Shown piece after piece: positions 1-64,000 of a DNA stretch of 64,000 nucleotides. The position numbers were made by a program, and so were the translations under genes. The notes under the pieces are model-generated. The model saw nothing but the letters and a program-made list of their open reading frames with translations, made no database searches and had not been told where the DNA came from. Location: the NCBI RefSeq assembly GCF_030686865.1, contig NZ_JAQYUS010000006.1, forward strand, positions 1 through 64,000, given 5' to 3'. The DNA comes from Kaistella sp. SH40-3. Its GTDB lineage: Bacteria > Bacteroidota > Bacteroidia > Flavobacteriales > Weeksellaceae. Each line of letters begins with the position of its first letter. Positions within the stretch are counted from its first letter, which is position 1.

Positions 1-221
1 TTAATAGCAATTTGTTTTTCTAAACTTTCAGGTTCATCAATTAATTCTTGCAATGCCTTTTTAGGATCATCATCTTTAAAGAATAAAGACTTTAACCAAC
101 CAATACTTCCTGATGTGAATTTCTCACTACTAGTTTCTACTATTTTTTCTGCGCCCTTTTTAGCTAATTCTGTCAAAAAAGGATATAACAATGCTAATGT
201 TGAAATTGTAATTGGATCCAT
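1..221 (-). CDS. Partial protein of unknown function (N-terminal 73 residues)
   Basis: An open frame starts at an ATG read leftward from 221 and runs off the window edge. The visible 73 residues begin MDPITISTLALLYPFLTELA and continue with a KKGAEKIVE segment and a short SIGWLKSLFF patch. The start looks like an amphipathic or single-pass helix followed by a charged region. I do not recognise the family. Base composition matches the neighbouring AAA/protease genes, so it may belong to the same island. The stop lies outside the window, so length and function cannot be judged. Confidence 0.6.
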   Translation of the reverse strand, partial: MDPITISTLALLYPFLTELAKKGAEKIVETSSEKFTSGSIGWLKSLFFKDDDPKKALQELIDEPESLEKQIAI

Positions 222-534
222 AAAATAATTTTGTGCTTATTGAAGGTAATTTTTTGTACACGTCAAAAGTAGTATTTTTTCATAATATTTTGCTGCTGTT
301 ACTTTGGGTGTAGAAAACCAGTATGCCAGAAGGTATTAGACCTAGCTTGCAATCCATTTTCCACATCACAGGTGATAGTCGCCCAAATCGATCTCCCCGT
401 CGGCGTACACCCGCTTCAGCAGTGAGTTTTACTCTTCCCAGTCTTTCGTACTTAAGCTCACTGTTTTTTATACAGGTATACTTTCTAAACCATTTTTATA
501 AAGTCGCGGCACATATTTAAATTCTTTAAATATT
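222..534. other. Intergenic region with a GC-rich patch
   Basis: No convincing gene is visible. Bases 361-420 are about 60% GC by hand count, against roughly one third in the surroundings. Both strands stay open through the patch. On the minus strand two frames read as protein-like fragments (LLKRVYADGEIDLGDYHL, and EAGVRRRGDRFGRL in another frame), but stops interrupt them. It is best read as a decayed remnant of imported DNA, perhaps of a mobile element. Confidence 0.4.
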
Positions 535-557
535 AAAAAAGAGGGACAAGTCCCCCT
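535..557 (-). terminator. Rho-independent terminator of the 44-aa gene
   Basis: Read on the minus strand, GGGGGA-CTTG-TCCCTC forms a six-pair stem (one G-T pair) with a four-base loop, followed directly by a run of six T. It sits 9 bases after the stop of the small gene at 566-700. Confidence 0.75.
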
Positions 558-565
558 TAAAACTA

Positions 566-700
566 TTACTTCTTTTTAGGAATTTTAATAGTTTCTATTA
601 CAGTTGTTTTAGGTCTTTTTTCAGCTTCCTTAACTGTGACAAATTGCCCAGTACCTGCGTCCCTTCCAACTTTAATAACAGTGTTTTTCTTGTCTGCCAT
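566..700 (-). CDS. Small conserved basic protein (44 aa)
   Basis: The frame has an ATG at 700, a TAA at 566 and its own terminator. The protein runs from MADKKNTVIKVGRDAGTGQF through VTVKEAEKRPKTTVIE to a basic IPKKK tail. The GRDAGTGQFVTVKEAEKRP stretch is the signature of a small bacterial family of unknown function that is often misnamed multidrug transporter. It has no membrane segment, so a transport role is unlikely. The gene sits alone downstream of the protease/AAA pair. The gap 701-916 upstream holds only very short frames, such as a 14-codon one at 760-804. Confidence 0.75.
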   Translation of the reverse strand: MADKKNTVIKVGRDAGTGQFVTVKEAEKRPKTTVIETIKIPKKK

Positions 701-916
701 TTTAGTAAATTTTAAAATTAATTCAACATCACCAGTGAATTATTCTGGTTAAGGATTGTTTATTTCTTTTGATACTCTTTTATCATTTTCTCTTTTAATT
801 GCATACCGTATTTACCTATGGATTGAGCTGGTAGCTATAATAATATTAACTCTCTTCGTTTATATTAAACCTTAATTTCTAAGTTTTCTCGAATATGTTT
901 AACATGCTCCTTAGTC

Positions 917-3271
917 CTATATTTCATCCTCGATTTGAACATTTACTTCTTCTCTGAGCTTAATATTAGAATGCATAAAGTTTCTAGCCGCTAAAAGTCT
1001 TGATACTTCATTATACACTTGCTTTTGAGCTTTTGTATCTCTAATAGTTACAATAAGCGTAAAATCTTGGTTTAATTCTTCACCATCTTGTATTGCTAAG
1101 GTTTCAGCAAAATCTCTATAAGTTCCTTTAATTTTAGCATACCACTTTCTATTATTTGCTAAACTATCGCGTTGTCTTGAATCTTTCATTTCGCTAAGAT
1201 TTACCGAATATTTCTTTACAGGCTGATACTTCTTTCCATAATTGAGCAATACTCTTTCACGCGCATATTCGCTTTCAGTATCTTTAAGATGCAAACTTTT
1301 GTAATTAGAGTCAAGTAAAACATTTTGAGTGTCGTCTGGACCAATTTCATTGAGAATATTTGCTTTGGTTGTGTCACGGTTTTTAATGTTTTCATAAGTA
1401 CCAAACTTTAACTCTAAATTTGATTGACAATATTCTGCGCCTTGTTTTTCTCTCAATACTGGTTGGCCAACTAATGTTATTTTAATTTCTCCGTAGAAAA
1501 AACCATCATCATCAATTAAACTTTCCGGAAAAGGAAATTCTAAGATTTCAATAAATTCGCCACGAGTTATATTTTCTTGCAAAATCAAAGTTATTTCGTG
1601 AGGATCATTATAGATTATTTCATCAGCTGAATCAGGAATTCCAAAACCCATTTGATTCACTCTTTCGCTAATAGGAAGACTTATTCCTGTTGGATATTTT
1701 GCAGAATGAATGGCCAAAGCTTTTAAAAGAGTAGGATTAAAAGTTTCATTAATTTTAAAATTTAATTCAGATAACAATGAAGTTACTCTTGGGGTTGCGA
1801 AACTTGTTCCCATAATTTTCACAGCACTCCCATCATGTGAGATCGCATTTACTCCATTTTGAATTGTTCTACCACCATCTAACCCTGCATTTCCTCCAAA
1901 AGACACTAAGTCTGGTTTAATACTATTTGCAGGACCAGGACCAATTCTCGTAAACGGTGATGGATGATTAATATCAGCTATATCATGTGTATTTTTTGAG
2001 TGAGCAACTGACCCAACTACTAAACAACGAACTGAATCACCTGACCTTGCTACTCTACTTTTAGGATGACCTTTTTCAAAATTTCTACAATTTCCAGTAG
2101 ATTTACATATAATCACATCATTTGCTAATTGAATATCGTCTAATGCCTTTCCAAAATCTGAAAAATCATTAATGCTGGATTCAGAAGCAGTGCCTAATGA
2201 TAAATTCCAAATTTTAATGTGATTATTGTTCTTTATTGCTTCTCTAATATTTTCTACTAATTCATCTTCATCTATTGATTCTTGTTTTTGATCAGGAAAT
2301 ACTGTTGCATCAAAAATTTTACAACCTGTATTCCCCGTCCAATTTTTACCTTGTAATTGATCCCCATAAAGAATTATACTTGAAACACAAGAACCATGCA
2401 TTGGATCAATTAACTCATCCGGATATGAAGAGAATTTATCCTCAAGTAACCAAGGTTCTAAATATGGGTTCCTTGAAACACCAGAATCTAAGACTCCTAC
2501 AATTGGATATTCAATACCATCTGTAGGCCATTTTATATCAAGAGTATCTTCAGATTCTATGCTATCGGTCTCCACTTGATATTTAGGCATAAAAGTTATA
2601 GATTCTAATGCTTCAAAACCTGAGATACTATCTAAAACGCCTTTTGAAGCATTTTTGATTTTAAATATTATTAAACCAGAAGAATAATTTACTTCTTTTA
2701 CTTCGATGTTAAATTCGGTGCAATATTTAATAAAAGCAATTTTGACAGCATTATTGATTTCATAGTTCAAAAAGTCAATTAATGAAATTTTGACCGCTTG
2801 GTTTTCTTCAATATCCACTATAAAAGGTTTGAATACTTCTATTGATTCAATAGCAGAAATACCACGTGGATTTTTTAGATAATTGGCTATATTGTTTTTT
2901 ATCTGTAAACCTTCTTCAATGCTGTCAACCTTAACAATTGCGCTATTTGAATCAAGAAAGCCAATAATATTGTTTTTGGTTACTTTACCATTAAAAATTT
3001 TCTGAATGTCTTTTCTATGTGATTTAGCAATTGCATTATCATCAATATCAATTTTTAATGTCGCTGGTATAAACTCTCTTGAATCATTACGTTTTTGAAA
3101 TACATCAATTAATTCATTAATTGGTGCAATGAAGCTTTCTGCTCTTTCGGCAAGCAAATGTCCGGATAATTCCCATTTAGGAACATTATCTCCACCACCA
3201 CCTTCAACTCTTCTGTCGTCAATTTTTTGCCTTTTCTGAAAAAGCTTAATTGGTAAATTCTTTTTTGCCAT
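917..3271 (-). CDS. Subtilisin-like serine protease (S8 family) paired with an AAA+ ATPase
   Basis: This 784-aa protein carries an S8 protease domain in its middle third. The catalytic triad is visible as Asp262 (VGVLDSGVS), His292 (DPMHGSCV) and Ser490 (GTSFATP). About 240 residues precede the domain and about 290 follow it, and neither part is recognisable. There is no signal peptide, so the enzyme should be cytoplasmic, unlike most subtilases. The ATG at 3271 comes one base after the stop of the AAA+ ATPase, so the two are almost certainly co-translated. AAA/subtilase gene pairs recur in bacterial accessory regions; a role in defence or stress-triggered proteolysis is an inference. The probable target, and whether the ATPase feeds or gates the protease, cannot be told from sequence. 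Confidence 0.88.
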   Translation of the reverse strand: MAKKNLPIKLFQKRQKIDDRRVEGGGGDNVPKWELSGHLLAERAESFIAPINELIDVFQKRNDSREFIPATLKIDIDDNAIAKSHRKDIQKIFNGKVTKNNIIGFLDSNSAIVKVDSIEEGLQIKNNIANYLKNPRGISAIESIEVFKPFIVDIEENQAVKISLIDFLNYEINNAVKIAFIKYCTEFNIEVKEVNYSSGLIIFKIKNASKGVLDSISGFEALESITFMPKYQVETDSIESEDTLDIKWPTDGIEYPIVGVLDSGVSRNPYLEPWLLEDKFSSYPDELIDPMHGSCVSSIILYGDQLQGKNWTGNTGCKIFDATVFPDQKQESIDEDELVENIREAIKNNNHIKIWNLSLGTASESSINDFSDFGKALDDIQLANDVIICKSTGNCRNFEKGHPKSRVARSGDSVRCLVVGSVAHSKNTHDIADINHPSPFTRIGPGPANSIKPDLVSFGGNAGLDGGRTIQNGVNAISHDGSAVKIMGTSFATPRVTSLLSELNFKINETFNPTLLKALAIHSAKYPTGISLPISERVNQMGFGIPDSADEIIYNDPHEITLILQENITRGEFIEILEFPFPESLIDDDGFFYGEIKITLVGQPVLREKQGAEYCQSNLELKFGTYENIKNRDTTKANILNEIGPDDTQNVLLDSNYKSLHLKDTESEYARERVLLNYGKKYQPVKKYSVNLSEMKDSRQRDSLANNRKWYAKIKGTYRDFAETLAIQDGEELNQDFTLIVTIRDTKAQKQVYNEVSRLLAARNFMHSNIKLREEVNVQIEDEI

Positions 3272-3272
3272 T

Positions 3273-4361
3273 TTATTCTACATTTAATGCGTTTCTAACT
3301 TGTCTAATTGAAATAGCTAAATAATTTGCTATTTGTTTCTGTGGGATATGGCTTTCGTTTAAAAACCTAATCATTTCCTCTGGTAGAAATCTGTTGTTGT
3401 TTTTATATTTAAAATATTCAGAAAAAATATCTTCGTATTCAAAAACTGATTTTTTTATTATTGAATTATAATATGCACTGTTAATGATTTTAATAATCTC
3501 TGAATGGGATAAATTACTCATATAAGTTTTAACCATTTCAAATTTCTTATCATCTGTCGCTAAATCAGAACCAATTTTCTCAAAATAATTTTCAACTAGA
3601 TTTTTTATTTCATCAGAATTTGGCTTGTTTACATTTACCACTTTTTCAAATCTTCTCCATATTGCACTATCTAACAATTGTTCGTGATTAGTTGCTGCAA
3701 TCAATATCCCTGTTTCTAAAAATTCATCTATATTTTGCAAAAGACTATTGATTACTCTTTTTAACTCTCCAGTTTCTTGACTATCATCTCGTGCTTTTGC
3801 TATAGCATCAAACTCATCTAAAAATAAAATACAAGGCTTACTTTTTGCGTAATCAAATAATTTCCTTATATTCTTCGCAGTATTACCTAATAAAGAAGAA
3901 ATTAAAGAATCGAAACGTGCCACTACAATTGGAATATCTAGTTCTTTAGCAATATGTTTAGCTAATGTTGTCTTACCACAACCTGGAGGACCGTAAAGTA
4001 AAAGAGAGAGATTAATATCTAAACCTTTACTTTTTATTTCGTTTTTAGAATTTACTAAGGAAATAAAATTATTTATTGGCTCAACAATACCTTCAGAAAC
4101 AATTATATCACACTTTATGTCTTGTGGCAATATGATATCTGCAATATTTAACCTTGTATCATGATCAACCGGGGCATCAAATAATTGATCTTTAAAAACA
4201 GGCAGACCTTTCGCTCCTTGCAGTGTTTTCAAAATTTTGTCCGCCAATTTAATATCACCATCATCTCTTATTTTTTTTGCTAAATGATTAGAGTAGCTAA
4301 TTACCTTTTTATGGTCATTATTTAATCCACCTTCAATTATTTTTATTAGTTCAGTATACAT
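3273..4361 (-). CDS. AAA+ ATPase (COG0464-like), partner of the S8 protease
   Basis: The 362-aa protein has a Walker A motif GPPGCGKT near residue 124, a Walker B LFLDEFD near 180, a sensor Asn in AATNH and a paired Arg finger WRRFE. The last 40 residues (IPQKQIANYLAISIRQVRNA) look like a small helix-turn-helix-type module. The reading frame stays open 14 codons further upstream to a TTG, but I chose the ATG at 4361. A TAnnTTTG -7 box overlaps those upstream codons, so the transcript would start inside them, and the ATG follows an A-rich leader. It is the first gene of a two-gene operon with the subtilase. It may act as sensor or unfoldase for the protease. Confidence 0.88.
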   Translation of the reverse strand: MYTELIKIIEGGLNNDHKKVISYSNHLAKKIRDDGDIKLADKILKTLQGAKGLPVFKDQLFDAPVDHDTRLNIADIILPQDIKCDIIVSEGIVEPINNFISLVNSKNEIKSKGLDINLSLLLYGPPGCGKTTLAKHIAKELDIPIVVARFDSLISSLLGNTAKNIRKLFDYAKSKPCILFLDEFDAIAKARDDSQETGELKRVINSLLQNIDEFLETGILIAATNHEQLLDSAIWRRFEKVVNVNKPNSDEIKNLVENYFEKIGSDLATDDKKFEMVKTYMSNLSHSEIIKIINSAYYNSIIKKSVFEYEDIFSEYFKYKNNNRFLPEEMIRFLNESHIPQKQIANYLAISIRQVRNALNVE

Positions 4362-4390
4362 TAATGTAAATTGTTTTAAATTTTGTGATA

Positions 4391-4398
4391 CAAATGTA
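4391..4398 (-). promoter_or_regulatory. -7 promoter box of the AAA/protease operon
   Basis: The minus strand reads TACATTTG, an exact TAnnTTTG match, 29 bases before the chosen ATG. No clear TTG -33 box is present. Upstream, 4401-4450 contains three AAAACGT repeats that could be regulator sites. Confidence 0.45.
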
Positions 4399-4680
4399 AT
4401 CAAAAACGTAATATAAAAACACTAAAACGTAAATTTATTTTATTAAAACGTTATTATACCATCTAAAACCGTTGTTAAATAATAGTTTAGCGTAACAAAA
4501 ATTCTTCAATATTTCAATGAGTGGCCTGTGGTGAAAACTCTGTTGCGGTTTTTGCCATTTTTGTAAAATTTTAGGTTAACCTCAAAGGTAAATTGGTAAA
4601 ACCATAAAGCCTTACGGAAAACCGTAATTAAAAATTAGAAGTTAATCTATATTTAAAGTTTTTTATTGTTTTCACACTAC

Positions 4681-4708
4681 TTGCCATTTATATATTTATC
4701 TATCTTTA
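4681..4708 (+). promoter_or_regulatory. Promoter of the PLD-like gene
   Basis: A TTG at 4681-4683 is followed after 17 bases by TATCTTTA at 4701-4708, one base off the TAnnTTTG consensus. The predicted start gives a short leader to the ATG at 4723. The rest of 4399-4680 shows nothing else recognisable. Confidence 0.5.
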
Positions 4709-4722
4709 TCAAAAAGCAACTT

Positions 4723-5586
4723 ATGAAAATCATAGCCCCTTATCAAATCAGCAGCGAGATCATCAATCTTATACACCAAGCTAAAAAATACCTTATTCTG
4801 GCATCTCCTTATATCGACATTCAGAAATGGGAGGCCTTTAAGACAGAACTGTTAAAAGCGCAAAAACGACAGGTGAAAATCAGTGTTTATATTAGATATG
4901 ACAATAACAATTATAAAAGTTGGGAACAATTAGAAGCATTTAATATAAAACCTAAATTAATTGAAGCTTTGCACGCCAAATTATATTTTAATGAACACAC
5001 AGGCATCGTCACATCAATGAACCTACTGAACAGTTCTAATTTAGGCGCTTTAGAATTTGGAGCCATATACGATACGGCCGAAGAGCTATCCGAATTAAAA
5101 AACTTTGTGAAATCATATCTATCTCCTATGGTAGAAAAACAAATCCCTACAGATGAAGATCTTTATCTCTCGAAAGAAAAATTCACCACAATTCTGATCA
5201 ATGCTTTAGAAAATGAATTACAAAGAAGAGTATCCTGTCGATGGGATGGCAGATCATTTTTACTGAATGCTGAAAATCAGTTTAACTTCAATATTGATAA
5301 AGTAAAGAACAGCTTTTACATATATGGCATTATTTCGGGACTGGAACATGACAATTACAGTTACTTTTTAAAAAATACCGACTTACAAAAAAATGCAATC
5401 CTCACTTTGCAAAATAATTCTATAATTGTTACGCTTAATAAAAAACTGTCTTCAAGCAATTTTGATCATCTGCTAACCAATGAAAAAACAGAGGTTTTAG
5501 ATTGCATTCTGGAATACGTAACTGATCTACTAATCTTCAAAAGATACTGCTACGAGAACAGGAAAATGCTTAGTAGCGATTTGTAA
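4723..5586 (+). CDS. Phospholipase D-like domain protein
   Basis: The 287-aa protein begins MKIIAPYQISSEIINLIHQA and carries one PLD-type half-site: ALHAKLYFNE (H-x-K) followed by TSMNLLNSSN. Such single-HKD proteins are phosphodiesterase or nuclease folds that often dimerise to build the active site, and they are common in island and defence contexts. The C-terminal half, after about residue 150, is not recognisable. The frame extends upstream to a TTG at 4666, but that overlaps the promoter, so the ATG at 4723 is preferred. There is no signal peptide. Function beyond a PLD fold is not assignable. Confidence 0.75.
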   Translation: MKIIAPYQISSEIINLIHQAKKYLILASPYIDIQKWEAFKTELLKAQKRQVKISVYIRYDNNNYKSWEQLEAFNIKPKLIEALHAKLYFNEHTGIVTSMNLLNSSNLGALEFGAIYDTAEELSELKNFVKSYLSPMVEKQIPTDEDLYLSKEKFTTILINALENELQRRVSCRWDGRSFLLNAENQFNFNIDKVKNSFYIYGIISGLEHDNYSYFLKNTDLQKNAILTLQNNSIIVTLNKKLSSSNFDHLLTNEKTEVLDCILEYVTDLLIFKRYCYENRKMLSSDL

Positions 5587-5680
5587 AAATGTAGCTTAAC
5601 TTTAGCTGGAAATTTTATTTGCATATCCAGTACAATCGTATATGAAATTTTTATAGAAGAGTTTAGATTAATTAATTTTC

Positions 5681-5708
5681 TTGCAAAGGGAAAGTTTTCG
5701 TATTTTTA
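5681..5708 (+). promoter_or_regulatory. Possible promoter of the hexapeptide-repeat gene
   Basis: A TTG at 5681-5683 lies 17 bases before TATTTTTA at 5701-5708, one mismatch from TAnnTTTG. It implies a leader of about 80 bases that contains a weak inverted repeat CGTTGC...GCAGCG. Confidence 0.35.
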
Positions 5709-5727
5709 GTTGGCCTGCAGAAATACC

Positions 5728-6428
5728 CACCCGTTGCGCTTGTACTTATAGCAGCGTAAGGAAGCTAACGTAACAAAAATGAAAATTTAGGAAATATGGT
5801 AGAAATTGAAAATTACATCGAAAACATAAAAATTAAATTCCCACTTACCGAAGACCTGCAACCTTGGGAAATTATTGATAATTTAGAAAACATATTATTG
5901 CAAAAAATAAAAGTATTAGACAATAATTATAAAATAGAAAATAATATTGCGATCCATAAAACAGCAATCATTGAGCAAGGAGTAATATTGAAAGGTACAG
6001 TAATCATTTCTGAAAACTGTTTTATTGGAGCACACGCATATTTACGAGGACCTATATTTTTAAGCAAATCTGTAAAGGTTGGACCAAGTTCGGAAATTAA
6101 ACAATCAATAATTTTTGACAATGCTGCCATTGCACATTTCAATTACATTGGAAATAGCATAATTGGACAAAACATAAATTTTGAAGCCGGTTCGATTTGT
6201 GCAAATCATTACAACGAAAGACAAAACAAAAATATATGGGTAACACAAAACGGAACTATTATTGACACAAAAACAGAAGAATTTGGTTCATTAGTTGGGG
6301 ACAATTCTAAAATCGGAGCAAATGCCGTTTTATCACCAGGAACAATTTTAGAAAAATGCAGTATTGTAAAGCGACTTGACCTAATAGAACAAACAAAATA
6401 ACAAAAGCCGAACACACAGCACCCGTTG
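5728..6428 (+). repeat. CACCCGTTG direct repeats flanking a single gene
   Basis: The nonamer CACCCGTTG occurs at 5728-5736 and again at 6420-6428, bracketing exactly one gene (5796-6401). The right copy sits in a longer GC-rich context, GAACACACAGCACCCGTTGG. The arrangement resembles a gene cassette, but the bases do not match the integron core consensus GTTRRRY. Confidence 0.35.
5796..6401 (+). CDS. Left-handed beta-helix (hexapeptide repeat) protein, nucleotidyl/acyltransferase-like
   Basis: The 201-aa protein has hexapeptide turns from about residue 53 (IHKTAIIEQGVILKGTVIIS) to the end, with a GAHAYLRGPIFL segment like the C-terminal domain of GlmU-type proteins. The N-terminal 50 residues are helical, with no nucleotidyltransferase signature. 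Such proteins are sugar or UDP-sugar acyltransferases or inactive relatives. It stands alone between CACCCGTTG repeats, which suggests it moved as a unit. The substrate is unknown. Confidence 0.7.
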   Translation: MVEIENYIENIKIKFPLTEDLQPWEIIDNLENILLQKIKVLDNNYKIENNIAIHKTAIIEQGVILKGTVIISENCFIGAHAYLRGPIFLSKSVKVGPSSEIKQSIIFDNAAIAHFNYIGNSIIGQNINFEAGSICANHYNERQNKNIWVTQNGTIIDTKTEEFGSLVGDNSKIGANAVLSPGTILEKCSIVKRLDLIEQTK

Positions 6429-6450
6429 GGGGCAGCTTTAATTGTAATGG

Positions 6451-6612
6451 ATGATCGTTTTCAATTCGTATTTTCTTCAACCTGAAAATAATCGAGTACA
6501 GGAAAATTTGCTGATTGTTCCAGGGCAGAAAATAGGACGAAATGGATTTCTGCATGGGAGATATAACATTTTATCAAATTGGAAAACAATTTCCCTATGG
6601 TGCATGGAATGA
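6451..6612 (+). CDS. Possible short ORF (53 aa), unknown
   Basis: An ATG frame reads MIVFNSYFLQPENNRV and ends at a TGA at 6610. It lies between the hexapeptide-repeat gene and the dehydrogenase. No family is recognised and no leader or promoter is clear. It may be noise or the remnant of a decayed gene. The following stretch, 6613-6729, has stops in all frames. Confidence 0.2.
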   Translation: MIVFNSYFLQPENNRVQENLLIVPGQKIGRNGFLHGRYNILSNWKTISLWCME

Positions 6613-6729
6613 AAAAAGGATGGGTTGTTGAACAAATTGGGTGTGGAAATACTGAATAGGATGACAAACAACACAATCATTTCAGAATGAGAATGGAATA
6701 CCCAACGGATAGGGTTCAAATAAAAAAGA

Positions 6730-7530
6730 ATATCGAAAGAAAGATTAGAAAATAAAATTGTTCTTATTACAGGTGCTGCGCGAGGAATAGGAAAAGCTAT
6801 AGCGGAATTGTTCTGCTCTGAAGGAGCAACGGTTATTGTAACGGATCTATTAGATGAAGAAGGAAAAGAACTATCTAAAGAATTAGGGAATCCATCCGAA
6901 TATTTCCATTTAGACGTGAAAAGCGAAGAAGAATGGGTAGAAGTAACCCATAAAATTTTAGAAAAATATGGACAATTAAATGTTCTGATTAATAATGCTG
7001 GAATAACAGGTTTTCTTGAGACTAACGGTCCATTTGATGCAGAAAATGTTGATTTGAATTCTTGGAATGAAGTACACCAAGTTAATTCTAATGGAGTGAT
7101 GTTAGGGTGCAAGTATGCTATCAAATTAATGAAAGAGAAAGGAGGAGCAATCGTAAATATTTCATCAAGAAGTGGAATTGTTGGTATTCCAACAGCAGTT
7201 GCATACGCTTCAAGTAAAGCCTCCTCTAGAAATCACACGAAAAGTGTTGCGCTTTATTGCGCAGAAAAAGGATATCATATACGATGCAACAGCATACATC
7301 CAGCAGCAATAATGACCCCTATGTGGGATATGATGTTGGGAACAGGAGAAGAAAGGAAAAAAATGATCAAATCTATAGAAAACGGAATTCCACTTGGTCA
7401 TTTTGGAGAACCAATCGATGTGGCATATGGAGCATTATTTCTATCGACAAATGAATCAAAATATATTACCGGAACAGAATTGAATATAGACGGCGGAATA
7501 TTAGCAGGAAGCGAGGCGACCCCTGAATAA
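6730..7530 (+). CDS. Short-chain dehydrogenase/reductase with apparent ATA start
   Basis: The protein is a classical NAD(P)-dependent SDR. The cofactor motif TGAARGIG lies at codons 13-20 from the ATA, followed by LINNAG, the catalytic Ser in NISSRSG and the Tyr-Lys pair in AYASSKASS. It ends ITGTELNIDGG, as family members do. The first possible standard start, the TTG at 6808, would delete the whole cofactor loop, so it cannot be the true start. Counting back, homology would place Met at 6730, where the codon is ATA (reads ATA-TCG-AAA-GAA) behind an AAAAAAGA leader, and the next codon upstream of that leader is a stop. Either ATA initiates or the gene has been silenced by an ATG-to-ATA change. 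It is close to cyclopentanol or glucose dehydrogenase-type SDRs; the substrate is unknown. Confidence 0.7.
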   Translation: MSKERLENKIVLITGAARGIGKAIAELFCSEGATVIVTDLLDEEGKELSKELGNPSEYFHLDVKSEEEWVEVTHKILEKYGQLNVLINNAGITGFLETNGPFDAENVDLNSWNEVHQVNSNGVMLGCKYAIKLMKEKGGAIVNISSRSGIVGIPTAVAYASSKASSRNHTKSVALYCAEKGYHIRCNSIHPAAIMTPMWDMMLGTGEERKKMIKSIENGIPLGHFGEPIDVAYGALFLSTNESKYITGTELNIDGGILAGSEATPE

Positions 7531-7996
7531 TGTACTCTCCGAATTCTCGGACTTTCGAGGTTACTTAAAAACTTGTAATACTCTGGATTCGTCAATATAT
7601 CAATTTTCTGCAAAGGATCAATACCATATCACTGAAAAAAGTACTTCATCGTTTATGAGCTTTTTAACATTTCCAGCTCATTTCCAATATACATTAGTTG
7701 ATATGTTTGTCTATTTGAAATAATATTTTTAACTTACTTTAAAACCCAGTGTCGTAGCTAAGATAATTTTGGGGAGGAAGAATAAATATAGCATAACAAG
7801 CCACAATCCGAATGTTAATTTACCAAAAATACAATTTTGTCAAAAAAAAGTACTAGTTCGCTTCTGATGTCGGGTACTTTTAATCACTATTAATCTAGTG
7901 ATACTAAATTGTTTTTAATTTTCCCAGTTAATAACAAGGAAAACCACTTGAAAATAAATGGTTGTTTCTAAATAATTTTTGCACAGTTAGTTGAGC
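7531..7996. other. Intergenic region without recognisable gene
   Basis: This 466-base gap separates the dehydrogenase from the convergent SRAP gene. The minus strand between 7531 and about 7630 stays open (reads IDILTNPEYYKFL) but has no start outside the antisense of the dehydrogenase. No strong terminator or promoter is visible. The stretch is probably remnant DNA. Confidence 0.4.
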
Positions 7997-8644
7997 CTAA
8001 AAAAGCGTCGTTGGATTTGCCGAATCCAGATTCAAAGCAACTAATTGGGGATTGTAATGTGGAAATGCAAAGTCATCTACTGGTCTATCAGATAGCCATG
8101 CTTCTTCTGCTTCCTTGGATAGAATTAAGGGCATTCTGTCTTTTGTATTGTGAATCTCAGACATCAGTTCATTCGCATTTGAAGTTACAATAGAAAAACT
8201 GGTAAGGGTTTCATTGGAGTCTTTATCAGTCCAAATATTGTAGATTCCTCCTAGGGCAAATGGTTGATTACCATTATCTAATTGAATGAAGTATTTCTCC
8301 TTACTTTTTCCTTTAGAATCTAACCACTTCCACTCATAAAATCCATTGACTAAAACTAAACATCGATTGGAGACTGAATTTTTAAAACTGGGTTTTTCAC
8401 CCAGGGTATCAATCCTCGCATTTAAAGTCATCTTCTGAATATCTCTGTTCTTAGCCCAGAAAGGGATTAAACCCCAATCTCCCAGTATAGCTTCATCAGG
8501 ATTTTCATCCATAATGATTGGTGTTTTTGGAAAAGAAAAGCCATTGAGAAAACCAGATCCTTTATAGGCTGGGGCATTATACTCTACTCCAAAGGAATCC
8601 TTTATTTCTTTTTTAGTGAGATTATTTGAAATGTAATAGCACAT
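7997..8644 (-). CDS. SOS-response-associated peptidase (SRAP, YedK/HMCES family)
   Basis: The 215-aa protein begins MCYYISNN, placing the invariant Cys2 that forms a thiazolidine crosslink with abasic sites in single-stranded DNA. Other family marks are LNARIDT, the NGFYEWKW motif and HNTKDRMP with the conserved His. The family shields abasic sites during replication. Length is typical. The gene stands alone on the minus strand with its own -7 box. SRAP genes often travel in islands and phages, in keeping with this region. Confidence 0.92.
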   Translation of the reverse strand: MCYYISNNLTKKEIKDSFGVEYNAPAYKGSGFLNGFSFPKTPIIMDENPDEAILGDWGLIPFWAKNRDIQKMTLNARIDTLGEKPSFKNSVSNRCLVLVNGFYEWKWLDSKGKSKEKYFIQLDNGNQPFALGGIYNIWTDKDSNETLTSFSIVTSNANELMSEIHNTKDRMPLILSKEAEEAWLSDRPVDDFAFPHYNPQLVALNLDSANPTTLF

Positions 8645-8667
8645 AAGATTAGTATTTTATCTGAAAT

Positions 8668-8675
8668 CAAATTTA
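8668..8675 (-). promoter_or_regulatory. -7 box upstream of the SRAP gene
   Basis: The minus strand reads TAAATTTG, an exact TAnnTTTG match, 23 bases before the SRAP ATG. No good -33 box is seen. Confidence 0.4.
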
Positions 8676-8681
8676 ACAGTT

Positions 8682-8837
8682 TTAAAAATGAAACCCTACT
8701 CCCTTTTGAGAGAATTTGGAAAATTTCCTGTCATTCCCAATAATTGTTTGTAGCAGTTTATTCAAAAGCGTTGTCATCATTGCTTTATTTGCTAATGGAT
8801 CTGATATTTTTTTTTCAGAATCAGTCAAAACATTCAT
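8682..8837 (-). CDS. Possible short ORF (51 aa), unknown
   Basis: An ATG at 8837 opens a frame reading MNVLTDSEKKISDPLANKAM and ending GVGFHF. The helical, charged sequence looks protein-like, but I know no family for it. It lies upstream of the SRAP gene in the same direction. It could be a remnant. The rest of the gap to 9104 shows no other feature. Confidence 0.25.
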   Translation of the reverse strand: MNVLTDSEKKISDPLANKAMMTTLLNKLLQTIIGNDRKFSKFSQKGVGFHF

Positions 8838-9104
8838 CTAAGATCTACCTGAATCGGGAAATTCCGAGAGAAACTCTGAATTCTAGTGTTGACAACTTTT
8901 AAGTCAGAAATTCTCACCATTTTTCCAGACCCTTAACTATCACCATTTGTAATTTTACTTAGCTTTAGTCTTTACATGAAGTCTAATACTCCTTCAAATA
9001 AATTTTCATGAAATCGCTGCAACTTAGATAATTAAATCATAAATCATTTGTAAAATAATTACCTTGCAGTCTTTAATTTTAATTAATTGTATCAATTACC
9101 TATT

Positions 9105-9893
9105 ATGAATGCGATTCAACGAAATAATGTAACCATCAAAGGAAAAGGAACATCCGCGATGCTGTTTGTGCATGGATTTGGCTGCGATCAAAACATGTGG
9201 CGTTTTATAACACCGGCTTTTGAGGACGACTATAACGTTATTTTGATGGATCATGTAGAGGCGGGAAATTCGGATTTGGCCGCATACACGAGTGAACAGT
9301 ATTCGCAACTCGAAGGATATGCTTCTGATGTAATAGAAGTTTGCAAGGAATTAAAAATTGATGATGTGATTTTTGTCGGTCACTCCGTAAGTTCGATGAT
9401 AGGAGCCATTGCTTCACTGCAAGCACCAGGCCTATTTAAAGCCCTGATTATGATAGGTCCCTCTCCTTCTTACGTTAATGATGGGGAATATGTAGGCGGA
9501 TTTACGAAAGAACAGATTACCGAATTGATGGATGCATTAGACAATAATCACCTTGGCTGGTCGATGGCCATGGCACCGATAATCATGGGAAATCCAGAGC
9601 GCGTAGAACTTGCAGAAGAACTGTCTAACAGTTTTTGCAGAACCAATCCCGATATCGCCAGAGAATTTGCACGGACGACTTTCTTTTCTGATAAGAGAGC
9701 AGTGTTGCCGCAAGTAACCACCCCGACTTTGATCTTGCAGTGTTCAGACGATGTGATCGCGCCGGAAGAAGTGGGTATTTACGTGCATGAAAATATAAAG
9801 GACAGTAAACTCGTCATCATGGAAGCGACTGGACACTGCCCGAACCTTAGCGCGCCCGACGAAACCATTGCAATTATGAAAGCATATCTATAA
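9105..9893 (+). CDS. rsbQ: RsbQ-like alpha/beta hydrolase (KAI2/D14-related)
   Basis: The 262-aa protein matches the RsbQ family over its full length. The triad is Ser94 in GHSVSS, Asp216 in CSDD and His244 in TGHCPN, with the Asp-His spacing seen in Bacillus RsbQ. VHGFGCDQNMWR forms the oxyanion region. In Bacillus subtilis RsbQ works with the PAS-phosphatase RsbP to signal energy stress; plant homologues are karrikin and strigolactone receptors. Here the partner is a PAS histidine kinase whose ATG overlaps this stop by one base (TAATG). The ATG at 9105 is preferred over an upstream TTG at 9087 because the family starts near here. The hydrolase probably makes or binds the small ligand sensed by the PAS domain. 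Confidence 0.88.
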   Translation: MNAIQRNNVTIKGKGTSAMLFVHGFGCDQNMWRFITPAFEDDYNVILMDHVEAGNSDLAAYTSEQYSQLEGYASDVIEVCKELKIDDVIFVGHSVSSMIGAIASLQAPGLFKALIMIGPSPSYVNDGEYVGGFTKEQITELMDALDNNHLGWSMAMAPIIMGNPERVELAEELSNSFCRTNPDIAREFARTTFFSDKRAVLPQVTTPTLILQCSDDVIAPEEVGIYVHENIKDSKLVIMEATGHCPNLSAPDETIAIMKAYL

Positions 9894-11017
9894 TGAGCTC
9901 TCTTCCAAACGAAAACAACAGTATTCCACCCCAAGAAGCCCAACAGTTTTTTGAAGAGTCGTTTTCGGGTTTCCTAATTGCGGATGAAAAGAACACAATT
10001 GTTCGCAGTAACAATCGCGTCTTGAACTGGTTGGGGATTTCACGTGAGGAAATAACCGGTAAAAAGTTTTCCGATCTTCTATCTATCGGAAGCAAAATCT
10101 ACTTTGAAACCCACCTTTCCCCGTTATTAAAAATGCAAGGTTATTTTGACGAAATTCTCATTGAACTGAGTGCGACAGCGGTAAAAAAAGTCAAAATCTT
10201 TATCAACGCCAAAGAGTCTGTTGTCAAAGAAGACGGCTCTAAACTGATTTACTACACGCTGGTAGAGGCTTCGGATCGTATGCAGTATGAACAGAATCTG
10301 CAGTATGCAAAACGTATTGCGGAGAATGATTTAGAAGTAGAAAGGAAAAACCTGATTTTACGAGAACAGCTGATCGCTGTTCTGGGGCATGACCTTCGAA
10401 ATCCCCTAAGTGCAATTACGATGACGGTCGAATATTTGGACCGCTTTATTACAGATGAAAAGCAAAAAAATCTGATCGGAGTTATCAAACAAAGCGGATA
10501 CCGCATGAATGAATTGATCGGCAACGTCATGGATTTTGCGCGTACTCGAATGGGCGAAGGAATTGTGATTGCCCCACAGCATGTCGAACTGAAACCAGTT
10601 TTGGAACACGTAGTAGAAGAACTTAAGTTTTTATTCCCAAACCGAAAAATTGAAGTTGACCTTGCGCTGCTTGACCCAATATTCTGCGATGCGGACCGCA
10701 TTGGCCAGCTCATATCCAACCTTTTAGCGAATGCTTTAACGCATGGCAATCCTCAATCTTCAGTTAATTTTACAGGACAGCACGAGGCGAATAAATTGAA
10801 GCTTTCTGTGGCGAATGACGGTGAACCCATTCCGGAATCACTGCAGATCATTCTCTTTACTCCTTTTAAAAAGGAAGGAAACCGCCCCAGCAAAAATGGC
10901 TTGGGATTAGGTCTTTATATTGCAGACCAAATCGCGAAAGCGCATGGAGGAACCCTAACCTGTACCTCCACTGAAGAAGAAACCCGGTTTACATTTGAAA
11001 TGGAGGTGATCAATTAA
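9893..11017 (+). CDS. PAS-domain sensor histidine kinase, partner of RsbQ
   Basis: The 374-aa protein has an N-terminal PAS domain (about 15-125), a coiled-coil linker, a HisKA domain with the phospho-acceptor His166 in LGHDLRNPLSAI, and a HATPase domain with NLLANALTHG and GLGLGLYIADQIAKAHGG. There are no membrane segments, so the kinase is cytoplasmic. It overlaps rsbQ by one base and no response regulator is encoded next to it. Translation is coupled to rsbQ, which implies a dedicated hydrolase-PAS pair signalling to a regulator elsewhere. No terminator is seen after it. The 265 bases that follow contain only the Crp/Fnr promoter. Confidence 0.92.
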   Translation: MSSLPNENNSIPPQEAQQFFEESFSGFLIADEKNTIVRSNNRVLNWLGISREEITGKKFSDLLSIGSKIYFETHLSPLLKMQGYFDEILIELSATAVKKVKIFINAKESVVKEDGSKLIYYTLVEASDRMQYEQNLQYAKRIAENDLEVERKNLILREQLIAVLGHDLRNPLSAITMTVEYLDRFITDEKQKNLIGVIKQSGYRMNELIGNVMDFARTRMGEGIVIAPQHVELKPVLEHVVEELKFLFPNRKIEVDLALLDPIFCDADRIGQLISNLLANALTHGNPQSSVNFTGQHEANKLKLSVANDGEPIPESLQIILFTPFKKEGNRPSKNGLGLGLYIADQIAKAHGGTLTCTSTEEETRFTFEMEVIN

Positions 11018-11231
11018 TAATATTTTTAATAAAACTTGGGTACGAAAAATTAGAAAAATCACCAATCTGATTTTCACTTGGCAGTTATATAGCAAAATAC
11101 TTCTATCTTCCATATTAGATCTAATTTGCAAGGGAAGTGACAGGTTTATACAATGTCTTTTTCTGTCCTGCGGAAAGTTTAGTAGCAGCTATCCATTAAA
11201 AACGAGTCAAATAAATTTGAAGTTAGATTGG

Positions 11232-11239
11232 TATATTTG
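11232..11239 (+). promoter_or_regulatory. -7 box upstream of the Crp/Fnr gene
   Basis: TATATTTG matches TAnnTTTG exactly, 44 bases before the ATG at 11283. No TTG occurs at the proper -33 spacing. Confidence 0.35.
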
Positions 11240-11282
11240 TTTATCGATATTCAATTAAAGTATTGACCTTCAAAATTCACTG

Positions 11283-11864
11283 ATGAGCAAATCAAAACTT
11301 AACACTTACTTTCACTCGTTGTTTCCTATCGAAAAAGAAGTTGTAGAGAGAATTACAGCAACATTTTCTGATTTCACGATGGATAAGAATACAGTACTGC
11401 TTCAAAAAGATGCGATCAGTTTAAAAACCTACTTTTTAGAGGAAGGATATATGCGTTCCTATATAATTAATGAAGATCACGAAGAAATTACCACTAACAT
11501 TTTTATCGCTCCTTGTTTTGTAAATGATTTTCTATCTTTTTTCAGAAAACAGCCCATCAAAGAAACTTATCAAACGATAACGCACTGCTCTTTTTGGGAA
11601 ACCGACTTACAAAATGTACAAAATAACTTTCATAACATTCCAGATTTTAGAGAGTTTAGTAGGCTTCTATTCGTTATTAATTATGCGAAACTACACGATA
11701 GACTCATTGAAATGGCCAGCCAAAAAGCGGAAACGAGATATATGAATCTCTTAAAAAACAATGCACCTATTTTACAAAACGTTCCCCTGAAAGTAATCGC
11801 TTCTTACTTAGGTATTACAGACAGTTCATTAAGTAGAATTAGAAAAGAAACAAGCAAATTATAA
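11283..11864 (+). CDS. Crp/Fnr-family transcriptional regulator
   Basis: The 193-aa protein has a cyclic-nucleotide-binding beta-roll (about 10-120, with LLQKDAISLKTYFLEEGYMR) followed by a C-terminal helix-turn-helix read as VPLKVIASYLGITDSSLSRIRK. This is the compact Bacteroidota type of Crp/Fnr protein, which usually lacks Fe-S ligands, and no Cys cluster is present here. The ligand is unknown. The ketopantoate-reductase-like gene starts 62 bases downstream in the same direction, so it may be the target or share the transcript. Confidence 0.88.
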   Translation: MSKSKLNTYFHSLFPIEKEVVERITATFSDFTMDKNTVLLQKDAISLKTYFLEEGYMRSYIINEDHEEITTNIFIAPCFVNDFLSFFRKQPIKETYQTITHCSFWETDLQNVQNNFHNIPDFREFSRLLFVINYAKLHDRLIEMASQKAETRYMNLLKNNAPILQNVPLKVIASYLGITDSSLSRIRKETSKL

Positions 11865-11926
11865 TTTCTTGCCATTTATCAAGTATATTTTGAAACAAAA
11901 ATTTTAATATTTGCAAAAAAATTGAA

Positions 11927-12865
11927 ATGGAGAAAAAGCATGTTGTTATCATTGGTCTTGGGGGTGTTGGCGGTTATTTTGGGTTTAAGATCTCTCAGCA
12001 AAACGAAGTAGATCAAAAAAATAAAATCTCATTTGTTGCCCGAGGGGTCACCTATGAGACCGTAAAAAAAAGTGGTTTACAACTACTTTCTCCAGAACAC
12101 CCAAAAGCTATAACCAGGCCTGATGCTATCTACCAAAAAATTTCCGAAATTCAAAATCCTGATCTTGTTTTGATTTGCGTCAAAGAATACGATTTGGAAG
12201 ATATTTGCAGACAATTGTCCAAAGTCATTACAACAGACACCGTTTTACTGCCCATGATGAACGGGGCAGATATTTATGACCGCATCCGTAAAATACTGCC
12301 AAAATCAATCATATTACCTTCCTGCGTTTATGTTGCTTCTCATATCAAAGAAAAAGGAATCGTTGAACATAAAGGCAAACCAGGTCAATTAATCGTTGGA
12401 AAAGACCCTCAACATCCTGCCAAAAACATCGACTGGATTATCGATTTATTAGAGAAGAGTAAGATCCATTTTCAATTTAAAGAATCTGCTCAGGTTGATA
12501 TCTGGACGAAATTTATATTTATTGCAAGTTTTGGTTTGGTAACCGCTAAATATAATTCCTCTATCGGAGCGGTTTGTAAGGTTGAATTACAAAAAGAGGA
12601 AGCGACCAATGTAATGCTGGAAATAAAATCAATAGCTGATAAAAAAGGAATTAACCTTTCAGAAGATATTATACGAAATACTTTTGATAAAGCAGCATCT
12701 TTCCCACCGTCAACGCCAACATCTTTACAACTTGATGTGCATTCGGAAAAAGCTAATAATGAATTAGATCTTTTCGCTGGTGCCATCTTAAAATATGGCA
12801 AGGAAACGAAAGTCCCTACCCCATTTTCTGAAAAAATATACTTAGAAGTAAAGGCAGATTTTTAA
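11927..12865 (+). CDS. Ketopantoate reductase family protein (PanE/ApbA-like)
   Basis: The 312-aa protein opens with the Rossmann motif VVIIGLGGVGGYFG and continues as a 2-dehydropantoate 2-reductase: VKEYDLEDI, the LLPMMNGAD segment and a C-terminal helical domain. The family reduces 2-dehydropantoate to pantoate with NADPH in pantothenate synthesis. Divergent members act on other 2-oxo acids. Being in an island beside a Crp/Fnr regulator rather than with pan genes, this may be a side-activity paralogue. Confidence 0.82.
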   Translation: MEKKHVVIIGLGGVGGYFGFKISQQNEVDQKNKISFVARGVTYETVKKSGLQLLSPEHPKAITRPDAIYQKISEIQNPDLVLICVKEYDLEDICRQLSKVITTDTVLLPMMNGADIYDRIRKILPKSIILPSCVYVASHIKEKGIVEHKGKPGQLIVGKDPQHPAKNIDWIIDLLEKSKIHFQFKESAQVDIWTKFIFIASFGLVTAKYNSSIGAVCKVELQKEEATNVMLEIKSIADKKGINLSEDIIRNTFDKAASFPPSTPTSLQLDVHSEKANNELDLFAGAILKYGKETKVPTPFSEKIYLEVKADF

Positions 12866-13131
12866 AGAGATTATAAAGCGTCGTTTAATTTATCTTAATG
12901 TCTCCAATAATATTTCCACAATCTTTATATTGTATTTTTTGAAATTTTTTACAAGTGATCTGTATTTTTCTCGTCTAAAGTAAAAGGCAGATCACTTATT
13001 TTCCCTTTAATTTTAATCTATATTTAATCTTCGTATCATCTTGCAGGTGTGATTGTTTCCTTTGCGGGTCTAATTGCATTTGCATCAGATAAATATCCCA
13101 CAAAAAATCAGCAGCAAAACTTCAACGCTTC

Positions 13132-14391
13132 TCACTGCGACTTCTTATGGGCCTTGCTTTTGATCATGGTTTGCTTCTTTTCGTTCTTATGCAATACTTT
13201 TTTAAGTAAATTCATATCATCACCAATTTTCCGATCTTGAATTTTTGCATAATGTTGAGTCATTTGAACATTAGAGTGTCCCAACATCTTACTTACTGTT
13301 TCAAGTGGCACCCCATTATTTAATGTTACAGTCGTGGCAAAAGTATGTCTGGCCGTATGAAAACTAATATCAAAGTCCAATCCGCATAAAGTGGCAATCT
13401 CTTTTAAATACTCATTCATCTTCTGGTTGCTTAAAACCGGTAAAACCTTCTCAACGTTTACACACTTTATGTTGGTCTTATAACGGTCCAAAATCTCATT
13501 TGCAATAGGAAGTAGAGGAATACTTGCCTCAACTTTTGTTTTTGTTCTTCTAATTTTGATCCATTTTTCGCCATTTGCAGTAATTGATATGTTTTCATGT
13601 GCTAATTTCTTAACGTCTGAATACGCTAAACCTGTAAAACAACAAAATAGAAATATATCGCGAATAGTCTGCAACCTCTCAGTACTGAACACTTTATTTT
13701 TAACTTTTTCTAATTCATTTTCTGTAAGAAAGCGTACATCTGTAATGACAATTTTAGATTTGTAAGTAGCAAAAGGGTTTTTAATAATCCACTCGTTATC
13801 TAAACATATATTAATAATTTTCTGAAAATTTTTAATATACTTAACTGCTGAGTTATTGGCGCAATTACGTACCGTTCTTAAAAAAAATTCATAATCTGAA
13901 ATAAATGCAGGATTAATTTCTTTTACGTCAATATCCGAAATATTATATTTCCACATCATAAACTGCTGAGTATGTCTAAGAGATGTTTCATACCGCTCCC
14001 AGGTTCCATGAGCAAATCCTCGCCCTATTAATTCTCTTATTTGATTATTGTGATCTTGAAAAGCTTCTACTAAAGTTACTTTTCGTTCATCAATTCCCAG
14101 AAATCTATTCTTCAGACATTCACATGTAATAATTTTTCGATTGTTTAGAAGATAGTTGTAAGATTCGAACATTTTTGCCCGCAGACTTTCGAGGAATGAA
14201 TTAAAACATTTTGCATGAGAAGAATTTCCAAAAACTTTTCCAGCTTTCGAATTCCATTCTTTCGTTTTAATCGTTTTTCCTGTCGAAATTTCTTTTCGTT
14301 TTCCATCAATAGTAATTCGCATATAAACTGCTGAAAGTTCAGAATTACCTTTTGTTCTTTTCGCATAAAATAGTAAACAGTAGGTTTGCAT
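13132..14391 (-). CDS. Tyrosine-type site-specific integrase (Bacteroidota type)
   Basis: The 419-aa protein has an N-terminal arm-binding domain (begins MQTYCLLFYAKRTKG; KEISTGKTIKTKEWN), a SAM-like core-binding domain and a C-terminal catalytic domain. Visible catalytic parts are HTARHTF (His-x-x-Arg), LGHSN and the nucleophile Tyr in QHYAKI. The box I position reads FTGLAYSD, so the usual first Arg is absent; this is common in Bacteroidota integrases of the IntDOT kind. The gene is full length and ends about 250 bases from the 3' end of tRNA-Ser. That position fits an element integrated at the tRNA and extending leftward. Confidence 0.92.
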   Translation of the reverse strand: MQTYCLLFYAKRTKGNSELSAVYMRITIDGKRKEISTGKTIKTKEWNSKAGKVFGNSSHAKCFNSFLESLRAKMFESYNYLLNNRKIITCECLKNRFLGIDERKVTLVEAFQDHNNQIRELIGRGFAHGTWERYETSLRHTQQFMMWKYNISDIDVKEINPAFISDYEFFLRTVRNCANNSAVKYIKNFQKIINICLDNEWIIKNPFATYKSKIVITDVRFLTENELEKVKNKVFSTERLQTIRDIFLFCCFTGLAYSDVKKLAHENISITANGEKWIKIRRTKTKVEASIPLLPIANEILDRYKTNIKCVNVEKVLPVLSNQKMNEYLKEIATLCGLDFDISFHTARHTFATTVTLNNGVPLETVSKMLGHSNVQMTQHYAKIQDRKIGDDMNLLKKVLHKNEKKQTMIKSKAHKKSQ

Positions 14392-14494
14392 AAGTCATGA
14401 TTTTAAAGGTTAATAAATTTATTTCGAAACCTCTAAACCTACAAGATGTTCAATAGATGAATAACCGATGAATAGGCTGTTTAATGCTAAATTC

Positions 14495-14538
14495 GGTGAG
14501 TACCTTTTTTTATTTTTCTACTACTCACCTTGGTACTC
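14495..14538. repeat. Overlapping inverted repeats between integrase and tRNA-Ser
   Basis: GGTGAGTACC at 14495-14504 can pair with TACTCACC at 14522-14529 (eight bases, GGTGAGTA) or, using its right part GAGTACC, with GGTACTC at 14532-14538. The two pairings compete. The position between integrase and tRNA suggests integrase or excisionase arm sites, or a regulatory hairpin in the int leader. Confidence 0.4.
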
Positions 14539-14587
14539 CCTTTTGTTTTGCATTAATTTGATATAATTTGATATATCATAAATACAA

Positions 14588-14621
14588 AAAAGCCTTTAAA
14601 TACTAGTATTTAAAGGCTTTT
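14588..14621. terminator. Perfect-palindrome bidirectional terminator
   Basis: AAAAGCCTTTAAATACT is followed directly by its exact complement, giving a 34-base perfect palindrome centred at 14604/14605, with A-runs on the left and T-runs on the right. On the minus strand it terminates the tRNA-Ser transcript. Confidence 0.75.
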
Positions 14622-14645
14622 GATGTGTTTTGGTTGTTCACCAAG

Positions 14646-14730
14646 CGGAGAACTAGGGATTCGAACCCCAGGACCTGTTACAGTCAACAGTTTTCAAGAC
14701 TGCCGCAATCGACCACTCTGCCAGTTCTCC
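14646..14730 (-). tRNA. tRNA-Ser (UGA)
   Basis: On the minus strand the acceptor GGAGAAC pairs with GTTCTCC, followed by a discriminator G. The anticodon loop is CTTGAAA, giving anticodon TGA. A long variable arm between the anticodon stem and GGTTCGAATCC marks a class II serine tRNA. CCA is not encoded. The integrase lies just beyond the 3' end. Confidence 0.96.
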
Positions 14731-14837
14731 AATGAAATTGATTTCTCTTTTTCAGTGGTGCAAATATAAAGACCTTTTATATATTCACCAAATTATTTTG
14801 AAAAAAATTTTTAAACTCTTCATTATCAAAGTGAAAA

Positions 14838-15203
14838 TTAATTTTTAGCGAGTTGTAAACCGAGATAAACTGCGATTAAACCCACTATTACACTCAATAA
14901 AATGTAAAAGAGCAATATAAAATAACTTCCACTTTCCCAAAGTGAAATGTTTTCTGCAGAGAAAGTAGAAAAAGTTGTGAAGCCTCCACAAAAACCGGTA
15001 ATCAAAAGAAATTTTAAATAATTATCAATTCTAAGGAAATAAGAAGTAAGAATCCCAATCAAAAAACACCCGATTATATTCACCACAAAAGTTCCCATGG
15101 GAAAGGAATTTACATTCCATAACTTTTGGGTATAGTTGGAGATTAGGAAACGCAGAACGCTTCCTAATCCTCCTCCTATGAATATGTAGAGTAGATTTCT
15201 CAT
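14838..15203 (-). CDS. crcB: Fluoride channel/exporter CrcB (Fluc)
   Basis: The 121-aa protein begins MRNLLYIFIGGGLGSVLRFL and has four hydrophobic segments. The family core is complete: GTFVVNIIGCFLIG and the TGFCGGFTTFSTF motif. Fluc proteins are dimeric inner-membrane fluoride channels. No fluoride riboswitch is visible upstream. The leader carries a short tandem AGGTTGTAG repeat at 15206-15230. The gene is alone, between the tRNA and trxB. Confidence 0.95.
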   Translation of the reverse strand: MRNLLYIFIGGGLGSVLRFLISNYTQKLWNVNSFPMGTFVVNIIGCFLIGILTSYFLRIDNYLKFLLITGFCGGFTTFSTFSAENISLWESGSYFILLFYILLSVIVGLIAVYLGLQLAKN

Positions 15204-15331
15204 TTAGGTTGTAGAAATTAGGTTGTAGGAAATCAGTATAAAATTCTATTGCGAAATTAATAATGACGGCTCAAATAATAACTCGGCTCTTTTCTTTTTT
15301 TCCTGACTCTTCTTACTTGGTTCTTTTATGA

Positions 15332-16273
15332 TTACACTAATTCTCCCAAATATTTCTCAGCATCCATCGCGCCCATACATCCACTTCCGGCTGCGGTAAT
15401 CGCTTGTCGGTAATGACTATCCTGAACGTCACCTACAGCAAACACTCCCGGTAAATTTGTTTTGGATGAACCTGGAATGGTATTGATATAGCCGTTTTCG
15501 TCTAAATTAACTTGACCCTGGAAAATCTCGGTATTCGGCTTGTGACCGATCGCGATGAAAATTCCGTGAACATCAATTTTAGAAGTTTCCTGAGTTTGGT
15601 TGTTAATCACTACCGCTCTTTCTACTAATGACTTTTCACCTTCAATTCCGATCAGTTCGTGGTTGAATAAGACTTCGATATTTGGAGTATTACTCACACG
15701 GTGAATCATCGCTTTCGAAGCACGGAAATGGTCTTTACGCACAAGCATCGTAACTTTGCTACACAATTTTGCTAAATAAGTCGCTTCCTCTGCTGCCGTA
15801 TCCCCTGCCCCAACTACGACAACCTCTTTTCCTTTGTAGAAAAATCCGTCGCATGTTGCACAAGCAGAAACTCCTCCGCCAGAATATTTTTTTTCGTCTT
15901 CAAGACCCAAATATTTTGCAGTCGCACCTGTTGAAATAATAACAGTTCTTGCCAGGATTTCTCTGTTTCCAGCCCATAATTTATGAATACCGCCAACTTC
16001 CTTAGAGAATTCGGCTTTGGTGATCATTTCGTAATGAACTTTGGTTTCGAAACGTTCGGCTTGCTTTTGCAAATCCATCATCATTTCCGGACCCGTAATT
16101 CCGTTCGGATAACCTGGGAAATTATCAACTTCTGTAGTGGTTGTTAATTGTCCGCCCGGCTCCAAACCAGTAAATAATTCAGGTTTAAGGTCGGCTCTGG
16201 CTGCGTAAATTGCAGCGGTAAAACCAGCAGGTCCTGAACCTATAATCACGCAGTCTAAGATATTTTCTACCAT
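15332..16273 (-). CDS. trxB: Thioredoxin-disulfide reductase TrxB
   Basis: The 313-aa flavoprotein has the FAD motif IIGSGPAGFTAAIYAARA at the start, the redox-active CATC in SACATCDGFF, the NADPH-binding VVGAGDTAAEEA and the terminal FAD site GVFAVGDVQD. It reduces thioredoxin with NADPH in the cytoplasm. Length and motif order are standard. It appears monocistronic. Confidence 0.97.
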   Translation of the reverse strand: MVENILDCVIIGSGPAGFTAAIYAARADLKPELFTGLEPGGQLTTTTEVDNFPGYPNGITGPEMMMDLQKQAERFETKVHYEMITKAEFSKEVGGIHKLWAGNREILARTVIISTGATAKYLGLEDEKKYSGGGVSACATCDGFFYKGKEVVVVGAGDTAAEEATYLAKLCSKVTMLVRKDHFRASKAMIHRVSNTPNIEVLFNHELIGIEGEKSLVERAVVINNQTQETSKIDVHGIFIAIGHKPNTEIFQGQVNLDENGYINTIPGSSKTNLPGVFAVGDVQDSHYRQAITAAGSGCMGAMDAEKYLGELV

Positions 16274-16650
16274 TATTTATAATTAGATTTAAAATTGATA
16301 TTTAAAGTTTTCAAAAATCGTGATTTATTTTGGGGTAACGAAGTTTTTGGCGATGAATTTTGTCAATGACTGGAAATGCAGCGATTAAAGAGGTGGGTAT
16401 TTGCACATGTTAAAAATCAAGTTATTCAAATTAATAAAGCATCTTTAAAAAATTATAAAACCGAAACTCAAGTAATAATCAATAATAAAAAACCTTCATT
16501 TAGAATCCTGCGTTGCGACCCGGCCTGAATGAAGTTCTTTTTGCGCAACGAAGTGTAGAAAAAAAACGGGAATGGAGGACGGAATTTGTCGCCCAAAAAA
16601 TAAGTTTGAAACACTATCTCAATTTTAAAAACATTCCAAAAGGAGCGGAA
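16274..16650. other. Intergenic region with a repeat-like, GC-richer patch
   Basis: Bases 16508-16602 form a patch with partial inverted repeats: TTGCG paired with CGCAA, CCCG paired with CGGG, and GCGAC with GTCGC. It resembles dispersed intergenic repeats known in flavobacterial genomes. A start-to-stop frame through it is not credible as a gene. The remainder, 16274-16507, shows nothing. Confidence 0.4.
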
Positions 16651-17685
16651 TTACAATTGCACTTTGTAGTGATCGATATGCAAAATCTTGTAAACCAATT
16701 CTTTGAGCAAATCATTATCGGTCATATTGATGGCACCTAAACCTTTGCTTTTTAGATCGATTTCACGCAGAATTGAAATGGCCCGAGTGCAATGTTTAAG
16801 ATTATAGAACCTGGCTGCCTCTCCGAAATCTTTTAAGAAAAACGGATTGATTCCCATGGCGGCTGCCTGATTTTGCGGTGATTCCCCTTTCATAGTGTGG
16901 AAAAGGATGAGGTTGGAAAAGAAGTTGTACAAGTTTCCAGTGGTCATCACAAAGGCGTGGGTTTTCGATTTCCCCATGTAATGTGCGATTTTGAAAGCAT
17001 TCACTTCGTCCTTTTTGCCAAGGGCTTTGATGAGTTCGAACACGTTGAAATCTTTGCTGATTCCGATATTGGTTTCGATTATTTTTTCATCCAGGATTTC
17101 GCCGTCTTTCAGAATCATTTTGAGTTTCTGCAATTCATTCGAAATACGAGATAAATCGGTTCCTAAGTATTCTGCGAGGATGGTCGGAATATTCGGTTTG
17201 GCTTTTAGTCCCAACGTTTTGATTTCGGAATCAATCCACTTTGAAACATTATAATCCTTTATTTTTTCGCTTAAGAAAAGCATTTTCTTTGTTGAAAGAA
17301 TTTTAGTAAAGGCTTTCCGCGCATCTACTTTTTTGTATTTGTAAGCGATGACTAAAAGCGTGGATTCAACCGGGTTTTCGGTGTAGAGTTTCAGTGCTGT
17401 ACTGTCTGCTTCGGTGAGCACGATGTCCTGGGCTTCTTTTACAATGATGACTTGCTTATCGCCCATCATGGGAAATTGCCTTGCGAGGGAAAGAACTTCA
17501 GAAAACGTGGTATCTTTTCCGTAAACTACAGTTTGGTTAAAGGCTTTTTCATCTTCCTCTAAAACATCATTTTCAAATGACTTCAAAGCCACATCCATAA
17601 AATAAGGTTCTTCGCCATGGAAAAAATAAATAGGCAGAAACTCTTTATTTTTAATATTTTTGAGGATTAAATCTAATTCTTTCAT
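16651..17685 (-). CDS. holA: DNA polymerase III subunit delta (HolA)
   Basis: The 344-aa protein matches the clamp-loader delta subunit: EEPYFMDVAL near residue 25, FPMMGDKQVIIVKEAQ near 70, and the C-terminal region from about 220 that binds the clamp-loader collar. Delta opens the beta clamp. Its ATG at 17685 lies back to back with the divergent HsdR-N-like gene, only two bases apart. Confidence 0.93.
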   Translation of the reverse strand: MKELDLILKNIKNKEFLPIYFFHGEEPYFMDVALKSFENDVLEEDEKAFNQTVVYGKDTTFSEVLSLARQFPMMGDKQVIIVKEAQDIVLTEADSTALKLYTENPVESTLLVIAYKYKKVDARKAFTKILSTKKMLFLSEKIKDYNVSKWIDSEIKTLGLKAKPNIPTILAEYLGTDLSRISNELQKLKMILKDGEILDEKIIETNIGISKDFNVFELIKALGKKDEVNAFKIAHYMGKSKTHAFVMTTGNLYNFFSNLILFHTMKGESPQNQAAAMGINPFFLKDFGEAARFYNLKHCTRAISILREIDLKSKGLGAINMTDNDLLKELVYKILHIDHYKVQL

Positions 17686-17687
17686 AA

Positions 17688-18122
17688 ATGGAACTTCCGA
17701 AACTGAATTTTAATGAGGATTTTGACTTTCAAATCAAGAGAGACAAAGATAAGTTTTTTATTTATGATTTGGTGCGGAAATCCTGGCTTCTGCTCACGCC
17801 CGAAGAATGGGTTCGACAACATTGGGTGCACTATTTTCACTTCATTAAAGGGCGAAATCTATCCTCTTTAATTTCAGAAAAAAAGTTGATTCTAAACGGA
17901 ACGACGAAGAGAATTGATTTGCTGGTCACCGAAAAAACGGTGGCTAAAATTTTAGTTGAATGCAAAGCGCCACACATTAAACTGACGGAAAAAACTTTTG
18001 AACAAACTGCCCGATATAATTCTATTTTAAATGCAGATGAAATTATTCTGAGTAATGGTTTGCACCATATTTCCGCTAAGTTTGTTGACGGAAAATACGA
18101 GTTTTACCAGGGTGAATTTTAA
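17688..18122 (+). CDS. Small type I restriction R-subunit N-terminal domain protein
   Basis: The 144-aa protein carries the HsdR N-terminal nuclease fold. The catalytic pattern is visible as RIDLLVTE (Asp), then ILVECKAP (Glu-x-Lys) and QTARYN. It has no helicase part, so it is not a full HsdR. This stand-alone domain is widely conserved in Bacteroidota beside holA, which suggests a role near DNA replication or repair rather than restriction; that is inference. It diverges from holA with two bases between the ATGs. Confidence 0.82.
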   Translation: MELPKLNFNEDFDFQIKRDKDKFFIYDLVRKSWLLLTPEEWVRQHWVHYFHFIKGRNLSSLISEKKLILNGTTKRIDLLVTEKTVAKILVECKAPHIKLTEKTFEQTARYNSILNADEIILSNGLHHISAKFVDGKYEFYQGEF

Positions 18123-18181
18123 TCAAAATTTATATGCGTTCTACGTTAACAATCTTTATCGATTATTCCTTTCACCAACAG

Positions 18182-18212
18182 TTGGTTTTTGATATTTTGA
18201 GCCTTAGTTTTG
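18182..18212 (+). promoter_or_regulatory. Promoter of the NhaC gene, nearly leaderless
   Basis: TTG at 18182-18184, a 20-base spacer and TAGTTTTG at 18205-18212 match the -33/-7 consensus. The ATG is at 18217, so transcription should start at or next to the start codon. Confidence 0.6.
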
Positions 18213-18216
18213 CACC

Positions 18217-19530
18217 ATGACTAAAACGAACGGCTCTTTTACTGCAATCATCCCTTTATTGATCTTCGTATTTGTTTTCTTAGGCGCAGGTATTTACAAT
18301 AATGATTTCTACGCTTTGCCCTCTCCTATTGCAGCATTGATTGGAATTGTTTCCGCCTTTATTTTATTCAAAGGTAAAATGAACCACAAAATCGATACTT
18401 TTTTAAAAGGTTGCGGAGATGGTAAAATATTGACCATGTGCATCATTTACCTTTTGGCGGGCGCATTTGCCACCGTTTCAAAAGCCACTGGAAGTGTGGA
18501 TACAATCGTTAATCTTGGTTTAAATTATATTTCTGCAGCCTATTTTCCGGTTGGGATTTTTGTTATTGCGTCTTTTCTGTCTTTCGCTTCCGGGACTTCG
18601 GTTGGTTCGATTGTTACTCTGGGACCAATTGTTATTGATCTGGCAGAAAAAAGTGGTTCTCCGCTGGGTTTAATTGGCGCGGCTTTGCTTTCGGGAGCGA
18701 TATTTGGAGATAATCTTTCCGTGATTTCCGATACCACGATTGCAGCCACTCAAAGTATGGGCTGTGACATGAAAGATAAATTCAGAGCCAATTTTAAACT
18801 CGCGCTTCCGGCGGCGTTAGTTGCCATTCTCATTTTTGTTTTGATAGGATTCAATCAGGAACCGACTTCCGTTATTATGGAACAGAAAGATTTTAATTTT
18901 ATGCTGATCCTTCCCTACTTACTGGTTATTGCGCTTTCTATCATCGGCATTAATGTTTTCGTAGTCCTATTTTCAGGATTGCTTTTCGCCGGAGTTTTAG
19001 GAATGGGTTATGGAACGTTTGGTTTAATGGAGTTCGCAAAAAACACTTATGAAGGATTTACAAGCATGACCGAAATATTTTTACTGTCGCTTCTCACAGG
19101 CGGTCTAGCGGCCTTGGTTGAAAAAGCGGGCGGAATTAATTTCCTACTGAGAAATATCAATAAAATAATCAGTTCAAAGAAAACCGCTTTATTAGGAATC
19201 GGCGGTTTGGTAAGTGTGGCCAATTTTTGCGTTGCCAATAACACCATTGCCATTTTAATCTCCGGAAAAGTCTCAAAAGAAATTACCGACAAGTATGAAT
19301 TAAAACCACAGGAAAGTGCGTCGGTACTTGATATATTTGCATGTTATGTTCAGGGTATTATTCCTTACGGCGCCCAAATTTTAATTCTGATTTCTTTAAG
19401 TAATTTTAAAATGAGTTACACCGATTTGGTTCTGAATTCTTTTTACCTGCATCTTCTTTTAGTAATTACTTTGGGTTCAATTATATTTAAAAGCACTAAA
19501 AAATTAACGTTTAGTAAGTCAACAATTTAA
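18217..19530 (+). CDS. nhaC: Na+/H+ antiporter, NhaC family
   Basis: The 437-aa protein has about eleven hydrophobic segments and the NhaC-type core: ASFLSFASGTSVGSI, then LLSGAIFGDNLSVISDTTIAAT, which carries the conserved polar cation-binding residues. Such proteins exchange sodium for protons at the inner membrane. The HAD gene follows after 10 bases, so the two may share a transcript that ends at 20191. Confidence 0.9.
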   Translation: MTKTNGSFTAIIPLLIFVFVFLGAGIYNNDFYALPSPIAALIGIVSAFILFKGKMNHKIDTFLKGCGDGKILTMCIIYLLAGAFATVSKATGSVDTIVNLGLNYISAAYFPVGIFVIASFLSFASGTSVGSIVTLGPIVIDLAEKSGSPLGLIGAALLSGAIFGDNLSVISDTTIAATQSMGCDMKDKFRANFKLALPAALVAILIFVLIGFNQEPTSVIMEQKDFNFMLILPYLLVIALSIIGINVFVVLFSGLLFAGVLGMGYGTFGLMEFAKNTYEGFTSMTEIFLLSLLTGGLAALVEKAGGINFLLRNINKIISSKKTALLGIGGLVSVANFCVANNTIAILISGKVSKEITDKYELKPQESASVLDIFACYVQGIIPYGAQILILISLSNFKMSYTDLVLNSFYLHLLLVITLGSIIFKSTKKLTFSKSTI

Positions 19531-19540
19531 AGTAAAATTA

Positions 19541-20152
19541 ATGAGCATTAAAAATATTATTTTCGATTTCGGCGGCGTGGTAATGGATTGGAATCCGCGC
19601 TACTTTTTTAAAGATCATTTTAACGATGATGGAAAGATGGAACATTTCCTGAAAAATATTGCGACCGATGAATGGAATGCAGAACAGGATCGCGGCAGAA
19701 GTTTAGCAGAAGGCACTGAAATTCAGGTTGCAAAACATCCGGAATGGGAAAACGAAATTCGGGCGTATTACGATAACTGGACGATGATGTTGAAGTCTGA
19801 TATTCCTCACAATGTTGAAGTTCTGCGAAAATTAGAACATTCAAAATATAATCTTTTCGGCTTAACGAACTGGTCGGCAGAAACTTTTCCGTACGCTTTG
19901 GAAAACTATGATTTCTTTAAAATATTCGAAGGTAAAATTGTGGTTTCCGGAACTGAAAAACTCATTAAACCAGATCCAGCGATTTGGGAAGTTTTGTTGA
20001 ACCGATATCAAATCAAAGCCGAAGAATCAGTCTTCATTGATGATAATGCTAAGAATATTGAAGTCGCTAAAAGTTTAGGATTTATCTGTATTCATATTAA
20101 AGAAGATACCGATTTGGAAAAGGAATTGAGAGATTTAGGAATTCAGTGTTAA
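19541..20152 (+). CDS. HAD-family phosphatase (YihX-like)
   Basis: The 203-aa protein begins with the HAD motif I IIFDFGGVVMDWNP, has motif II in LFGLTNWSAE, Lys in LIKPDP and motif IV in VFIDDNAKNIEVA. It belongs to the group of small-substrate phosphatases that includes glucose-1-phosphate phosphatase YihX. Note that motif I reads DFGG, with Gly where many HAD enzymes have the second Asp, as is normal in this subgroup. The substrate is unknown. Confidence 0.88.
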   Translation: MSIKNIIFDFGGVVMDWNPRYFFKDHFNDDGKMEHFLKNIATDEWNAEQDRGRSLAEGTEIQVAKHPEWENEIRAYYDNWTMMLKSDIPHNVEVLRKLEHSKYNLFGLTNWSAETFPYALENYDFFKIFEGKIVVSGTEKLIKPDPAIWEVLLNRYQIKAEESVFIDDNAKNIEVAKSLGFICIHIKEDTDLEKELRDLGIQC

Positions 20153-20160
20153 AAAATAAA

Positions 20161-20191
20161 ATGCCAAAGTTGATGAACCTTGGCATTTTTG
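20161..20191. terminator. Bidirectional terminator between convergent genes
   Basis: ATGCCAAAG and CCTTGGCAT form a stem with an eight-base loop, followed by TTTTT on the plus strand and A-rich DNA on the other side. It separates the HAD gene from the convergent LRR gene. Confidence 0.7.
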
Positions 20192-20201
20192 ATAAACTTA
20201 T

Positions 20202-21299
20202 TTAATTTTTAATAAATCGATGAACGAGGTCTCCTTTTTTCGTTTTTAATTTCAACAGATACACCCCTTTTTCTAAAGTAGAAACTTCAAGAGATTTCAA
20301 TATTAGTACATTTTCATTTCTCACCACTTTGCCTTCTACATTCAGAATCTGATAATTTTGGATTTGCAGATTTTCCGAAAAATAAATTTGATCAGTCACT
20401 GGATTTGGATAAAACTTGACAGAATTTAATACTTCATTCTGAGTTCCTAAAATACAGTTATCCTCAATTGCTACGGAAACATTGGACGGCAAAGTATCAT
20501 CACAATCTTTAATTATTTTATTGAAAGTTGCATTTCCGGTCAGATTGATTACCGTTAACATATTTGTAAAACCATCTTGAAAGTCTAGGATTTTAATCTT
20601 GTTATTTTGGGCCAGAATCGTTTTCAACACAGGATTGTTTCGAAAAGTTATATTTGTCAATAAGTTATCATTAACAGACATCCAATTCAGTTTCGTAAGA
20701 TTGGTCAAATCTAAATTTGTTACTTTATTTTTGTTGATATGAAGACGTTCTAAAATAGTATTCTGCGACAGATCCAAAGCAGGAATTTGATTATTTACTA
20801 AAAATAACCGCTTCAGATTAGGAAGTGTTCTAACGTCAATTTCCGTGAGTTTATTCTCATTAATATAAAGCGTTTCAATATTCCCATTAAGCGGCAGCAC
20901 AACTTCAACCAGAGCATTTGAATTCAATTCTAAAGTTTTCAATGCAGATAATGAACTAACATCTAATGTTCCTGCCAATTTGTTCTCGCGTAGGTTTAAA
21001 GTGGTAAGTTTGGTATTTTTAGAAACATCAATGGTTTTAAAATCCTTTTGAGTTAAACTGAGTTCAGTTAGATTGATAAAAGATTCAATACCTTTTACAT
21101 CGGTAATCAACGGATAACTTGCAAGGTTTCTCATTGAAGTCAAAGTTTTTGCTTCTTCAAAAGAAATCTCGTGGTCTATGTTGGCATCAACAGCCGGATA
21201 GGCTTTGATGATGGCATTTTTAAAATTGATGTCAGTAAACTCCACATTTTGCGCCGAAAAGAAACCTCCGACGAATAAAAACAATAATGCTTTTTTCAT
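20202..21299 (-). CDS. Secreted leucine-rich-repeat protein with T9SS sorting domain, downstream of a cobalamin riboswitch
   Basis: The 365-aa protein starts with a signal peptide (MKKALLFLFVGGFFSAQ), has about eight to nine LRR units between residues 65 and 265 (LTTLNLRENKLAGTLDVSSL and similar) and ends with a type A T9SS sorting domain (SVKFYPNPVTDQIYF ... KGVYLLKL). It should be exported through T9SS and anchored or released at the surface. A cobalamin riboswitch on the same strand lies about 140 bases upstream with no gene between, so the gene should be repressed by B12. In Bacteroidota such riboswitches usually control BtuB-type uptake. A surface B12-capture or accessory role is therefore an attractive inference, but nothing in the protein itself shows it. 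Confidence 0.9.
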   Translation of the reverse strand: MKKALLFLFVGGFFSAQNVEFTDINFKNAIIKAYPAVDANIDHEISFEEAKTLTSMRNLASYPLITDVKGIESFINLTELSLTQKDFKTIDVSKNTKLTTLNLRENKLAGTLDVSSLSALKTLELNSNALVEVVLPLNGNIETLYINENKLTEIDVRTLPNLKRLFLVNNQIPALDLSQNTILERLHINKNKVTNLDLTNLTKLNWMSVNDNLLTNITFRNNPVLKTILAQNNKIKILDFQDGFTNMLTVINLTGNATFNKIIKDCDDTLPSNVSVAIEDNCILGTQNEVLNSVKFYPNPVTDQIYFSENLQIQNYQILNVEGKVVRNENVLILKSLEVSTLEKGVYLLKLKTKKGDLVHRFIKN

Positions 21300-21435
21300 A
21301 TTTCTAAATTTAATTATTTAATAAAAAGGAGAAAAAAGAAATATTGAAATCGTCTTACAAAATAACGACGACGAGAAAAAACAAGAATGTTTTCCCGCTT
21401 CAACATCTCTTTTTTCCCGAAGAGATCATTAATAA

Positions 21436-21605
21436 AAATAAGGCAGGTCTCCTGGCTTGCTGGTAATTTGTCGGCCTTCCCAATTTAGAATCAGTGGCAC
21501 AAAATGACAATACTTTTTATAGCGTACAGTTGCGGGTACAGCTCAAGATTTTAACTTGATTCCCTATTAATGTGATCTGAATTTTTCAGATTACAACCTT
21601 ATTTT
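21436..21605 (-). ncRNA. Cobalamin (B12) riboswitch
   Basis: On the minus strand the closing stem pairs AAATAAGG (near 21604) with CCTTATTT (near 21436). Between them the B12 signatures appear in order: GAGCTGTACCCGCAACTGTA, then a GTGCCACTG segment, GGGAAGG, and finally AGCCAGGAGACCTGCC. This is a full aptamer. The downstream leader holds two further hairpins (ATCTCTT/AAGAGAT, and GAAAACA/TGTTTTTTC followed by pyrimidines) that could be the expression platform. Confidence 0.95.
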
Positions 21606-21613
21606 ATCAGTCG

Positions 21614-21621
21614 CAAAGATA
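21614..21621 (-). promoter_or_regulatory. -7 box of the riboswitch transcript
   Basis: The minus strand reads TATCTTTG, an exact match, placing the transcription start near 21607, immediately before the aptamer. Confidence 0.6.
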
Positions 21622-21702
21622 AATTTTAAACTTAGGAACTGAAACTGACATTTATCAGCCAAAAAAAATCCCTATTTCTAAGAACAGAGATCATATGAAA
21701 TT

Positions 21703-22062
21703 CTAATCTTCACGGTTTACCAAATCCATAGAAAATGCAGGCAGGCAAATCGCCAGATAATCACAAGGATTTTCAAACGGATTGCTGTAACGAACTCTTG
21801 CTCCTTTTTCAATGAGAATGCTTTGTCCCGTTTCTAAAACTACGATTTCTCCATCGATCTCAAATTGTTTTTTGCCTTTGATGATATACGTGAATTCATC
21901 AAATTCCGGTGTTTGAAAAGGTTCACTCCAATTGGGTGGCGCAACCATATGTGCGATTGATATACCGGAATTTCCGGTGGAGTTTCCCCAGATTTCTTCG
22001 ATGAGTTTGCCGTCAGTTGTCGGAACAATGAACGGTGATTTTTGAATTTTATATTTTGACAT
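21703..22062 (-). CDS. Cupin-domain protein
   Basis: The 119-aa protein is a single cupin: the APPNWSEPFQTPEFDEFTYI segment, then GKKQFEIDGEIVVLETGQSI and ARVRYSNP. The usual first-motif pair of His is replaced (NWSEPF), so metal binding is doubtful. The function is unknown. It ends upstream of the riboswitch promoter and has no visible partner. Confidence 0.75.
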   Translation of the reverse strand: MSKYKIQKSPFIVPTTDGKLIEEIWGNSTGNSGISIAHMVAPPNWSEPFQTPEFDEFTYIIKGKKQFEIDGEIVVLETGQSILIEKGARVRYSNPFENPCDYLAICLPAFSMDLVNRED

Positions 22063-22161
22063 CTTGATTTATTTTTAAGAAGTTTAAAATTACAAATTAA
22101 AATTTTATTTCCGTTTGAATCTCTTTCCGTACATTTAATTAATCTTAAAAAATTTAAAAAT

Positions 22162-22905
22162 ATGATACGTTCAATTTTAGCAACTATATTTTTTATGTCA
22201 ACAACACTCACCTTCAGTCAGACTCTTAAAAAGGTTTCTTATCAGGACGGCGCTCAAAAACTCAGTGGTTTGGTAACTTCGAATGCTGGAAAGAAACTTC
22301 CTGGAGTTTTAATTTTACCCGCCTGGAAAGGGATTGATGATGAAGCCAGGAATGCTGCTTTAGATCTTGAGAAACAAGGTTACATTGCTTTTATCGCAGA
22401 TATTTATGGTGAAGGAAACATCCCCACCGATAACGCTTCGGCTGCGAAAGTTGCAGGTTATTACAAACAAGACTTTAAAGCCTACCAAAAACGAATTTCA
22501 TTAGCCCTGGAACAATTAAAGAAAAGCGGTGCTAATCCAGAGAAAATCGCAGTAATTGGCTATTGTTTTGGTGGAAGTGGTGCTTTGGAAGCGGCAAGAG
22601 GAAAACTTCCTGTAGTTGGCGTAGTATCAATTCACGGTGGTTTGGCAAAAGATCCAGCGAGAATGAATGAACCACTTTCTGCAAAAATTCTGGTGGAACA
22701 TCCAGCGGATGATGCAAGTGTGAAACCTGAAGATTATGCACAGTTGGTAAAAGAAATGAATGACGGGAAAGCCGATTGGCAGATTATTACATATTCAAAT
22801 TCAAAACATACTTTTACGAATCCAGAATCGAAAGATTACAATGCAGTGATGGCGAAAAGAGCATGGAATCATACTTTATTATTTTTAAAAGAGATTTTGA
22901 AATAA
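22162..22905 (+). CDS. Secreted dienelactone hydrolase family protein
   Basis: The 247-aa protein has a signal peptide (MIRSILATIFFMSTTLTFSQ) and a DLH fold. The nucleophile is Cys in GYCFGGSG, with Asp in HPADDASV and His in SKHTFTNP. It is exported, probably periplasmic, unlike classical cytoplasmic dienelactone hydrolase. The substrate is likely a small ester or lactone. It is monocistronic and ends 8 bases before the repeat cluster. Confidence 0.88.
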   Translation: MIRSILATIFFMSTTLTFSQTLKKVSYQDGAQKLSGLVTSNAGKKLPGVLILPAWKGIDDEARNAALDLEKQGYIAFIADIYGEGNIPTDNASAAKVAGYYKQDFKAYQKRISLALEQLKKSGANPEKIAVIGYCFGGSGALEAARGKLPVVGVVSIHGGLAKDPARMNEPLSAKILVEHPADDASVKPEDYAQLVKEMNDGKADWQIITYSNSKHTFTNPESKDYNAVMAKRAWNHTLLFLKEILK

Positions 22906-22913
22906 TGTTTTTC

Positions 22914-22954
22914 TTATTCTTTTGTCTTGAAACAAAGGAATCAAAAGTTCAAGG
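22914..22954 (+). repeat. 41-bp hairpin repeat, copy 1
   Basis: TTATTCTTTTGTCTTGAAAC followed by AAAGGAATCAAAAGTTCAAGG. It is identical to copy 2 at 23060-23100 except for one base, and contains the arms TCTTTTGT and ACAAAGGA, the second with one mismatch. Confidence 0.8.
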
Positions 22955-23059
22955 ATTTTACAAAAACTGAATATTCTTATACAACAGCAGTATGACATTT
23001 CTTTAAATACATGTTTTTGTCATTGACGCAGGAAGAATCACATTTGTTAAATACCTTTT

Positions 23060-23100
23060 TTATTCTTTTGTCTTGAAACAAAAGAATCAAAAGTTCAAGG
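23060..23100 (+). repeat. 41-bp hairpin repeat, copy 2
   Basis: Same 41 bases as copy 1 with a single G-to-A difference, which makes the inner hairpin perfect: TCTTTTGT-CTTGAA-ACAAAAGA. The copies are direct repeats 146 bases apart. Similar sequences are common between genes in Chryseobacterium as far as I recall. Confidence 0.8.
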
Positions 23101-23137
23101 CTTGGAAACTCCGGCTAAAAATTTATTTTCAAACCTA

Positions 23138-23213
23138 AAATCTCCAAAACTAGCGCGAATCAAAATTATTTTATGAGTATTAAAATAGTGTCGCGCTTCG
23201 AACATGGAGATTT
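23138..23213. repeat. Three-tier nested inverted repeat
   Basis: Outer arms AAATCTCCA (23138) and TGGAGATTT (23205), middle arms AGCGCGA (23152) and TCGCGCT (23191), inner arms ATTTTA (23168) and TAAAAT (23181) nest around one centre. The element ends with TTTTTTAACG. It resembles a REP- or MITE-like intergenic element. Confidence 0.7.
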
Positions 23214-23306
23214 TTTAACGGTTTCAAAATAAATTTTCTTAACGCCTACGCTTCCTATGCCAATTGATATTGCAAATTCCTAGTTAGATCTTTTTAGAAA
23301 ATTTAT

Positions 23307-23348
23307 AAAGAATAAATCCTTTTCATAACTGAAAAGGATTTATTCTTT
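23307..23348 (-). terminator. Strong hairpin after the CoA-transferase B gene
   Basis: A perfect 17-bp stem (arms 23307-23323 and 23332-23348, reading AAAGAATAAATCCTTTT and its complement) closes an eight-base loop, 18 bases after the scoB stop. On the minus strand its last arm ends in CTTT. It most likely terminates scoB. Confidence 0.65.
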
Positions 23349-23365
23349 ATTGCAAATGATTTGAT

Positions 23366-24019
23366 TTAAAACTGCATTTCCGGAATTTCTCCGTCGATGA
23401 TTAAGTCTGCTTCTGTAGATTTCATGATATCTTCAACAGAAACTCCAGGCGCTCTTTCCAAAAGTTTGAAACCGTTGGGCGTTACTTCTAAAACCGCCAT
23501 TTCAGTCACTACTTTTTTCACACAACCAACTCCGGTTAAAGGAAGCGTACATTTTTTCAGGATTTTACTTTCGCCGGCTTTGTTAACGTGCATCATGGCA
23601 ACAATAATATTTTCAGCCGAAGCCACTAAATCCATGGCACCGCCCATTCCTTTCACCATTTTACCCGGAATCTTCCAGTTGGCGATATCACCATTTTCAG
23701 AAACTTCCATCGCTCCAAGAATCGTTAAATCAACTTTCTTACTTCTGATCATTCCGAAACTGAAAGCAGAATCGAAAAATGATGCTCCGGGAAGTGTGGT
23801 GATCGTTTGCTTTCCGGCATTAATTAAGTCCGGATCTTCTTCACCCTCGAAAGGAAAAGGTCCCATTCCGAGAACCCCATTTTCACTTTGAAATTCCACA
23901 GAAAGATCCGGAGAAACGAAGTTAGCAACCAAAGTCGGAATCCCAATTCCGAGGTTAACGTAATAGCCATCTTTTACTTCTTTGGAGATGCGCTGCGCGA
24001 TTTGTTCTTTTGTTAGCAT
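23366..24019 (-). CDS. scoB: Succinyl-CoA:3-ketoacid CoA-transferase subunit B
   Basis: The 217-aa protein is a complete beta subunit: NLGIGIPTLVANF near the start, the catalytic Glu in FQSENGVLGMGP, and GGAMDLVASA further on. With subunit A it moves CoA from succinyl-CoA to acetoacetate. The unusual point is location. Subunit A lies about 6.7 kb away at 30744-31445 on the same strand, each with its own terminator, whereas the two are normally adjacent. Confidence 0.93.
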   Translation of the reverse strand: MLTKEQIAQRISKEVKDGYYVNLGIGIPTLVANFVSPDLSVEFQSENGVLGMGPFPFEGEEDPDLINAGKQTITTLPGASFFDSAFSFGMIRSKKVDLTILGAMEVSENGDIANWKIPGKMVKGMGGAMDLVASAENIIVAMMHVNKAGESKILKKCTLPLTGVGCVKKVVTEMAVLEVTPNGFKLLERAPGVSVEDIMKSTEADLIIDGEIPEMQF

Positions 24020-24117
24020 AATGTAAACTTGAACTGCAATTTATTGCTTTTTCATTTCCTATACAAATGCTATTGAGACATTCTATGGGATGACCCAAAC
24101 AAACCAATTAATATCTC

Positions 24118-24125
24118 TAATTTTG
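24118..24125 (+). promoter_or_regulatory. -7 box of the ABC exporter gene
   Basis: TAATTTTG is an exact consensus match, 22 bases before the ATG at 24147. No TTG stands at the right -33 distance. Confidence 0.45.
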
Positions 24126-24146
24126 CAGCCAATTATTTTTTTTTAA

Positions 24147-25934
24147 ATGAAAACACTTTTTAAATATTTAAAACCTCATAAATGGCTTTTGATTTTATCT
24201 TTAGTCTTCGCCACCATCAATCAGGTATTTTCGTTGTTTGGTCCCGCGATTACAGGAAAAATTCTGGATCAATTAGTGACTAATCCCAACTTTTTCGACA
24301 AAGAAAAACTTTTAAGCAGAAGTCTGGAGGAATATTTATACGGCACCAGCATGTACCACGGCGCCTTTTATTTTATAGGATTATTAATCGGTGTTGCGAT
24401 GGTGAGTAGGATTGCAAAGGCCTTTCAGGATTATACCTCGAGTGTCATCACCCAAAAATTTGGAGCCAATATTTTTACCGATGGTTTACAGCATTCTATG
24501 GCCTTGCCTTTTCAGGAATTTGAAGATCAAAGAAGTGGTGAAACGTTATCGATTTTAACGAAAGTTAGAGAAGATTCCGTGAAATTCATCAACAACTTTA
24601 TCAATATTTTCTTTGGAATTTTGGTCAGTATTATTTTCGTTTCTGTTTATGCCATTCAGTTACACTGGGCGATTATGCCGGTTTATGTGGTGGGAATATT
24701 TTTCATTGCCTTTATCACCAATTTATTAAGTAAAAGAATTAAAAAAATTCAGAAAAACATTGTGGCTCAGACTACCAGTTTGGCGGGAAGTACCACCGAA
24801 AGTCTACGTAATATTGAGATCGTAAAAAGTTTGGGTCTTACGCAGCAGGAAGTTAAAAGGCTCAACAGCAATACCTACAAAATTTTAGGTCTGGAATTGA
24901 GAAAGGTGAAAAGCATCCGTTCTTTAAGTTTCATTCAAGGAACCTTGGTGAATTTTCTACAACAGATGATTACGCTGACTTTGCTCTTTTTAATTTTTAA
25001 AAACATAGTGACGCCGGGACAATATTTATCATTAATGTTTTACGGATTCTTTATTTTCGGCCCGATGCAGGAAATCGGAAATATCATTATCTCTTATCGT
25101 GAAGCCGAGGCCTCCTTATTTAACTTCGATAATTTAATGAAAAAGCGGACTGAAGAAAAACCACTTAATCCGAAAAAAATTGGGGCCATCAATAAATTAA
25201 AATTTAAAAATGTTAGTTTCAAACATCAGTCTGCTACTTACAAGGCGCTGAACGATATTTCTTTTGAAGTTAAAAATGGAGAAACGATTGCTTTTGTCGG
25301 CCCGAGTGGCGCGGGGAAAAGTACTTTAGTAAAATTACTGGTGGGATTATACCGTCCAAATGAAGGATCTATTTATTACAACAATATCAATGGTAATGAA
25401 TTCGATATCGATGAACTGAGAAATCAGATTGGTTTTGTAACACAAGACACACAACTTTTTGCCGGAACCATTAAAGAAAATCTTCTCTTCGTCAATCCGG
25501 AAGCGACAGATCAGGATTTGAGTATGGCATTAAAAAAATCGAGCGCTACGGCTTTGATTGAAAGAGCGGAAGACGGTTTAGATACCATCATCGGTGAAGG
25601 TGGATTTAAATTAAGTGGTGGTGAAAAACAAAGAATCGCAATTGCCAGAGCCTTGTTGAGAAAACCGCATTTATTGATTTTTGATGAAGCAACTTCTGCT
25701 TTAGACAGCATTACGGAGGAAGAAATCACAACGACGATTAGAGATATTTCGGAACAGAAAGAACAGATTACTGTTTTAATTGCGCACCGATTAAGCACGA
25801 TTATGCATGCCGACCGAATCTATGTTTTAGAACGTGGAAAAGTGATTGAAACGGGTTCTCATGAGAACTTACTCGCAGAAAAAGGATTGTATTACGCGAT
25901 GTGGCGTCAGCAGATTGGGGAACGGAAATCGTAA
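24147..25934 (+). CDS. ABC transporter, fused permease and ATPase (exporter type)
   Basis: The 595-aa half-transporter has six membrane segments in its first 320 residues and a C-terminal ATPase with Walker A GPSGAGKST, signature LSGGEKQ, Walker B LLIFDEAT and the H-loop IAHRLST. It should homodimerise in the inner membrane and export a lipid, peptide or drug (MsbA/multidrug type). The substrate is unknown. It lies alone between scoB and the AraC gene and converges on the latter. Confidence 0.93.
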   Translation: MKTLFKYLKPHKWLLILSLVFATINQVFSLFGPAITGKILDQLVTNPNFFDKEKLLSRSLEEYLYGTSMYHGAFYFIGLLIGVAMVSRIAKAFQDYTSSVITQKFGANIFTDGLQHSMALPFQEFEDQRSGETLSILTKVREDSVKFINNFINIFFGILVSIIFVSVYAIQLHWAIMPVYVVGIFFIAFITNLLSKRIKKIQKNIVAQTTSLAGSTTESLRNIEIVKSLGLTQQEVKRLNSNTYKILGLELRKVKSIRSLSFIQGTLVNFLQQMITLTLLFLIFKNIVTPGQYLSLMFYGFFIFGPMQEIGNIIISYREAEASLFNFDNLMKKRTEEKPLNPKKIGAINKLKFKNVSFKHQSATYKALNDISFEVKNGETIAFVGPSGAGKSTLVKLLVGLYRPNEGSIYYNNINGNEFDIDELRNQIGFVTQDTQLFAGTIKENLLFVNPEATDQDLSMALKKSSATALIERAEDGLDTIIGEGGFKLSGGEKQRIAIARALLRKPHLLIFDEATSALDSITEEEITTTIRDISEQKEQITVLIAHRLSTIMHADRIYVLERGKVIETGSHENLLAEKGLYYAMWRQQIGERKS

Positions 25935-25956
25935 ATCACTACAAATTCCTTTACTA

Positions 25957-26829
25957 CTATTTCGCGTTAAATCTCCCTCGAAATTCTCCCGGAGTTACGC
26001 CCAAAAGTTTTTTCACATAACGGGTAAAATAAGAATAACTGCTGAAATTCATTTCTTCTGATATTTCGGAAATATTAAGATTATTATTTTGAAGCAAAAG
26101 AATAATGCGTTCTTTTGCGTGCCGTTTTATCCATTCTGATGCGGTTATTCCAGAATGAGTTTTACAGAGATAATTGAGATATTTAGGAGAAATATTTAAT
26201 AAATCGCTGTAAAATTTTACTTCGCGATGTTGCAAACAATGCTCCTGAAGCAGACTGATAAAGTGTTCATACTGATTTCCGGTTTGTAAACTGTGTTTGC
26301 GTTTTTCATATTCATTGGCAAATAAATTCCACATTTCTAAAATAAAAATCTGCGTCTGCAACGTCAGCATTTCCTCATAAAATCGGTGATTGGTTTCTAA
26401 AAACCGTTCGTTGATCTGTTTAAAATTGGTTAGAATTTTTTCTTTTTCTAAATCCGAAGCAACTGGTTTCACTGGAAATATTCGGGAATGAAGTTGCGCA
26501 TTGATACTCCATCCTTGATCAGGAATATTATGGATCAATAAATCTTTTTCGATTAATAAAACACTGCTTTTAAAATTTTTTGAAAATTTAAAATCCGATA
26601 ATATACTTTCTGCAAACCAAAAAAGGAACTGTCCACTTTTACATTCCATTTTTTGATCATTAAATTTAAACTGAAAATTTCCTCTTTGACAAAAAAGATG
26701 AGTGTGATAAAACTGTTGAAAGTTTTCCGGAAAATCAGTTTCCTTTGAAACTTCAAAAAAAAGAATCCGTGCTAAACCGCTGTTAATCATCACCAATTTG
26801 TTTTTGCTAAAATACGTAATATTTGACAT
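25957..26829 (-). CDS. AraC-family transcriptional regulator
   Basis: The 290-aa protein has an N-terminal cupin-like sensing region and a C-terminal AraC DNA-binding domain: two helix-turn-helix units around YSDLLNISPKYLNYLCK and ISEISEEMNFSSYSYFTRYVKK, followed by LGVTPGEFR. It is transcribed away from the acetyltransferase/cupin/hydrolase genes that begin 68 bases beyond its start. This divergent arrangement suggests it controls them. Confidence 0.92.
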   Translation of the reverse strand: MSNITYFSKNKLVMINSGLARILFFEVSKETDFPENFQQFYHTHLFCQRGNFQFKFNDQKMECKSGQFLFWFAESILSDFKFSKNFKSSVLLIEKDLLIHNIPDQGWSINAQLHSRIFPVKPVASDLEKEKILTNFKQINERFLETNHRFYEEMLTLQTQIFILEMWNLFANEYEKRKHSLQTGNQYEHFISLLQEHCLQHREVKFYSDLLNISPKYLNYLCKTHSGITASEWIKRHAKERIILLLQNNNLNISEISEEMNFSSYSYFTRYVKKLLGVTPGEFRGRFNAK

Positions 26830-26871
26830 TTATAGCGCATTTAGTGTCATATTTGGATATACGATTTGATG

Positions 26872-26879
26872 TAATTTTG
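26872..26879 (+). promoter_or_regulatory. -7 box of the AraC-linked cluster
   Basis: TAATTTTG matches the consensus exactly, 19 bases before the ATG at 26898. A TTTG at 26852-26855 lies 16 bases upstream, slightly short for a -33 box. The AraC regulator would bind in this 68-base divergent spacer. Confidence 0.5.
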
Positions 26880-26897
26880 TAATTAAATATTTGCAAA

Positions 26898-27467
26898 ATG
26901 AGTGAAATAAGAAAATCAATATTCGAAAGTTTAAAAAACGGAGAAACAATTACATCCGATCATCCTGATAATCACCAACTGAGAGAATCTGCTTTTGCAA
27001 CCATCAAACTTTTACAAAAACTTAATAATAGTTTTGAGCCTAATGAAATAAGAGAAATTTTAAGTGAGATAACAGATTCTGAAATTGATGAAAGTGTTGC
27101 AGTTTTTCCACCATTTCACATTAATTATGGTAAAAACACGAAAATCGGAAAAAATGTGTTCATCAATTTTGGCTGTACTTTTTTGGATCTGGGCGGAATT
27201 ACCATTGAAGATGGCGTTCTGATTGCCCCAAAAGTGAACTTATTAACGGAAGGACATCCATTAAATCCAGCAGAAAGACATTCATTAATTCCAGGAAAAA
27301 TTCACATCAAAAAAAATGCGTGGATCGGGGCAAATGTTACGATTTTGCAAGGCGTGACCATCGGTGAAAATTCAGTAGTTGCGGCAGGTGCGGTTGTTTC
27401 AAAAGATGTGGATGATAACACAATTGTAGGTGGAATTCCCGCAAAAATTATAAAGAAAATCAATTAA
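26898..27467 (+). CDS. Sugar O-acetyltransferase (maltose/galactoside acetyltransferase type)
   Basis: The 189-aa protein is a hexapeptide-repeat acetyltransferase of the LacA/Maa/NodL kind: INYGKNTKIGKNVFINFGC, GVLIAPKVNLLTEGHP with the catalytic His, and the tail WIGANVTILQGVTIGENSVV. It acetylates sugar hydroxyls with acetyl-CoA. It is first in a same-strand group with a cupin lipoprotein (9-base gap) and a hydrolase (13-base gap), so these are co-transcribed. Confidence 0.9.
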   Translation: MSEIRKSIFESLKNGETITSDHPDNHQLRESAFATIKLLQKLNNSFEPNEIREILSEITDSEIDESVAVFPPFHINYGKNTKIGKNVFINFGCTFLDLGGITIEDGVLIAPKVNLLTEGHPLNPAERHSLIPGKIHIKKNAWIGANVTILQGVTIGENSVVAAGAVVSKDVDDNTIVGGIPAKIIKKIN

Positions 27468-27476
27468 AATAGAAAT

Positions 27477-27965
27477 ATGAAAATAGTACAAATCCTTTTT
27501 ATAATCACCGCATCAATTTTAGTAATGTCTTGCAATCAAAATAAAGAAAAAATGGAAAATACAAAAAACGAATTGGAGACCATTTTCCCCAAAGGTGAAA
27601 AAGGTTCAAAAGAATTCTTTACCGGAAATGCTTATCCAACTTCTTTGGTTGAAGCAGACAGCGTTTACAATACGTTTATTGGCAATGTTTATTTTGAACC
27701 TGGAGCAAGAAGCAATTGGCACAGTCATCCTTCTGGTCAAATTTTGATTATTACAGACGGAATTGGCTATCATCAAATTGAAGGAAAACCGATTGAAATT
27801 ATTAAAAAAGGAGATGTTGTAAAATGTCCACCAAATGTTAAACATTGGCACGGAGCAAGTGTTGATGTAGGTTTACAACAACTTTATGTAATTCCTGATA
27901 CCCCAAAAGGCATTGTAAAATGGAACGATCCGGTGACGGATGAACAATATTTAAGCAAAAAATAA
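27477..27965 (+). CDS. Cupin-domain lipoprotein
   Basis: The 162-aa protein has a lipoprotein signal with the lipobox LVMSC at residues 15-19 and a metal-type cupin: NWHSHPSGQILIITDGIGYH, KGDVVKCPPNVKHWHGA. The three His and the Glu/Gln set suggest a bound metal. A shorter cytoplasmic paralogue lies at 29611-30039. The family is linked to small quinone- or aldehyde-type stress operons; the reaction is unknown. Confidence 0.85.
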   Translation: MKIVQILFIITASILVMSCNQNKEKMENTKNELETIFPKGEKGSKEFFTGNAYPTSLVEADSVYNTFIGNVYFEPGARSNWHSHPSGQILIITDGIGYHQIEGKPIEIIKKGDVVKCPPNVKHWHGASVDVGLQQLYVIPDTPKGIVKWNDPVTDEQYLSKK

Positions 27966-27978
27966 ACTCAAATTTAAA

Positions 27979-29022
27979 ATGAAAAAATCAATAATAATTA
28001 CACTTTTATTTATCCTAACAACACAAATTTTCGCACAAAACAAAACATCAAAACTGAAAAAAATGGATACAGCTGAACATTATACTTTTGCATTAAGCGA
28101 TAAAGTAACCCGTCAAAAAGTAAGTTTTAAAAATCGCTACGGAATTACACTTTCGGGAGATTTATATCTTCCCAAAAATGCCGGAACAGAAAAATTAGCC
28201 GCTCTCGCAATTAGCGGACCTTTTGGTGCTGTAAAAGAACAATCGTCTGGTTTATACGGCAATCAAATGGCAGAACGAGGTTTCGCAGTAGTAGCATTCG
28301 ACCCATCTTACACAGGCGAAAGCAGTGGCGAACCGAGAAATATTGCATCGTCGGATATTAATACGGAAGATTTTAGTGCAGCCGTAGATTTTTTAGGACT
28401 ACATAAAAATGTTGACAGAAATAAAATTGGCATCATCGGAATTTGTGGTTTTGGTGGTTTTGCATTGAATGCAACTGCGGTTGACAAAAGAGTAAAAGCC
28501 GTAGCGACAACGAGTATGTATGATATTCCCAGAGTGAGTTCCAATGGTTATAATGATAAAGTTACCGTTGAAGAACGTACAAAAATGCTGGAAAAATTGA
28601 GTTTACAACGTTGGAAAGATGCTGAAAACGGAACCCCTGAATATGGTGGGAAAACTAATCAGGATACTTTGACAGGAAATGAGCCACAGTTTGTAAAAGA
28701 ATATTGGGAATATTACAGAATACCTCGTGGTTTTCATCCTCGTTCGATTAATTCAAACGGAGCGTGGGCAACTACTTCTGTAATGTCATTGACGAATAGT
28801 CAAATCTTAGAGCATCTAAAAGAAATTTCACCTCGACCAATGCTTTTGATTGCTGGTGAAAACGCACATTCGAGATATATGAGTGAAGATATTTATAAAT
28901 TGGCGCTAGCGCCTAAGGAATTAATGATTATTCCGAATGCGGTACACGTAGATTTGTACGATCAACTCGATAAAATTCCGTTTGATAAACTGGATTCATT
29001 TTTTAAGGAAAATTTGAAGTAA
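27979..29022 (+). CDS. Exported alpha/beta hydrolase with Cys nucleophile (YcjY-like)
   Basis: The 347-aa protein has a signal peptide (MKKSIIITLLFILTTQIFAQ) and an alpha/beta hydrolase fold. The nucleophile elbow reads GICGFGG, so Cys replaces the usual Ser. The acid is probably in LLIAGENAHS and the His in PNAVHVDLYD. Family members are uncharacterised esterase or dienelactone-hydrolase relatives. It is third in the AraC-linked group. Confidence 0.85.
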   Translation: MKKSIIITLLFILTTQIFAQNKTSKLKKMDTAEHYTFALSDKVTRQKVSFKNRYGITLSGDLYLPKNAGTEKLAALAISGPFGAVKEQSSGLYGNQMAERGFAVVAFDPSYTGESSGEPRNIASSDINTEDFSAAVDFLGLHKNVDRNKIGIIGICGFGGFALNATAVDKRVKAVATTSMYDIPRVSSNGYNDKVTVEERTKMLEKLSLQRWKDAENGTPEYGGKTNQDTLTGNEPQFVKEYWEYYRIPRGFHPRSINSNGAWATTSVMSLTNSQILEHLKEISPRPMLLIAGENAHSRYMSEDIYKLALAPKELMIIPNAVHVDLYDQLDKIPFDKLDSFFKENLK

Positions 29023-29032
29023 AAACTCAATT

Positions 29033-29143
29033 ATGAAATTTCTTTGTTTAATAATTTTGGCAATTCTATCAACATTTACAAATAGTATTTCTTGTACTGA
29101 AGTTAAAAATGCGAACGTAAATACAGAAAACTTCACCCAATGA
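29033..29143 (+). CDS. Lipoprotein signal ORF (36 aa), possibly the frameshifted start of the next gene
   Basis: The frame reads MKFLCLIILAILSTFTNSIS, then Cys-Thr-Glu, so it is a lipoprotein signal peptide with a lipobox-like SISC. It stops at a TGA at 29141 after a short NANVNTENF linker. The cyclophilin-like gene begins at 29140 in another frame with an ATGA overlap. Relatives of that protein often carry just such a lipoprotein leader, so a single-base indel may have split one gene. Confidence 0.6.
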   Translation: MKFLCLIILAILSTFTNSISCTEVKNANVNTENFTQ

Positions 29144-29499
29144 AAAACCCTAAAATAAAGATCACTGTGAATTCTAAAATTTTCACGGCAACGCTTTTAG
29201 ACAATAATTCGGCAAAAGCATTTAAAGAACTTCTTCCTTTAACAATCAAGATGAACGAGTTAAATTCAAACGAAAAATATCATGATTTTTCGCAGAGTCT
29301 TCCAACAAATTCTTCAAATCCTGGAATGATAAACAATGGAGATTTAATGCTATATGGATCAAAAACTTTAGTCCTTTTTTACAAAACATTTTCAACATCT
29401 TATAATTACACAAAATTGGGAAAAATAGATGATGTAAAAGGTTTAGCATCTGCATTAGGTTCCGGAAACGTAACCGTAACTTTTGAATTAGAATGTTAA
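29140..29499 (+). CDS. Cyclophilin-like fold protein (119 aa)
   Basis: The protein begins MKNPKIKITVNSKIFTATLL and contains FKELLPLTIKMNEL, the NGDLMLYGSKTLVLFYKTF segment and a TKLGKIDD stretch, the layout of the cyclophilin-like beta-barrel family found with hydrolase and flavodoxin genes. No function is established for this group. It lacks its own export signal, which is present in the overlapping upstream frame. Confidence 0.75.
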   Translation: MKNPKIKITVNSKIFTATLLDNNSAKAFKELLPLTIKMNELNSNEKYHDFSQSLPTNSSNPGMINNGDLMLYGSKTLVLFYKTFSTSYNYTKLGKIDDVKGLASALGSGNVTVTFELEC

Positions 29500-29610
29500 A
29501 AAGTTATTAAGTCATAAAAAAATATATTCCAACATTTAATAAAGTCTACAAGTATCAGTTTATTATTTTTTTCAATTCTATTCCATAATAATTTAAAAAG
29601 CCAAAACAAA

Positions 29611-30039
29611 ATGAACACAGCAATTCCAAAAATCAGCGACTTCGCAACAGGCGAAGAAAATACAGGTTATGCACAATATTTTTCTGGGAAATCTTGGTTA
29701 GCGCCTTTAACCAGCAATAAAGATTTGAATGTTCCGGTTGCAAATGTAACCTTTGAACCAGGTTGCAGAAATAATTGGCACAGTCACACCGGCAGACAAC
29801 TTTTAATAATTATTGGCGGCGAAGGAATTTATCAGGAACGCGGAAAAGCCGCACAACTTTTGAAAAGTGGCGATATTGTGGAGATCGGACCAAATATCGA
29901 ACATTGGCACGGCGCAACTTCCGACCGTTGGTTTTCGCATCTTGCTACTAATGGAAACCCATCAACCAATAAAAATTCTTGGCTGGAACCTGTTTCCGAT
30001 AAGGAATATGAAGAAACCAACAATCAAATTAAAAAATAA
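29611..30039 (+). CDS. Cupin-domain protein (cytoplasmic paralogue)
   Basis: The 142-aa protein is a metal-type cupin: CRNNWHSHTGRQLLIIIGGE and GDIVEIGPNIEHWHGATSD. It is clearly homologous to the cupin lipoprotein at 27477 but lacks a signal peptide. It closes the AraC-linked group after a 111-base gap. The function is unknown. Confidence 0.85.
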   Translation: MNTAIPKISDFATGEENTGYAQYFSGKSWLAPLTSNKDLNVPVANVTFEPGCRNNWHSHTGRQLLIIIGGEGIYQERGKAAQLLKSGDIVEIGPNIEHWHGATSDRWFSHLATNGNPSTNKNSWLEPVSDKEYEETNNQIKK

Positions 30040-30122
30040 TGATCAAGCGCAGGAAGATATTTATTTTAATTAATTATATTTAAGAATTACCGCCTACATT
30101 AATTATAAGCCAATTAAAATCT

Positions 30123-30662
30123 ATGATTAATCAAAATATGCTTTTTCATGCTGCTTTAGGTTTTTATGAAAATGGAATTGCTCTTGCAAAAAAAATTAAT
30201 CTCGAAGCAGGGAATAAATCATTTGAAATCGCTCCTGTTGCCGCAGTAAATATGAGTTTTGCCGCAGAATTACTATTGAAACTTTTATATCATTTAGATA
30301 ATAATAAAGAAAAAGGTGGGCATAAACTCGATGAAATATTTTACTTTCTTGATGATAATCTTCAAAAAGAAATTGAAGACATATATAACAAAAACAAACT
30401 TAATTCTAAGAATGACATCTACCCTATAAAGTTATCATTCAATACAGAAAATAATAATCCGCAAGATCAAATCGATCAGTTTGACATCGGAAACTTAACA
30501 TTGGGAAGATTATTAAAAATCCATAGTGATGGTTTCGTAAAGTGGAGATATGCTTATGAAATTAAAGATCAATATTACAACTATGAATTTAACTTCAATT
30601 TGATGAATGAATTTATAAAAGCGCTTTTGAGCATCATTGATATTAAAATCAATCAAAAATAA
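30123..30662 (+). CDS. HEPN-like domain protein
   Basis: The 179-aa protein is mostly helical. It has a GHKLDEIFYFL helix and, near residue 136, the pattern RLLKIH, which fits the R-x4-6-H motif of HEPN ribonucleases, followed by DGFVKWRYAYE, typical of HEPN-type proteins. No nucleotidyltransferase partner is next to it. It could be a stand-alone RNase, a toxin-like protein or an inactive relative. The assignment is by motif only. Confidence 0.55.
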   Translation: MINQNMLFHAALGFYENGIALAKKINLEAGNKSFEIAPVAAVNMSFAAELLLKLLYHLDNNKEKGGHKLDEIFYFLDDNLQKEIEDIYNKNKLNSKNDIYPIKLSFNTENNNPQDQIDQFDIGNLTLGRLLKIHSDGFVKWRYAYEIKDQYYNYEFNFNLMNEFIKALLSIIDIKINQK

Positions 30663-30678
30663 AATAGATTACAAAAAA

Positions 30679-30704
30679 AAACATTTCCCTCACGGGAAAT
30701 GTTT
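30679..30704. terminator. Terminator between HEPN-like gene and CoA-transferase A
   Basis: AAACATTTCCC-TCAC-GGGAAATGTTT forms a perfect 11-bp stem. On the minus strand it is followed by a run of T, 40 bases after the scoA stop, so it mainly ends the scoA transcript. Confidence 0.8.
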
Positions 30705-30743
30705 CGTTTAATCATCACTTGAAGTCTTCAAATCAGAAGACTT

Positions 30744-31445
30744 TCAACTTCTTTTTCTAACTGTTCTTTGCTCAATTCTTTTCTCAAATTTCTCGCCCTG
30801 AAAAATTCTTTGAACCATAATTCCCGGAATATGAATTTCGTTGGGATCAAGTTGTCCAGGTTCTACTAATTTCTCCACTTCAGCGATGGTGATTTTTCCA
30901 CTTCCCGCCATTGGCGCATTGAAGTTTCTTGCGGTTCCCTTGAAGATTAAATTTCCGGCGTGGTCACCTTTCCAGGCTTTTACAATGGAATAATCTGCTT
31001 TGAAAGCATGTTCCAGAATATGCATTTTACCATCAAATTCTTTGGTTTCTTTTCCTTCTGCGACTTCAGTTCCATAACCTGCAGGTGTATAGAAAGCCGG
31101 AATTCCATGTTGGGCAGCGCGGCATTTTTCGGCTAAAGTTCCTTGTGGCGTTAATTCTACATCGAGTTCGCCGGAAAGCATCTGTCTTTCGAATTCTGCA
31201 TTTTCGCCCACGTAAGAAGCGATCATTTTTTTGATTTGTTTTTTCTGTAAAAGCAAACCCAAACCAAAATCATCAACGCCGGCGTTGTTTGAAATGCAAG
31301 TCAAATCGGTAACATTGCTTTCTACCAAAGCATGAATTGAATTTTCAGGAATTCCGCAAAGGCCGAATCCACCAACGATTAAAGTCATTCCATCGCTGAT
31401 TCCGGCGATGGCTTCTTTGGCATTTTTTACTCTTTTATCAATCAT
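30744..31445 (-). CDS. scoA: Succinyl-CoA:3-ketoacid CoA-transferase subunit A
   Basis: The 233-aa protein has the alpha-subunit marks [32 protein letters not shown] and [14 protein letters not shown]. Together with the distant scoB it makes acetoacetyl-CoA from acetoacetate. It follows the 3-hydroxybutyrate dehydrogenase gene by 12 bases, so the two consecutive steps of 3-hydroxybutyrate oxidation are encoded side by side. Confidence 0.94.
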
Positions 31446-31457
31446 AATCTTAACTTG

Positions 31458-32228
31458 TTATTGTGCACTCCACGCTCCGTCTAACGTAAAAGTTGTTCCG
31501 GAAACGGTGGTTGCATTTTCTGCTGCTAAAAATACGGCAATTTCTCCTAATTTCTCAATAGGAACGAAACTTTTTACGGCTTGTTTTTGCAACATCACTT
31601 TTTCTACCACTTCATCTTCGGTCATGTTGTGCGCTTTTGCCAGATCTTTAATCTGACCTTCTACCAGTGGCGTTTTCACATAGCCTGGACAAATTGCATT
31701 ACAAGTCACATTAAAAGGTGCGCCTTCCAAAGCCAAAACTTTGGTTAAACCCACTACTCCATGCTTTGCGGTTACGTACGCCGATTTAAACTCTGAAGCG
31801 CGAATTCCATGAACCGAAGCAACATTAATAATTCTTCCGAAATTCTGGCCTTTCATTTTTTTGAAAACAGCTTTTGAAGCATAGAAAACGGAGTTCATAT
31901 TCAAAGCAATAATCTGCTGGTATTTTTCAATTGGAAAATCTTTAATTGGGGAAACATGCTGTATTCCGGCATTATTCACAAGAACATCAATTGAACCCAT
32001 TTCTGAGTAAGCGAAATCTACCAGTTCCTGAACGCCTTCCGGAGTCATGAGATTAGAGTTTTTGAAAACTGTTTTCACACCGTACTTTTCGCCCATTGAT
32101 TTTGAGATTTCTGCTCCATTTGTTTCTAAACCGTTAAAAACGATATTGTCTCCATTTTTCGCAAATGCCTCTGCGATTCCTAAACCTATTCCACTGGTGC
32201 TTCCTGTTATTAAAACATTACGACTCAT
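31458..32228 (-). CDS. bdhA: 3-hydroxybutyrate dehydrogenase (SDR family)
   Basis: The 256-aa SDR has TGSTSGIGLGIAEAF, VNNAGIQHVSPIKDFP, the Ser in NVASVHG and YVTAKHG. The subgroup marks of D-3-hydroxybutyrate dehydrogenase are present: NAGIQH, CPGYVKTPLVEGQI and the DGAWSAQ end. It oxidises 3-hydroxybutyrate to acetoacetate with NAD. It is tightly packed with the hydrolase gene upstream (one-base gap). Confidence 0.92.
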   Translation of the reverse strand: MSRNVLITGSTSGIGLGIAEAFAKNGDNIVFNGLETNGAEISKSMGEKYGVKTVFKNSNLMTPEGVQELVDFAYSEMGSIDVLVNNAGIQHVSPIKDFPIEKYQQIIALNMNSVFYASKAVFKKMKGQNFGRIINVASVHGIRASEFKSAYVTAKHGVVGLTKVLALEGAPFNVTCNAICPGYVKTPLVEGQIKDLAKAHNMTEDEVVEKVMLQKQAVKSFVPIEKLGEIAVFLAAENATTVSGTTFTLDGAWSAQ

Positions 32229-32229
32229 T

Positions 32230-33003
32230 TTATAAAAATTTAAGAAGTTCTCTATTCAATTTTTCTGCCTGATCCACAACAACTCCGTGACGGGAATTTT
32301 CGATGACCACCAATTTTGCATTTTGCATTTTATTGACATATGCTTTTTTGTAATCTACCGAAGTATAATCCATATCAGAAGCAATGACCAAAGTTGGATT
32401 TTTAAGTTCGGAAACCTTATCATCTAAACCCCATTTCATTAATGATCCGAAAGTATAAAGATACGCATCTTCATCATTATCAATGATTCTCTGCAGAAAT
32501 TCTTTACGCCACTGCTGCTGATTTTCTTCGGGAAACATTCCTTTTGAGATTGTTTCTGCCAAAGAGGTAAATCCTTGTTCTTTAATAATTTTGGTTCTTT
32601 CGGCAAGAATATCTACGCCAGAATCTTTGGCATTATTAAAGTCTGGACCCGAATTTACAATCACTAATTTATCGACCATTTCCGGATGTGAGTAAGCCAT
32701 ATTAAAGCAAACTGCACCACCCATTGAAAACCCTACGAAACTGGCTTTTTTAATATTTAAAGAATTTAAAAGTTGAAAAACATCTTCGGTCATTATCTCT
32801 ACACCTTGTTCTTTTGGAACCCTTTCAGAATTTCCGTGCGCTCTAAAATCAGGTGCAATCACTCTAAACTTCTGGGATAAAACCGGGATCTGAAGATCCC
32901 AGTCTTTTTTTGTTGACCCTAAACCATGCAGCATTACAACGACATCACCTTTCCCAATATCTGCATAGTCAATGTCAATCCCATTAATGGTTGTTAAAGC
33001 CAT
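32230..33003 (-). CDS. Cytoplasmic alpha/beta hydrolase
   Basis: The 257-aa protein has VVMLHGLGSTKKDWD, the nucleophile Ser in GFSMGGAV, Asp in ASDMDYTSV and His in SRHGVVV. There is no signal peptide. Its place, 11 bases after the TonB receptor and one base before the dehydrogenase, suggests it releases 3-hydroxybutyrate from an ester or oligomer inside the cell. That assignment is from context only. Confidence 0.88.
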   Translation of the reverse strand: MALTTINGIDIDYADIGKGDVVVMLHGLGSTKKDWDLQIPVLSQKFRVIAPDFRAHGNSERVPKEQGVEIMTEDVFQLLNSLNIKKASFVGFSMGGAVCFNMAYSHPEMVDKLVIVNSGPDFNNAKDSGVDILAERTKIIKEQGFTSLAETISKGMFPEENQQQWRKEFLQRIIDNDEDAYLYTFGSLMKWGLDDKVSELKNPTLVIASDMDYTSVDYKKAYVNKMQNAKLVVIENSRHGVVVDQAEKLNRELLKFL

Positions 33004-33014
33004 TGATGAAAAAA

Positions 33015-35261
33015 TTATTTGTTTTTGTTTTTGAAGAAATCAAATTGGTATCTAAATTCTACAGAAACTAATCTTTTGATGAATGGTGAACCCGCGAATT
33101 CTCTGATATCAACATTGAATAAGTTCGTTACGTTTGCACCTAAAGTTATTCCGTTACTGAAATTGTATCCTGCATTCATATCAACTGTGAAACCTCCAAG
33201 CGGTCCGTAGTTCCAAGTTCTTCCAGCTGCGTAATAAGAATTTTCAGTAATGTCGAGTGTTCCATCACCGTCTAAATCCTGAGTTTTGGCTGCAGTAGAA
33301 ACTCCAGAGAAGAAGTCATATTTCTGCACGAATCTTCCGTAAACTGCACCAAAGAAAGTTGGCGTAGAATAATTTAATCCAACTGTTAATTTATTGGTTG
33401 GAGTATTGATTGGCAAATCGGTATCTAACACTTTACCATCTTTGTTTCCATCATTATTCATATCATCTTTATCTAACTTACGTCCGAAATAAGAATAGTT
33501 TACCACTCCTTTCAAAGCATCGGTGAAATAATAATTAAATCCTAAATCCACACCGTAAGTATCTACTTTACCAAAGTTAGAATACGTTAAAACATACGCT
33601 GGGTTTCCGCCTGGAATTGTTGACAAGGCTTGATCACCTCTGTGGGTAACTGTTTTTCCTCCTGTTGCGATTTGCGTTAATGGGCTGATGAAATTCTCAG
33701 ATAAGTTATAATAAGCATTCACATCGATATAGAATTTCTTAGCAATGTCGCCTTTGTATCCTACTTCGAATGAATTAATGGTTTCAACTTCTAAAGGTTT
33801 GATTTTGCTGCCATCAGATAAAGTAAATCCAACGCCGTTCCCCAAAACTAAACCTCCAAATAAATAACCTTCTAAATTTAATAAAGAAGGCACTGCCATT
33901 CCTTTACCATAAGTCAGTCTAAATGTTCCGTCGCCTAATTTTTTAGTAATCGCCGCTTTCGGCAAAAGGTTGGTTCCATAATAATCATGATTATCAACTC
34001 TTAAACCTGCCAAAAAGCCCCATCCATTAACTTTATATTCTGTCTGTGCATAAACACCAACTTGGTTAACATTGATTGGACCATCAAAATCGAGCATGTA
34101 CGTATTTTTTGTAAATGCCATATCTCTCTGGAATTGTGCACCACCGATTAAGGTAAATGCACCCCAAGTATTATTGTACTGCCCTTCTGCTACAAATCTT
34201 TTTGAATCATCTTTGAATCGAGAACCTCTTTGCAAAGCAATTCCGGCAGTTGGACTTGCACCAAACCACTGCTCATTAAAAGATCTTTCTTTTGCAACCG
34301 CATCTGAAAAACCTGCATTAATAAATGACACATAATTCTGGGTTCTTTGATTCATCGCATAAGTATCTTCGGTATTACTCCACTGATAGTAAGAGTTTAG
34401 GAAAAATCTTGGGTGAATAAATTTCAATTGTAGTTCATCAATATTCCAGTCTTTAATTGCATTTCTACCCGCACTCGTAACGCCAATATTATTGTTATTA
34501 CTGTGTCCGTAGTAAGCCACTAATTCTGATAATGATCCAACTTTATAATTTAATTGAGTATTGAATTTAGTACTGTTAAAGTCTCTGTCTAAATCAAGTT
34601 CTTTGTACGCCTTATTATTTACATACACAGAATCCGTGTAGTCAAATTCGGTTCCCTGAGTATGTTCAGCAGCAACTTTAAAAGCAAATTTTTCACCGAT
34701 TGCCTGTGCATGGCGAAGTCTGGTTGTAAATACATTTTGATTTCCGACCCCCAAAGCCAGAATCGTTCCTTGCGAACGGAAAGGGTTTTTACTTAAAGTA
34801 TTCACCAAACCATTGTGAGCATTCGGTCAATATAGTGTTCCGTTTGGTCCTAAAAGGATTTCAACTCTTTCAATATCTTCTTTAATAACCGTACTGAATA
34901 CTCCAAAAGGAAGACCAGTTGCTACCAAAGTAGAAATACGATCATCAGTCACCTGTAAGTTTTTAGATTTAAATGCCGAGTTGAAACCACGAATATTGAT
35001 TCCGGTTCCCAAAACTCCTGCTCTTACAAAATCAACCCCTTTTTGTCTCGCTGCAAGTTCGCCTACGTTGAAACTGGTAAATTGCTGAATATCTTTTGCC
35101 GTAATGATATCTACGGTCGCAGGAACATCAACCAACTTTTGTAATTTCTTACTGGCAGAAACAGTTACCTCGTCTATATCTCTTACTCTAACGGTATCAG
35201 CAACTTGTGCACTCGCAAAAACGACGCCTAACAAAGATGCTAAAATGATTGATTTTTTCAT
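33015..35261 (-). pseudogene. TonB-dependent outer-membrane receptor interrupted by one in-frame TGA
   Basis: Read through one codon, this is a 748-residue receptor. It has a signal peptide (MKKSIILASLLGVVFASAQ), a plug domain (EVTVSASKKL, VPATVDIIT, IRGFNSAFK) and a 22-strand-type barrel ending VSVEFRYQFDFFK. Codon 145, at 34827-34829, is TGA where the family has Gly (GPNGTLY-stop-PNAHNGLVN against GPNGTLYGPNAHNG). Both sides are in the same frame with no other lesion, so a single GGA-to-TGA change explains it. Either the gene died recently, or the base is an error. The neighbours suggest a substrate related to 3-hydroxybutyrate esters. The ATG at 35261 starts the signal peptide; upstream codons are not needed. 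Confidence 0.9.
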
Positions 35262-35342
35262 AATCCTATTAATTTTTTTGTAATTATAAGTACAATGATA
35301 AGCGAACTTCATTAACAAAAATTAACAGATTATAAAGTTTTA

Positions 35343-35351
35343 AGGTATGAC
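35343..35351 (-). promoter_or_regulatory. AGGTATGAC motif, copy A
   Basis: The nonamer reads GTCATACCT on the minus strand, 82 bases before the TonB receptor ATG. The same nonamer occurs twice upstream of the symporter gene of the same locus. Confidence 0.5.
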
Positions 35352-35412
35352 TTTCTTTAATAAAACCTCTTCCATTTTGAATAATATCGCTAAAATACCA
35401 CTAACAATAGAA

Positions 35413-36831
35413 TTATTTGAAGTAAGACTTAAAAAATAATTTTAATTCTGGAAGGTTCTTAATCAACAATTCGGTAATTTCCTGAATGAAATACTGATTG
35501 CGTTCAGTTACTTTAATGGTAGCCAAACTATCATTTAAAACACTGTAATACTTCTCTTTAGAAATTTTATTTTCAACAAAAGACGCCGTAGAAATTAACC
35601 AAAGTAGATTCGGAACAAAATGATCCGACTTATTGCGCAATCGCTCCAGGTCTATTAAACCAAATTTTTTCTCCAACTGTAGAATGGCGACGTAATTCTC
35701 ATTTTTATACAAGACATTTAAATAAGAGGTAAAGAAATGATGCCATTGTAATTTAAGGATTTCTGACTCATACTTCTGAAGGAAATAGATACCGATATTT
35801 TCGGCTTTCTTGCTTAAATTTAATTCATTTAAAGCGCGCAAATAGTAGGAAATATAAATAATTCTCTGCAAACTATTGTGCGTTTTCTCGTAAATAGAAT
35901 GGTAGTTTTCTAATAAATCCAATGCTTCTTTATGCTGATCCAAACGCAGATAAATTGACACCAGATTATTCACGTACATCAAAGTATCTTCATTCATCTG
36001 GCGAATAGAAAGTTTGCCATAATAAATAGCTTCTACGTAATTTCTTTGCTTGGAATGAAGTAAAACCCGACTTGAATAATAGTTATATAAAAGTCTTCTG
36101 CAATACAATTTTCCTTGACTGAAATATTCATCAATCTGATCAAAAATCGTTTGCAACTGTTTCAGGTTTCCGTTAGTATTATACATAAAAGCCAATAGAA
36201 TAAAGGCTTTATAACGATTATTCCCATTAATCGTTTCTGCTTCGAAAACCTTTTTTAACCATTTTTCCCAATAGATAGAAGTGTCTGAAGTTCGGGTAAA
36301 CTGATCCGTAATTTCGATGGTTGCCTGGTAGAGTTTCTCTTCGATCTCCTTCGCACGGTCGTACGATTCTTTGTAATTCTCCAGAAAATCAGAGATGATA
36401 ATATGATCCTCATACCGCATTCTTATTAGAAGATAAGAACGATAATCCCGAATTGTTTGATAGAGAATTTGAAAATTAAAGGTAATTCCTTTATAATTTT
36501 TAACGTAATCAATCAGCACCTTCTCTTCGGCTGAAGTGATTAAATCGAGCGCTAATTTTTTATTAAAATCGAGCAGCCATTCTGCCACCTGATCAACATC
36601 GCGCAGTTGCAACTTTTTCTCAGCCCAGGTTTTTATATGATGGTATTTCCTTTTATCAAAATCAGGATCAAAGGGCAATTCATTTTCGGCTTCCAGGGAA
36701 TTGTGAATTAAATTCTGGAAAATCTCCTGCTTCTCTTCTTCCTGAAAATTACCTAAACTTTGCAAATATCGGGCTTCATGCGGCAAAAGTGCTTTGCTGA
36801 AATCTTCAAAAACTTTTAATTTCGGTTTCAT
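35413..36831 (-). CDS. Unrecognised 472-aa helical protein
   Basis: The protein is almost entirely helical, with TPR-like stretches (KAFILLAFMYNTNGNLKQLQ, YVEAIYYGKLSIRQM, LVSIYLRLDQHKEALDLL). It has no signal peptide, membrane segment or known catalytic motif, and I do not recognise the family. Its ATG overlaps the stop of the secreted hydrolase by one base (TAATG), so it belongs to that operon. A role as a protein-binding regulator of the locus is possible, but no DNA-binding domain is visible. Confidence 0.75.
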   Translation of the reverse strand: MKPKLKVFEDFSKALLPHEARYLQSLGNFQEEEKQEIFQNLIHNSLEAENELPFDPDFDKRKYHHIKTWAEKKLQLRDVDQVAEWLLDFNKKLALDLITSAEEKVLIDYVKNYKGITFNFQILYQTIRDYRSYLLIRMRYEDHIIISDFLENYKESYDRAKEIEEKLYQATIEITDQFTRTSDTSIYWEKWLKKVFEAETINGNNRYKAFILLAFMYNTNGNLKQLQTIFDQIDEYFSQGKLYCRRLLYNYYSSRVLLHSKQRNYVEAIYYGKLSIRQMNEDTLMYVNNLVSIYLRLDQHKEALDLLENYHSIYEKTHNSLQRIIYISYYLRALNELNLSKKAENIGIYFLQKYESEILKLQWHHFFTSYLNVLYKNENYVAILQLEKKFGLIDLERLRNKSDHFVPNLLWLISTASFVENKISKEKYYSVLNDSLATIKVTERNQYFIQEITELLIKNLPELKLFFKSYFK

Positions 36832-37769
36832 TATTTACAGGACATAAATTCTTTAATTGCTGCATTAACTTCGGTCGGTTTTTCGAATTGAAGGAAATGT
36901 CCCGCATCGTCAATCATTACCAGTTTACTTCCGTTAATAGATTCTTTCGCCGTCTTTGACAATTCATCGATTGTTAATAAAGGATGCAAATATTTGTTCG
37001 GAATCAGCATATCATTTTTAGAAAAAAGGAATAAAGTAGGTGTTTTTATTTTAGTTAAATCGTCAATGACTTTATCATCCAGCATTCCTTTTACACTCTT
37101 TTGGATTGCAATCGCATGCTGTTCAAAATCAGCGGATTTTTTAATATTTTTTCGATCCTGAATCATTTGTTCTGCTTCTTTAAGCATTTTGAAAAAGTTC
37201 ATTTGATAATTTCTGTCGATCTGCTCATCAGAAGTTGCCATAATCGTTTTCGGATTCATGACCATATTCATGGCGTTACCTTCAAACTCGGTAAACTCCT
37301 CAATTCCTGCGGGCGCAATTAAAATCAATTTATCTAATTTTTCCGGATATTTTGAAGCGAATTTAATGGAGGCTTGTCCGCCCATCGAATGACCGACCAA
37401 AGTGAATTTTTTCAGTTTTAGTTTTTCAGCAAACTCGTTCAAAATATCTGCAAAATAAGTTGCGGTAAATTCATCAGCGTTTTTAAAGGATCTACCGTAA
37501 CCCGGCAAATCGATTGCGATACAGGTGAAATCCTTTTTAAGTTCTTCAATATTCCGGTACCACGCATCAGAATTACTGCTCAAACCATGCACGAAAATTA
37601 AGACCTTTTTCCCTTTTCCTTCTTTCACGTACGCAATTTCACCTTCTTTTAACTGAAGGTATTTGGTAGGAAAATGATAAGGTAAAAGCGTTTCTTTCAT
37701 GGTCTTAGTATTTTGCGCTGTACTTTGTAGAAAAAATAAACTGATAAAAAAAATGAAAAATATTTTCAT
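36831..37769 (-). CDS. Secreted alpha/beta hydrolase
   Basis: The 312-aa protein has a signal peptide (MKIFFIFFISLFFLQSTAQ), VLIFVHGLSSNSDAW, the nucleophile Ser in VGHSMGGQ, Asp in LFSKNDMLIP and His in DDAGHFLQFE. It should work in the periplasm or outside the cell. In this locus it could cut an ester or oligomer before uptake by the symporter. It lies one base after the acyl-CoA synthetase stop. Confidence 0.88.
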   Translation of the reverse strand: MKIFFIFFISLFFLQSTAQNTKTMKETLLPYHFPTKYLQLKEGEIAYVKEGKGKKVLIFVHGLSSNSDAWYRNIEELKKDFTCIAIDLPGYGRSFKNADEFTATYFADILNEFAEKLKLKKFTLVGHSMGGQASIKFASKYPEKLDKLILIAPAGIEEFTEFEGNAMNMVMNPKTIMATSDEQIDRNYQMNFFKMLKEAEQMIQDRKNIKKSADFEQHAIAIQKSVKGMLDDKVIDDLTKIKTPTLFLFSKNDMLIPNKYLHPLLTIDELSKTAKESINGSKLVMIDDAGHFLQFEKPTEVNAAIKEFMSCK

Positions 37770-37770
37770 A

Positions 37771-39276
37771 TTAAAAATTGCTATTTTGTTTTTGATGCAG
37801 ATATAATCTTTTTAAATCTTTTCGGGAAACCTTACCGAAACCAGTTATCGGAAAGGCAGTCATTAAAATAAATTCTTTCGGATGTTTAAATTTCGCCAAT
37901 TTATCTTTCATAAATTCACGGATTTCCTGATCAGAAATCTCCTGATTCGTTTCCAGAAAAGCCACTCCTTTTTTTCCCCAAACATCATCTTTTACAGGAA
38001 TTATCATTGATCGTAAAATGGATGGATGTTGGTTCAAGACATTTTCAATTTCCTGAGGGAAAATATTTTCACCGCCAGAAATATACATATCATCGATTCG
38101 ACCTTTTAAATAATAGAAACCTTCTTCGTCGCGAGTCGCCAAATCTCCGGTGTAAAACCAGGAGTTTTTAATTTTATCTTTCGTCGCCACAGAATTATTC
38201 CAGTAACCAGGAGTTACGACGGCTCCTTTAATTCTTAATTCGCCGACCTGATTGTTTTTTAAAGAATTTCCTTTGGCATCGACAATATCTAATTCAACAT
38301 AAAAATTAGGTTTCCCGATAGAGTTTGGTTTGGTGATGTTAAAATCCTGATGAAGCGAAGTAATGCTCGGTCCCGCTTCGGTTAATCCATAACCCGACCG
38401 AATATCGACTTGCTTTTCATTTTTCCATTGTTTGATGATTTCTTTACTAATGATTTCACCACCAGAAATGATAAATCTTAAATGAGAAAAATCGGCTTTT
38501 GAAAATCCTTCGCATTTCGAAATCATTTGAAGAATCGTTGGAAGTGCCATCAATAAAGAGATTTTTTCATTTTCTAAATGGTATAAGATTTTATCAGCAT
38601 TGAATTTACTCAACATCAAAATCTTTCCGCCATTGTGCAATAAAGGAGTGACAAAAATATTCCAGCCAGAAGTATGGTAGGGCGGCAGAATACTCAGCGT
38701 GGTATCTTCATCGGAAATACCGAGTTGCATGGTCGTATTCAAACTGTTCCAGAACAACATTTTGTTGGTGTACAAAACCCCTTTCGGTTCAGCAGTTGTT
38801 CCTGAAGTATAGAAAAGAAAAATTGGAAGTTCCTCATTGATTTCATTTAATAACGGAAATTCTTTCCCTGTAAAACTGGAAACCTGATGATTAAAATCGG
38901 CAAGTGTAATGGTTTCGAAAGAATCTTTAATTAAAGAAATCGGAGAAGAAAAGAACTCACTGTAAATAACGAGTGAAGGTTTGCAATCCCTCAATTGATC
39001 AAGAATTTCGGGTGCAGAGAGTTTATAATTTAAAGGAACTAAAATTAATCCCAATCTTTGACAGGCAGAAAAAAGCGCAATTAGATTGATGGAATGCTCC
39101 ATTAAAACTGCAATCCGATCGCCTTCTTTATAATGTTCCTGTAAGAAATGAACCATTTCATTGGCCCGCAAATGAAGTTCGCGATAGGAAAACTCTTCGC
39201 CACTTTCTAAATCAGCGACGGCAATTTTCTGTGGGGAATAATCTGCCCACTTCGCAACCCAGTCTAAAACACTCAT
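37771..39276 (-). CDS. Acyl-CoA synthetase (AMP-forming)
   Basis: The 501-aa enzyme has the adenylation motifs FLFYTSGTTAEPKG, GYGLTEAGPS and YTGDLATRDEEGFYYLKGR, plus the C-terminal Lys region FGKVSRKDLKR. It activates a carboxylic acid, probably short- or medium-chain, to its CoA thioester. Its ATG overlaps the symporter stop by four bases (ATGA), which couples uptake to activation. Confidence 0.9.
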   Translation of the reverse strand: MSVLDWVAKWADYSPQKIAVADLESGEEFSYRELHLRANEMVHFLQEHYKEGDRIAVLMEHSINLIALFSACQRLGLILVPLNYKLSAPEILDQLRDCKPSLVIYSEFFSSPISLIKDSFETITLADFNHQVSSFTGKEFPLLNEINEELPIFLFYTSGTTAEPKGVLYTNKMLFWNSLNTTMQLGISDEDTTLSILPPYHTSGWNIFVTPLLHNGGKILMLSKFNADKILYHLENEKISLLMALPTILQMISKCEGFSKADFSHLRFIISGGEIISKEIIKQWKNEKQVDIRSGYGLTEAGPSITSLHQDFNITKPNSIGKPNFYVELDIVDAKGNSLKNNQVGELRIKGAVVTPGYWNNSVATKDKIKNSWFYTGDLATRDEEGFYYLKGRIDDMYISGGENIFPQEIENVLNQHPSILRSMIIPVKDDVWGKKGVAFLETNQEISDQEIREFMKDKLAKFKHPKEFILMTAFPITGFGKVSRKDLKRLYLHQKQNSNF

Positions 39277-40766
39277 GCAATACTTGCTTTATTTTTATTA
39301 AAGGTATGTAAAATCACTGCAACAACAACGGAGGAAACGATTGCAATCGCGGCTGAAACTCCAGGATTGCCAACTGGTCCTTTCATGTATGGAGTTAACT
39401 TTAAATAGAAAATTCCGAAATGAACGAGGATGGCAAAAATCGAAGCAATAAACACCGTTGATGATTTTACATTTTTTACAAATGTTCCAAATAATACGGG
39501 AACAAATGCTGCAGCAAAATAACCATAAACTCCCATTTGGCCAAAGATCCCAACGCTTAAATTGGGTGATTTAATCTGTTGCCAGGAAAGATAAAAACTT
39601 ACGATGGCAAGAAATATTACAACTACTTTATTAATCGCCAATCCATTATTTGTAACTTTCTGCCCAAATAAAGGCTCCAAAATATCGGCTGTTACGGTAA
39701 TTGATAATGATTGAATTAAACCTTCTAAAGTGGATAATCCCGCAGAAATTAATCCGACAATAACGATAATTCCGGCCGCGGCAGAAAATCTTTTAACTAC
39801 GTAAATCGGGATAATTTCATCCATTCTCATTTTGACTCCATCATTCATTAAATCAGGGAACATGATTCTTGCGTACAAACCAGCAATTACAATTAAGAAA
39901 AATATAACCATCGCAGAAATTGCAAAAAACAAATAGGAATTTACTTTTTCTGGATTCTTTAACATTAATGATTTGGTCATAATATGTGGCTGACAAACAA
40001 TCGCCACGCCGACAATTGCCTGACAGATAACGACTTCAAAGAAATCCCGATACAAAGGACTTGTGGTATTAAAAGTGGTGGTTAAGTTGGGATCGATGAC
40101 ATTTAGTTTTCCAACGAAAGCATTAAAACCTCCTTCAAATAAATCGACTCCGGAAAAAATCATCATCAAAGCAACAACAACCATAATCAATGCTTGAATG
40201 GTATTGGTGTAAACCATCGAGTTCGCACCACCAAACATCATGTATCCAAAAACGAAAATGGTAATTCCGAGCAAGACATAAAATGGTTCTACCTGAATTG
40301 ATTTTGAAATAACCTGAGTTAAACCAACATTAATTAAAACAATAAAAGTGATGAGCAACATCGCAACAACGGCGAAGAAAAATTTGTAATATTTATTATT
40401 GAAACGATTGCCAATCCATTCTGCCATCGTTTTCGCCTTGATTAATTTACCATATTTCGCAAAACCTTTGGTAAAGAAAATTAAAGAGGCAAAGGCTGCG
40501 ATTGGTAAAACGATTGCCATAGAAAGAATTCCGGCGAAACCATAAAGTGCGATAAATCCAGGGTTAATTACGAAGGTCGCCGCACTCGTCATGGAGGCTG
40601 CGAGAGACAGTCCGACGATCCAAGATGGAAAACCAATATTTCCCACGGCGTAATCGCTAATGCTTTTCGCCTTGGAAGCACCGCGGATGACGAAGAATAA
40701 AATAACGCACATATAAACCACCAGAACGATGTTGATGTAAAGAGGCCATTGGTTTTCAGAATTCAT
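39273..40766 (-). CDS. Sodium:solute symporter (SSS family)
   Basis: The 497-aa inner-membrane protein has about thirteen hydrophobic segments and SSS marks: the SDYAVGNIGFPSWIVGLSLAA start, MTSAATFVINPG and a GLISAGLSTLEGLIQS segment. Family members import monocarboxylates, sugars or amino acids with sodium. The coupled acyl-CoA synthetase points to a carboxylate. It leads an operon of four genes (to 35413) and has two AGGTATGAC motifs in front. Confidence 0.92.
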   Translation of the reverse strand: MNSENQWPLYINIVLVVYMCVILFFVIRGASKAKSISDYAVGNIGFPSWIVGLSLAASMTSAATFVINPGFIALYGFAGILSMAIVLPIAAFASLIFFTKGFAKYGKLIKAKTMAEWIGNRFNNKYYKFFFAVVAMLLITFIVLINVGLTQVISKSIQVEPFYVLLGITIFVFGYMMFGGANSMVYTNTIQALIMVVVALMMIFSGVDLFEGGFNAFVGKLNVIDPNLTTTFNTTSPLYRDFFEVVICQAIVGVAIVCQPHIMTKSLMLKNPEKVNSYLFFAISAMVIFFLIVIAGLYARIMFPDLMNDGVKMRMDEIIPIYVVKRFSAAAGIIVIVGLISAGLSTLEGLIQSLSITVTADILEPLFGQKVTNNGLAINKVVVIFLAIVSFYLSWQQIKSPNLSVGIFGQMGVYGYFAAAFVPVLFGTFVKNVKSSTVFIASIFAILVHFGIFYLKLTPYMKGPVGNPGVSAAIAIVSSVVVAVILHTFNKNKASIA

Positions 40767-40833
40767 AGTTTAACTTTAGAAGAGCAAAAAACGGAATTAA
40801 AATTTCAGTATTCGTTTTTAGATTTGATAAAAC

Positions 40834-40842
40834 AGGTATGAC
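40834..40842 (-). promoter_or_regulatory. AGGTATGAC motif, copy B
   Basis: Located 68 bases before the symporter ATG, at a distance comparable to copy A before the TonB gene. Reads GTCATACCT on the transcribed strand. Confidence 0.5.
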
Positions 40843-40899
40843 TTATATGAAAATATCGGTAATTAAAACCAAATCCCTTTATTAAAAGTACATTAAATA

Positions 40900-40908
40900 A
40901 GGTATGAC
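40900..40908 (-). promoter_or_regulatory. AGGTATGAC motif, copy C
   Basis: Third copy, in the same orientation, 66 bases (between start points) from copy B and 134 bases before the symporter ATG. Confidence 0.5.
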
Positions 40909-40949
40909 CAAATATAGTGAATTCTTTTAAAATATTGTAAATGAAATGT

Positions 40950-40979
40950 TTGTCAGATTAAAAAATTGTAGTATTTTTG
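40950..40979 (+). promoter_or_regulatory. Promoter of rplS
   Basis: TTG at 40950-40952, a 19-base spacer and TATTTTTG at 40972-40979 form a full consensus promoter. The leader to the rplS ATG is about 67 bases and GC-richer around 40995-41030, where a ribosomal-protein autoregulatory structure could lie. Confidence 0.65.
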
Positions 40980-41052
40980 CAACCTGTTAATCAACCTCTG
41001 ACGAAGGGCGTGAAAGTTGTTTAGCTTGACAAAACAAATTTTTTTATAAAAA

Positions 41053-41406
41053 ATGGATTTATTACAGTACGTACAAGACAAGTACATTGCAAAGAAAGAA
41101 TTCCCAAAATTCAAAGCAGGTGACACGATCACTGTTTACACCGAAATTAGAGAGGGTGCTAAAACCAGAACTCAGTTCTTTAAAGGTGTGGTTTTGCAAA
41201 TTAGAGGAACAGGAGCAACTAAAACTTTTACCATCAGAAAAATGAGTGGTGATGTTGGAGTTCAGAGAGTTTTCCCGATGAACATGCCAGCTTTGCAAAA
41301 AATCGAAATCGACAGAAGAGGTAAAGTTAGAAGAGCAAGAATTTTCTACTTCAAAAACCTTAGAGGTAAAAAAGCGAGAATTAAAGACGCTGCTTACAAA
41401 AAGTAA
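41053..41406 (+). CDS. rplS: 50S ribosomal protein L19
   Basis: The 117-aa protein begins MDLLQYVQDKYIAKKEFPKF and contains the family core GDTITVYTEIREGAKTRTQF, GVQRVFPMN and VRRARIFYFKNLRGKKARI. L19 sits at the subunit interface of the ribosome. It is monocistronic here, with its own promoter and terminator. Confidence 0.98.
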   Translation: MDLLQYVQDKYIAKKEFPKFKAGDTITVYTEIREGAKTRTQFFKGVVLQIRGTGATKTFTIRKMSGDVGVQRVFPMNMPALQKIEIDRRGKVRRARIFYFKNLRGKKARIKDAAYKK

Positions 41407-41426
41407 TTCAGGTTACAAACATAAAA

Positions 41427-41456
41427 GAAACCCATCAATTTATTTTGATGGGTTTC
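41427..41456 (+). terminator. Terminator of rplS
   Basis: GAAACCCATCA and TGATGGGTTTC pair over eleven bases around an AT-rich loop, 20 bases after the stop, followed by TTATTTT. Confidence 0.85.
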
Positions 41457-41606
41457 TTATTTTCATAATTTGAGGGAAAGTTAGTTACTTTTCAATCCTC
41501 AATTTTGCTGAATACTAAATTCCTATTCCACGAACTTTTACCGTATCAATTCCTTCTGATAATGCTTTGGCATTTTAATGTATATAAAAATCAGAATAAA
41601 AAAAAA

Positions 41607-41628
41607 CCGCCTTGAATGAACAAGGCGG
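41607..41628 (-). terminator. Terminator of the M36 protease gene
   Basis: CCGCCTTG-AATGAA-CAAGGCGG is a perfect eight-bp stem. On the minus strand it is followed by a run of nine T. It lies 22 bases past the stop. Confidence 0.85.
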
Positions 41629-41649
41629 TGTAGCTATATGAATTAAAAA

Positions 41650-44241
41650 CTATTTTTTAATCATTAATTTTGAAGAGTAGTTAATTCCTAATCCTTCCAC
41701 TTTTACAATGTACACTCCGTTCGGTAGAGTTTGTGTATTCACTGCATCGCTTGAAGCAATTTTCTGGCTGGAAACTAACTTGCCAGCAGCATCGTAGATC
41801 TGCACGTTTACTTTACCTAAAACATTTGAAGAAGATTTAATAAAGAATTCATCTTTCGCCGGGTTTGGATAAATACTCATTACCTTATTAATTGCAGTAT
41901 TACTGGTAGACAAACCCTTACACTCTCCAGGAATATCAAAATCTTCAACTTGATCATTAATGTTTGTTTTTAAACCTGCAGAAGCATTAACTCCTAAACC
42001 TCTATTGGCAAAAGTTTCCCAAATCATACATTTGTCGGTTCCGCCAGACGCAAGGTCGGCCGCTAAAATAGCATTCCGCCCATCGATAAAGGTTGGAGAA
42101 CAAGCCTGTAATTTCAGTCCATCTGTTACTAATTGTAAAACTTTTGTACTTCCGTTGGTTGAATTAGCCATTACATCGGATGAATAACCATATTTTTCAG
42201 CATATTTCCAATGAAGATCCCAAAGCATTGTTGCCCAAACAAACCCAATCGAATGGACGGTAGGTGCAGTATTAGTTCCCATTCCATTTGTTTTTCCATA
42301 GGTGAAATTGTTTATTGCAAAATCAGGCGAATATTTGGCCGGACGAATTCCACCACCAGATATTAATTCTGAAGATGCAAATGTTCCTATGCCTCGTGCT
42401 ACATCTTTGTTGTCACCTGGCTGATTGGTTAACATTAGTGCAAAGAAATCAGACCAACCTTCTCCCATTTGCTCTTTTGTATAAGTTGTGGAAAGGCAAC
42501 TATAACCATCTCCAGTTAGTCTATTAGATATTCCGTGACCATATTCATGAATTACAATTCCATTATCCAAACTACCGTCTTTGGTTTTTTGGTTAACAGC
42601 ATCGTATTTTAATGTTATATTTACATTTTCGGTAGTTAATAAATTTTTGATATAAACACCTTCATTGTTTTCTACCAAAACCGATGGTATAGTAATTGTC
42701 GCATCTTCACCTGCCATTCCCGCGGTTGGCGAAGAATTTGGTAAGTTGTAAATAATTGCCGCTAAAGCACCAGCATTTTGAGCATTTTTCACTTTTACCG
42801 AAAAACCACAGGTCCCTCTTTCAATAAGACCTATTTTTCCTGCTAATGATCCAGCCGGAAGATCTGTACAACCATCAATATCATCAACCATTTTCACATC
42901 ACCAGTAACACCGGTGAGTGTTAATGTTGGTCCGAATGTCGTAGAAACGTAATTAGGCACTAAACGCCCCACAGCTTCCGCCGGAGTATTATAATAAACC
43001 CGGTCTACGATTTTGCCATCAAAAAGATACATTTGCATTCTCGGTTTACTTCCATCAGATGGTGTATAGAAATTGGCATTATTTCTTCCACCGCCGTCTT
43101 GAGCCTCTGCTCTAACATAATCATTTTGTGCTCCACCTTTTCCGAAATTGTAAGCTTGGAAATTTCTAGCCGTTTCCGTAAAACCTAACCGATAGAAAAT
43201 ATCGTGAACCTTGTTATTAACATAGAATAAATTAGTAATTGACGCATTTAAATTAAATGTCGCGTTATCTTCTAAAATAGGAAAATCAAAAACTCTGGAA
43301 GGTCCACCATCTGCAAAATCCCCATCTATATTCAAACTTTTTCTGTCTTCGTACGCAAACACATTATTACCTTTGGTGGTTGTGAAGGAGCCGGGCGCCA
43401 CATTACCGGATATCGTATGCCACCCATCTGGTGACGCGTCAGAAAACCAAGGATTTTTGACTAAAGAACGTTCTCCATGATTAGGACTCTCTACAGGAAA
43501 AGCATACACCCGGTAACTTGCATTTAAAGGTGCTAATGCCGCCGGCCCCATTAGGCTATTTGCATCGTTACTAAAGTTATGTGAAAATCCAGCTGGTAAG
43601 TGCTCTGCATAATGATGACTAAACGAATCGTGACTAAATTCACAAGAAAGTGTTAAATTACTCTTACTTAAAATGTCTCCGGCGGCAGCGTCTGCAAGAA
43701 TTAGCCAGTAGTTAGAAGTTCCTTTTTCTTCAAAAACGAATTCATAACATAATTTCAAATCATTGTTTTCAGTTTGAAAATAAATTAGTCTATTTTTTAC
43801 GTTTGAATCGCCGTCTTTCTCTGCATCTTTAATTCCGATCAGTTTATACTGCCCAGCATTTTTTAAATCCAGGGTCTGCGCGACTTTCGCAAATATAGAA
43901 GTATTGCCAACTGCAGCACTCGGTTTTGAAGCGATTGCGTAATTTTTGGCAAAAGTATCATTATAATAAGTTACTTTTTCAGATTTAATTAAAGCCGTAC
44001 CGATGGCATTATGAACCGGAATGCCATTATAGGACTGTTGTATTTTCACCACATCTCCTTTCATTGATGTAGAAAAATCTTCATTAATAATTTCGAAATT
44101 CTTTAAATCAGATTTCATAAAATCACTCTTCGCAGAAATATGATTCTTAATAATGGTTTTAAAGTCTTGTGCATTTGCCTGTCCAAAAGAGAGCAAAAAG
44201 CAAACAGCCGCAATCTTCAAGGGTAAATTTCTATTTTTCAT
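41650..44241 (-). CDS. Fungalysin-type (M36) metalloprotease secreted by T9SS
   Basis: The 863-aa protein has a signal peptide (MKNRNLPLKIAAVCFLLSFG), an FTP-like propeptide to about residue 200 and an M36 domain with the zinc site H565-EYGH569 in GIVIHEYGHGISNRL and a third-ligand region GEGWSDFFALML. A PA domain (LIERGTCGFSVKVKNAQNAG) is inserted before the zinc site. A T9SS type A sorting domain (SIYPNPAKDEFFIKSS) ends the protein. It is an extracellular protease. Confidence 0.93.
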   Translation of the reverse strand: MKNRNLPLKIAAVCFLLSFGQANAQDFKTIIKNHISAKSDFMKSDLKNFEIINEDFSTSMKGDVVKIQQSYNGIPVHNAIGTALIKSEKVTYYNDTFAKNYAIASKPSAAVGNTSIFAKVAQTLDLKNAGQYKLIGIKDAEKDGDSNVKNRLIYFQTENNDLKLCYEFVFEEKGTSNYWLILADAAAGDILSKSNLTLSCEFSHDSFSHHYAEHLPAGFSHNFSNDANSLMGPAALAPLNASYRVYAFPVESPNHGERSLVKNPWFSDASPDGWHTISGNVAPGSFTTTKGNNVFAYEDRKSLNIDGDFADGGPSRVFDFPILEDNATFNLNASITNLFYVNNKVHDIFYRLGFTETARNFQAYNFGKGGAQNDYVRAEAQDGGGRNNANFYTPSDGSKPRMQMYLFDGKIVDRVYYNTPAEAVGRLVPNYVSTTFGPTLTLTGVTGDVKMVDDIDGCTDLPAGSLAGKIGLIERGTCGFSVKVKNAQNAGALAAIIYNLPNSSPTAGMAGEDATITIPSVLVENNEGVYIKNLLTTENVNITLKYDAVNQKTKDGSLDNGIVIHEYGHGISNRLTGDGYSCLSTTYTKEQMGEGWSDFFALMLTNQPGDNKDVARGIGTFASSELISGGGIRPAKYSPDFAINNFTYGKTNGMGTNTAPTVHSIGFVWATMLWDLHWKYAEKYGYSSDVMANSTNGSTKVLQLVTDGLKLQACSPTFIDGRNAILAADLASGGTDKCMIWETFANRGLGVNASAGLKTNINDQVEDFDIPGECKGLSTSNTAINKVMSIYPNPAKDEFFIKSSSNVLGKVNVQIYDAAGKLVSSQKIASSDAVNTQTLPNGVYIVKVEGLGINYSSKLMIKK

Positions 44242-44425
44242 ATATATTATTTAATTGGCGCCGAATATATAAAAAATATCACTCTACTTTAAAATTTTAT
44301 TATAAAAAAAACAATTTTATTATACAAATAATAAAATAATACCTGAAAATCAGAGTATTTATTTTACTCTTACTTTAAATATTAAGAAATAAAACTGCTT
44401 TCTAATTTTGATTCAAAGACAAAAA

Positions 44426-44448
44426 AACGCCCCAATAATTGAGGCGTT
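44426..44448 (-). terminator. Terminator of rpsA
   Basis: AACGCC and GGCGTT form the base of a stem extended by TCAAT/ATTG pairing. On the minus strand it is followed by TTTTTTTG. It lies 23 bases after the rpsA stop. Confidence 0.8.
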
Positions 44449-44471
44449 AATTATAATATGAAAATTAAGGA

Positions 44472-46271
44472 TTATTTACCTTCCATTTTCTTTTTCAATT
44501 CTGCTAATACGTCTAAATCACCAAGAGTTGATTTTTCTTCGTTGTTTGAAGAACCTGTTGATTTGTTAGATGAAGTATTAGATGATGCTTCTCTTACGTT
44601 TTTCTTTTCTTCGTCTCTGAAGATACCAGTATGAGAAACTACTACTCTTTTGAATTCTTTGTTGAATTCGATTACTTTGAAATCTGCGCTATCTCCTTTC
44701 TTGATTTTAGATCCGTCTTCCTTCTCTAATAATCTTGATGGACAGAATGCTTCAACTTCTAGATCTTCGAACTGAACCTGAGCTCCTTTATCGAAAACTT
44801 CAGTTGCTGTTCCTGCGTGTACAGTTCCTTCAGCATATTTAGTTTCGAATTTATCCCAAGGGTTTTCTTGTAATTGTTTGTGACCTAAAGATAATCTTCT
44901 TGCTGCGGTATCTAATTCTAGAACTACAACTTTCAATTGATCTCCAACTGCACAGAATTCTGATGGATGCTTGATTTTCTTAGTCCAAGAAAGATCAGAA
45001 ATATAGATTAATCCGTCGATACCTTCTTCTAATTCTACGAATACACCGAAGTTAGTAAAGTTTCTTACTGTTCCTGTGTGCTCTGAACCTACTGGATATT
45101 TAGCTTCGATATTAGACCAAGGATCTTGGCTTAATTGCTTCATACCTAAAGAGATTTTTCTGTCTTCTCTGTCTAAAGTTAAAACTTCAGCTTCTACAGT
45201 GTCTCCTACTTTTACAAAATCACCTGCACTTCTTAAGTGAGTTGACCAAGACATTTCTGAAACGTGGATTAAACCTTCAACACCTGGCGCAACTTCTACG
45301 AATGCACCGTAATCAGCAAGTACTACTACTTTACCTTTTACTTTATCACCAACTTTCATGTCAGCAGAAAGAGCATCCCAAGGATGAGCTTCTAATTGCT
45401 TCATACCTAATTGGATTCTTGTTTTCTCGTCATCAAAATCAAGGATTACCACTTTCACAGTCTGTCCGTCTTCCAGGATTTCTGATGGGTGATTAACTCT
45501 GCTCCAAGAAAGATCTGTAATGTGGATTAATCCATCTACACCTCCTAAGTCAACGAATACACCGTAAGAAGTAATATTCTTAACAGTACCTTCTAGTACT
45601 TGACCTTTTTCTAACTGAGCGATGATCTCTTTTTTCTGACCTTCGATATCTGCTTCGATTAACGCTTTGTGAGATACTACAACGTTTTTGAATTCCGGGT
45701 TGATTTTCACAACTTTGAATTCCATTGTTTTACCTACGAATTGATCGTAATCTTTAATTGGTTTCACGTCGATTTGAGATCCTGGCAAGAATGCTTCAAT
45801 ACCATGAACGTCAACGATCATACCTCCTTTTGTTCTTGATTTTACAAAACCGTTTACGATTTCTCCAGTTTCGTGAAGTTCGTTCACTCTATCCCAAGCT
45901 TTCAAGATTCTAGCTTTTCTGTGAGATAATTGTAATTGACCTGATTTATCTTCTCTTCTGTCAACCATTACTTCAACCTCATCACCTGCTTTAAGCGCTG
46001 GGTTGTAACGGAATTCGTTTAAAGAGATAACTCCTTCAGATTTGAAGTTAATGTCAACAATCGCTTCTTTGTCAGTAAGTCTTACAACTTTACCAATAAG
46101 AACGTCGTTGTCCTGAAGATTGTTAAGAGATCCGTTATAGATTTCTTCTAGATCACTTTTCTCCTGTCTTGATTCTGCATCTAGACCTGATTCAAATGAA
46201 TCCCAATCAAAGTTTTCTGGAGCTACGTTTTGGTTCAAAAGAACCTCTGCTTTGTCTGTCGTTTCTGACAT
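44472..46271 (-). CDS. rpsA: 30S ribosomal protein S1
   Basis: The 599-aa protein is a chain of S1 RNA-binding domains, six by eye, with repeated units such as GVFVDLGGVDGLIHITDLSW, GAFVEVAPGVEGLIHVSEMSW and GVFVELEEGIDGLIYISDLSW. The tail is Ser/Asn-rich and ends DVLAELKKKMEGK. S1 holds mRNA on the ribosome. In Bacteroidota, which lack Shine-Dalgarno leaders, it is thought to matter greatly for initiation. The leader is about 115 bases and could carry autoregulation. Confidence 0.98.
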   Translation of the reverse strand: MSETTDKAEVLLNQNVAPENFDWDSFESGLDAESRQEKSDLEEIYNGSLNNLQDNDVLIGKVVRLTDKEAIVDINFKSEGVISLNEFRYNPALKAGDEVEVMVDRREDKSGQLQLSHRKARILKAWDRVNELHETGEIVNGFVKSRTKGGMIVDVHGIEAFLPGSQIDVKPIKDYDQFVGKTMEFKVVKINPEFKNVVVSHKALIEADIEGQKKEIIAQLEKGQVLEGTVKNITSYGVFVDLGGVDGLIHITDLSWSRVNHPSEILEDGQTVKVVILDFDDEKTRIQLGMKQLEAHPWDALSADMKVGDKVKGKVVVLADYGAFVEVAPGVEGLIHVSEMSWSTHLRSAGDFVKVGDTVEAEVLTLDREDRKISLGMKQLSQDPWSNIEAKYPVGSEHTGTVRNFTNFGVFVELEEGIDGLIYISDLSWTKKIKHPSEFCAVGDQLKVVVLELDTAARRLSLGHKQLQENPWDKFETKYAEGTVHAGTATEVFDKGAQVQFEDLEVEAFCPSRLLEKEDGSKIKKGDSADFKVIEFNKEFKRVVVSHTGIFRDEEKKNVREASSNTSSNKSTGSSNNEEKSTLGDLDVLAELKKKMEGK

Positions 46272-46391
46272 AATAAAATAATTTGTATTCTCTATCTTTC
46301 AATATCTGGCTTAATGTGGTACTTTGAAAAATACAGAAGATGTTAGTTGTTAATGTTTTAACCTTGCCAAATGCTTCCACAAAAAGTGGTG

Positions 46392-46399
46392 CAAAATTA
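46392..46399 (-). promoter_or_regulatory. -7 box of rpsA
   Basis: The minus strand reads TAATTTTG, an exact match, about 120 bases before the rpsA ATG. No -33 TTG is evident. Confidence 0.4.
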
Positions 46400-46485
46400 C
46401 GCTATTATTTTATAATACCTATCATTATTAATAAAATTTCTTAAGGATTTTAATATATTTAAAGTCTTTAATAAATGCATTCCCT

Positions 46486-46493
46486 TACCTTTG
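46486..46493 (+). promoter_or_regulatory. -7 box of the DEAD-box helicase gene, leaderless
   Basis: TACCTTTG is an exact match and ends only four bases before the ATG at 46498, so the transcript should begin at the start codon or within a base or two of it. Confidence 0.55.
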
Positions 46494-46497
46494 CAAA

Positions 46498-47805
46498 ATG
46501 GACTTACAGACAATCTACCAAAATTTGCAGATTCAGGACATGAATCAAATGCAAAAAACTACTTATAAATCTTCGGAAAATAATAAAGACGTTATTCTTC
46601 TTTCTCCCACCGGATCAGGAAAAACACTGGCTTTCCTCTTTCCTATCTTAAGGAATTTAGATAAAAACAAATCGGGAATTCAGGCCATCATTTTAGTTCC
46701 TTCGCGAGAATTAGCCTTGCAAATCGAACAGGTTTTCAAAAGCATGGGAACCGATTTTAAAGTCACAGTTTGCTATGGCGGACACGATAAAAAAATCGAG
46801 GTTAACAATCTTATTCAAGCACCAGCCGTTTTGATCGGTACTCCAGGTAGAATCGCCTACCATTTAAAAAACGATAATTTTGATCCTGAAACAATCGAAA
46901 CTATGGTTTTAGATGAATTTGATAAATCACTGGAATTTGGTTTTCATGATGATATGAGTTTCATTATTAATGAAATGCCAGATCTTAAGCAAAGAATGCT
47001 GACCTCAGCAACCGCAATGACTGACATCCCAGAATTTACCGGAGTTGTTCGTCCAGAAAAAGTTGATTTCTTAAAAGTGCTGGAAATAAAACCAGACTTT
47101 CAATTAAGAAAAGTAATGACGACCTCTGAAGAAAAGTTAGACACTTTATTCACATTGCTTTGTAAAATCGGAAATAAAAGAACACTTATTTTCTGTAATC
47201 ACCGAGATGCAGTTGATCGTATTTCAGAATTATTAAAGGAAAAAGGAATTTCCCGCGAAACCTTTCATGGTGGAATGGAGCAAGACGAAAGAGAACGTGC
47301 TTTGCTGAAATTCAAAAATGACTCTTCGCGAATTTTAATTACCACAGATTTGGCTTCCAGAGGTTTAGATATTCCTGAAATAGAATCTATTGTACATTAT
47401 CAATTGCCACCAAAAGAAGATGCTTTCATCCACAGAAACGGACGAACTGCCAGAATGAATGCAAAAGGTTACGTTTATTTAATAATCACCGAAGATGAAA
47501 ATTTCCCTTTCATCAAAAAAAATACACCAGAAGAAGTTCTAACGCAGGATTACAAAATGCCGGCAAGAACTCCATTTCTCACCATCTACATCAGTGCGGG
47601 GAAAAAAGACAAGGTAAACAAAGTAGATATCGTAGGGTTTTTAATTAAAAAAGGAGAACTTGAAAAAGACGACATCGGTTTAATTGAAGTTAAAGACACT
47701 ACGTCGTACGTTGCCGTAAACAGACAAAAAGTAGTTGCTCTTTTGAAAAAATTAGAGGTCCAAAGATTGAAGAATAAAAAATTAAAAATCGAAATCGCTT
47801 ACTAA
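46498..47805 (+). CDS. DEAD-box RNA helicase with DEFD motif
   Basis: The 435-aa helicase has Walker A SPTGSGKT, motif Ia PSRELALQIEQV, motif III TSATAM and motif VI HRNGRTAR. Motif II reads DEFD instead of DEAD (VLDEFDKSLEFGF), a variant seen in some Bacteroidota helicases. A C-terminal RNA-binding domain (DbpA-like, FLTIYISAGKKDKVNKVDIV) suggests work on ribosomal RNA, as DbpA does on 23S rRNA. Confidence 0.92.
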   Translation: MDLQTIYQNLQIQDMNQMQKTTYKSSENNKDVILLSPTGSGKTLAFLFPILRNLDKNKSGIQAIILVPSRELALQIEQVFKSMGTDFKVTVCYGGHDKKIEVNNLIQAPAVLIGTPGRIAYHLKNDNFDPETIETMVLDEFDKSLEFGFHDDMSFIINEMPDLKQRMLTSATAMTDIPEFTGVVRPEKVDFLKVLEIKPDFQLRKVMTTSEEKLDTLFTLLCKIGNKRTLIFCNHRDAVDRISELLKEKGISRETFHGGMEQDERERALLKFKNDSSRILITTDLASRGLDIPEIESIVHYQLPPKEDAFIHRNGRTARMNAKGYVYLIITEDENFPFIKKNTPEEVLTQDYKMPARTPFLTIYISAGKKDKVNKVDIVGFLIKKGELEKDDIGLIEVKDTTSYVAVNRQKVVALLKKLEVQRLKNKKLKIEIAY

Positions 47806-47849
47806 AATCACGTGCTGGGTTTTGCCTTTTTAAAGTCTCAAATTTTATG

Positions 47850-47857
47850 TATTTTTG
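47850..47857 (+). promoter_or_regulatory. -7 box of the MerR gene
   Basis: TATTTTTG matches exactly, 19 bases before the ATG at 47876. A TTG at 47822-47824 lies 25 bases upstream, rather far for a -33 box. Confidence 0.4.
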
Positions 47858-47875
47858 TTTTCTGACCTATTTCAA

Positions 47876-48217
47876 ATGAAAGTTAATTTACCCGACAAAT
47901 TGTATTATTCTATTGGCGAAGTGTCCAAAGCTTTTGATGTCAATGCGTCTCTTATTCGATATTGGGAGCAGGAATTCCCCATTATTAAACCCAAAAAAAA
48001 CAAGAAAGGAAACCGGTATTTCACTCCAGAAGATATTAAAAATCTGAAAATTATTTATCATCTGGTTAAAGAAAAAGGATATACGCTCGATGGTGCCAGA
48101 ATTGCGTTAACAACGAATGCTAAAATCTCCGAAACAGTATCAATGATTGACCGGCTGGAGTTTGTAAAAGCAGAATTACAAAAATTAAAAGAATCACTTG
48201 TGGAAAGACCCGACTAA
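47876..48217 (+). CDS. MerR-family transcriptional regulator (small)
   Basis: The 113-aa protein has one winged helix of the MerR type: YYSIGEVSKAFDVNASLIRYWEQEF and NRYFTPEDIKNLKIIYHLVKEKGYTLDGARIAL, followed by a short helix. It lacks an effector domain, as is common for this conserved flavobacterial group. I chose the ATG at 47876, since an upstream TTG at 47855 overlaps the promoter. The target genes are unknown. Confidence 0.9.
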   Translation: MKVNLPDKLYYSIGEVSKAFDVNASLIRYWEQEFPIIKPKKNKKGNRYFTPEDIKNLKIIYHLVKEKGYTLDGARIALTTNAKISETVSMIDRLEFVKAELQKLKESLVERPD

Positions 48218-48231
48218 AAAGGGTCTTTTCC
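48204..48231 (+). terminator. Terminator overlapping the MerR stop
   Basis: AAAGACCC at 48204 and GGGTCTTT at 48221 pair around GACTAAAAA, followed by TCCCTTT. The left arm is inside the last codons of the MerR gene. Confidence 0.6.
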
Positions 48232-48302
48232 CTTTATAAACTTAGGTGTTTTTCTCTTTTGGAAGTAAATATTTCAATCTAGTTTTATTGAAAATTAGAA
48301 CC

Positions 48303-49739
48303 ATGAGATTCAATGTACAACTTTCAGCAGCAAAAAATTACTTTTTAGGTTTTGCAACTTCCGGATTATTTCTAATAGGGGGATTATATTTTTTCAATTC
48401 TAATAAAGCGCCGGAAAGCAGCCCCGTAACATTTACAGAAAGTTTAGAAGCAGAAAAACTGACTGGGAAAAAAATTCAGCTAACCGAATTTAACCCCAAT
48501 GAATTAAATGAAGCAGAGTGGATGAGTTTAGGTTTTTCTGAACGTCAGGTAGCGACCATTCTAAAATATAAATCAGTAGTTGGCGGAAATTTTAAATCAA
48601 AGGAACAATTTAAAAAATGTTATGCGGTATCGGAAGAAAAGTATAATGAATTAGAACCTTATATTTTACTTCCTTCAAATGGCACTGTTTCCAATTCTTA
48701 CAAAAACTATAATAACATTTATAGTCCCAGAAAGACTTCTTATAACTACACCAGTTCTTCTAACAAAGGATTAACTATTCCTGGCAAATTTAATCCAGAT
48801 GACTACAGCGTTAACGATTTCATCAATTTAGGATTTACAGAAAAACAAGCATCTTCTATTTTAAAGTATAAAAACTACTTGGGCGGAAGTTTCATTAGCA
48901 AAGAAAAGTTTAAGGAATGCTACATGATCAACGATGAAAACTACCGAAAACTTGCACCTTATCTTCTACTTCCAGAAAGTGCTCCAAGTAATAATTATGA
49001 AAAGAAATCGTTTTCACAGACCCAACAAACTCCAGAAAAGCCTGCGCTTACTTATCAGCCATTTGATCCAAACACGGCCAATCTTGAAGGTTGGAAAGCC
49101 CTTGGCTTCTCGGAAAAACAGGCGCAGGTGATTATTAATTATAGAGATAAAAATCTAAAAGGCAGTTTTAAATCATTAGAAGATATTGCCCGTTGCTTTG
49201 TGATATCTGCAGAAAAATTTGAACAAATAAAACCATATATCGTTTTAAATACAGAAAACATAAGTACAAAAAACAGTGACAATTCATCAAACAATTCTTC
49301 TCAATTATCACCAAACCATTCTACTAAAAATGCAAACAGTTCAGAATCTAAAACTGATTTCAAGAGAATTGATTTAAATGAAATTACTTTTAAGCAATTA
49401 ATCGAATTTGGTTTTGATGAAAAAGCTGCGGCAAGTTTTATTGGATTCCGAAATAAATTAGGTGGTTTTGTCAACACAAAACAGATTATAGAAACTTATA
49501 ATGTAGACAGAGCAACTGCGGAAAAATTAATTTCAACGGCTCCTTTATTTACAGAAAACGTCCCCAAATATACGTTTATGGACGCACCAGAATCTTGGTT
49601 AAAAAGCCATCCTTATTTCAAATATTATGCAGATAAAATAATTTATTATAGAATTACTTTTTCTAATGAAAAGAAATTCTTTCGGACCATGAACATTAAA
49701 CCTGAAGCAGAAGAGAGAATGCGCCTCTACCTTAAATAA
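48303..49739 (+). CDS. Membrane-anchored helix-hairpin-helix protein (ComEA-like repeats)
   Basis: The 478-aa protein has one membrane segment near the N-terminus (YFLGFATSGLFLIGGLYFF) and four helix-hairpin-helix modules of about 60 residues. Three are close copies (ALGFSEKQAQVIINYRDK, NLGFTEKQASSILKYKNY), and the fourth is EFGFDEKAAASFIGFRNK. The linkers are Ser/Asn-rich. HhH modules bind DNA without sequence preference. A role in DNA uptake or envelope DNA binding is possible, but no competence genes are near. I chose the ATG at 48303, which opens MRFNVQLS, over an upstream GTG. Confidence 0.85.
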   Translation: MRFNVQLSAAKNYFLGFATSGLFLIGGLYFFNSNKAPESSPVTFTESLEAEKLTGKKIQLTEFNPNELNEAEWMSLGFSERQVATILKYKSVVGGNFKSKEQFKKCYAVSEEKYNELEPYILLPSNGTVSNSYKNYNNIYSPRKTSYNYTSSSNKGLTIPGKFNPDDYSVNDFINLGFTEKQASSILKYKNYLGGSFISKEKFKECYMINDENYRKLAPYLLLPESAPSNNYEKKSFSQTQQTPEKPALTYQPFDPNTANLEGWKALGFSEKQAQVIINYRDKNLKGSFKSLEDIARCFVISAEKFEQIKPYIVLNTENISTKNSDNSSNNSSQLSPNHSTKNANSSESKTDFKRIDLNEITFKQLIEFGFDEKAAASFIGFRNKLGGFVNTKQIIETYNVDRATAEKLISTAPLFTENVPKYTFMDAPESWLKSHPYFKYYADKIIYYRITFSNEKKFFRTMNIKPEAEERMRLYLK

Positions 49740-49740
49740 A

Positions 49741-49766
49741 AAATCAGTCTCCGAGGAAACTGATTT
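49741..49766. terminator. Bidirectional terminator between convergent genes
   Basis: AAATCAGT at 49741 pairs with ACTGATTT at 49759 around a ten-base loop, with TCTTTT on the plus side and A-rich DNA on the other side. Confidence 0.65.
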
Positions 49767-49785
49767 TCTTTTAAAATGATTATGA

Positions 49786-51657
49786 TTATTTCTTAATAAA
49801 CTTCAAACTTAAATTATCAAGTTGCAAAATATAAACTCCAGGAAGTAGTTTTTGAACTTCAATAGAATTTCTATTTTTAAATGGTCCATTTAATTTTTGA
49901 ACTTGCTTTCCAGAGAAATCAATAATGGCAGCATTCTGAATTTTATCAATCTGTTTTCCCTTAATATATAATGTGTTTCCTACTAATGGATTTGGATAAA
50001 TTGAGAATTCATCTTTTTTAGCAGAACTCACATCGGCTGCGGCTAAGATTCCTAAATTTTCGCAATAATCTGTTGGATAAGACTGCCATTCTGAAAGATT
50101 AAAAGTATAGTTTGGCTCTGTCACTGCTGGCGAACGATAAAGAGAAACATTCCCTAACGTATCGAAATTATTGAGTCCTCTTGTTCCAATTGCATCAATT
50201 GTGGATGTGCCATAGCGAAGTTCTAAATAATTACTTCCATTGAAAGTTAATTGCGGTGCCGCCGAAACAAATCTTGCCTGGTCATTGGTAATACAAGTGA
50301 AATTTGAATTCGGATTAAGAATAACAAAGGTTGAATTATCTTCTACAACACCTTCTAACTCGTAAGGAGCCGGGAAATAATAGTTCGTTCCACTATAAAA
50401 CTGCGCACTAATTCTGTATTTATTCAAATCTACAGCATGACCTGTTTTATTCGTAATTTCGAGTGCAGCATTATTCTCTGATCCTTCCAGATATTTGGTA
50501 ATCATTAAATCTTTAGAATAAATATCCTGATCCAAAGTGGTAATCGTCAACACATTGCTTTCTGAAGATTCAGAATAATCGCCATAATAAGCCTTTACTG
50601 TAAATTGATAGGTAGTTGATTTATTTAAGTGGTCAACAATCATATTCGGAGTTTTACTGTAACCAATATAAACCCCATTCTGATAAACTTTATAACCCAA
50701 AATATTAGAATCAGTAGATGAAGTCCAGTTTAAGTCGACAAAATAAGCACTTATTTGAGAACTGGTTAAATTTTCTGGTGCTTGTGGTACAGCAACCACA
50801 GGACTTTGCGCCCAAATTTGGTCAACCCATTCTGGATGGTCGATAAATGGATTTCTATTTTTTTGAATTCCATATACAATATTATTTCTGTCAATTTCTT
50901 TTTGGGAAACCGGATCTTGATGATGCCATTGTAGAAGCATTGCCAAAAACCATGGTTCATACGCTTTCTCTTCTGTTCCATCCAGCGGACTGGTGTCGTT
51001 TGCGGGCGATGTACCATTATAAAAATTAAAAGAATTTAGTTTACCTTCATAGCGAACGACATAATACAATAAACTTCTGGCGATATCTCCTTTAAATTCT
51101 GAATTAGGCTCGTAAACCCTTCCTGTATATCCGGAGTTAGGAGTCGCATTTTTACTGATTTTAGATCCATTCGAAAAAGTATAATAATTGGGCGTTCCCG
51201 CAATTCCGTAAGGATAATTACTGCGTAGTTGATTAATCCGAGCATCGGTTGGAATTACAAAAAACAAATCAGAATACATTGGGTAGTTACTGTTGAAACT
51301 ACTTTGTGGCATCATGTGTTCTCTGTTATAACCTAATCCTTCCGCTCCAGCAGAACTGATGAGATTATCTTTTGTATAATGATAAGCAGTCGTTCCGGTA
51401 GGGTTACTGCTATAAATATCTAATAAATAGGTAGAATTTGAAGCATCATAGTCAATGTAACGATCAAGATCTGTCTGTCCGTAAAAATTGGGTAAATCGC
51501 CGTAATGCCAAGTAATTGTTTTATTAGAAACGATGTCGTGAAGTTTCGATTTAAGTTCATAACCGCTCAATCCAGTCGTTCCATCATAATAATCGGCCGG
51601 CGCCTGAGAAAAAAAATATGCAGGCAAAAAGAAAATAGAAAATAGAATTTGTTTCAT
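49786..51657 (-). CDS. T9SS-secreted endonuclease I with FN3 domain
   Basis: The 623-aa protein has a signal peptide (MKQILFSIFFLPAYFFSQ) and an endonuclease I (EndA/NucM) domain to about residue 280, with the active-site segment NREHMMPQSSF and FFVIPTDARINQLRSNYPYG. A fibronectin III domain (about 295-375, PENLTSSQISAYFVDLNWTS), a lamin-tail-like beta domain (about 380-510) and a T9SS sorting domain (FSIYPNPLVGNTLYIKG) follow. It is an extracellular nuclease, probably for scavenging DNA. Confidence 0.93.
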   Translation of the reverse strand: MKQILFSIFFLPAYFFSQAPADYYDGTTGLSGYELKSKLHDIVSNKTITWHYGDLPNFYGQTDLDRYIDYDASNSTYLLDIYSSNPTGTTAYHYTKDNLISSAGAEGLGYNREHMMPQSSFNSNYPMYSDLFFVIPTDARINQLRSNYPYGIAGTPNYYTFSNGSKISKNATPNSGYTGRVYEPNSEFKGDIARSLLYYVVRYEGKLNSFNFYNGTSPANDTSPLDGTEEKAYEPWFLAMLLQWHHQDPVSQKEIDRNNIVYGIQKNRNPFIDHPEWVDQIWAQSPVVAVPQAPENLTSSQISAYFVDLNWTSSTDSNILGYKVYQNGVYIGYSKTPNMIVDHLNKSTTYQFTVKAYYGDYSESSESNVLTITTLDQDIYSKDLMITKYLEGSENNAALEITNKTGHAVDLNKYRISAQFYSGTNYYFPAPYELEGVVEDNSTFVILNPNSNFTCITNDQARFVSAAPQLTFNGSNYLELRYGTSTIDAIGTRGLNNFDTLGNVSLYRSPAVTEPNYTFNLSEWQSYPTDYCENLGILAAADVSSAKKDEFSIYPNPLVGNTLYIKGKQIDKIQNAAIIDFSGKQVQKLNGPFKNRNSIEVQKLLPGVYILQLDNLSLKFIKK

Positions 51658-51823
51658 TAGTGAAGATTTTCGTTAGCTAAATTAGAAAATAAAGTCATGA
51701 GTAAAGTAAATTTCACATTAAACTTTTAACAAATAATTAAGACAAATGAATTGATATTTAATTAATTAATCTAAGCATAGCATTTTTATAAAAGAAAGCT
51801 TTTTCAAACTTAAGCATTTTATA

Positions 51824-51831
51824 TATCTTTG
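51824..51831 (+). promoter_or_regulatory. -7 box of the acyl-CoA dehydrogenase gene
   Basis: TATCTTTG matches exactly, 17 bases before the ATG at 51848. Confidence 0.5.
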
Positions 51832-51847
51832 AAGACAAATACTTAAT

Positions 51848-52987
51848 ATGAACAGTGAAACGACTAACAATCTAAATATGATTGCCGAAACCGCCAGGGA
51901 TTTTGCAGAAAAAAATATACGTCCGAATATTATGGACTGGGACGAAAGTCAAACTTTCCCCGTAGAACTTTTCCATCAGTTAGGTGAAATGGGATTTATG
52001 GGAATCGTAATTCCTGAAGAATACGGAGGTTCTGGATTAGGTTATCATGAATATGTAACGATTTTAGATGAAATTTCGCAGGTTGATCCATCAATCGGAC
52101 TTTCTGTTGCAGCTCACAATTCATTATGTACCAATCATATTTATGAGTTTGGAAATGAAGAACAAAGACACAAATGGTTACCACAATTGGCTTCTGGTAA
52201 AGTAATCGGAGCTTGGGGATTAACTGAACACAATACAGGATCTGATTCTGGAGGCATGAGCACCACCGCTGTAAAAGATGGAGATGATTGGATTATCTCT
52301 GGAGCCAAAAACTTTATCACTCACGCAATTTCAGGTGATATCGCTGTAGTGATGACCAGAACTGGAGAAATCGGTGCGAGAAATAATTCAACTGCATTTG
52401 TTTTAGAAAAAGGAATGGCAGGTTTTACTTCGGGTAAAAAAGAAAATAAATTAGGAATGCGTGCATCAGAAACCGCAGAACTGATCTTTGATAGCGTAAG
52501 AGTTCCCGATGCTAACCGTTTAGGAGAAGTAGGTTCAGGTTTCAAACAAGCGATGAAAATTTTAGATGGTGGTAGAATTTCTATCGCAGCTCTAAGTTTA
52601 GGAATTGCCAGAGGTGCTTACAAAGCGGCTTTAAAATATTCGAAAGAAAGACATCAGTTTGGGAAAGCGATTAACCAATTTCAGGCGATTAACTTCATGT
52701 TGGCAGATATGGCAACAGAAATCGATGCTGCAGAATTATTGATACAAAGAGCATCAAACCTTAAAAACGCAAAACAGCCCATGACCAAAGAAGGTGCAAT
52801 GGCAAAATTATACGCTTCTGAAGCGTGTGTAAGAATTGCAAATAATGCAGTACAAATTTTCGGTGGATATGGTTATACCAAAGATTTCCCCGCAGAAAAA
52901 TATTACAGAGATTCTAAACTTTGCACTATTGGCGAAGGAACTTCTGAAATCCAAAGATTGGTTATTGGAAGAGAAATTTCAAAATAA
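51848..52987 (+). CDS. Acyl-CoA dehydrogenase
   Basis: The 379-aa flavoprotein has the signature segments GAWGLTEHNTGSDSGGMST, DGGRISIAALSLGIARGAY and the C-terminal QIFGGYGYTKDFPAEKYYRD, with the catalytic Glu expected in IGEGTSEIQR. It catalyses the first dehydrogenation of beta-oxidation or branched-chain acyl-CoA breakdown. Chain preference cannot be told. It is monocistronic, with its own promoter and terminator. Confidence 0.95.
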   Translation: MNSETTNNLNMIAETARDFAEKNIRPNIMDWDESQTFPVELFHQLGEMGFMGIVIPEEYGGSGLGYHEYVTILDEISQVDPSIGLSVAAHNSLCTNHIYEFGNEEQRHKWLPQLASGKVIGAWGLTEHNTGSDSGGMSTTAVKDGDDWIISGAKNFITHAISGDIAVVMTRTGEIGARNNSTAFVLEKGMAGFTSGKKENKLGMRASETAELIFDSVRVPDANRLGEVGSGFKQAMKILDGGRISIAALSLGIARGAYKAALKYSKERHQFGKAINQFQAINFMLADMATEIDAAELLIQRASNLKNAKQPMTKEGAMAKLYASEACVRIANNAVQIFGGYGYTKDFPAEKYYRDSKLCTIGEGTSEIQRLVIGREISK

Positions 52988-53007
52988 TTTTTTCTTTAAA
53001 TAAAATA

Positions 53008-53032
53008 GAAAGCCCGGATATATTCTGGGCTT
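53008..53032 (+). terminator. Terminator of the acyl-CoA dehydrogenase gene
   Basis: GAAGCCCGG and the complementary CTGGGCTTC (one mismatched pair) form a stem 20 bases after the stop, followed by TTTTATTT. Confidence 0.75.
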
Positions 53033-53085
53033 CTTTTATTTAATGAGTTGAATAAAATTGAATTCTAATTTTTAATTTGAATGTT

Positions 53086-53093
53086 TATCTTTG
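53086..53093 (+). promoter_or_regulatory. -7 box of the 53.1-55.0 kb gene group
   Basis: TATCTTTG matches exactly, 17 bases before the ATG at 53111. A TTG at 53058-53060 is 25 bases upstream. It would drive the four tightly spaced genes up to 54968. Confidence 0.5.
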
Positions 53094-53110
53094 TTAAAAT
53101 TTAAAATTGA

Positions 53111-53578
53111 ATGGATAAGATTGATTCTCTAAATCAGGTGGCAGAATTCCACAAAACGTTTAACGCACCCATTTTAGACCACCCTGCAATTCCAAGTGCA
53201 GATCGCTGCAACTTAAGAATATCTTTATTACAGGAAGAATTGAATGAACTGAAAGATGCCATCGCCAATAATGATTTGGTAGAAATTGCTGATGCATTGT
53301 GCGATTTACAATATGTATTGAGTGGTGCAGTTTTAGAATTCGGTTTGGGGGAAAAGTTCGTAACTCTTTTTAATGAAGTTCAGCGCTCGAATATGTCGAA
53401 AGCCTGCACAACACAAGAAGAAGCCGATGAAACCATCGCTTTTTACAAAGAAAAAGGAGAAGATGCTTTCGCTCAAAAATCAGGTGTCAAAATTAATGTT
53501 CACCGTGTTTCTGATAATAAAGTTCTTAAAAACAAATACTATTCGCCTGCTGATTTAAAATCAATATTAGAAAACTAA
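53111..53578 (+). CDS. MazG-like nucleoside triphosphate pyrophosphohydrolase
   Basis: The 155-aa protein is an all-alpha NTP pyrophosphatase: LLQEELNELKDAI gives the E-x-x-E metal motif and EIADALCDLQYVLSGAVLEF the E-x-x-D motif. Family members hydrolyse NTPs or phosphoribosyl-ATP, often as house-cleaning enzymes. A C-terminal tail of 40 residues (SGVKINVHRVSDNKVLKNKY) is typical of this flavobacterial group. The gene leads a four-gene operon. Confidence 0.88.
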   Translation: MDKIDSLNQVAEFHKTFNAPILDHPAIPSADRCNLRISLLQEELNELKDAIANNDLVEIADALCDLQYVLSGAVLEFGLGEKFVTLFNEVQRSNMSKACTTQEEADETIAFYKEKGEDAFAQKSGVKINVHRVSDNKVLKNKYYSPADLKSILEN

Positions 53579-53590
53579 TCAACCTTATTA

Positions 53591-54151
53591 ATGAAAAAAT
53601 TGACCAAAATAATATTTACCGCTTCTACTCTATTTTTTGCCTTGCAATCTTGTGAATCTCAAAAAATTGTCATCAACAGAGAAGTAGAATCTAAAAATGA
53701 CGGAAAAATGCTTTTAGGATACCAAACAAAAAATCAACTTTTAAAAGAACCTTACAGCGAATGGTACGTTTCAGGACACGACGACTATCAGATTGATCAG
53801 AAAGCGCTAGCTGAATTAAAAAAAGAAAAATTAAGTTCTTACAACATTACTTTGGTAATGGGAACTTGGTGTGAAGACAGCCACCGAGAAGTTCCAAGAC
53901 TTTTTAAAATTTTGGAAGCGTTAAACTACCCAGAGGCGAAACTCACCATGATTGCTGTTAATCGCAAGAAAGAAGCACCAAGCGGCGAAGAAGGTCCATT
54001 TAATATTCAAAAAGTCCCAACAATTATTGTTCAGAAGTATGGCAAAGAAATTGGCAGGATTATTGAGAATCCTTCTACAGGATATCTGGAAAGAGATCTC
54101 CTTGAAATCCTTAAAAAAGACAATACTTCTATAAAAGATTTAATAAAATAA
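53591..54151 (+). CDS. Thioredoxin-fold lipoprotein with C-x-x-S active site
   Basis: The 186-aa protein has a lipoprotein signal (lipobox LQSC, residues 18-21) and a thioredoxin fold with LVMGTWCEDSHREVPR and the cis-Pro in QKVPTIIV. The active site reads CEDS, so the second Cys is missing. It may act in reduction of mixed disulfides or be a binding protein rather than a dithiol oxidoreductase. It follows the MazG-like gene by 12 bases. Confidence 0.85.
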   Translation: MKKLTKIIFTASTLFFALQSCESQKIVINREVESKNDGKMLLGYQTKNQLLKEPYSEWYVSGHDDYQIDQKALAELKKEKLSSYNITLVMGTWCEDSHREVPRLFKILEALNYPEAKLTMIAVNRKKEAPSGEEGPFNIQKVPTIIVQKYGKEIGRIIENPSTGYLERDLLEILKKDNTSIKDLIK

Positions 54152-54152
54152 A

Positions 54153-54767
54153 TTGAAAAATAAAAAAATAATACTGTCCTTTATTGGTGGAGCAATCGCA
54201 ATGATTTTTCTTTTCTTGCTGTGGAATTCCATTACAAAAAAAGCCGATGACAAAGTTCAAAACGATTATTACATCATCACCAACCAAATTAGAAAGATGA
54301 ATAAAATGGTCGTGATGGAACAGGATTTCTCCAGCATGCAGAAAACCAAAATCACGTCAAACATATTAGGAAGTTCAATTTTACCTGCAACGGAAAAAGA
54401 AATCATCACCTTTACAAAAACCAATGCACAGGTAACTTACGATTTATCTAAAATGAAAATTAAGGTAGATTCCATTAATAAAAAACTGATTATTGAAGAA
54501 TTGCCAAATGCAGATATTCGCATAATTCCTAGTGTTGAAATTCAGTCGATGGACGATTCTTTTTTCAACAGATTTAGCGACAAGGATTTTCAAAAAATAA
54601 CCAAGTCTGCAAAAGATAATGCGTACAAAACCGTCAACCAAAATCGCCTTAGAGATGAAGGTCGTAAACAACTTTTAGAAAATCTGGATCAAATATTTGT
54701 TTTGGCAAAGGCTTTGAATTATAAAATAGAAGACCAAACTGGTCAACTCGATTTATCAAAACTTTAA
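54153..54767 (+). CDS. DUF4230 membrane-anchored protein, TTG start
   Basis: The 204-aa protein has an N-terminal membrane helix (IILSFIGGAIAMIFLFLLW) and a mixed domain of the DUF4230 family (KMVVMEQDFSSMQKTK, ITFTKTNAQVTYDLSKM). The function is unknown. The only start that keeps the complete membrane anchor is the TTG at 54153, one base after the previous stop. The next ATG lies inside the helix, so the TTG start is probably real and translation coupled. Confidence 0.82.
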   Translation: MKNKKIILSFIGGAIAMIFLFLLWNSITKKADDKVQNDYYIITNQIRKMNKMVVMEQDFSSMQKTKITSNILGSSILPATEKEIITFTKTNAQVTYDLSKMKIKVDSINKKLIIEELPNADIRIIPSVEIQSMDDSFFNRFSDKDFQKITKSAKDNAYKTVNQNRLRDEGRKQLLENLDQIFVLAKALNYKIEDQTGQLDLSKL

Positions 54768-54779
54768 AAAAATACAATT

Positions 54780-54968
54780 ATGGATTCTGAAAATAATAAA
54801 AAGAGCAAAGACGAAAATGTGAAGAAAGAAAATCAGGATTTTCCGAATCTTCCTGCGGCAAGCGATAAAATAAAAAACGAGAATGTTCTAAAAAAACAAA
54901 TCAAAAAAACATCTGAATTAAATCCCGATGGAAAGACAGATAACATTGATGAAAAAAGCGAAAATTAA
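54780..54968 (+). CDS. Small charged protein (62 aa), unknown
   Basis: The protein is very rich in Lys, Glu, Asp and Asn (DSENNKKSKDENVKKENQ) and probably disordered. It ends the four-gene operon 12 bases after the DUF4230 gene and its last codons form part of the terminator. I recognise no family; the ATG, spacing and operon position support it as real. Confidence 0.6.
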   Translation: MDSENNKKSKDENVKKENQDFPNLPAASDKIKNENVLKKQIKKTSELNPDGKTDNIDEKSEN

Positions 54969-54985
54969 TTTTTTCGCTTTTTTTT
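54954..54985 (+). terminator. Terminator overlapping the end of the 62-aa gene
   Basis: AAAGCGAAAA and TTTTTTCGCTTT pair around the stop codon, followed by TTTTTTG. The stop lies in the loop. Confidence 0.8.
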
Positions 54986-55091
54986 TGTTAAATGTTAAAA
55001 TATATTAAAGTCCATAATTAGTCGTTGAATGTCACAAAATTTGCATACCATATGTAACGCATATGATTTTTCACCATCAAATTTTACCATC

Positions 55092-55445
55092 ATGACTTAC
55101 AATATTATCGGGATTTTCCCAACCATCGACGATGCAATTTCGGCCGCAAACCGGCTGGCAAAAGCAGGATATATTAAACAATTTTCTGGTTTTACAGCCA
55201 ATACAAAGTTTCAACCCGAATCTTTAGTAGAGGATCATTTTGTGGATCAAAATGAAATTATTGTATATACTCCAAACTTGAATCGTGCTTTTAAAGCAAA
55301 AAATATTTTAAAAAAATTTGGGGCAGACATCAAAAGAGCGAATTGGTTCGGCTCTGAAAAAATTCAAAGAAAACAGGAATCACCTACTCATTTATCTCCT
55401 ATTAAAACAAAAAAGCAACAATTAGAAAACAAATCTCAAGATTAA
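55092..55445 (+). CDS. General-stress-like small protein (117 aa), paralogue of 58669-59193
   Basis: The protein begins MTYNIIGIFPTIDDAISAAN and reads as one small alpha/beta unit (RLAKAGYIKQFSGF, EIIVYTPNLNRAFKAKNILKKFGA) with a basic tail. The same start, MSYTIVGMFPKNEDLSKVSE, appears in the gene at 58669. The fold resembles the YflT/17M general-stress domain that binds across a domain interface. The frame extends upstream to an ATG at 55029, but the paralogue supports 55092. The function is unknown; a link to stress or osmotic response is inference. Confidence 0.7.
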   Translation: MTYNIIGIFPTIDDAISAANRLAKAGYIKQFSGFTANTKFQPESLVEDHFVDQNEIIVYTPNLNRAFKAKNILKKFGADIKRANWFGSEKIQRKQESPTHLSPIKTKKQQLENKSQD

Positions 55446-55532
55446 ATTTGTGACAGTTTCATTCTTAAAAAAAGAAAATTTCTTAAAAAACTTTTACTCA
55501 ATAACTTTAAGAGTAATTGTAGTTACAGTAAG

Positions 55533-55563
55533 CGCCCTCAAAGTAAATTTGAGGCGTTTTTTT
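55533..55563 (+). terminator. Terminator after the 117-aa stress-like gene
   Basis: CGCCCTCAAA and TTTGAGGCG pair (one C bulged out) around GTAAA, followed by TTTTTTT. The rest of the gap, 55564-55816, shows no feature. Confidence 0.75.
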
Positions 55564-55816
55564 AGGAGCAAGCAGATTTTCTGATATCTTTAATACGTCA
55601 CCTGTTTTGCACTGCAATCTTTTTTGGGTTTTGTCTCATTCCTCCACAAAACAGAAAAAAAGGATTTCCATTTCACCCAGGGCTAAAACTTCTTATCTAT
55701 CAATTTAACAAGAAAAATAGAGGCAAATCTCAAAAGCTTTTACTAAAACTAAACGATTATCTAAAAAAATCGCTACAATAACCCAGAAAGTAAAAGACTC
55801 TTTCATAGAAAATCCG

Positions 55817-55824
55817 TATTTTTG
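55817..55824 (+). promoter_or_regulatory. -7 box of thrS
   Basis: TATTTTTG matches exactly, 23 bases before the thrS ATG. No T-box or other long leader is present. Confidence 0.55.
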
Positions 55825-55847
55825 CTTCTTAAAATTTTTAGTTCAAA

Positions 55848-57767
55848 ATGATTAAAATTACTCTTCCCGATGGAAGCATCAAAGAATTTGAAAGCGAAGT
55901 AACTCCGCTTGATGTAGCAAAATCAATTAGTGAAGGTTTGGCCAGAAACACCATTTCCGCAGTTGTAAACGGAACACAGGTAGAAATATCCACGCCAATA
56001 ACCACCGATTCTACGATTCAGTTGCTCACCTGGAACGATGATTTGGGGAAGAAAGCATTTTGGCACTCTTCTGCTCACCTACTCGCTCAAGCCATTATGG
56101 AGTTTTATCCACAGGCGAAATTAACGATAGGACCAGCAATCGAACAAGGTTTTTACTACGACGTCGATTTTGGAGATGAGGTTCTGTATGAAAAAGATTT
56201 CGAAAAAATCGAAAAGAAAATGCTGGAGAATGCAAAGAAGAATTCAACCTTCGCACTTTATCCGGTTTCCAAAGCCGATGCTTTAAAAGAATACGCAGAC
56301 AATCCATATAAAACAGAATTAATCACCAATCTTAATGATGGTGAAATTACCTTCTGTACTCATGATAACTTCACCGATTTATGTCGAGGTGGTCACATTC
56401 CAGCCACAGGAATTGTAAAAGCCGTGAAAGTTCTCAATGCAGCCGGAGCGTATTGGAGAGGCGACGAAAAGAATAAACAATTGACCAGAGTATACGGAAT
56501 TTCTTTCCCTAAACAGAAAGATTTAACCGAATATTTAGAACGTCTTGAAGAAGCAAAACGTCGCGATCATAGAAAATTAGGTAAAGAACTGGGAATCTTT
56601 GCGTTCTCTGAAAAAGTAGGTGCAGGTTTGCCATTATGGTTACCAAAAGGAACTGCATTACGTAAAAAATTAGAAGAATTTTTATCAGCCGCTCAGAAGA
56701 AATCGGGTTATGAATTCGTAATGACGCCGCATATTGGTGCCAAAGAATTATACGTAACTTCCGGTCACTGGGATAAATATGGTGCAGATAGTTTTCAACC
56801 TATAAAAACTCCAAACGAAGGTGAAGAGTTTATGTTAAAACCAATGAACTGCCCACACCACTGCGAAATCTATAAAGTTGGACAATGGTCTTACAAAGAC
56901 TTACCAAAAAGATTTGCAGAATTTGGAACAGTTTACAGATATGAGCAGTCTGGTGAACTTCATGGACTAACCAGAGTTCGTGGATTTACACAAGATGATG
57001 CTCACATTTTCTGTACTCCAGATCAACTTTTGGCTGAATTTGAAAATGTTATTGACTTAACACTTTACGTTTTCAAATCTTTAGGGTTTGAAGATTTTGT
57101 AACTCAGGTTTCCTTACGAGATCCAGAGAACAAAGAAAAATATATCGGTTCTGATGAAAATTGGAAAAAAGCCGAAGATGCAATCATCAAAGCTACTAAG
57201 AAGAAAGGATTGAACTACGTGATTGAAACTGGTGAAGCCGCTTTTTACGGTCCAAAACTGGATTTCATGGTGAAAGATGCTCTTGGTCGTAAATGGCAGT
57301 TAGGAACCATTCAGGTGGACTATAACTTACCAGAAAGATTTGATCTTTCTTACATCGGAAGCGATAATGAGAAACACAGACCCGTGATGATTCACCGTGC
57401 GCCATTTGGCTCTATGGAACGTTTTATTGCAATATTACTTGAAAATACTGCAGGAGATTTCCCACTTTGGTTGGCTCCAGATCAATTCACCATTTTGCCG
57501 ATTAGTGAAAAATATGTGGATTATGCAAAAAAAGTTTCACAATTGCTGGAAAATCACGATATTTGCGGAATAATTGATGAGCGTAGTGAGAAGACCGGAC
57601 GAAAAATCCGCGATGCAGAACTCAATAAACTCCCGTTTATGCTTATTGTCGGTGAAAATGAAGAGGTTAACGGAACGGTTTCTGTCCGTAGAAGAGGCGA
57701 AGGTGACTTAGGCGCAATGAGCGTTGACGACTTCATCACTTACTTCAAAAAAGAAGCAACTATTTAG
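55848..57767 (+). CDS. thrS: Threonyl-tRNA synthetase
   Basis: The 639-aa class II synthetase has a TGS domain (1-60), an editing domain with [10 protein letters not shown], and a catalytic core with the zinc-binding [33 protein letters not shown] and the motif 3 region [14 protein letters not shown]-terminal anticodon-binding domain ([16 protein letters not shown]) follows. It charges tRNA-Thr. It is followed in the same frame, 33 bases after its stop, by infC. Confidence 0.98.
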
Positions 57768-57800
57768 AAAATTAGATTTAAACAATTAAAATTAAATACC

Positions 57801-58364
57801 ATAGCACAAAAATTTCATTACAGAGGTAGAGGTCCACAGAGACGTGTTCAAGAAGATTTGCACCAGATTAATCAAAAAATTCGGGCAAGAGAAGTACGTT
57901 TAGTAGGTGATAATGTGGAACCCGGCGTTTATTCGCTAGAAAAAGCTCTTGAAATAGCAAAAGATCAGGAATTAGATTTGGTGGTTATTTCAGATAAAGC
58001 AGAACCGTTTATTTCCAGAATTCTGGATTATAAAAAGTTTCTCTATGAGCAAAAGAAAAAGCAGAAAGAACTAAAAGCCAAGCAAGTAAAAGTAACGGTA
58101 AAAGAAATTCGATTCGGACCTCAGACAGATGAGCACGATTACGAATTCAAAAAGAAACATGCCGAAAAATTCTTAGAAGAAGGTTCAAAATTGAAAACCT
58201 ACGTTTTCTTTAAGGGACGTTCGATTATCTTTAAAGATCAGGGAGAAATCCTTCTTCTTAAATTAGCACAGGAATTAGAGCACGTCGGAAAAGTTGATCA
58301 GTTACCTAAATTAGAAGGTAAGAGAATGATTATGATGATGAGCCCGAAAAAACCGGCCAAATAA
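57801..58364 (+). CDS. infC: Translation initiation factor IF-3, apparent ATA start
   Basis: From the ATA the protein has 187 aa: an N-terminal domain ([40 protein letters not shown]), a Lys-rich linker ([19 protein letters not shown]) and a C-terminal domain with [15 protein letters not shown]. No ATG or GTG lies between the thrS stop and the conserved region. The first TTG, at 57858, would remove the conserved N-terminal arm. The ATA at 57801 starts exactly where family members start. IF-3 genes are known for rare starts (AUU in E. coli) that let IF-3 repress its own translation, so ATA here is credible autoregulation. Confidence 0.92.
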
Positions 58365-58426
58365 TTTGAATATTTGTTGAGGTGACGATTTAAAAATCAC
58401 TTTGCCTTAATTTATAAAAATACTAA

Positions 58427-58456
58427 AGAGACTTTTTAGAAGTCTCTTTTTTTTTG
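58427..58456 (+). terminator. Terminator of thrS-infC
   Basis: AGAGACTT-TTTAG-AAGTCTCT pairs over eight bases and is followed by nine T. It lies 62 bases after infC. No rpmI or rplT gene follows, and 58457-58668 shows no other feature. Confidence 0.85.
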
Positions 58457-58668
58457 CATTAAACTCTCCGCTATTTTAAAGAGGTGATTTTGTTTTTGAC
58501 ACAATCTCACTTCTATAATTTTTTTGAATGAAACTTCAATAGAATTTATGTTTTTTGCTGTTGTGTTAAAAAACTTATAAAGTTGAAGTTAACCATTCTT
58601 TTGTCATCACTTTTGATATTAAAATTAATTATTATTAAATCACAATTATTAATATTAAAAATTAAAAT

Positions 58669-59193
58669 ATGTCATACACCATCGTGGGAATGTTCCCAAA
58701 GAACGAAGATTTAAGTAAAGTATCAGAACAGTTAAACAATGCAGGTTTTCCAAAAGAAGATTATACTGTTTCGCGCTATTCTACTGCTGGAATTAATGAA
58801 AAAACGTCAGGTGATTCCAAATTGGAGGCACACGAAAAAACTTCAGGATTCTGGAACTGGCTTTTCGGAGATGATGAAGAAGAAAAAAACAAATACAGTT
58901 ACGCCAGTAGCAAGAGTCATATTGTAACGGTTTACACTGATGATATGGAACGTGCAGAAAAAGCGAGAAAAATCATGAATGATAAAGGAGCGATTAATGT
59001 AAACGAATTCACCAAAGAAAGATATCCGGAACCTACTGCGAAACATAATGATTTAACTGAAGCGCAATACGCCAGAATTATCAGTAAAGCAAAAAACAAT
59101 CTTTATTTTACCGATGGAACTCGGTTTTATGACACTGCAAGTGATGGAATGGAATCAGATATGGATTCGGAAGGACCAAGAAATACCTATTAA
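58669..59193 (+). CDS. General-stress-like protein (174 aa), paralogue of 55092-55445
   Basis: The protein begins MSYTIVGMFPKNEDLSKVSE and has a 17M/YflT-like alpha/beta unit split by a Ser/Glu-rich loop (EKTSGFWNWLFGDDEEEKNK), then HIVTVYTDDMERAEKARKIM and an acidic tail. It shares its start and its VYT...A.KA...GA pattern with the gene at 55092. The function is unknown. The two paralogues flank thrS-infC. Confidence 0.75.
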   Translation: MSYTIVGMFPKNEDLSKVSEQLNNAGFPKEDYTVSRYSTAGINEKTSGDSKLEAHEKTSGFWNWLFGDDEEEKNKYSYASSKSHIVTVYTDDMERAEKARKIMNDKGAINVNEFTKERYPEPTAKHNDLTEAQYARIISKAKNNLYFTDGTRFYDTASDGMESDMDSEGPRNTY

Positions 59194-59254
59194 AAAAAAT
59201 AATTATATCCAAATTCCATCATATTCAAATCTTTTTTTCAAAGTACGAAACTGG

Positions 59255-59341
59255 ATGATGTACCTCAAAAATAGGCCAAATAAATTTTACGATCTTATGA
59301 TGTGCGGATTTGGAGATTCATCGTTTTGGATTAAAAAATAA
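59255..59341 (+). CDS. Possible micro-protein (28 aa)
   Basis: An ATG-ATG start opens a frame reading MMYLKNRPNKFYDLMMCGFG and ending SSFWIKK, stopping 5 bases before a terminator. The amino acid make-up looks protein-like and the stop-terminator spacing is suggestive. It may be co-transcribed with the stress-like gene upstream or be a remnant of a longer gene. Confidence 0.3.
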   Translation: MMYLKNRPNKFYDLMMCGFGDSSFWIKK

Positions 59342-59345
59342 AAAA

Positions 59346-59373
59346 AGAGATTCTTTTGAAGTCTCTTTTTTTA
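59346..59373 (+). terminator. Terminator after the stress-like gene
   Basis: AGAGATT and the near-complement AGTCTCT pair around CTTTTGA (one T-G pair), followed by a run of seven T. Confidence 0.65.
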
Positions 59374-59404
59374 TTGATAATCATTCGGGAATTTTACACC
59401 AAAA

Positions 59405-60586
59405 TCATAGCGCTAATGTATCGGTCTGAAAATGACCTTTTTCATGCAGATACCAATACCTCAAACTGAAAAGCAACCCAATAAATGTCATTCCCACTCC
59501 GACCAGTGCGGGATAATTGAAGGAATATCCATTTTCCAACGGAATTCCGCCTAAAAAAGCACCGAGCGCATTTGCACCGTTGAAGCCCGCCTGCATAAAA
59601 GCAGCTGCCATCATTTCACTATTCGGCGCGGCTTTCATCATCATAATATTAATCGGTGCCGCGACCGCCATCGACAGTCCGCCACATATAAACGTGAGGA
59701 TCAAAGAAACAGTTTGATTTTCCGAGAGGAAAAATACGCCGACGAGCGAAATCATCATTAAAAACAATAAAAGAGAACACGTTTTCTCAGCTCCCAAACG
59801 ATCCGATAAAAATCCACCAGCCAGGTTTCCGACGACCATACCCGCACCCGCAAGTACCATTACATAAGCCATGTAGGCGCTGTCTATTTTTGACACCTCT
59901 GTCATCAAAGGCGTAATATAACTAAACCACGTAAATAATCCGCCAAACCCGATCGCCGTAATCAGTAGTACCAACCAAGACTGTCTGTGTTTCAGAAATT
60001 TTAATTCTTCCAAAAAATGAGTTTCTCCTTTTCTTTCGATGTTCGGCAGCCAAAATTTTAGAGAAACTAACGTTACTATTCCAATAAATCCTACAATTAC
60101 AAAATACCAGCGCCAGTTAAAAGTATGACCAATATACGTAACTAAGGGAACCATCGCGAGATTTGCGACGGTGAGTCCTGTAAACATCAGTGAAATATTA
60201 AAGGCTTCTTTTCCTTTCTTTGCCATTCTTGCTGCGACCACTGTTCCCACTCCGAAGAAAGCACCATGCGGCAAACCGGAAAGAAACCTGATTATCAACA
60301 TGGTAGAATAATCCGGTGCGAGTGCCGAAAGTCCATTGAACAAAGTAAATATCACCATTAAAGCGATTAACACTTTTTTAGGTGGAAATTTTACGGCATA
60401 TCCTATAATTAAAGGTGCGCCAATAACCACACCCAAAGCATATGCTGAAATTAAATGACCAGCCTGGGGAATGGTAATCGCTAAAGTTTTCGCGATGTCG
60501 GGCAATAAACCCATCACCGCAAACTCCGTGGTTCCGATACCTAAACCTCCAAGTGCCAGTGGGATAATTCTTTTATCTAAGTTCAT
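59405..60586 (-). CDS. MFS transporter (DHA1/AraJ-like efflux)
   Basis: The 393-aa protein has twelve hydrophobic segments and the DHA1 marks GTTEFAVMGLLPDIAK in helix 1 and RFLSGLPHGAFFGVG in helix 4. The central loop (LPNIERKGETHFLEELKFLK) and AAPINIMMMKAAP in the second half are typical of AraJ/YdhP-type exporters. The substrate is unknown, possibly sugars or drugs. I chose the ATG at 60586 (MNLDKRIIPLA) because the frame above it adds an unlikely tail. Confidence 0.9.
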   Translation of the reverse strand: MNLDKRIIPLALGGLGIGTTEFAVMGLLPDIAKTLAITIPQAGHLISAYALGVVIGAPLIIGYAVKFPPKKVLIALMVIFTLFNGLSALAPDYSTMLIIRFLSGLPHGAFFGVGTVVAARMAKKGKEAFNISLMFTGLTVANLAMVPLVTYIGHTFNWRWYFVIVGFIGIVTLVSLKFWLPNIERKGETHFLEELKFLKHRQSWLVLLITAIGFGGLFTWFSYITPLMTEVSKIDSAYMAYVMVLAGAGMVVGNLAGGFLSDRLGAEKTCSLLLFLMMISLVGVFFLSENQTVSLILTFICGGLSMAVAAPINIMMMKAAPNSEMMAAAFMQAGFNGANALGAFLGGIPLENGYSFNYPALVGVGMTFIGLLFSLRYWYLHEKGHFQTDTLAL

Positions 60587-61010
60587 TTTTCTATTATTGA
60601 AGGTGCAAAAATGAGAAAAATATTTCACGATCACCTCTATTTCTGTTATTTAAAAATGATTTATACCATCGACCGCATCTTTAAGGAATTCAAATACATG
60701 AGTCGCTAAAAAAGTTAGAACACTATTAAATTAAAAAGTAAAGCGAAATCTTATCAGATTTGATAAAGAAATTTATAGTGATATGACGGATTCCTCCAGT
60801 AATATAAATGAGGTTTTATTCCTGAGTACTTGCAATATTTCAAGAGTTGATTTATAATCAGCACACTCTCCCACTCTTTTAGTAAGCATCGAAAAGTACC
60901 AATGTGAATCGGTAGATTTCCCTTTTTACTTAAAATTTTATGCAACAGCATAAAACTGCTAATTCCGAATATTCCAAAAAAACCTTATATTAATCAGAAA
61001 AATAAAAACG
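60587..61010. other. Intergenic region between divergent MFS genes
   Basis: This 424-base gap should hold both divergent promoters, but no clean TAnnTTTG box stands out. A 65-codon minus-strand frame at 60754-60951 (reads MLLHKILSKKGNLPIHIGTF) has no recognised family and is probably a remnant or chance. Confidence 0.35.
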
Positions 61011-62189
61011 ATGGACAAACTAAATTTACCACCGAAATCTGAGAATTTCCCGTGGCTGATCATGTTACTGATGTCGTCGGTGACTTTTGTAGGAATACTT
61101 TCGGAGTTAATGCCTTCTGGCGTTCTGCCTCAAATGATGGATGATTTAAAAATAACGGAAGGGCAAACCGGCAACCTCGTCGGATATTACGCAATTGCCT
61201 CCGCAATTTTTGCCATTCCCCTTATTTCTATGACGATGAAGTTCAACCGTAAAATGCTTTTGCTGATTTTACTCAGCGGTTTTTCGATCTCGAATATTGT
61301 GGCGGGATTGCTGCATGATTATTCCCTGATTATTATTTTAAGAGTAATCGGTGGAATATGTGCCGGCGTAATGTGGCCTATGATTGCTGCGTACGGGATG
61401 CGACTCGTAAAAGAGAACCATCACGGGAAAGCCATCGCTGTAATTATGGCGGGAAATACTTTAGGAATCAGCGTCGGTATGCCAGTCATGACTTTCATCG
61501 GAAATGAATACGGCTGGCGAACAGAATTCATTGGACTCGGTGTAGTCATTTTAGGAATCGCACTGATCAGTTTCTTCACTTTACCCTCAACTCCTGGAGA
61601 AAAACTGACTAAAGGTTCCTCGCCTTTTGCACTTCTCAAAATTCCTGAAGTTCTAATCGTACTGTTGCTAACTTTGTTGGCCGTAATCGCTCATTACGGC
61701 GTGTATGTTTACATTACAGGCCTTGTAGATGAAATTCAACTTGCGGGAGGAATAGAAAGTGCTTTGCTTCTTTTCGGCACCGGCTCTCTGATTTCAGTAC
61801 TGCTCGCCATCAAATATACCGACCAACATTTAAGACTGCTGACGGTCGCGATGTTCGGTTTGCTGATTATTTCGATGGGATTGTTTTTGATGTTCGGAAG
61901 TATTACGGGAATCGGTCATGTCGCTTTCTTTTTATGGGGACTTTCCTTTGGCCCGTTGGTCACTTTATTACAGGCTGCCGTAAGCAGACAGGTAGAAAGT
62001 GCAAAAGATGTCGCGACTTCCGTGCAGTCGTCGGTATTTAATTTATCGATTATGATCGCCACTTCACTGGGAGGAATCTTACTTGCCCAGTTTTCACCGA
62101 TGAGTTTAATTTATTTAGCCATAGGTTTATCGGTACCAGGCTTGGTCATCTCTTTCTTGTCTAAAAAAAGTCTGGGTTCTGCCTTGTAA
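61011..62189 (+). CDS. MFS transporter (DHA1 type)
   Basis: The 392-aa protein has twelve hydrophobic segments. GILSELMPSGVLPQMMDDL in helix 1, RVIGGICAGVMWPMIAAYGM in helix 4 and GNTLGISVGMPVMTFIG in helix 5 are typical of the Bcr/AraJ/NepI group of exporters. It is divergent from the MFS gene at 59405 and only distantly alike, so they are not recent duplicates. The substrate is unknown. Confidence 0.9.
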   Translation: MDKLNLPPKSENFPWLIMLLMSSVTFVGILSELMPSGVLPQMMDDLKITEGQTGNLVGYYAIASAIFAIPLISMTMKFNRKMLLLILLSGFSISNIVAGLLHDYSLIIILRVIGGICAGVMWPMIAAYGMRLVKENHHGKAIAVIMAGNTLGISVGMPVMTFIGNEYGWRTEFIGLGVVILGIALISFFTLPSTPGEKLTKGSSPFALLKIPEVLIVLLLTLLAVIAHYGVYVYITGLVDEIQLAGGIESALLLFGTGSLISVLLAIKYTDQHLRLLTVAMFGLLIISMGLFLMFGSITGIGHVAFFLWGLSFGPLVTLLQAAVSRQVESAKDVATSVQSSVFNLSIMIATSLGGILLAQFSPMSLIYLAIGLSVPGLVISFLSKKSLGSAL

Positions 62190-62207
62190 TTTTATTCGAC
62201 TCAAAAT

Positions 62208-62244
62208 AAAAAAGACTGCTATCTATTTGATAACAGTCTTTTTT
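62208..62244. terminator. Terminator after the MFS gene
   Basis: AAAAAGACTG and CAGTCTTTTT pair around a 16-base AT-rich loop containing TATC/GATA, 19 bases after the stop. A-run and T-run tails on both sides suit the convergent deaminase gene as well. Confidence 0.8.
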
Positions 62245-62344
62245 GGTTTAAGTTTTTGTCGATGTAAGAATCGCTAGATTTAGATTTCCTTTGAAGAAAT
62301 AATGTTATTCTTGTGCTTTCCTGAACTGCAACAAGTATTCTTTA

Positions 62345-63592
62345 TTAAAGATCTAAAGCAATGTTGAATTCCTGTTCTTTTTTGCGAAAAAGGAAGTCGC
62401 CGTTTCGGACGGAAGCAAGCACCTCTACTCTTTTTCGAATGGCTTCATATACCGAAGTTTCATTAAGAACAATAAAGTTCGCAGGTTTACCAACATCTAA
62501 ACCATAATGATTCTGAATGTTTAAACACGTTGCACCGTTATAAGTAATCAAATCAAAATTACTTGCTATTTCACTCGGCGACATGATCTGCGCTAAATGA
62601 ATTCCATTGTCTAGGATATTCATCATATTTCCGTTTCCCATCGGATACCAAGGATCGTTGATGGAATCCTGGGCGAAAGCCACATTAATTCCTTCTTCAA
62701 TAAATTCCTTTACTCGCGTTAGACCGCGGCGTTTCGGATAGGTATCCTGACGTCCCTGAAGATAGGCATTCTCGGTTGGACAGGAAATAAAGTTCATCTT
62801 ACTTTTCTTGAAAAGATCCATCATTCGGAAGGCATAGGAATTATCTGCTGAACCAAAGGAACAGGTATGACTCGCGGTTGTTCTGGTTCCATAATCTTCC
62901 ATCAGCACCAACGCATTGAGCAGTTCTACGAAACGTGAGTTGGGATCATCGGTTTCATCACAGTGAACGTCGATCTGTTTGTCATATTTTAAAGCCAAGT
63001 CTACAATGTCATGAATGGATTTTTCGCCAAATTCCCGGGCCGGCTCATAATGCGGAATTCCACCCACGACATCAGCGCCCATTTTTAGGGCTTCTTCTAC
63101 TAAATCCCGTCCGCCTTTGTAGGTATACATTCCCTGCTGAGGAAAAGCAACGATCTGAATATCGACGGTATCTTTCAGATCCTGTTTCATTTCGAGCATC
63201 GCTTTAAGCGCAGTGAAATTTGGATCGGTAACATCAATATGTGTTCGGATGTGCTGAACTCCCTGAGAAACCTCGTCCTTAATTCCTTTCATTGCGAGTT
63301 TTTTCACACTTTCTACGGTCAGCGTTTCTTTAAATTTTGGCCAAAGTTCAATCGCTTCGAAGAGCGTTCCTGAACCCGCGCCTTCCTGACCCAGTTCAGA
63401 TAAGGTATATACATAATCCAAATGCAGATGTGGATCTACATAAGGCGGCAAAACCAGTTTACCTTTCAAATCGATTTCCTCTTCACAAGATGGAAGGTGA
63501 GTTCCGATGTGCGTAATTTTTCCATTTTCTACGATAATCTCTGTAGCATCGGGATTGCGATAAATTTTCGCATTAAAAAATTTCTTTTTCAT
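62345..63592 (-). CDS. codA: Cytosine-deaminase-type amidohydrolase
   Basis: The 415-aa enzyme has the metal-binding VDPHLHLDY, a GIPHYEPA segment, the conserved VHCDETDD with the catalytic Glu, TTASHTCSF and the late Asp in AFAQDSINDPWYPMGNGNM. These match cytosine deaminase (CodA) and its isocytosine relatives. It hydrolyses an aminopyrimidine or related ring. The exact substrate is unproven since close relatives act on isoguanine, creatinine or triazine compounds. The gene is monocistronic. Confidence 0.85.
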   Translation of the reverse strand: MKKKFFNAKIYRNPDATEIIVENGKITHIGTHLPSCEEEIDLKGKLVLPPYVDPHLHLDYVYTLSELGQEGAGSGTLFEAIELWPKFKETLTVESVKKLAMKGIKDEVSQGVQHIRTHIDVTDPNFTALKAMLEMKQDLKDTVDIQIVAFPQQGMYTYKGGRDLVEEALKMGADVVGGIPHYEPAREFGEKSIHDIVDLALKYDKQIDVHCDETDDPNSRFVELLNALVLMEDYGTRTTASHTCSFGSADNSYAFRMMDLFKKSKMNFISCPTENAYLQGRQDTYPKRRGLTRVKEFIEEGINVAFAQDSINDPWYPMGNGNMMNILDNGIHLAQIMSPSEIASNFDLITYNGATCLNIQNHYGLDVGKPANFIVLNETSVYEAIRKRVEVLASVRNGDFLFRKKEQEFNIALDL

Positions 63593-63875
63593 AATAAATT
63601 ATTTTAATGTTTCAGATGAATCTCTTTTTTGATCTGTCTATTAAATTACCTGGAAGTTTTAAAAAAAAATCGACCAAGTCAAAAGTTTGATATTCAGATT
63701 ATAAACATCAATAATATAGTGAAAAGAAATATTAATTCCAAATTTATCTATTTGTGAAAGTAGGTTTTGCGTGGCGGAAAAGAATAAAGCACAAAGACAT
63801 CTAAAAAAGATTTTTGAAATGTATTTCTAAATATAAGAGGATTTATAGTTGTGGCAGTTTTTAATTCAATTGAAA

Positions 63876-64000
63876 TTAAAGAAGATGCTTTTCCATTTTA
63901 ATATTGGCTCTGTCATAAAGTCCTTCGTCCATTTTTGTTTCGTTAAAACCATATTTGCGGTAAAGATCAATAGCAGACTGCAATTGGGTGTTGGAATATA
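63876..64000 (-). CDS. Partial GNAT-family N-acetyltransferase (C-terminus)
   Basis: The frame enters from the right edge and ends at a TAA at 63876. The 40 visible residues read SNTQLQSAIDLYRKYGFNET, then DRANIKMEKHLL, the classic GNAT end (S-N-x-x-L-x-x-A-I-x-L-Y-x-K-x-G-F). The acetyl-CoA-binding part lies outside the window. The gap 63593-63875 before it shows nothing. Confidence 0.85.
   Translation of the reverse strand, partial: YSNTQLQSAIDLYRKYGFNETKMDEGLYDRANIKMEKHLL

Follow-up and report, generated by a model that had tools for sequence, protein, structure and literature searches.

The window, a stretch of 64,000 nucleotides at the start of a contig of Kaistella sp. SH40-3, holds on its minus strand a gene for a leucine-rich-repeat (LRR) protein of 365 residues, and ahead of this gene a cobalamin riboswitch aptamer. 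In a cmscan search of the window the aptamer matched RF00174 with 103.2 bits, against a gathering score of 31.5 (E 1e-24), and the match covers the model completely, from position 1 to 189. The distance from the aptamer to the start codon of the LRR gene is 125 nt. The aptamer is bordered on its 5' side by TTTATCTTTG, which follows the -7 consensus that we take to mark a Bacteroidota promoter element. The -7 pattern is not rare by itself, with 17 occurrences in the window against 15 expected; all six LRR-linked leaders whose 5' end is complete carry TAnnTTTG at the aptamer's 5' edge. The coordinates are collected in Table 1.

Table 1. Features of the aptamer-LRR locus, in positions of the window
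Feature	Position	Strand	Evidence
Cobalamin riboswitch aptamer RF00174, full length	21425..21616	-	cmscan
Bacteroidota-type -7 box TTTATCTTTG, leader promoter	21614..21623	-	motif match at the aptamer 5' edge
P13 hairpin AUCUCUUCGGGAAAAAAGAGAU	21405..21426	-	alignment of five leaders and local fold
Segment complementary to L13 and the P13 3' arm (alternative long helix)	21328..21348	-	fold, shuffles
LRR protein ORF, 365 aa, T9SS type A sorting tail	20202..21299	-	ORF, Pfam, AlphaFold2
Probable terminator, a hairpin of 14 pairs with T run, in the gap between LRR and HAD genes	20158..20189	-	terminator scan
HAD gene, downstream neighbour, convergent	19541..20152	+	
Cupin gene, upstream neighbour	ends at 21703	-	

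The LRR gene stands alone, as a single-gene unit behind the aptamer. Upstream, the cupin gene ends ahead of the leader promoter. Downstream, the neighbouring gene runs towards the LRR gene, and the gap between the two holds the hairpin with its T run; thus, no uptake gene is found between the aptamer and the LRR gene or behind the latter. An earlier note on this DNA had described exactly this, a complete cobalamin aptamer with its own -7 box ahead of an LRR gene with a T9SS tail and no uptake gene between or after, and the description holds. The limits it had given, 20202-21605, take in the gene and the aptamer correctly but stop short at the upper end, where the aptamer runs 11 bases farther.

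The 3.25-Mb genome contains three RF00174 matches, that of the LRR leader included. The second (74 bits, L063), which is the only other strong one, precedes two genes, one for a TonB receptor of 607 aa and one for a DUF5074 protein of 346 aa. We read these as a BtuB/BtuG-like pair, DUF5074 being presumably of the BtuG kind. The third match is weak. B12-binding domains above the Pfam cut-off occur in three frames, of 721, 888 and 1140 aa, and the cell therefore probably uses cobalamin. The LRR switch resembles RF00174 riboswitches in that all 189 positions are matched, with 103 bits, and in that its P13 carries a CGGG loop that can be paired to L5. It differs in its target, a lone LRR gene, and in its leader, which is 125 nt long versus 30 nt at the switch that precedes the TonB receptor gene.

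Conservation of the aptamer-LRR pair

A profile made from five orthologues (A1) was searched against 320 genomes of the Weeksellaceae. Orthologues of at least 350 bits were found in 8 of the 320 genomes, in four genera, with the next best match at 187 bits; the eight are the genome of Kaistella sp. SH40-3 (G000), G007, G025, G010, G016, G339, G310 and G309. The aptamer lies immediately upstream of the LRR gene in seven of the eight, i.e., in G000, G007, G010, G016, G025, G339 and G310, the G310 copy being cut because its contig begins inside the aptamer. This is the arrangement, an aptamer followed by an LRR-T9SS gene, that the earlier note had proposed to look for in the family. RF00174 aptamers as such are frequent there (253 of the 320 genomes, E 1e-22).

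Lower-scoring LRR genes gave a different picture. No aptamer was detected at any of 22 such loci (14 at E 0.01 and 8 at the gathering score, with flanks of up to 1,500 bases), which were drawn from 39 rows below 350 bits and include one, L101, that offers 2 bases upstream only and is uninformative. Thus, B12 control is no general trait of LRR proteins in the family. Nor was an aptamer found near the second matches of G298 and G309, the latter of which starts at a contig end, or at eight more distant LRR loci. Among the matches listed in a profile search of the contigs of named genomes were at least one orthologue (Chryseobacterium sp. 39-10, L111) and at least seven weak LRR or tail matches; at two of these weak matches (L112, L113) the RNA-family scan found no aptamer. 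Searches were also made in samples drawn from two larger groups. Among 395 genomes of the order (E 1e-50), the matches were the gene of Kaistella sp. SH40-3 and four rows of 186-208 bits, in genomes already in the second tier; among 385 genomes of the class (E 1e-60), the Kaistella gene was the sole match.

In G000, G007, G010 and G025 the aptamer-LRR pair occupies the gap between the HAD and cupin genes, and in G016 it sits at a different site from these four. The 18 HAD-bearing genomes examined comprise 3 with the LRR gene there, 13 in which HAD and cupin genes are adjacent without it, and 2 (G022, G016) in which the stretch holds no cupin gene. The LRR protein of Kaistella sp. SH40-3 is 50% identical to that of G339, from another genus, and 44% identical to that of G016, from the same genus, in which 5 of 36 genomes have the gene. 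The pairing of aptamer and gene is conserved in relatives, and its interpretation as a regulatory association is well supported by these comparisons. It is very improbable, in our judgement, that the pair merely travels as a cassette in which B12 control is useless to the LRR gene. The patchy occurrence within the genus and the 13 of 18 genomes with an empty HAD-cupin gap would suit such a cassette, but there are seven direct pairs, with protein identity as low as 44%, and one LRR gene lies within an uptake-type cluster.

This cluster is found in G309. On one strand of contig L176 the order is aptamer (7551-7732, minus), pieces of a TonB receptor, a DUF5074 gene, a gene for a 390-aa protein devoid of Pfam matches, a DUF5074-T9SS gene and the LRR gene, and the first 1.5 kb upstream of the LRR gene contains no aptamer. 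The receptor is spread over three frames, and a domain scan of the outer two recognised plug and barrel pieces. The arrangement occurs in one of the eight orthologue genomes and is known from a single contig of a fragmented assembly that is 79% complete. In the other seven the LRR gene has an aptamer to itself, and the stretches examined show no uptake gene beside it. Because L176 ends within the LRR tail, in a stretch of 123 nt that is 94% like the tail of the preceding gene, and because an 11-pair hairpin lies between the DUF5074-T9SS gene and the LRR gene, the cluster may reflect a chimeric join or separate transcription of the LRR gene. The clustering of the LRR gene with TonB-receptor and DUF5074 genes is supported but not proved. 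The likeness of the two tails, at L176 1-123 (LRR gene) and 1186-1308 (DUF5074 gene), also raises the possibility that tails are exchanged between co-secreted proteins.

The earlier note had named one circumstance that would undo its proposal, namely that the riboswitch had lost its usual btuB gene by a deletion at this locus. This reading fails, because the pair is kept in relatives, as seven direct pairs at different sites and as the LRR gene of the aptamer-led cluster in G309, and because the genome of Kaistella sp. SH40-3 retains a separate riboswitch-led TonB-receptor/DUF5074 pair.

A tree was made of 30 aptamers, from which the cut G310 copy and the G309 copy were left out. The six full aptamers directly linked to LRR genes fall in a group of 12 rows (88/76, weak), outside the metE/prp group, together with aptamers of large TonB-receptor operons, of a lone T9SS gene in G140 and of a thioesterase gene in G004. 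Among the LRR aptamers a separate clade (97/93) is made up by the four syntenic ones only, and those of G016 and G339 lie outside it. The metE, prpB and G140 thioesterase aptamers form a group of seven (100/99) with one aptamer of G016 (labelled btuB_G016b).

Several of these loci deserve a brief description. A 4HBT thioesterase gene recognised by Pfam follows an aptamer in Kaistella sp. SH40-3, at its third and weak match (L064 5256-5888, 32 bits), and in G004 (L071 6630-7282, 115 bits); in G140 a thioesterase-like protein, identified by eye, is encoded behind an aptamer of 112 bits (L186 1531-2210). A link between the cobalamin switch and thioesterases is not the subject of any title found in the open-access literature. 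The lone T9SS protein of G140 (368 aa, L191 7798-8904, aptamer at 8968-9159) has the tail as its sole Pfam domain, and its N-terminus is 28% like that of the 752-aa DUF5074-T9SS protein of a receptor operon over 100 columns. Aptamers in G140 (L188 244-8274) and G258 (L195 1142-9136) lie 321-445 nt before a gene that by eye resembles methylisocitrate lyase, with citrate-synthase-like and PrpD-like genes, likewise identified by eye, next on the same strand; these loci fit a B12-independent propionate route, as expected. A locus of G016 (L070 5292-7507) may be decayed: about 1 kb behind an aptamer that belongs to the metE/prp group lies a frame, broken into two pieces, that by eye resembles a TonB receptor.

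Structure of the leader and direction of the switch

All five aligned leaders retain the P13 hairpin and its UUCGGG loop, with a stem that is altered in G016. Its CGGG can pair with CCCG of aptamer loop L5, and such an L5-L13 kissing interaction is the role of the P13 loop in cobalamin riboswitches. A stretch of 150 nt around the start codon of the LRR gene folds with a z of -4.1. When the leaders of G000, G007, G010 and G025 are folded to minimum energy, L13 and the P13 3' arm pair with the downstream segment listed in Table 1 and form a long helix; in G016 this holds in part. For G339 and G310 the fold of lowest energy is a different one that lacks the long helix; a comparable duplex is nonetheless possible in both. 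To assess the strength of this duplex, the downstream part of five LRR leaders, and of two metE leaders as comparison, was subjected to 1000 dinucleotide shuffles. The best duplex was matched by 0 shuffles in the leader of Kaistella sp. SH40-3, by 18 in G339, 39 in G310, 62 in G010 and 247 in G016. The duplex exceeds chance in Kaistella sp. SH40-3, G339 and G310, less clearly in G010, and does not in G016. The metE leaders are within chance (220 in G140 and 298 in G338), and the idea that the long helix is a common trait of long leaders was rejected on these grounds. A two-state leader, in which P13 and the long helix are mutually exclusive, is supported but not proved by these results, which are strong in the leader of Kaistella sp. 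SH40-3 alone.

Two possible outputs of the switch were considered, and neither found consistent support. When P13 was forced, the accessibility of the start codon did not change consistently, which speaks against its sequestration: from the free to the forced state, the mean unpaired value over positions -15 to +10 went from 0.38 to 0.35 in Kaistella sp. SH40-3, 0.38 to 0.36 in G007, 0.29 to 0.34 in G010, 0.32 to 0.35 in G025 and 0.43 to 0.28 in G310, and stayed at 0.45 in G016 and at 0.17 in G339. Termination found no support either, a simple scan of the minus strand having detected no terminator in the leader of Kaistella sp. SH40-3.

The direction of the switch can also be read in two ways. 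Were the long helix and the U run behind it a terminator that P13 prevents when B12 is bound, the LRR protein would be made at plentiful B12. The long helix and P13 do use one and the same 3' arm (0 of 1000 shuffles in the leader of Kaistella sp. SH40-3), and the long helix of this leader is followed by UUUUUAUU. We nevertheless regard an ON switch of this kind as improbable. No U run follows the helix in G310, in G309 one switch would serve the LRR gene and the receptor genes alike, and Bacteroides cobalamin riboswitches are reported to repress, in the portions of PMC8941943 and PMC6143338 available to us. From these reports and from the G309 cluster we infer that B12 represses the LRR gene.

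The LRR protein and its putative role

The protein matches LRR and sorting-tail models alone in Pfam: LRR_4 with 57.7 bits (cut-off 27), LRR_8 with 26.8 bits, slightly below its cut-off of 27, and Por_Secre_tail (PF18962) with 45.8 bits (cut-off 27) at residues 297-363. DUF5074 and DUF4465 are absent from it. TIGR04183, with 46.1 bits (cut-off 23), supports the T9SS sorting tail, and the N-terminus, MKKALLFLFVGGFFSAQ, resembles a signal peptide by eye. A structural model was created with AlphaFold2 from the eight orthologues, with a mean pLDDT of 85.5. The top Foldseek matches to this model are LRR structures, the best solved one being internalin J (3bz5), with an E of 1.6e-9 and a TM of 0.43 by query length.

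To examine the concave face of the repeats, its positions were assigned from the repeat register, which was fixed after the alignment had been inspected. Across the eight orthologues 12 of 27 concave-face positions are invariant, versus 21 of the 141 remaining positions of the repeats that lie outside the core motif; the corresponding Fisher p of 0.001 is indicative, because the register was chosen post hoc and the set includes two close pairs, G000/G007 and G010/G025. The twelve positions are E79, N102, R104, E124, N126, Y145, N147, V168, R185, W206, S208 and N252. Ten LRR relatives from aptamer-less loci match 1 to 3 of them, and R104, E124, V168, R185 and W206 are present in none of the ten; these relatives are about 30% identical, and the repeat register may slip in the comparison. 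The patch thus looks like a binding face particular to the B12-linked LRR group. The dN/dS of the LRR gene is 0.49 between G000 and G007 and 0.25 between G010 and G025; for the former pair, the values of the neighbouring HAD (0.11), DLH (0.17) and NhaC (0.05) genes are all below that of the LRR gene.

LRR proteins usually bind proteins, and LRR surface proteins are otherwise usually called adhesins. Might this one be an adhesin made under B12 shortage, which attaches the cell to B12-supplying cells or surfaces and has no part in handling the vitamin? The best Foldseek match is internalin J, further internalins rank behind it, and a set of 17 tandem LRR proteins of Flavobacterium psychrophilum is counted among putative secreted adhesins and was induced under fish plasma, according to the part of PMC9723704 that we could consult. 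Such a role seems to us unlikely all the same, since the LRR gene of G309 ends an aptamer-led cluster of the uptake type and the aptamer was found at 0 of the 22 weaker LRR loci scanned in the family. The protein shares the LRR fold with internalin-type surface proteins (InlJ, 3bz5), and differs from them in its T9SS tail, its B12 riboswitch and the concave patch that is missing in the ten aptamer-less relatives.

We consider it fairly likely that the LRR protein, exported with its T9SS tail, serves under B12 repression as an accessory that helps the cell acquire cobalamin (cobamide) at its surface. When cobalamin in the cell is low, the LRR gene would be expressed. Cobalamin that binds the aptamer would bring L13 to kiss L5, whereupon P13 would form, the long helix would be lost and expression would fall. 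The exported LRR domain would capture cobalamin, or dock a capture protein, the receptor or vesicles, via its conserved concave face; capture or docking is probably the role of this accessory. Besides the conserved pairing, the invariant concave face and the G309 cluster, this reading draws on the place of the LRR aptamers in the tree and on the receptor and DUF5074 genes behind the only other strong aptamer of the genome. Against it weigh the rarity of the gene in its genus, its raised dN/dS, the fragile G309 contig, the uneven support for the long helix, the lack of a consistent effect of P13 on the start codon and the usual preference of LRR proteins for protein partners. The suggestion of the earlier note, that a B12-regulated LRR surface protein is a candidate capture or accessory protein, is supported by the conserved pairing and by the G309 cluster, and a candidate it remains. 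A more specific and more tentative proposal is that the LRR domain represents a new class of cobalamin-capture fold. Once exported by the T9SS to the cell surface or to vesicles, the domain would bind cobamides on its conserved concave face, through residues that include R104, Y145, F166, R185, H187 and W206, and would hand them to the TonB receptor and the DUF5074 protein.

The accessory role has counterparts in Bacteroides. BtuG, BtuH, BtuJ and BtuK1 bind B12, and the loci that contain them together with BtuB are riboswitch-controlled, as far as the available portions of PMC6143338, PMC8941943, PMC12751083 and PMC13398666 describe. In the accessible portion of PMC12751083, BtuL does not bind cobalamin, yet promotes early vesicle release; thus, a non-binding accessory has a precedent. 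BtuG, BtuH, BtuJ, BtuK and BtuL are described in these four texts as exported accessories in riboswitch-controlled TonB-receptor loci, and the LRR gene of G309 lies in a locus of this type. Those of Bacteroides, according to the same partial texts, are lipoproteins, with a beta-propeller (BtuG1), a DUF4465 jelly roll (BtuJ) or, in BtuH, a domain with no known structural relatives, whereas the Kaistella protein combines LRR repeats with a T9SS tail, and its gene mostly has a riboswitch to itself. None of the known cobalamin surface proteins is described as an LRR protein in the portions available of PMC12751083, PMC8941943, PMC6143338 and PMC13398666. The word 'leucine' is absent from all four, and 'LRR' from the three of them that were searched for it. 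In the open-access literature, as far as its text could be searched, cobalamin riboswitch, leucine-rich repeat and Bacteroidetes occur together in PMC9723704 alone. There, in the part available, a cobalamin switch is placed ahead of a TonB receptor of F. psychrophilum, and LRR proteins are treated apart.

B12 surface capture in the Bacteroidota has so far been described for lipoproteins of gut Bacteroides. If the accessory role holds, an LRR-T9SS protein under its own B12 switch would add a new fold, a different export route and another branch of the phylum. The orthologue set is small and the residues are named, so both are directly testable, and the neighbourhoods of riboswitches can point to functions of LRR surface proteins.

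Four other features of the window were noted. Next to a tRNA gene (14646-14730) lies a gene for a 419-aa protein that by eye resembles a tyrosine recombinase, and this region, 13132-14730, is likely the edge of an integrated element. Subtilase-like and AAA ATPase-like genes, identified by eye, are adjacent at 917-4403. An L19 leader (37 bits) lies at 40992-41019, and a Flavo-1 RNA, with 43 bits barely above its cut-off, at 55594-55688.
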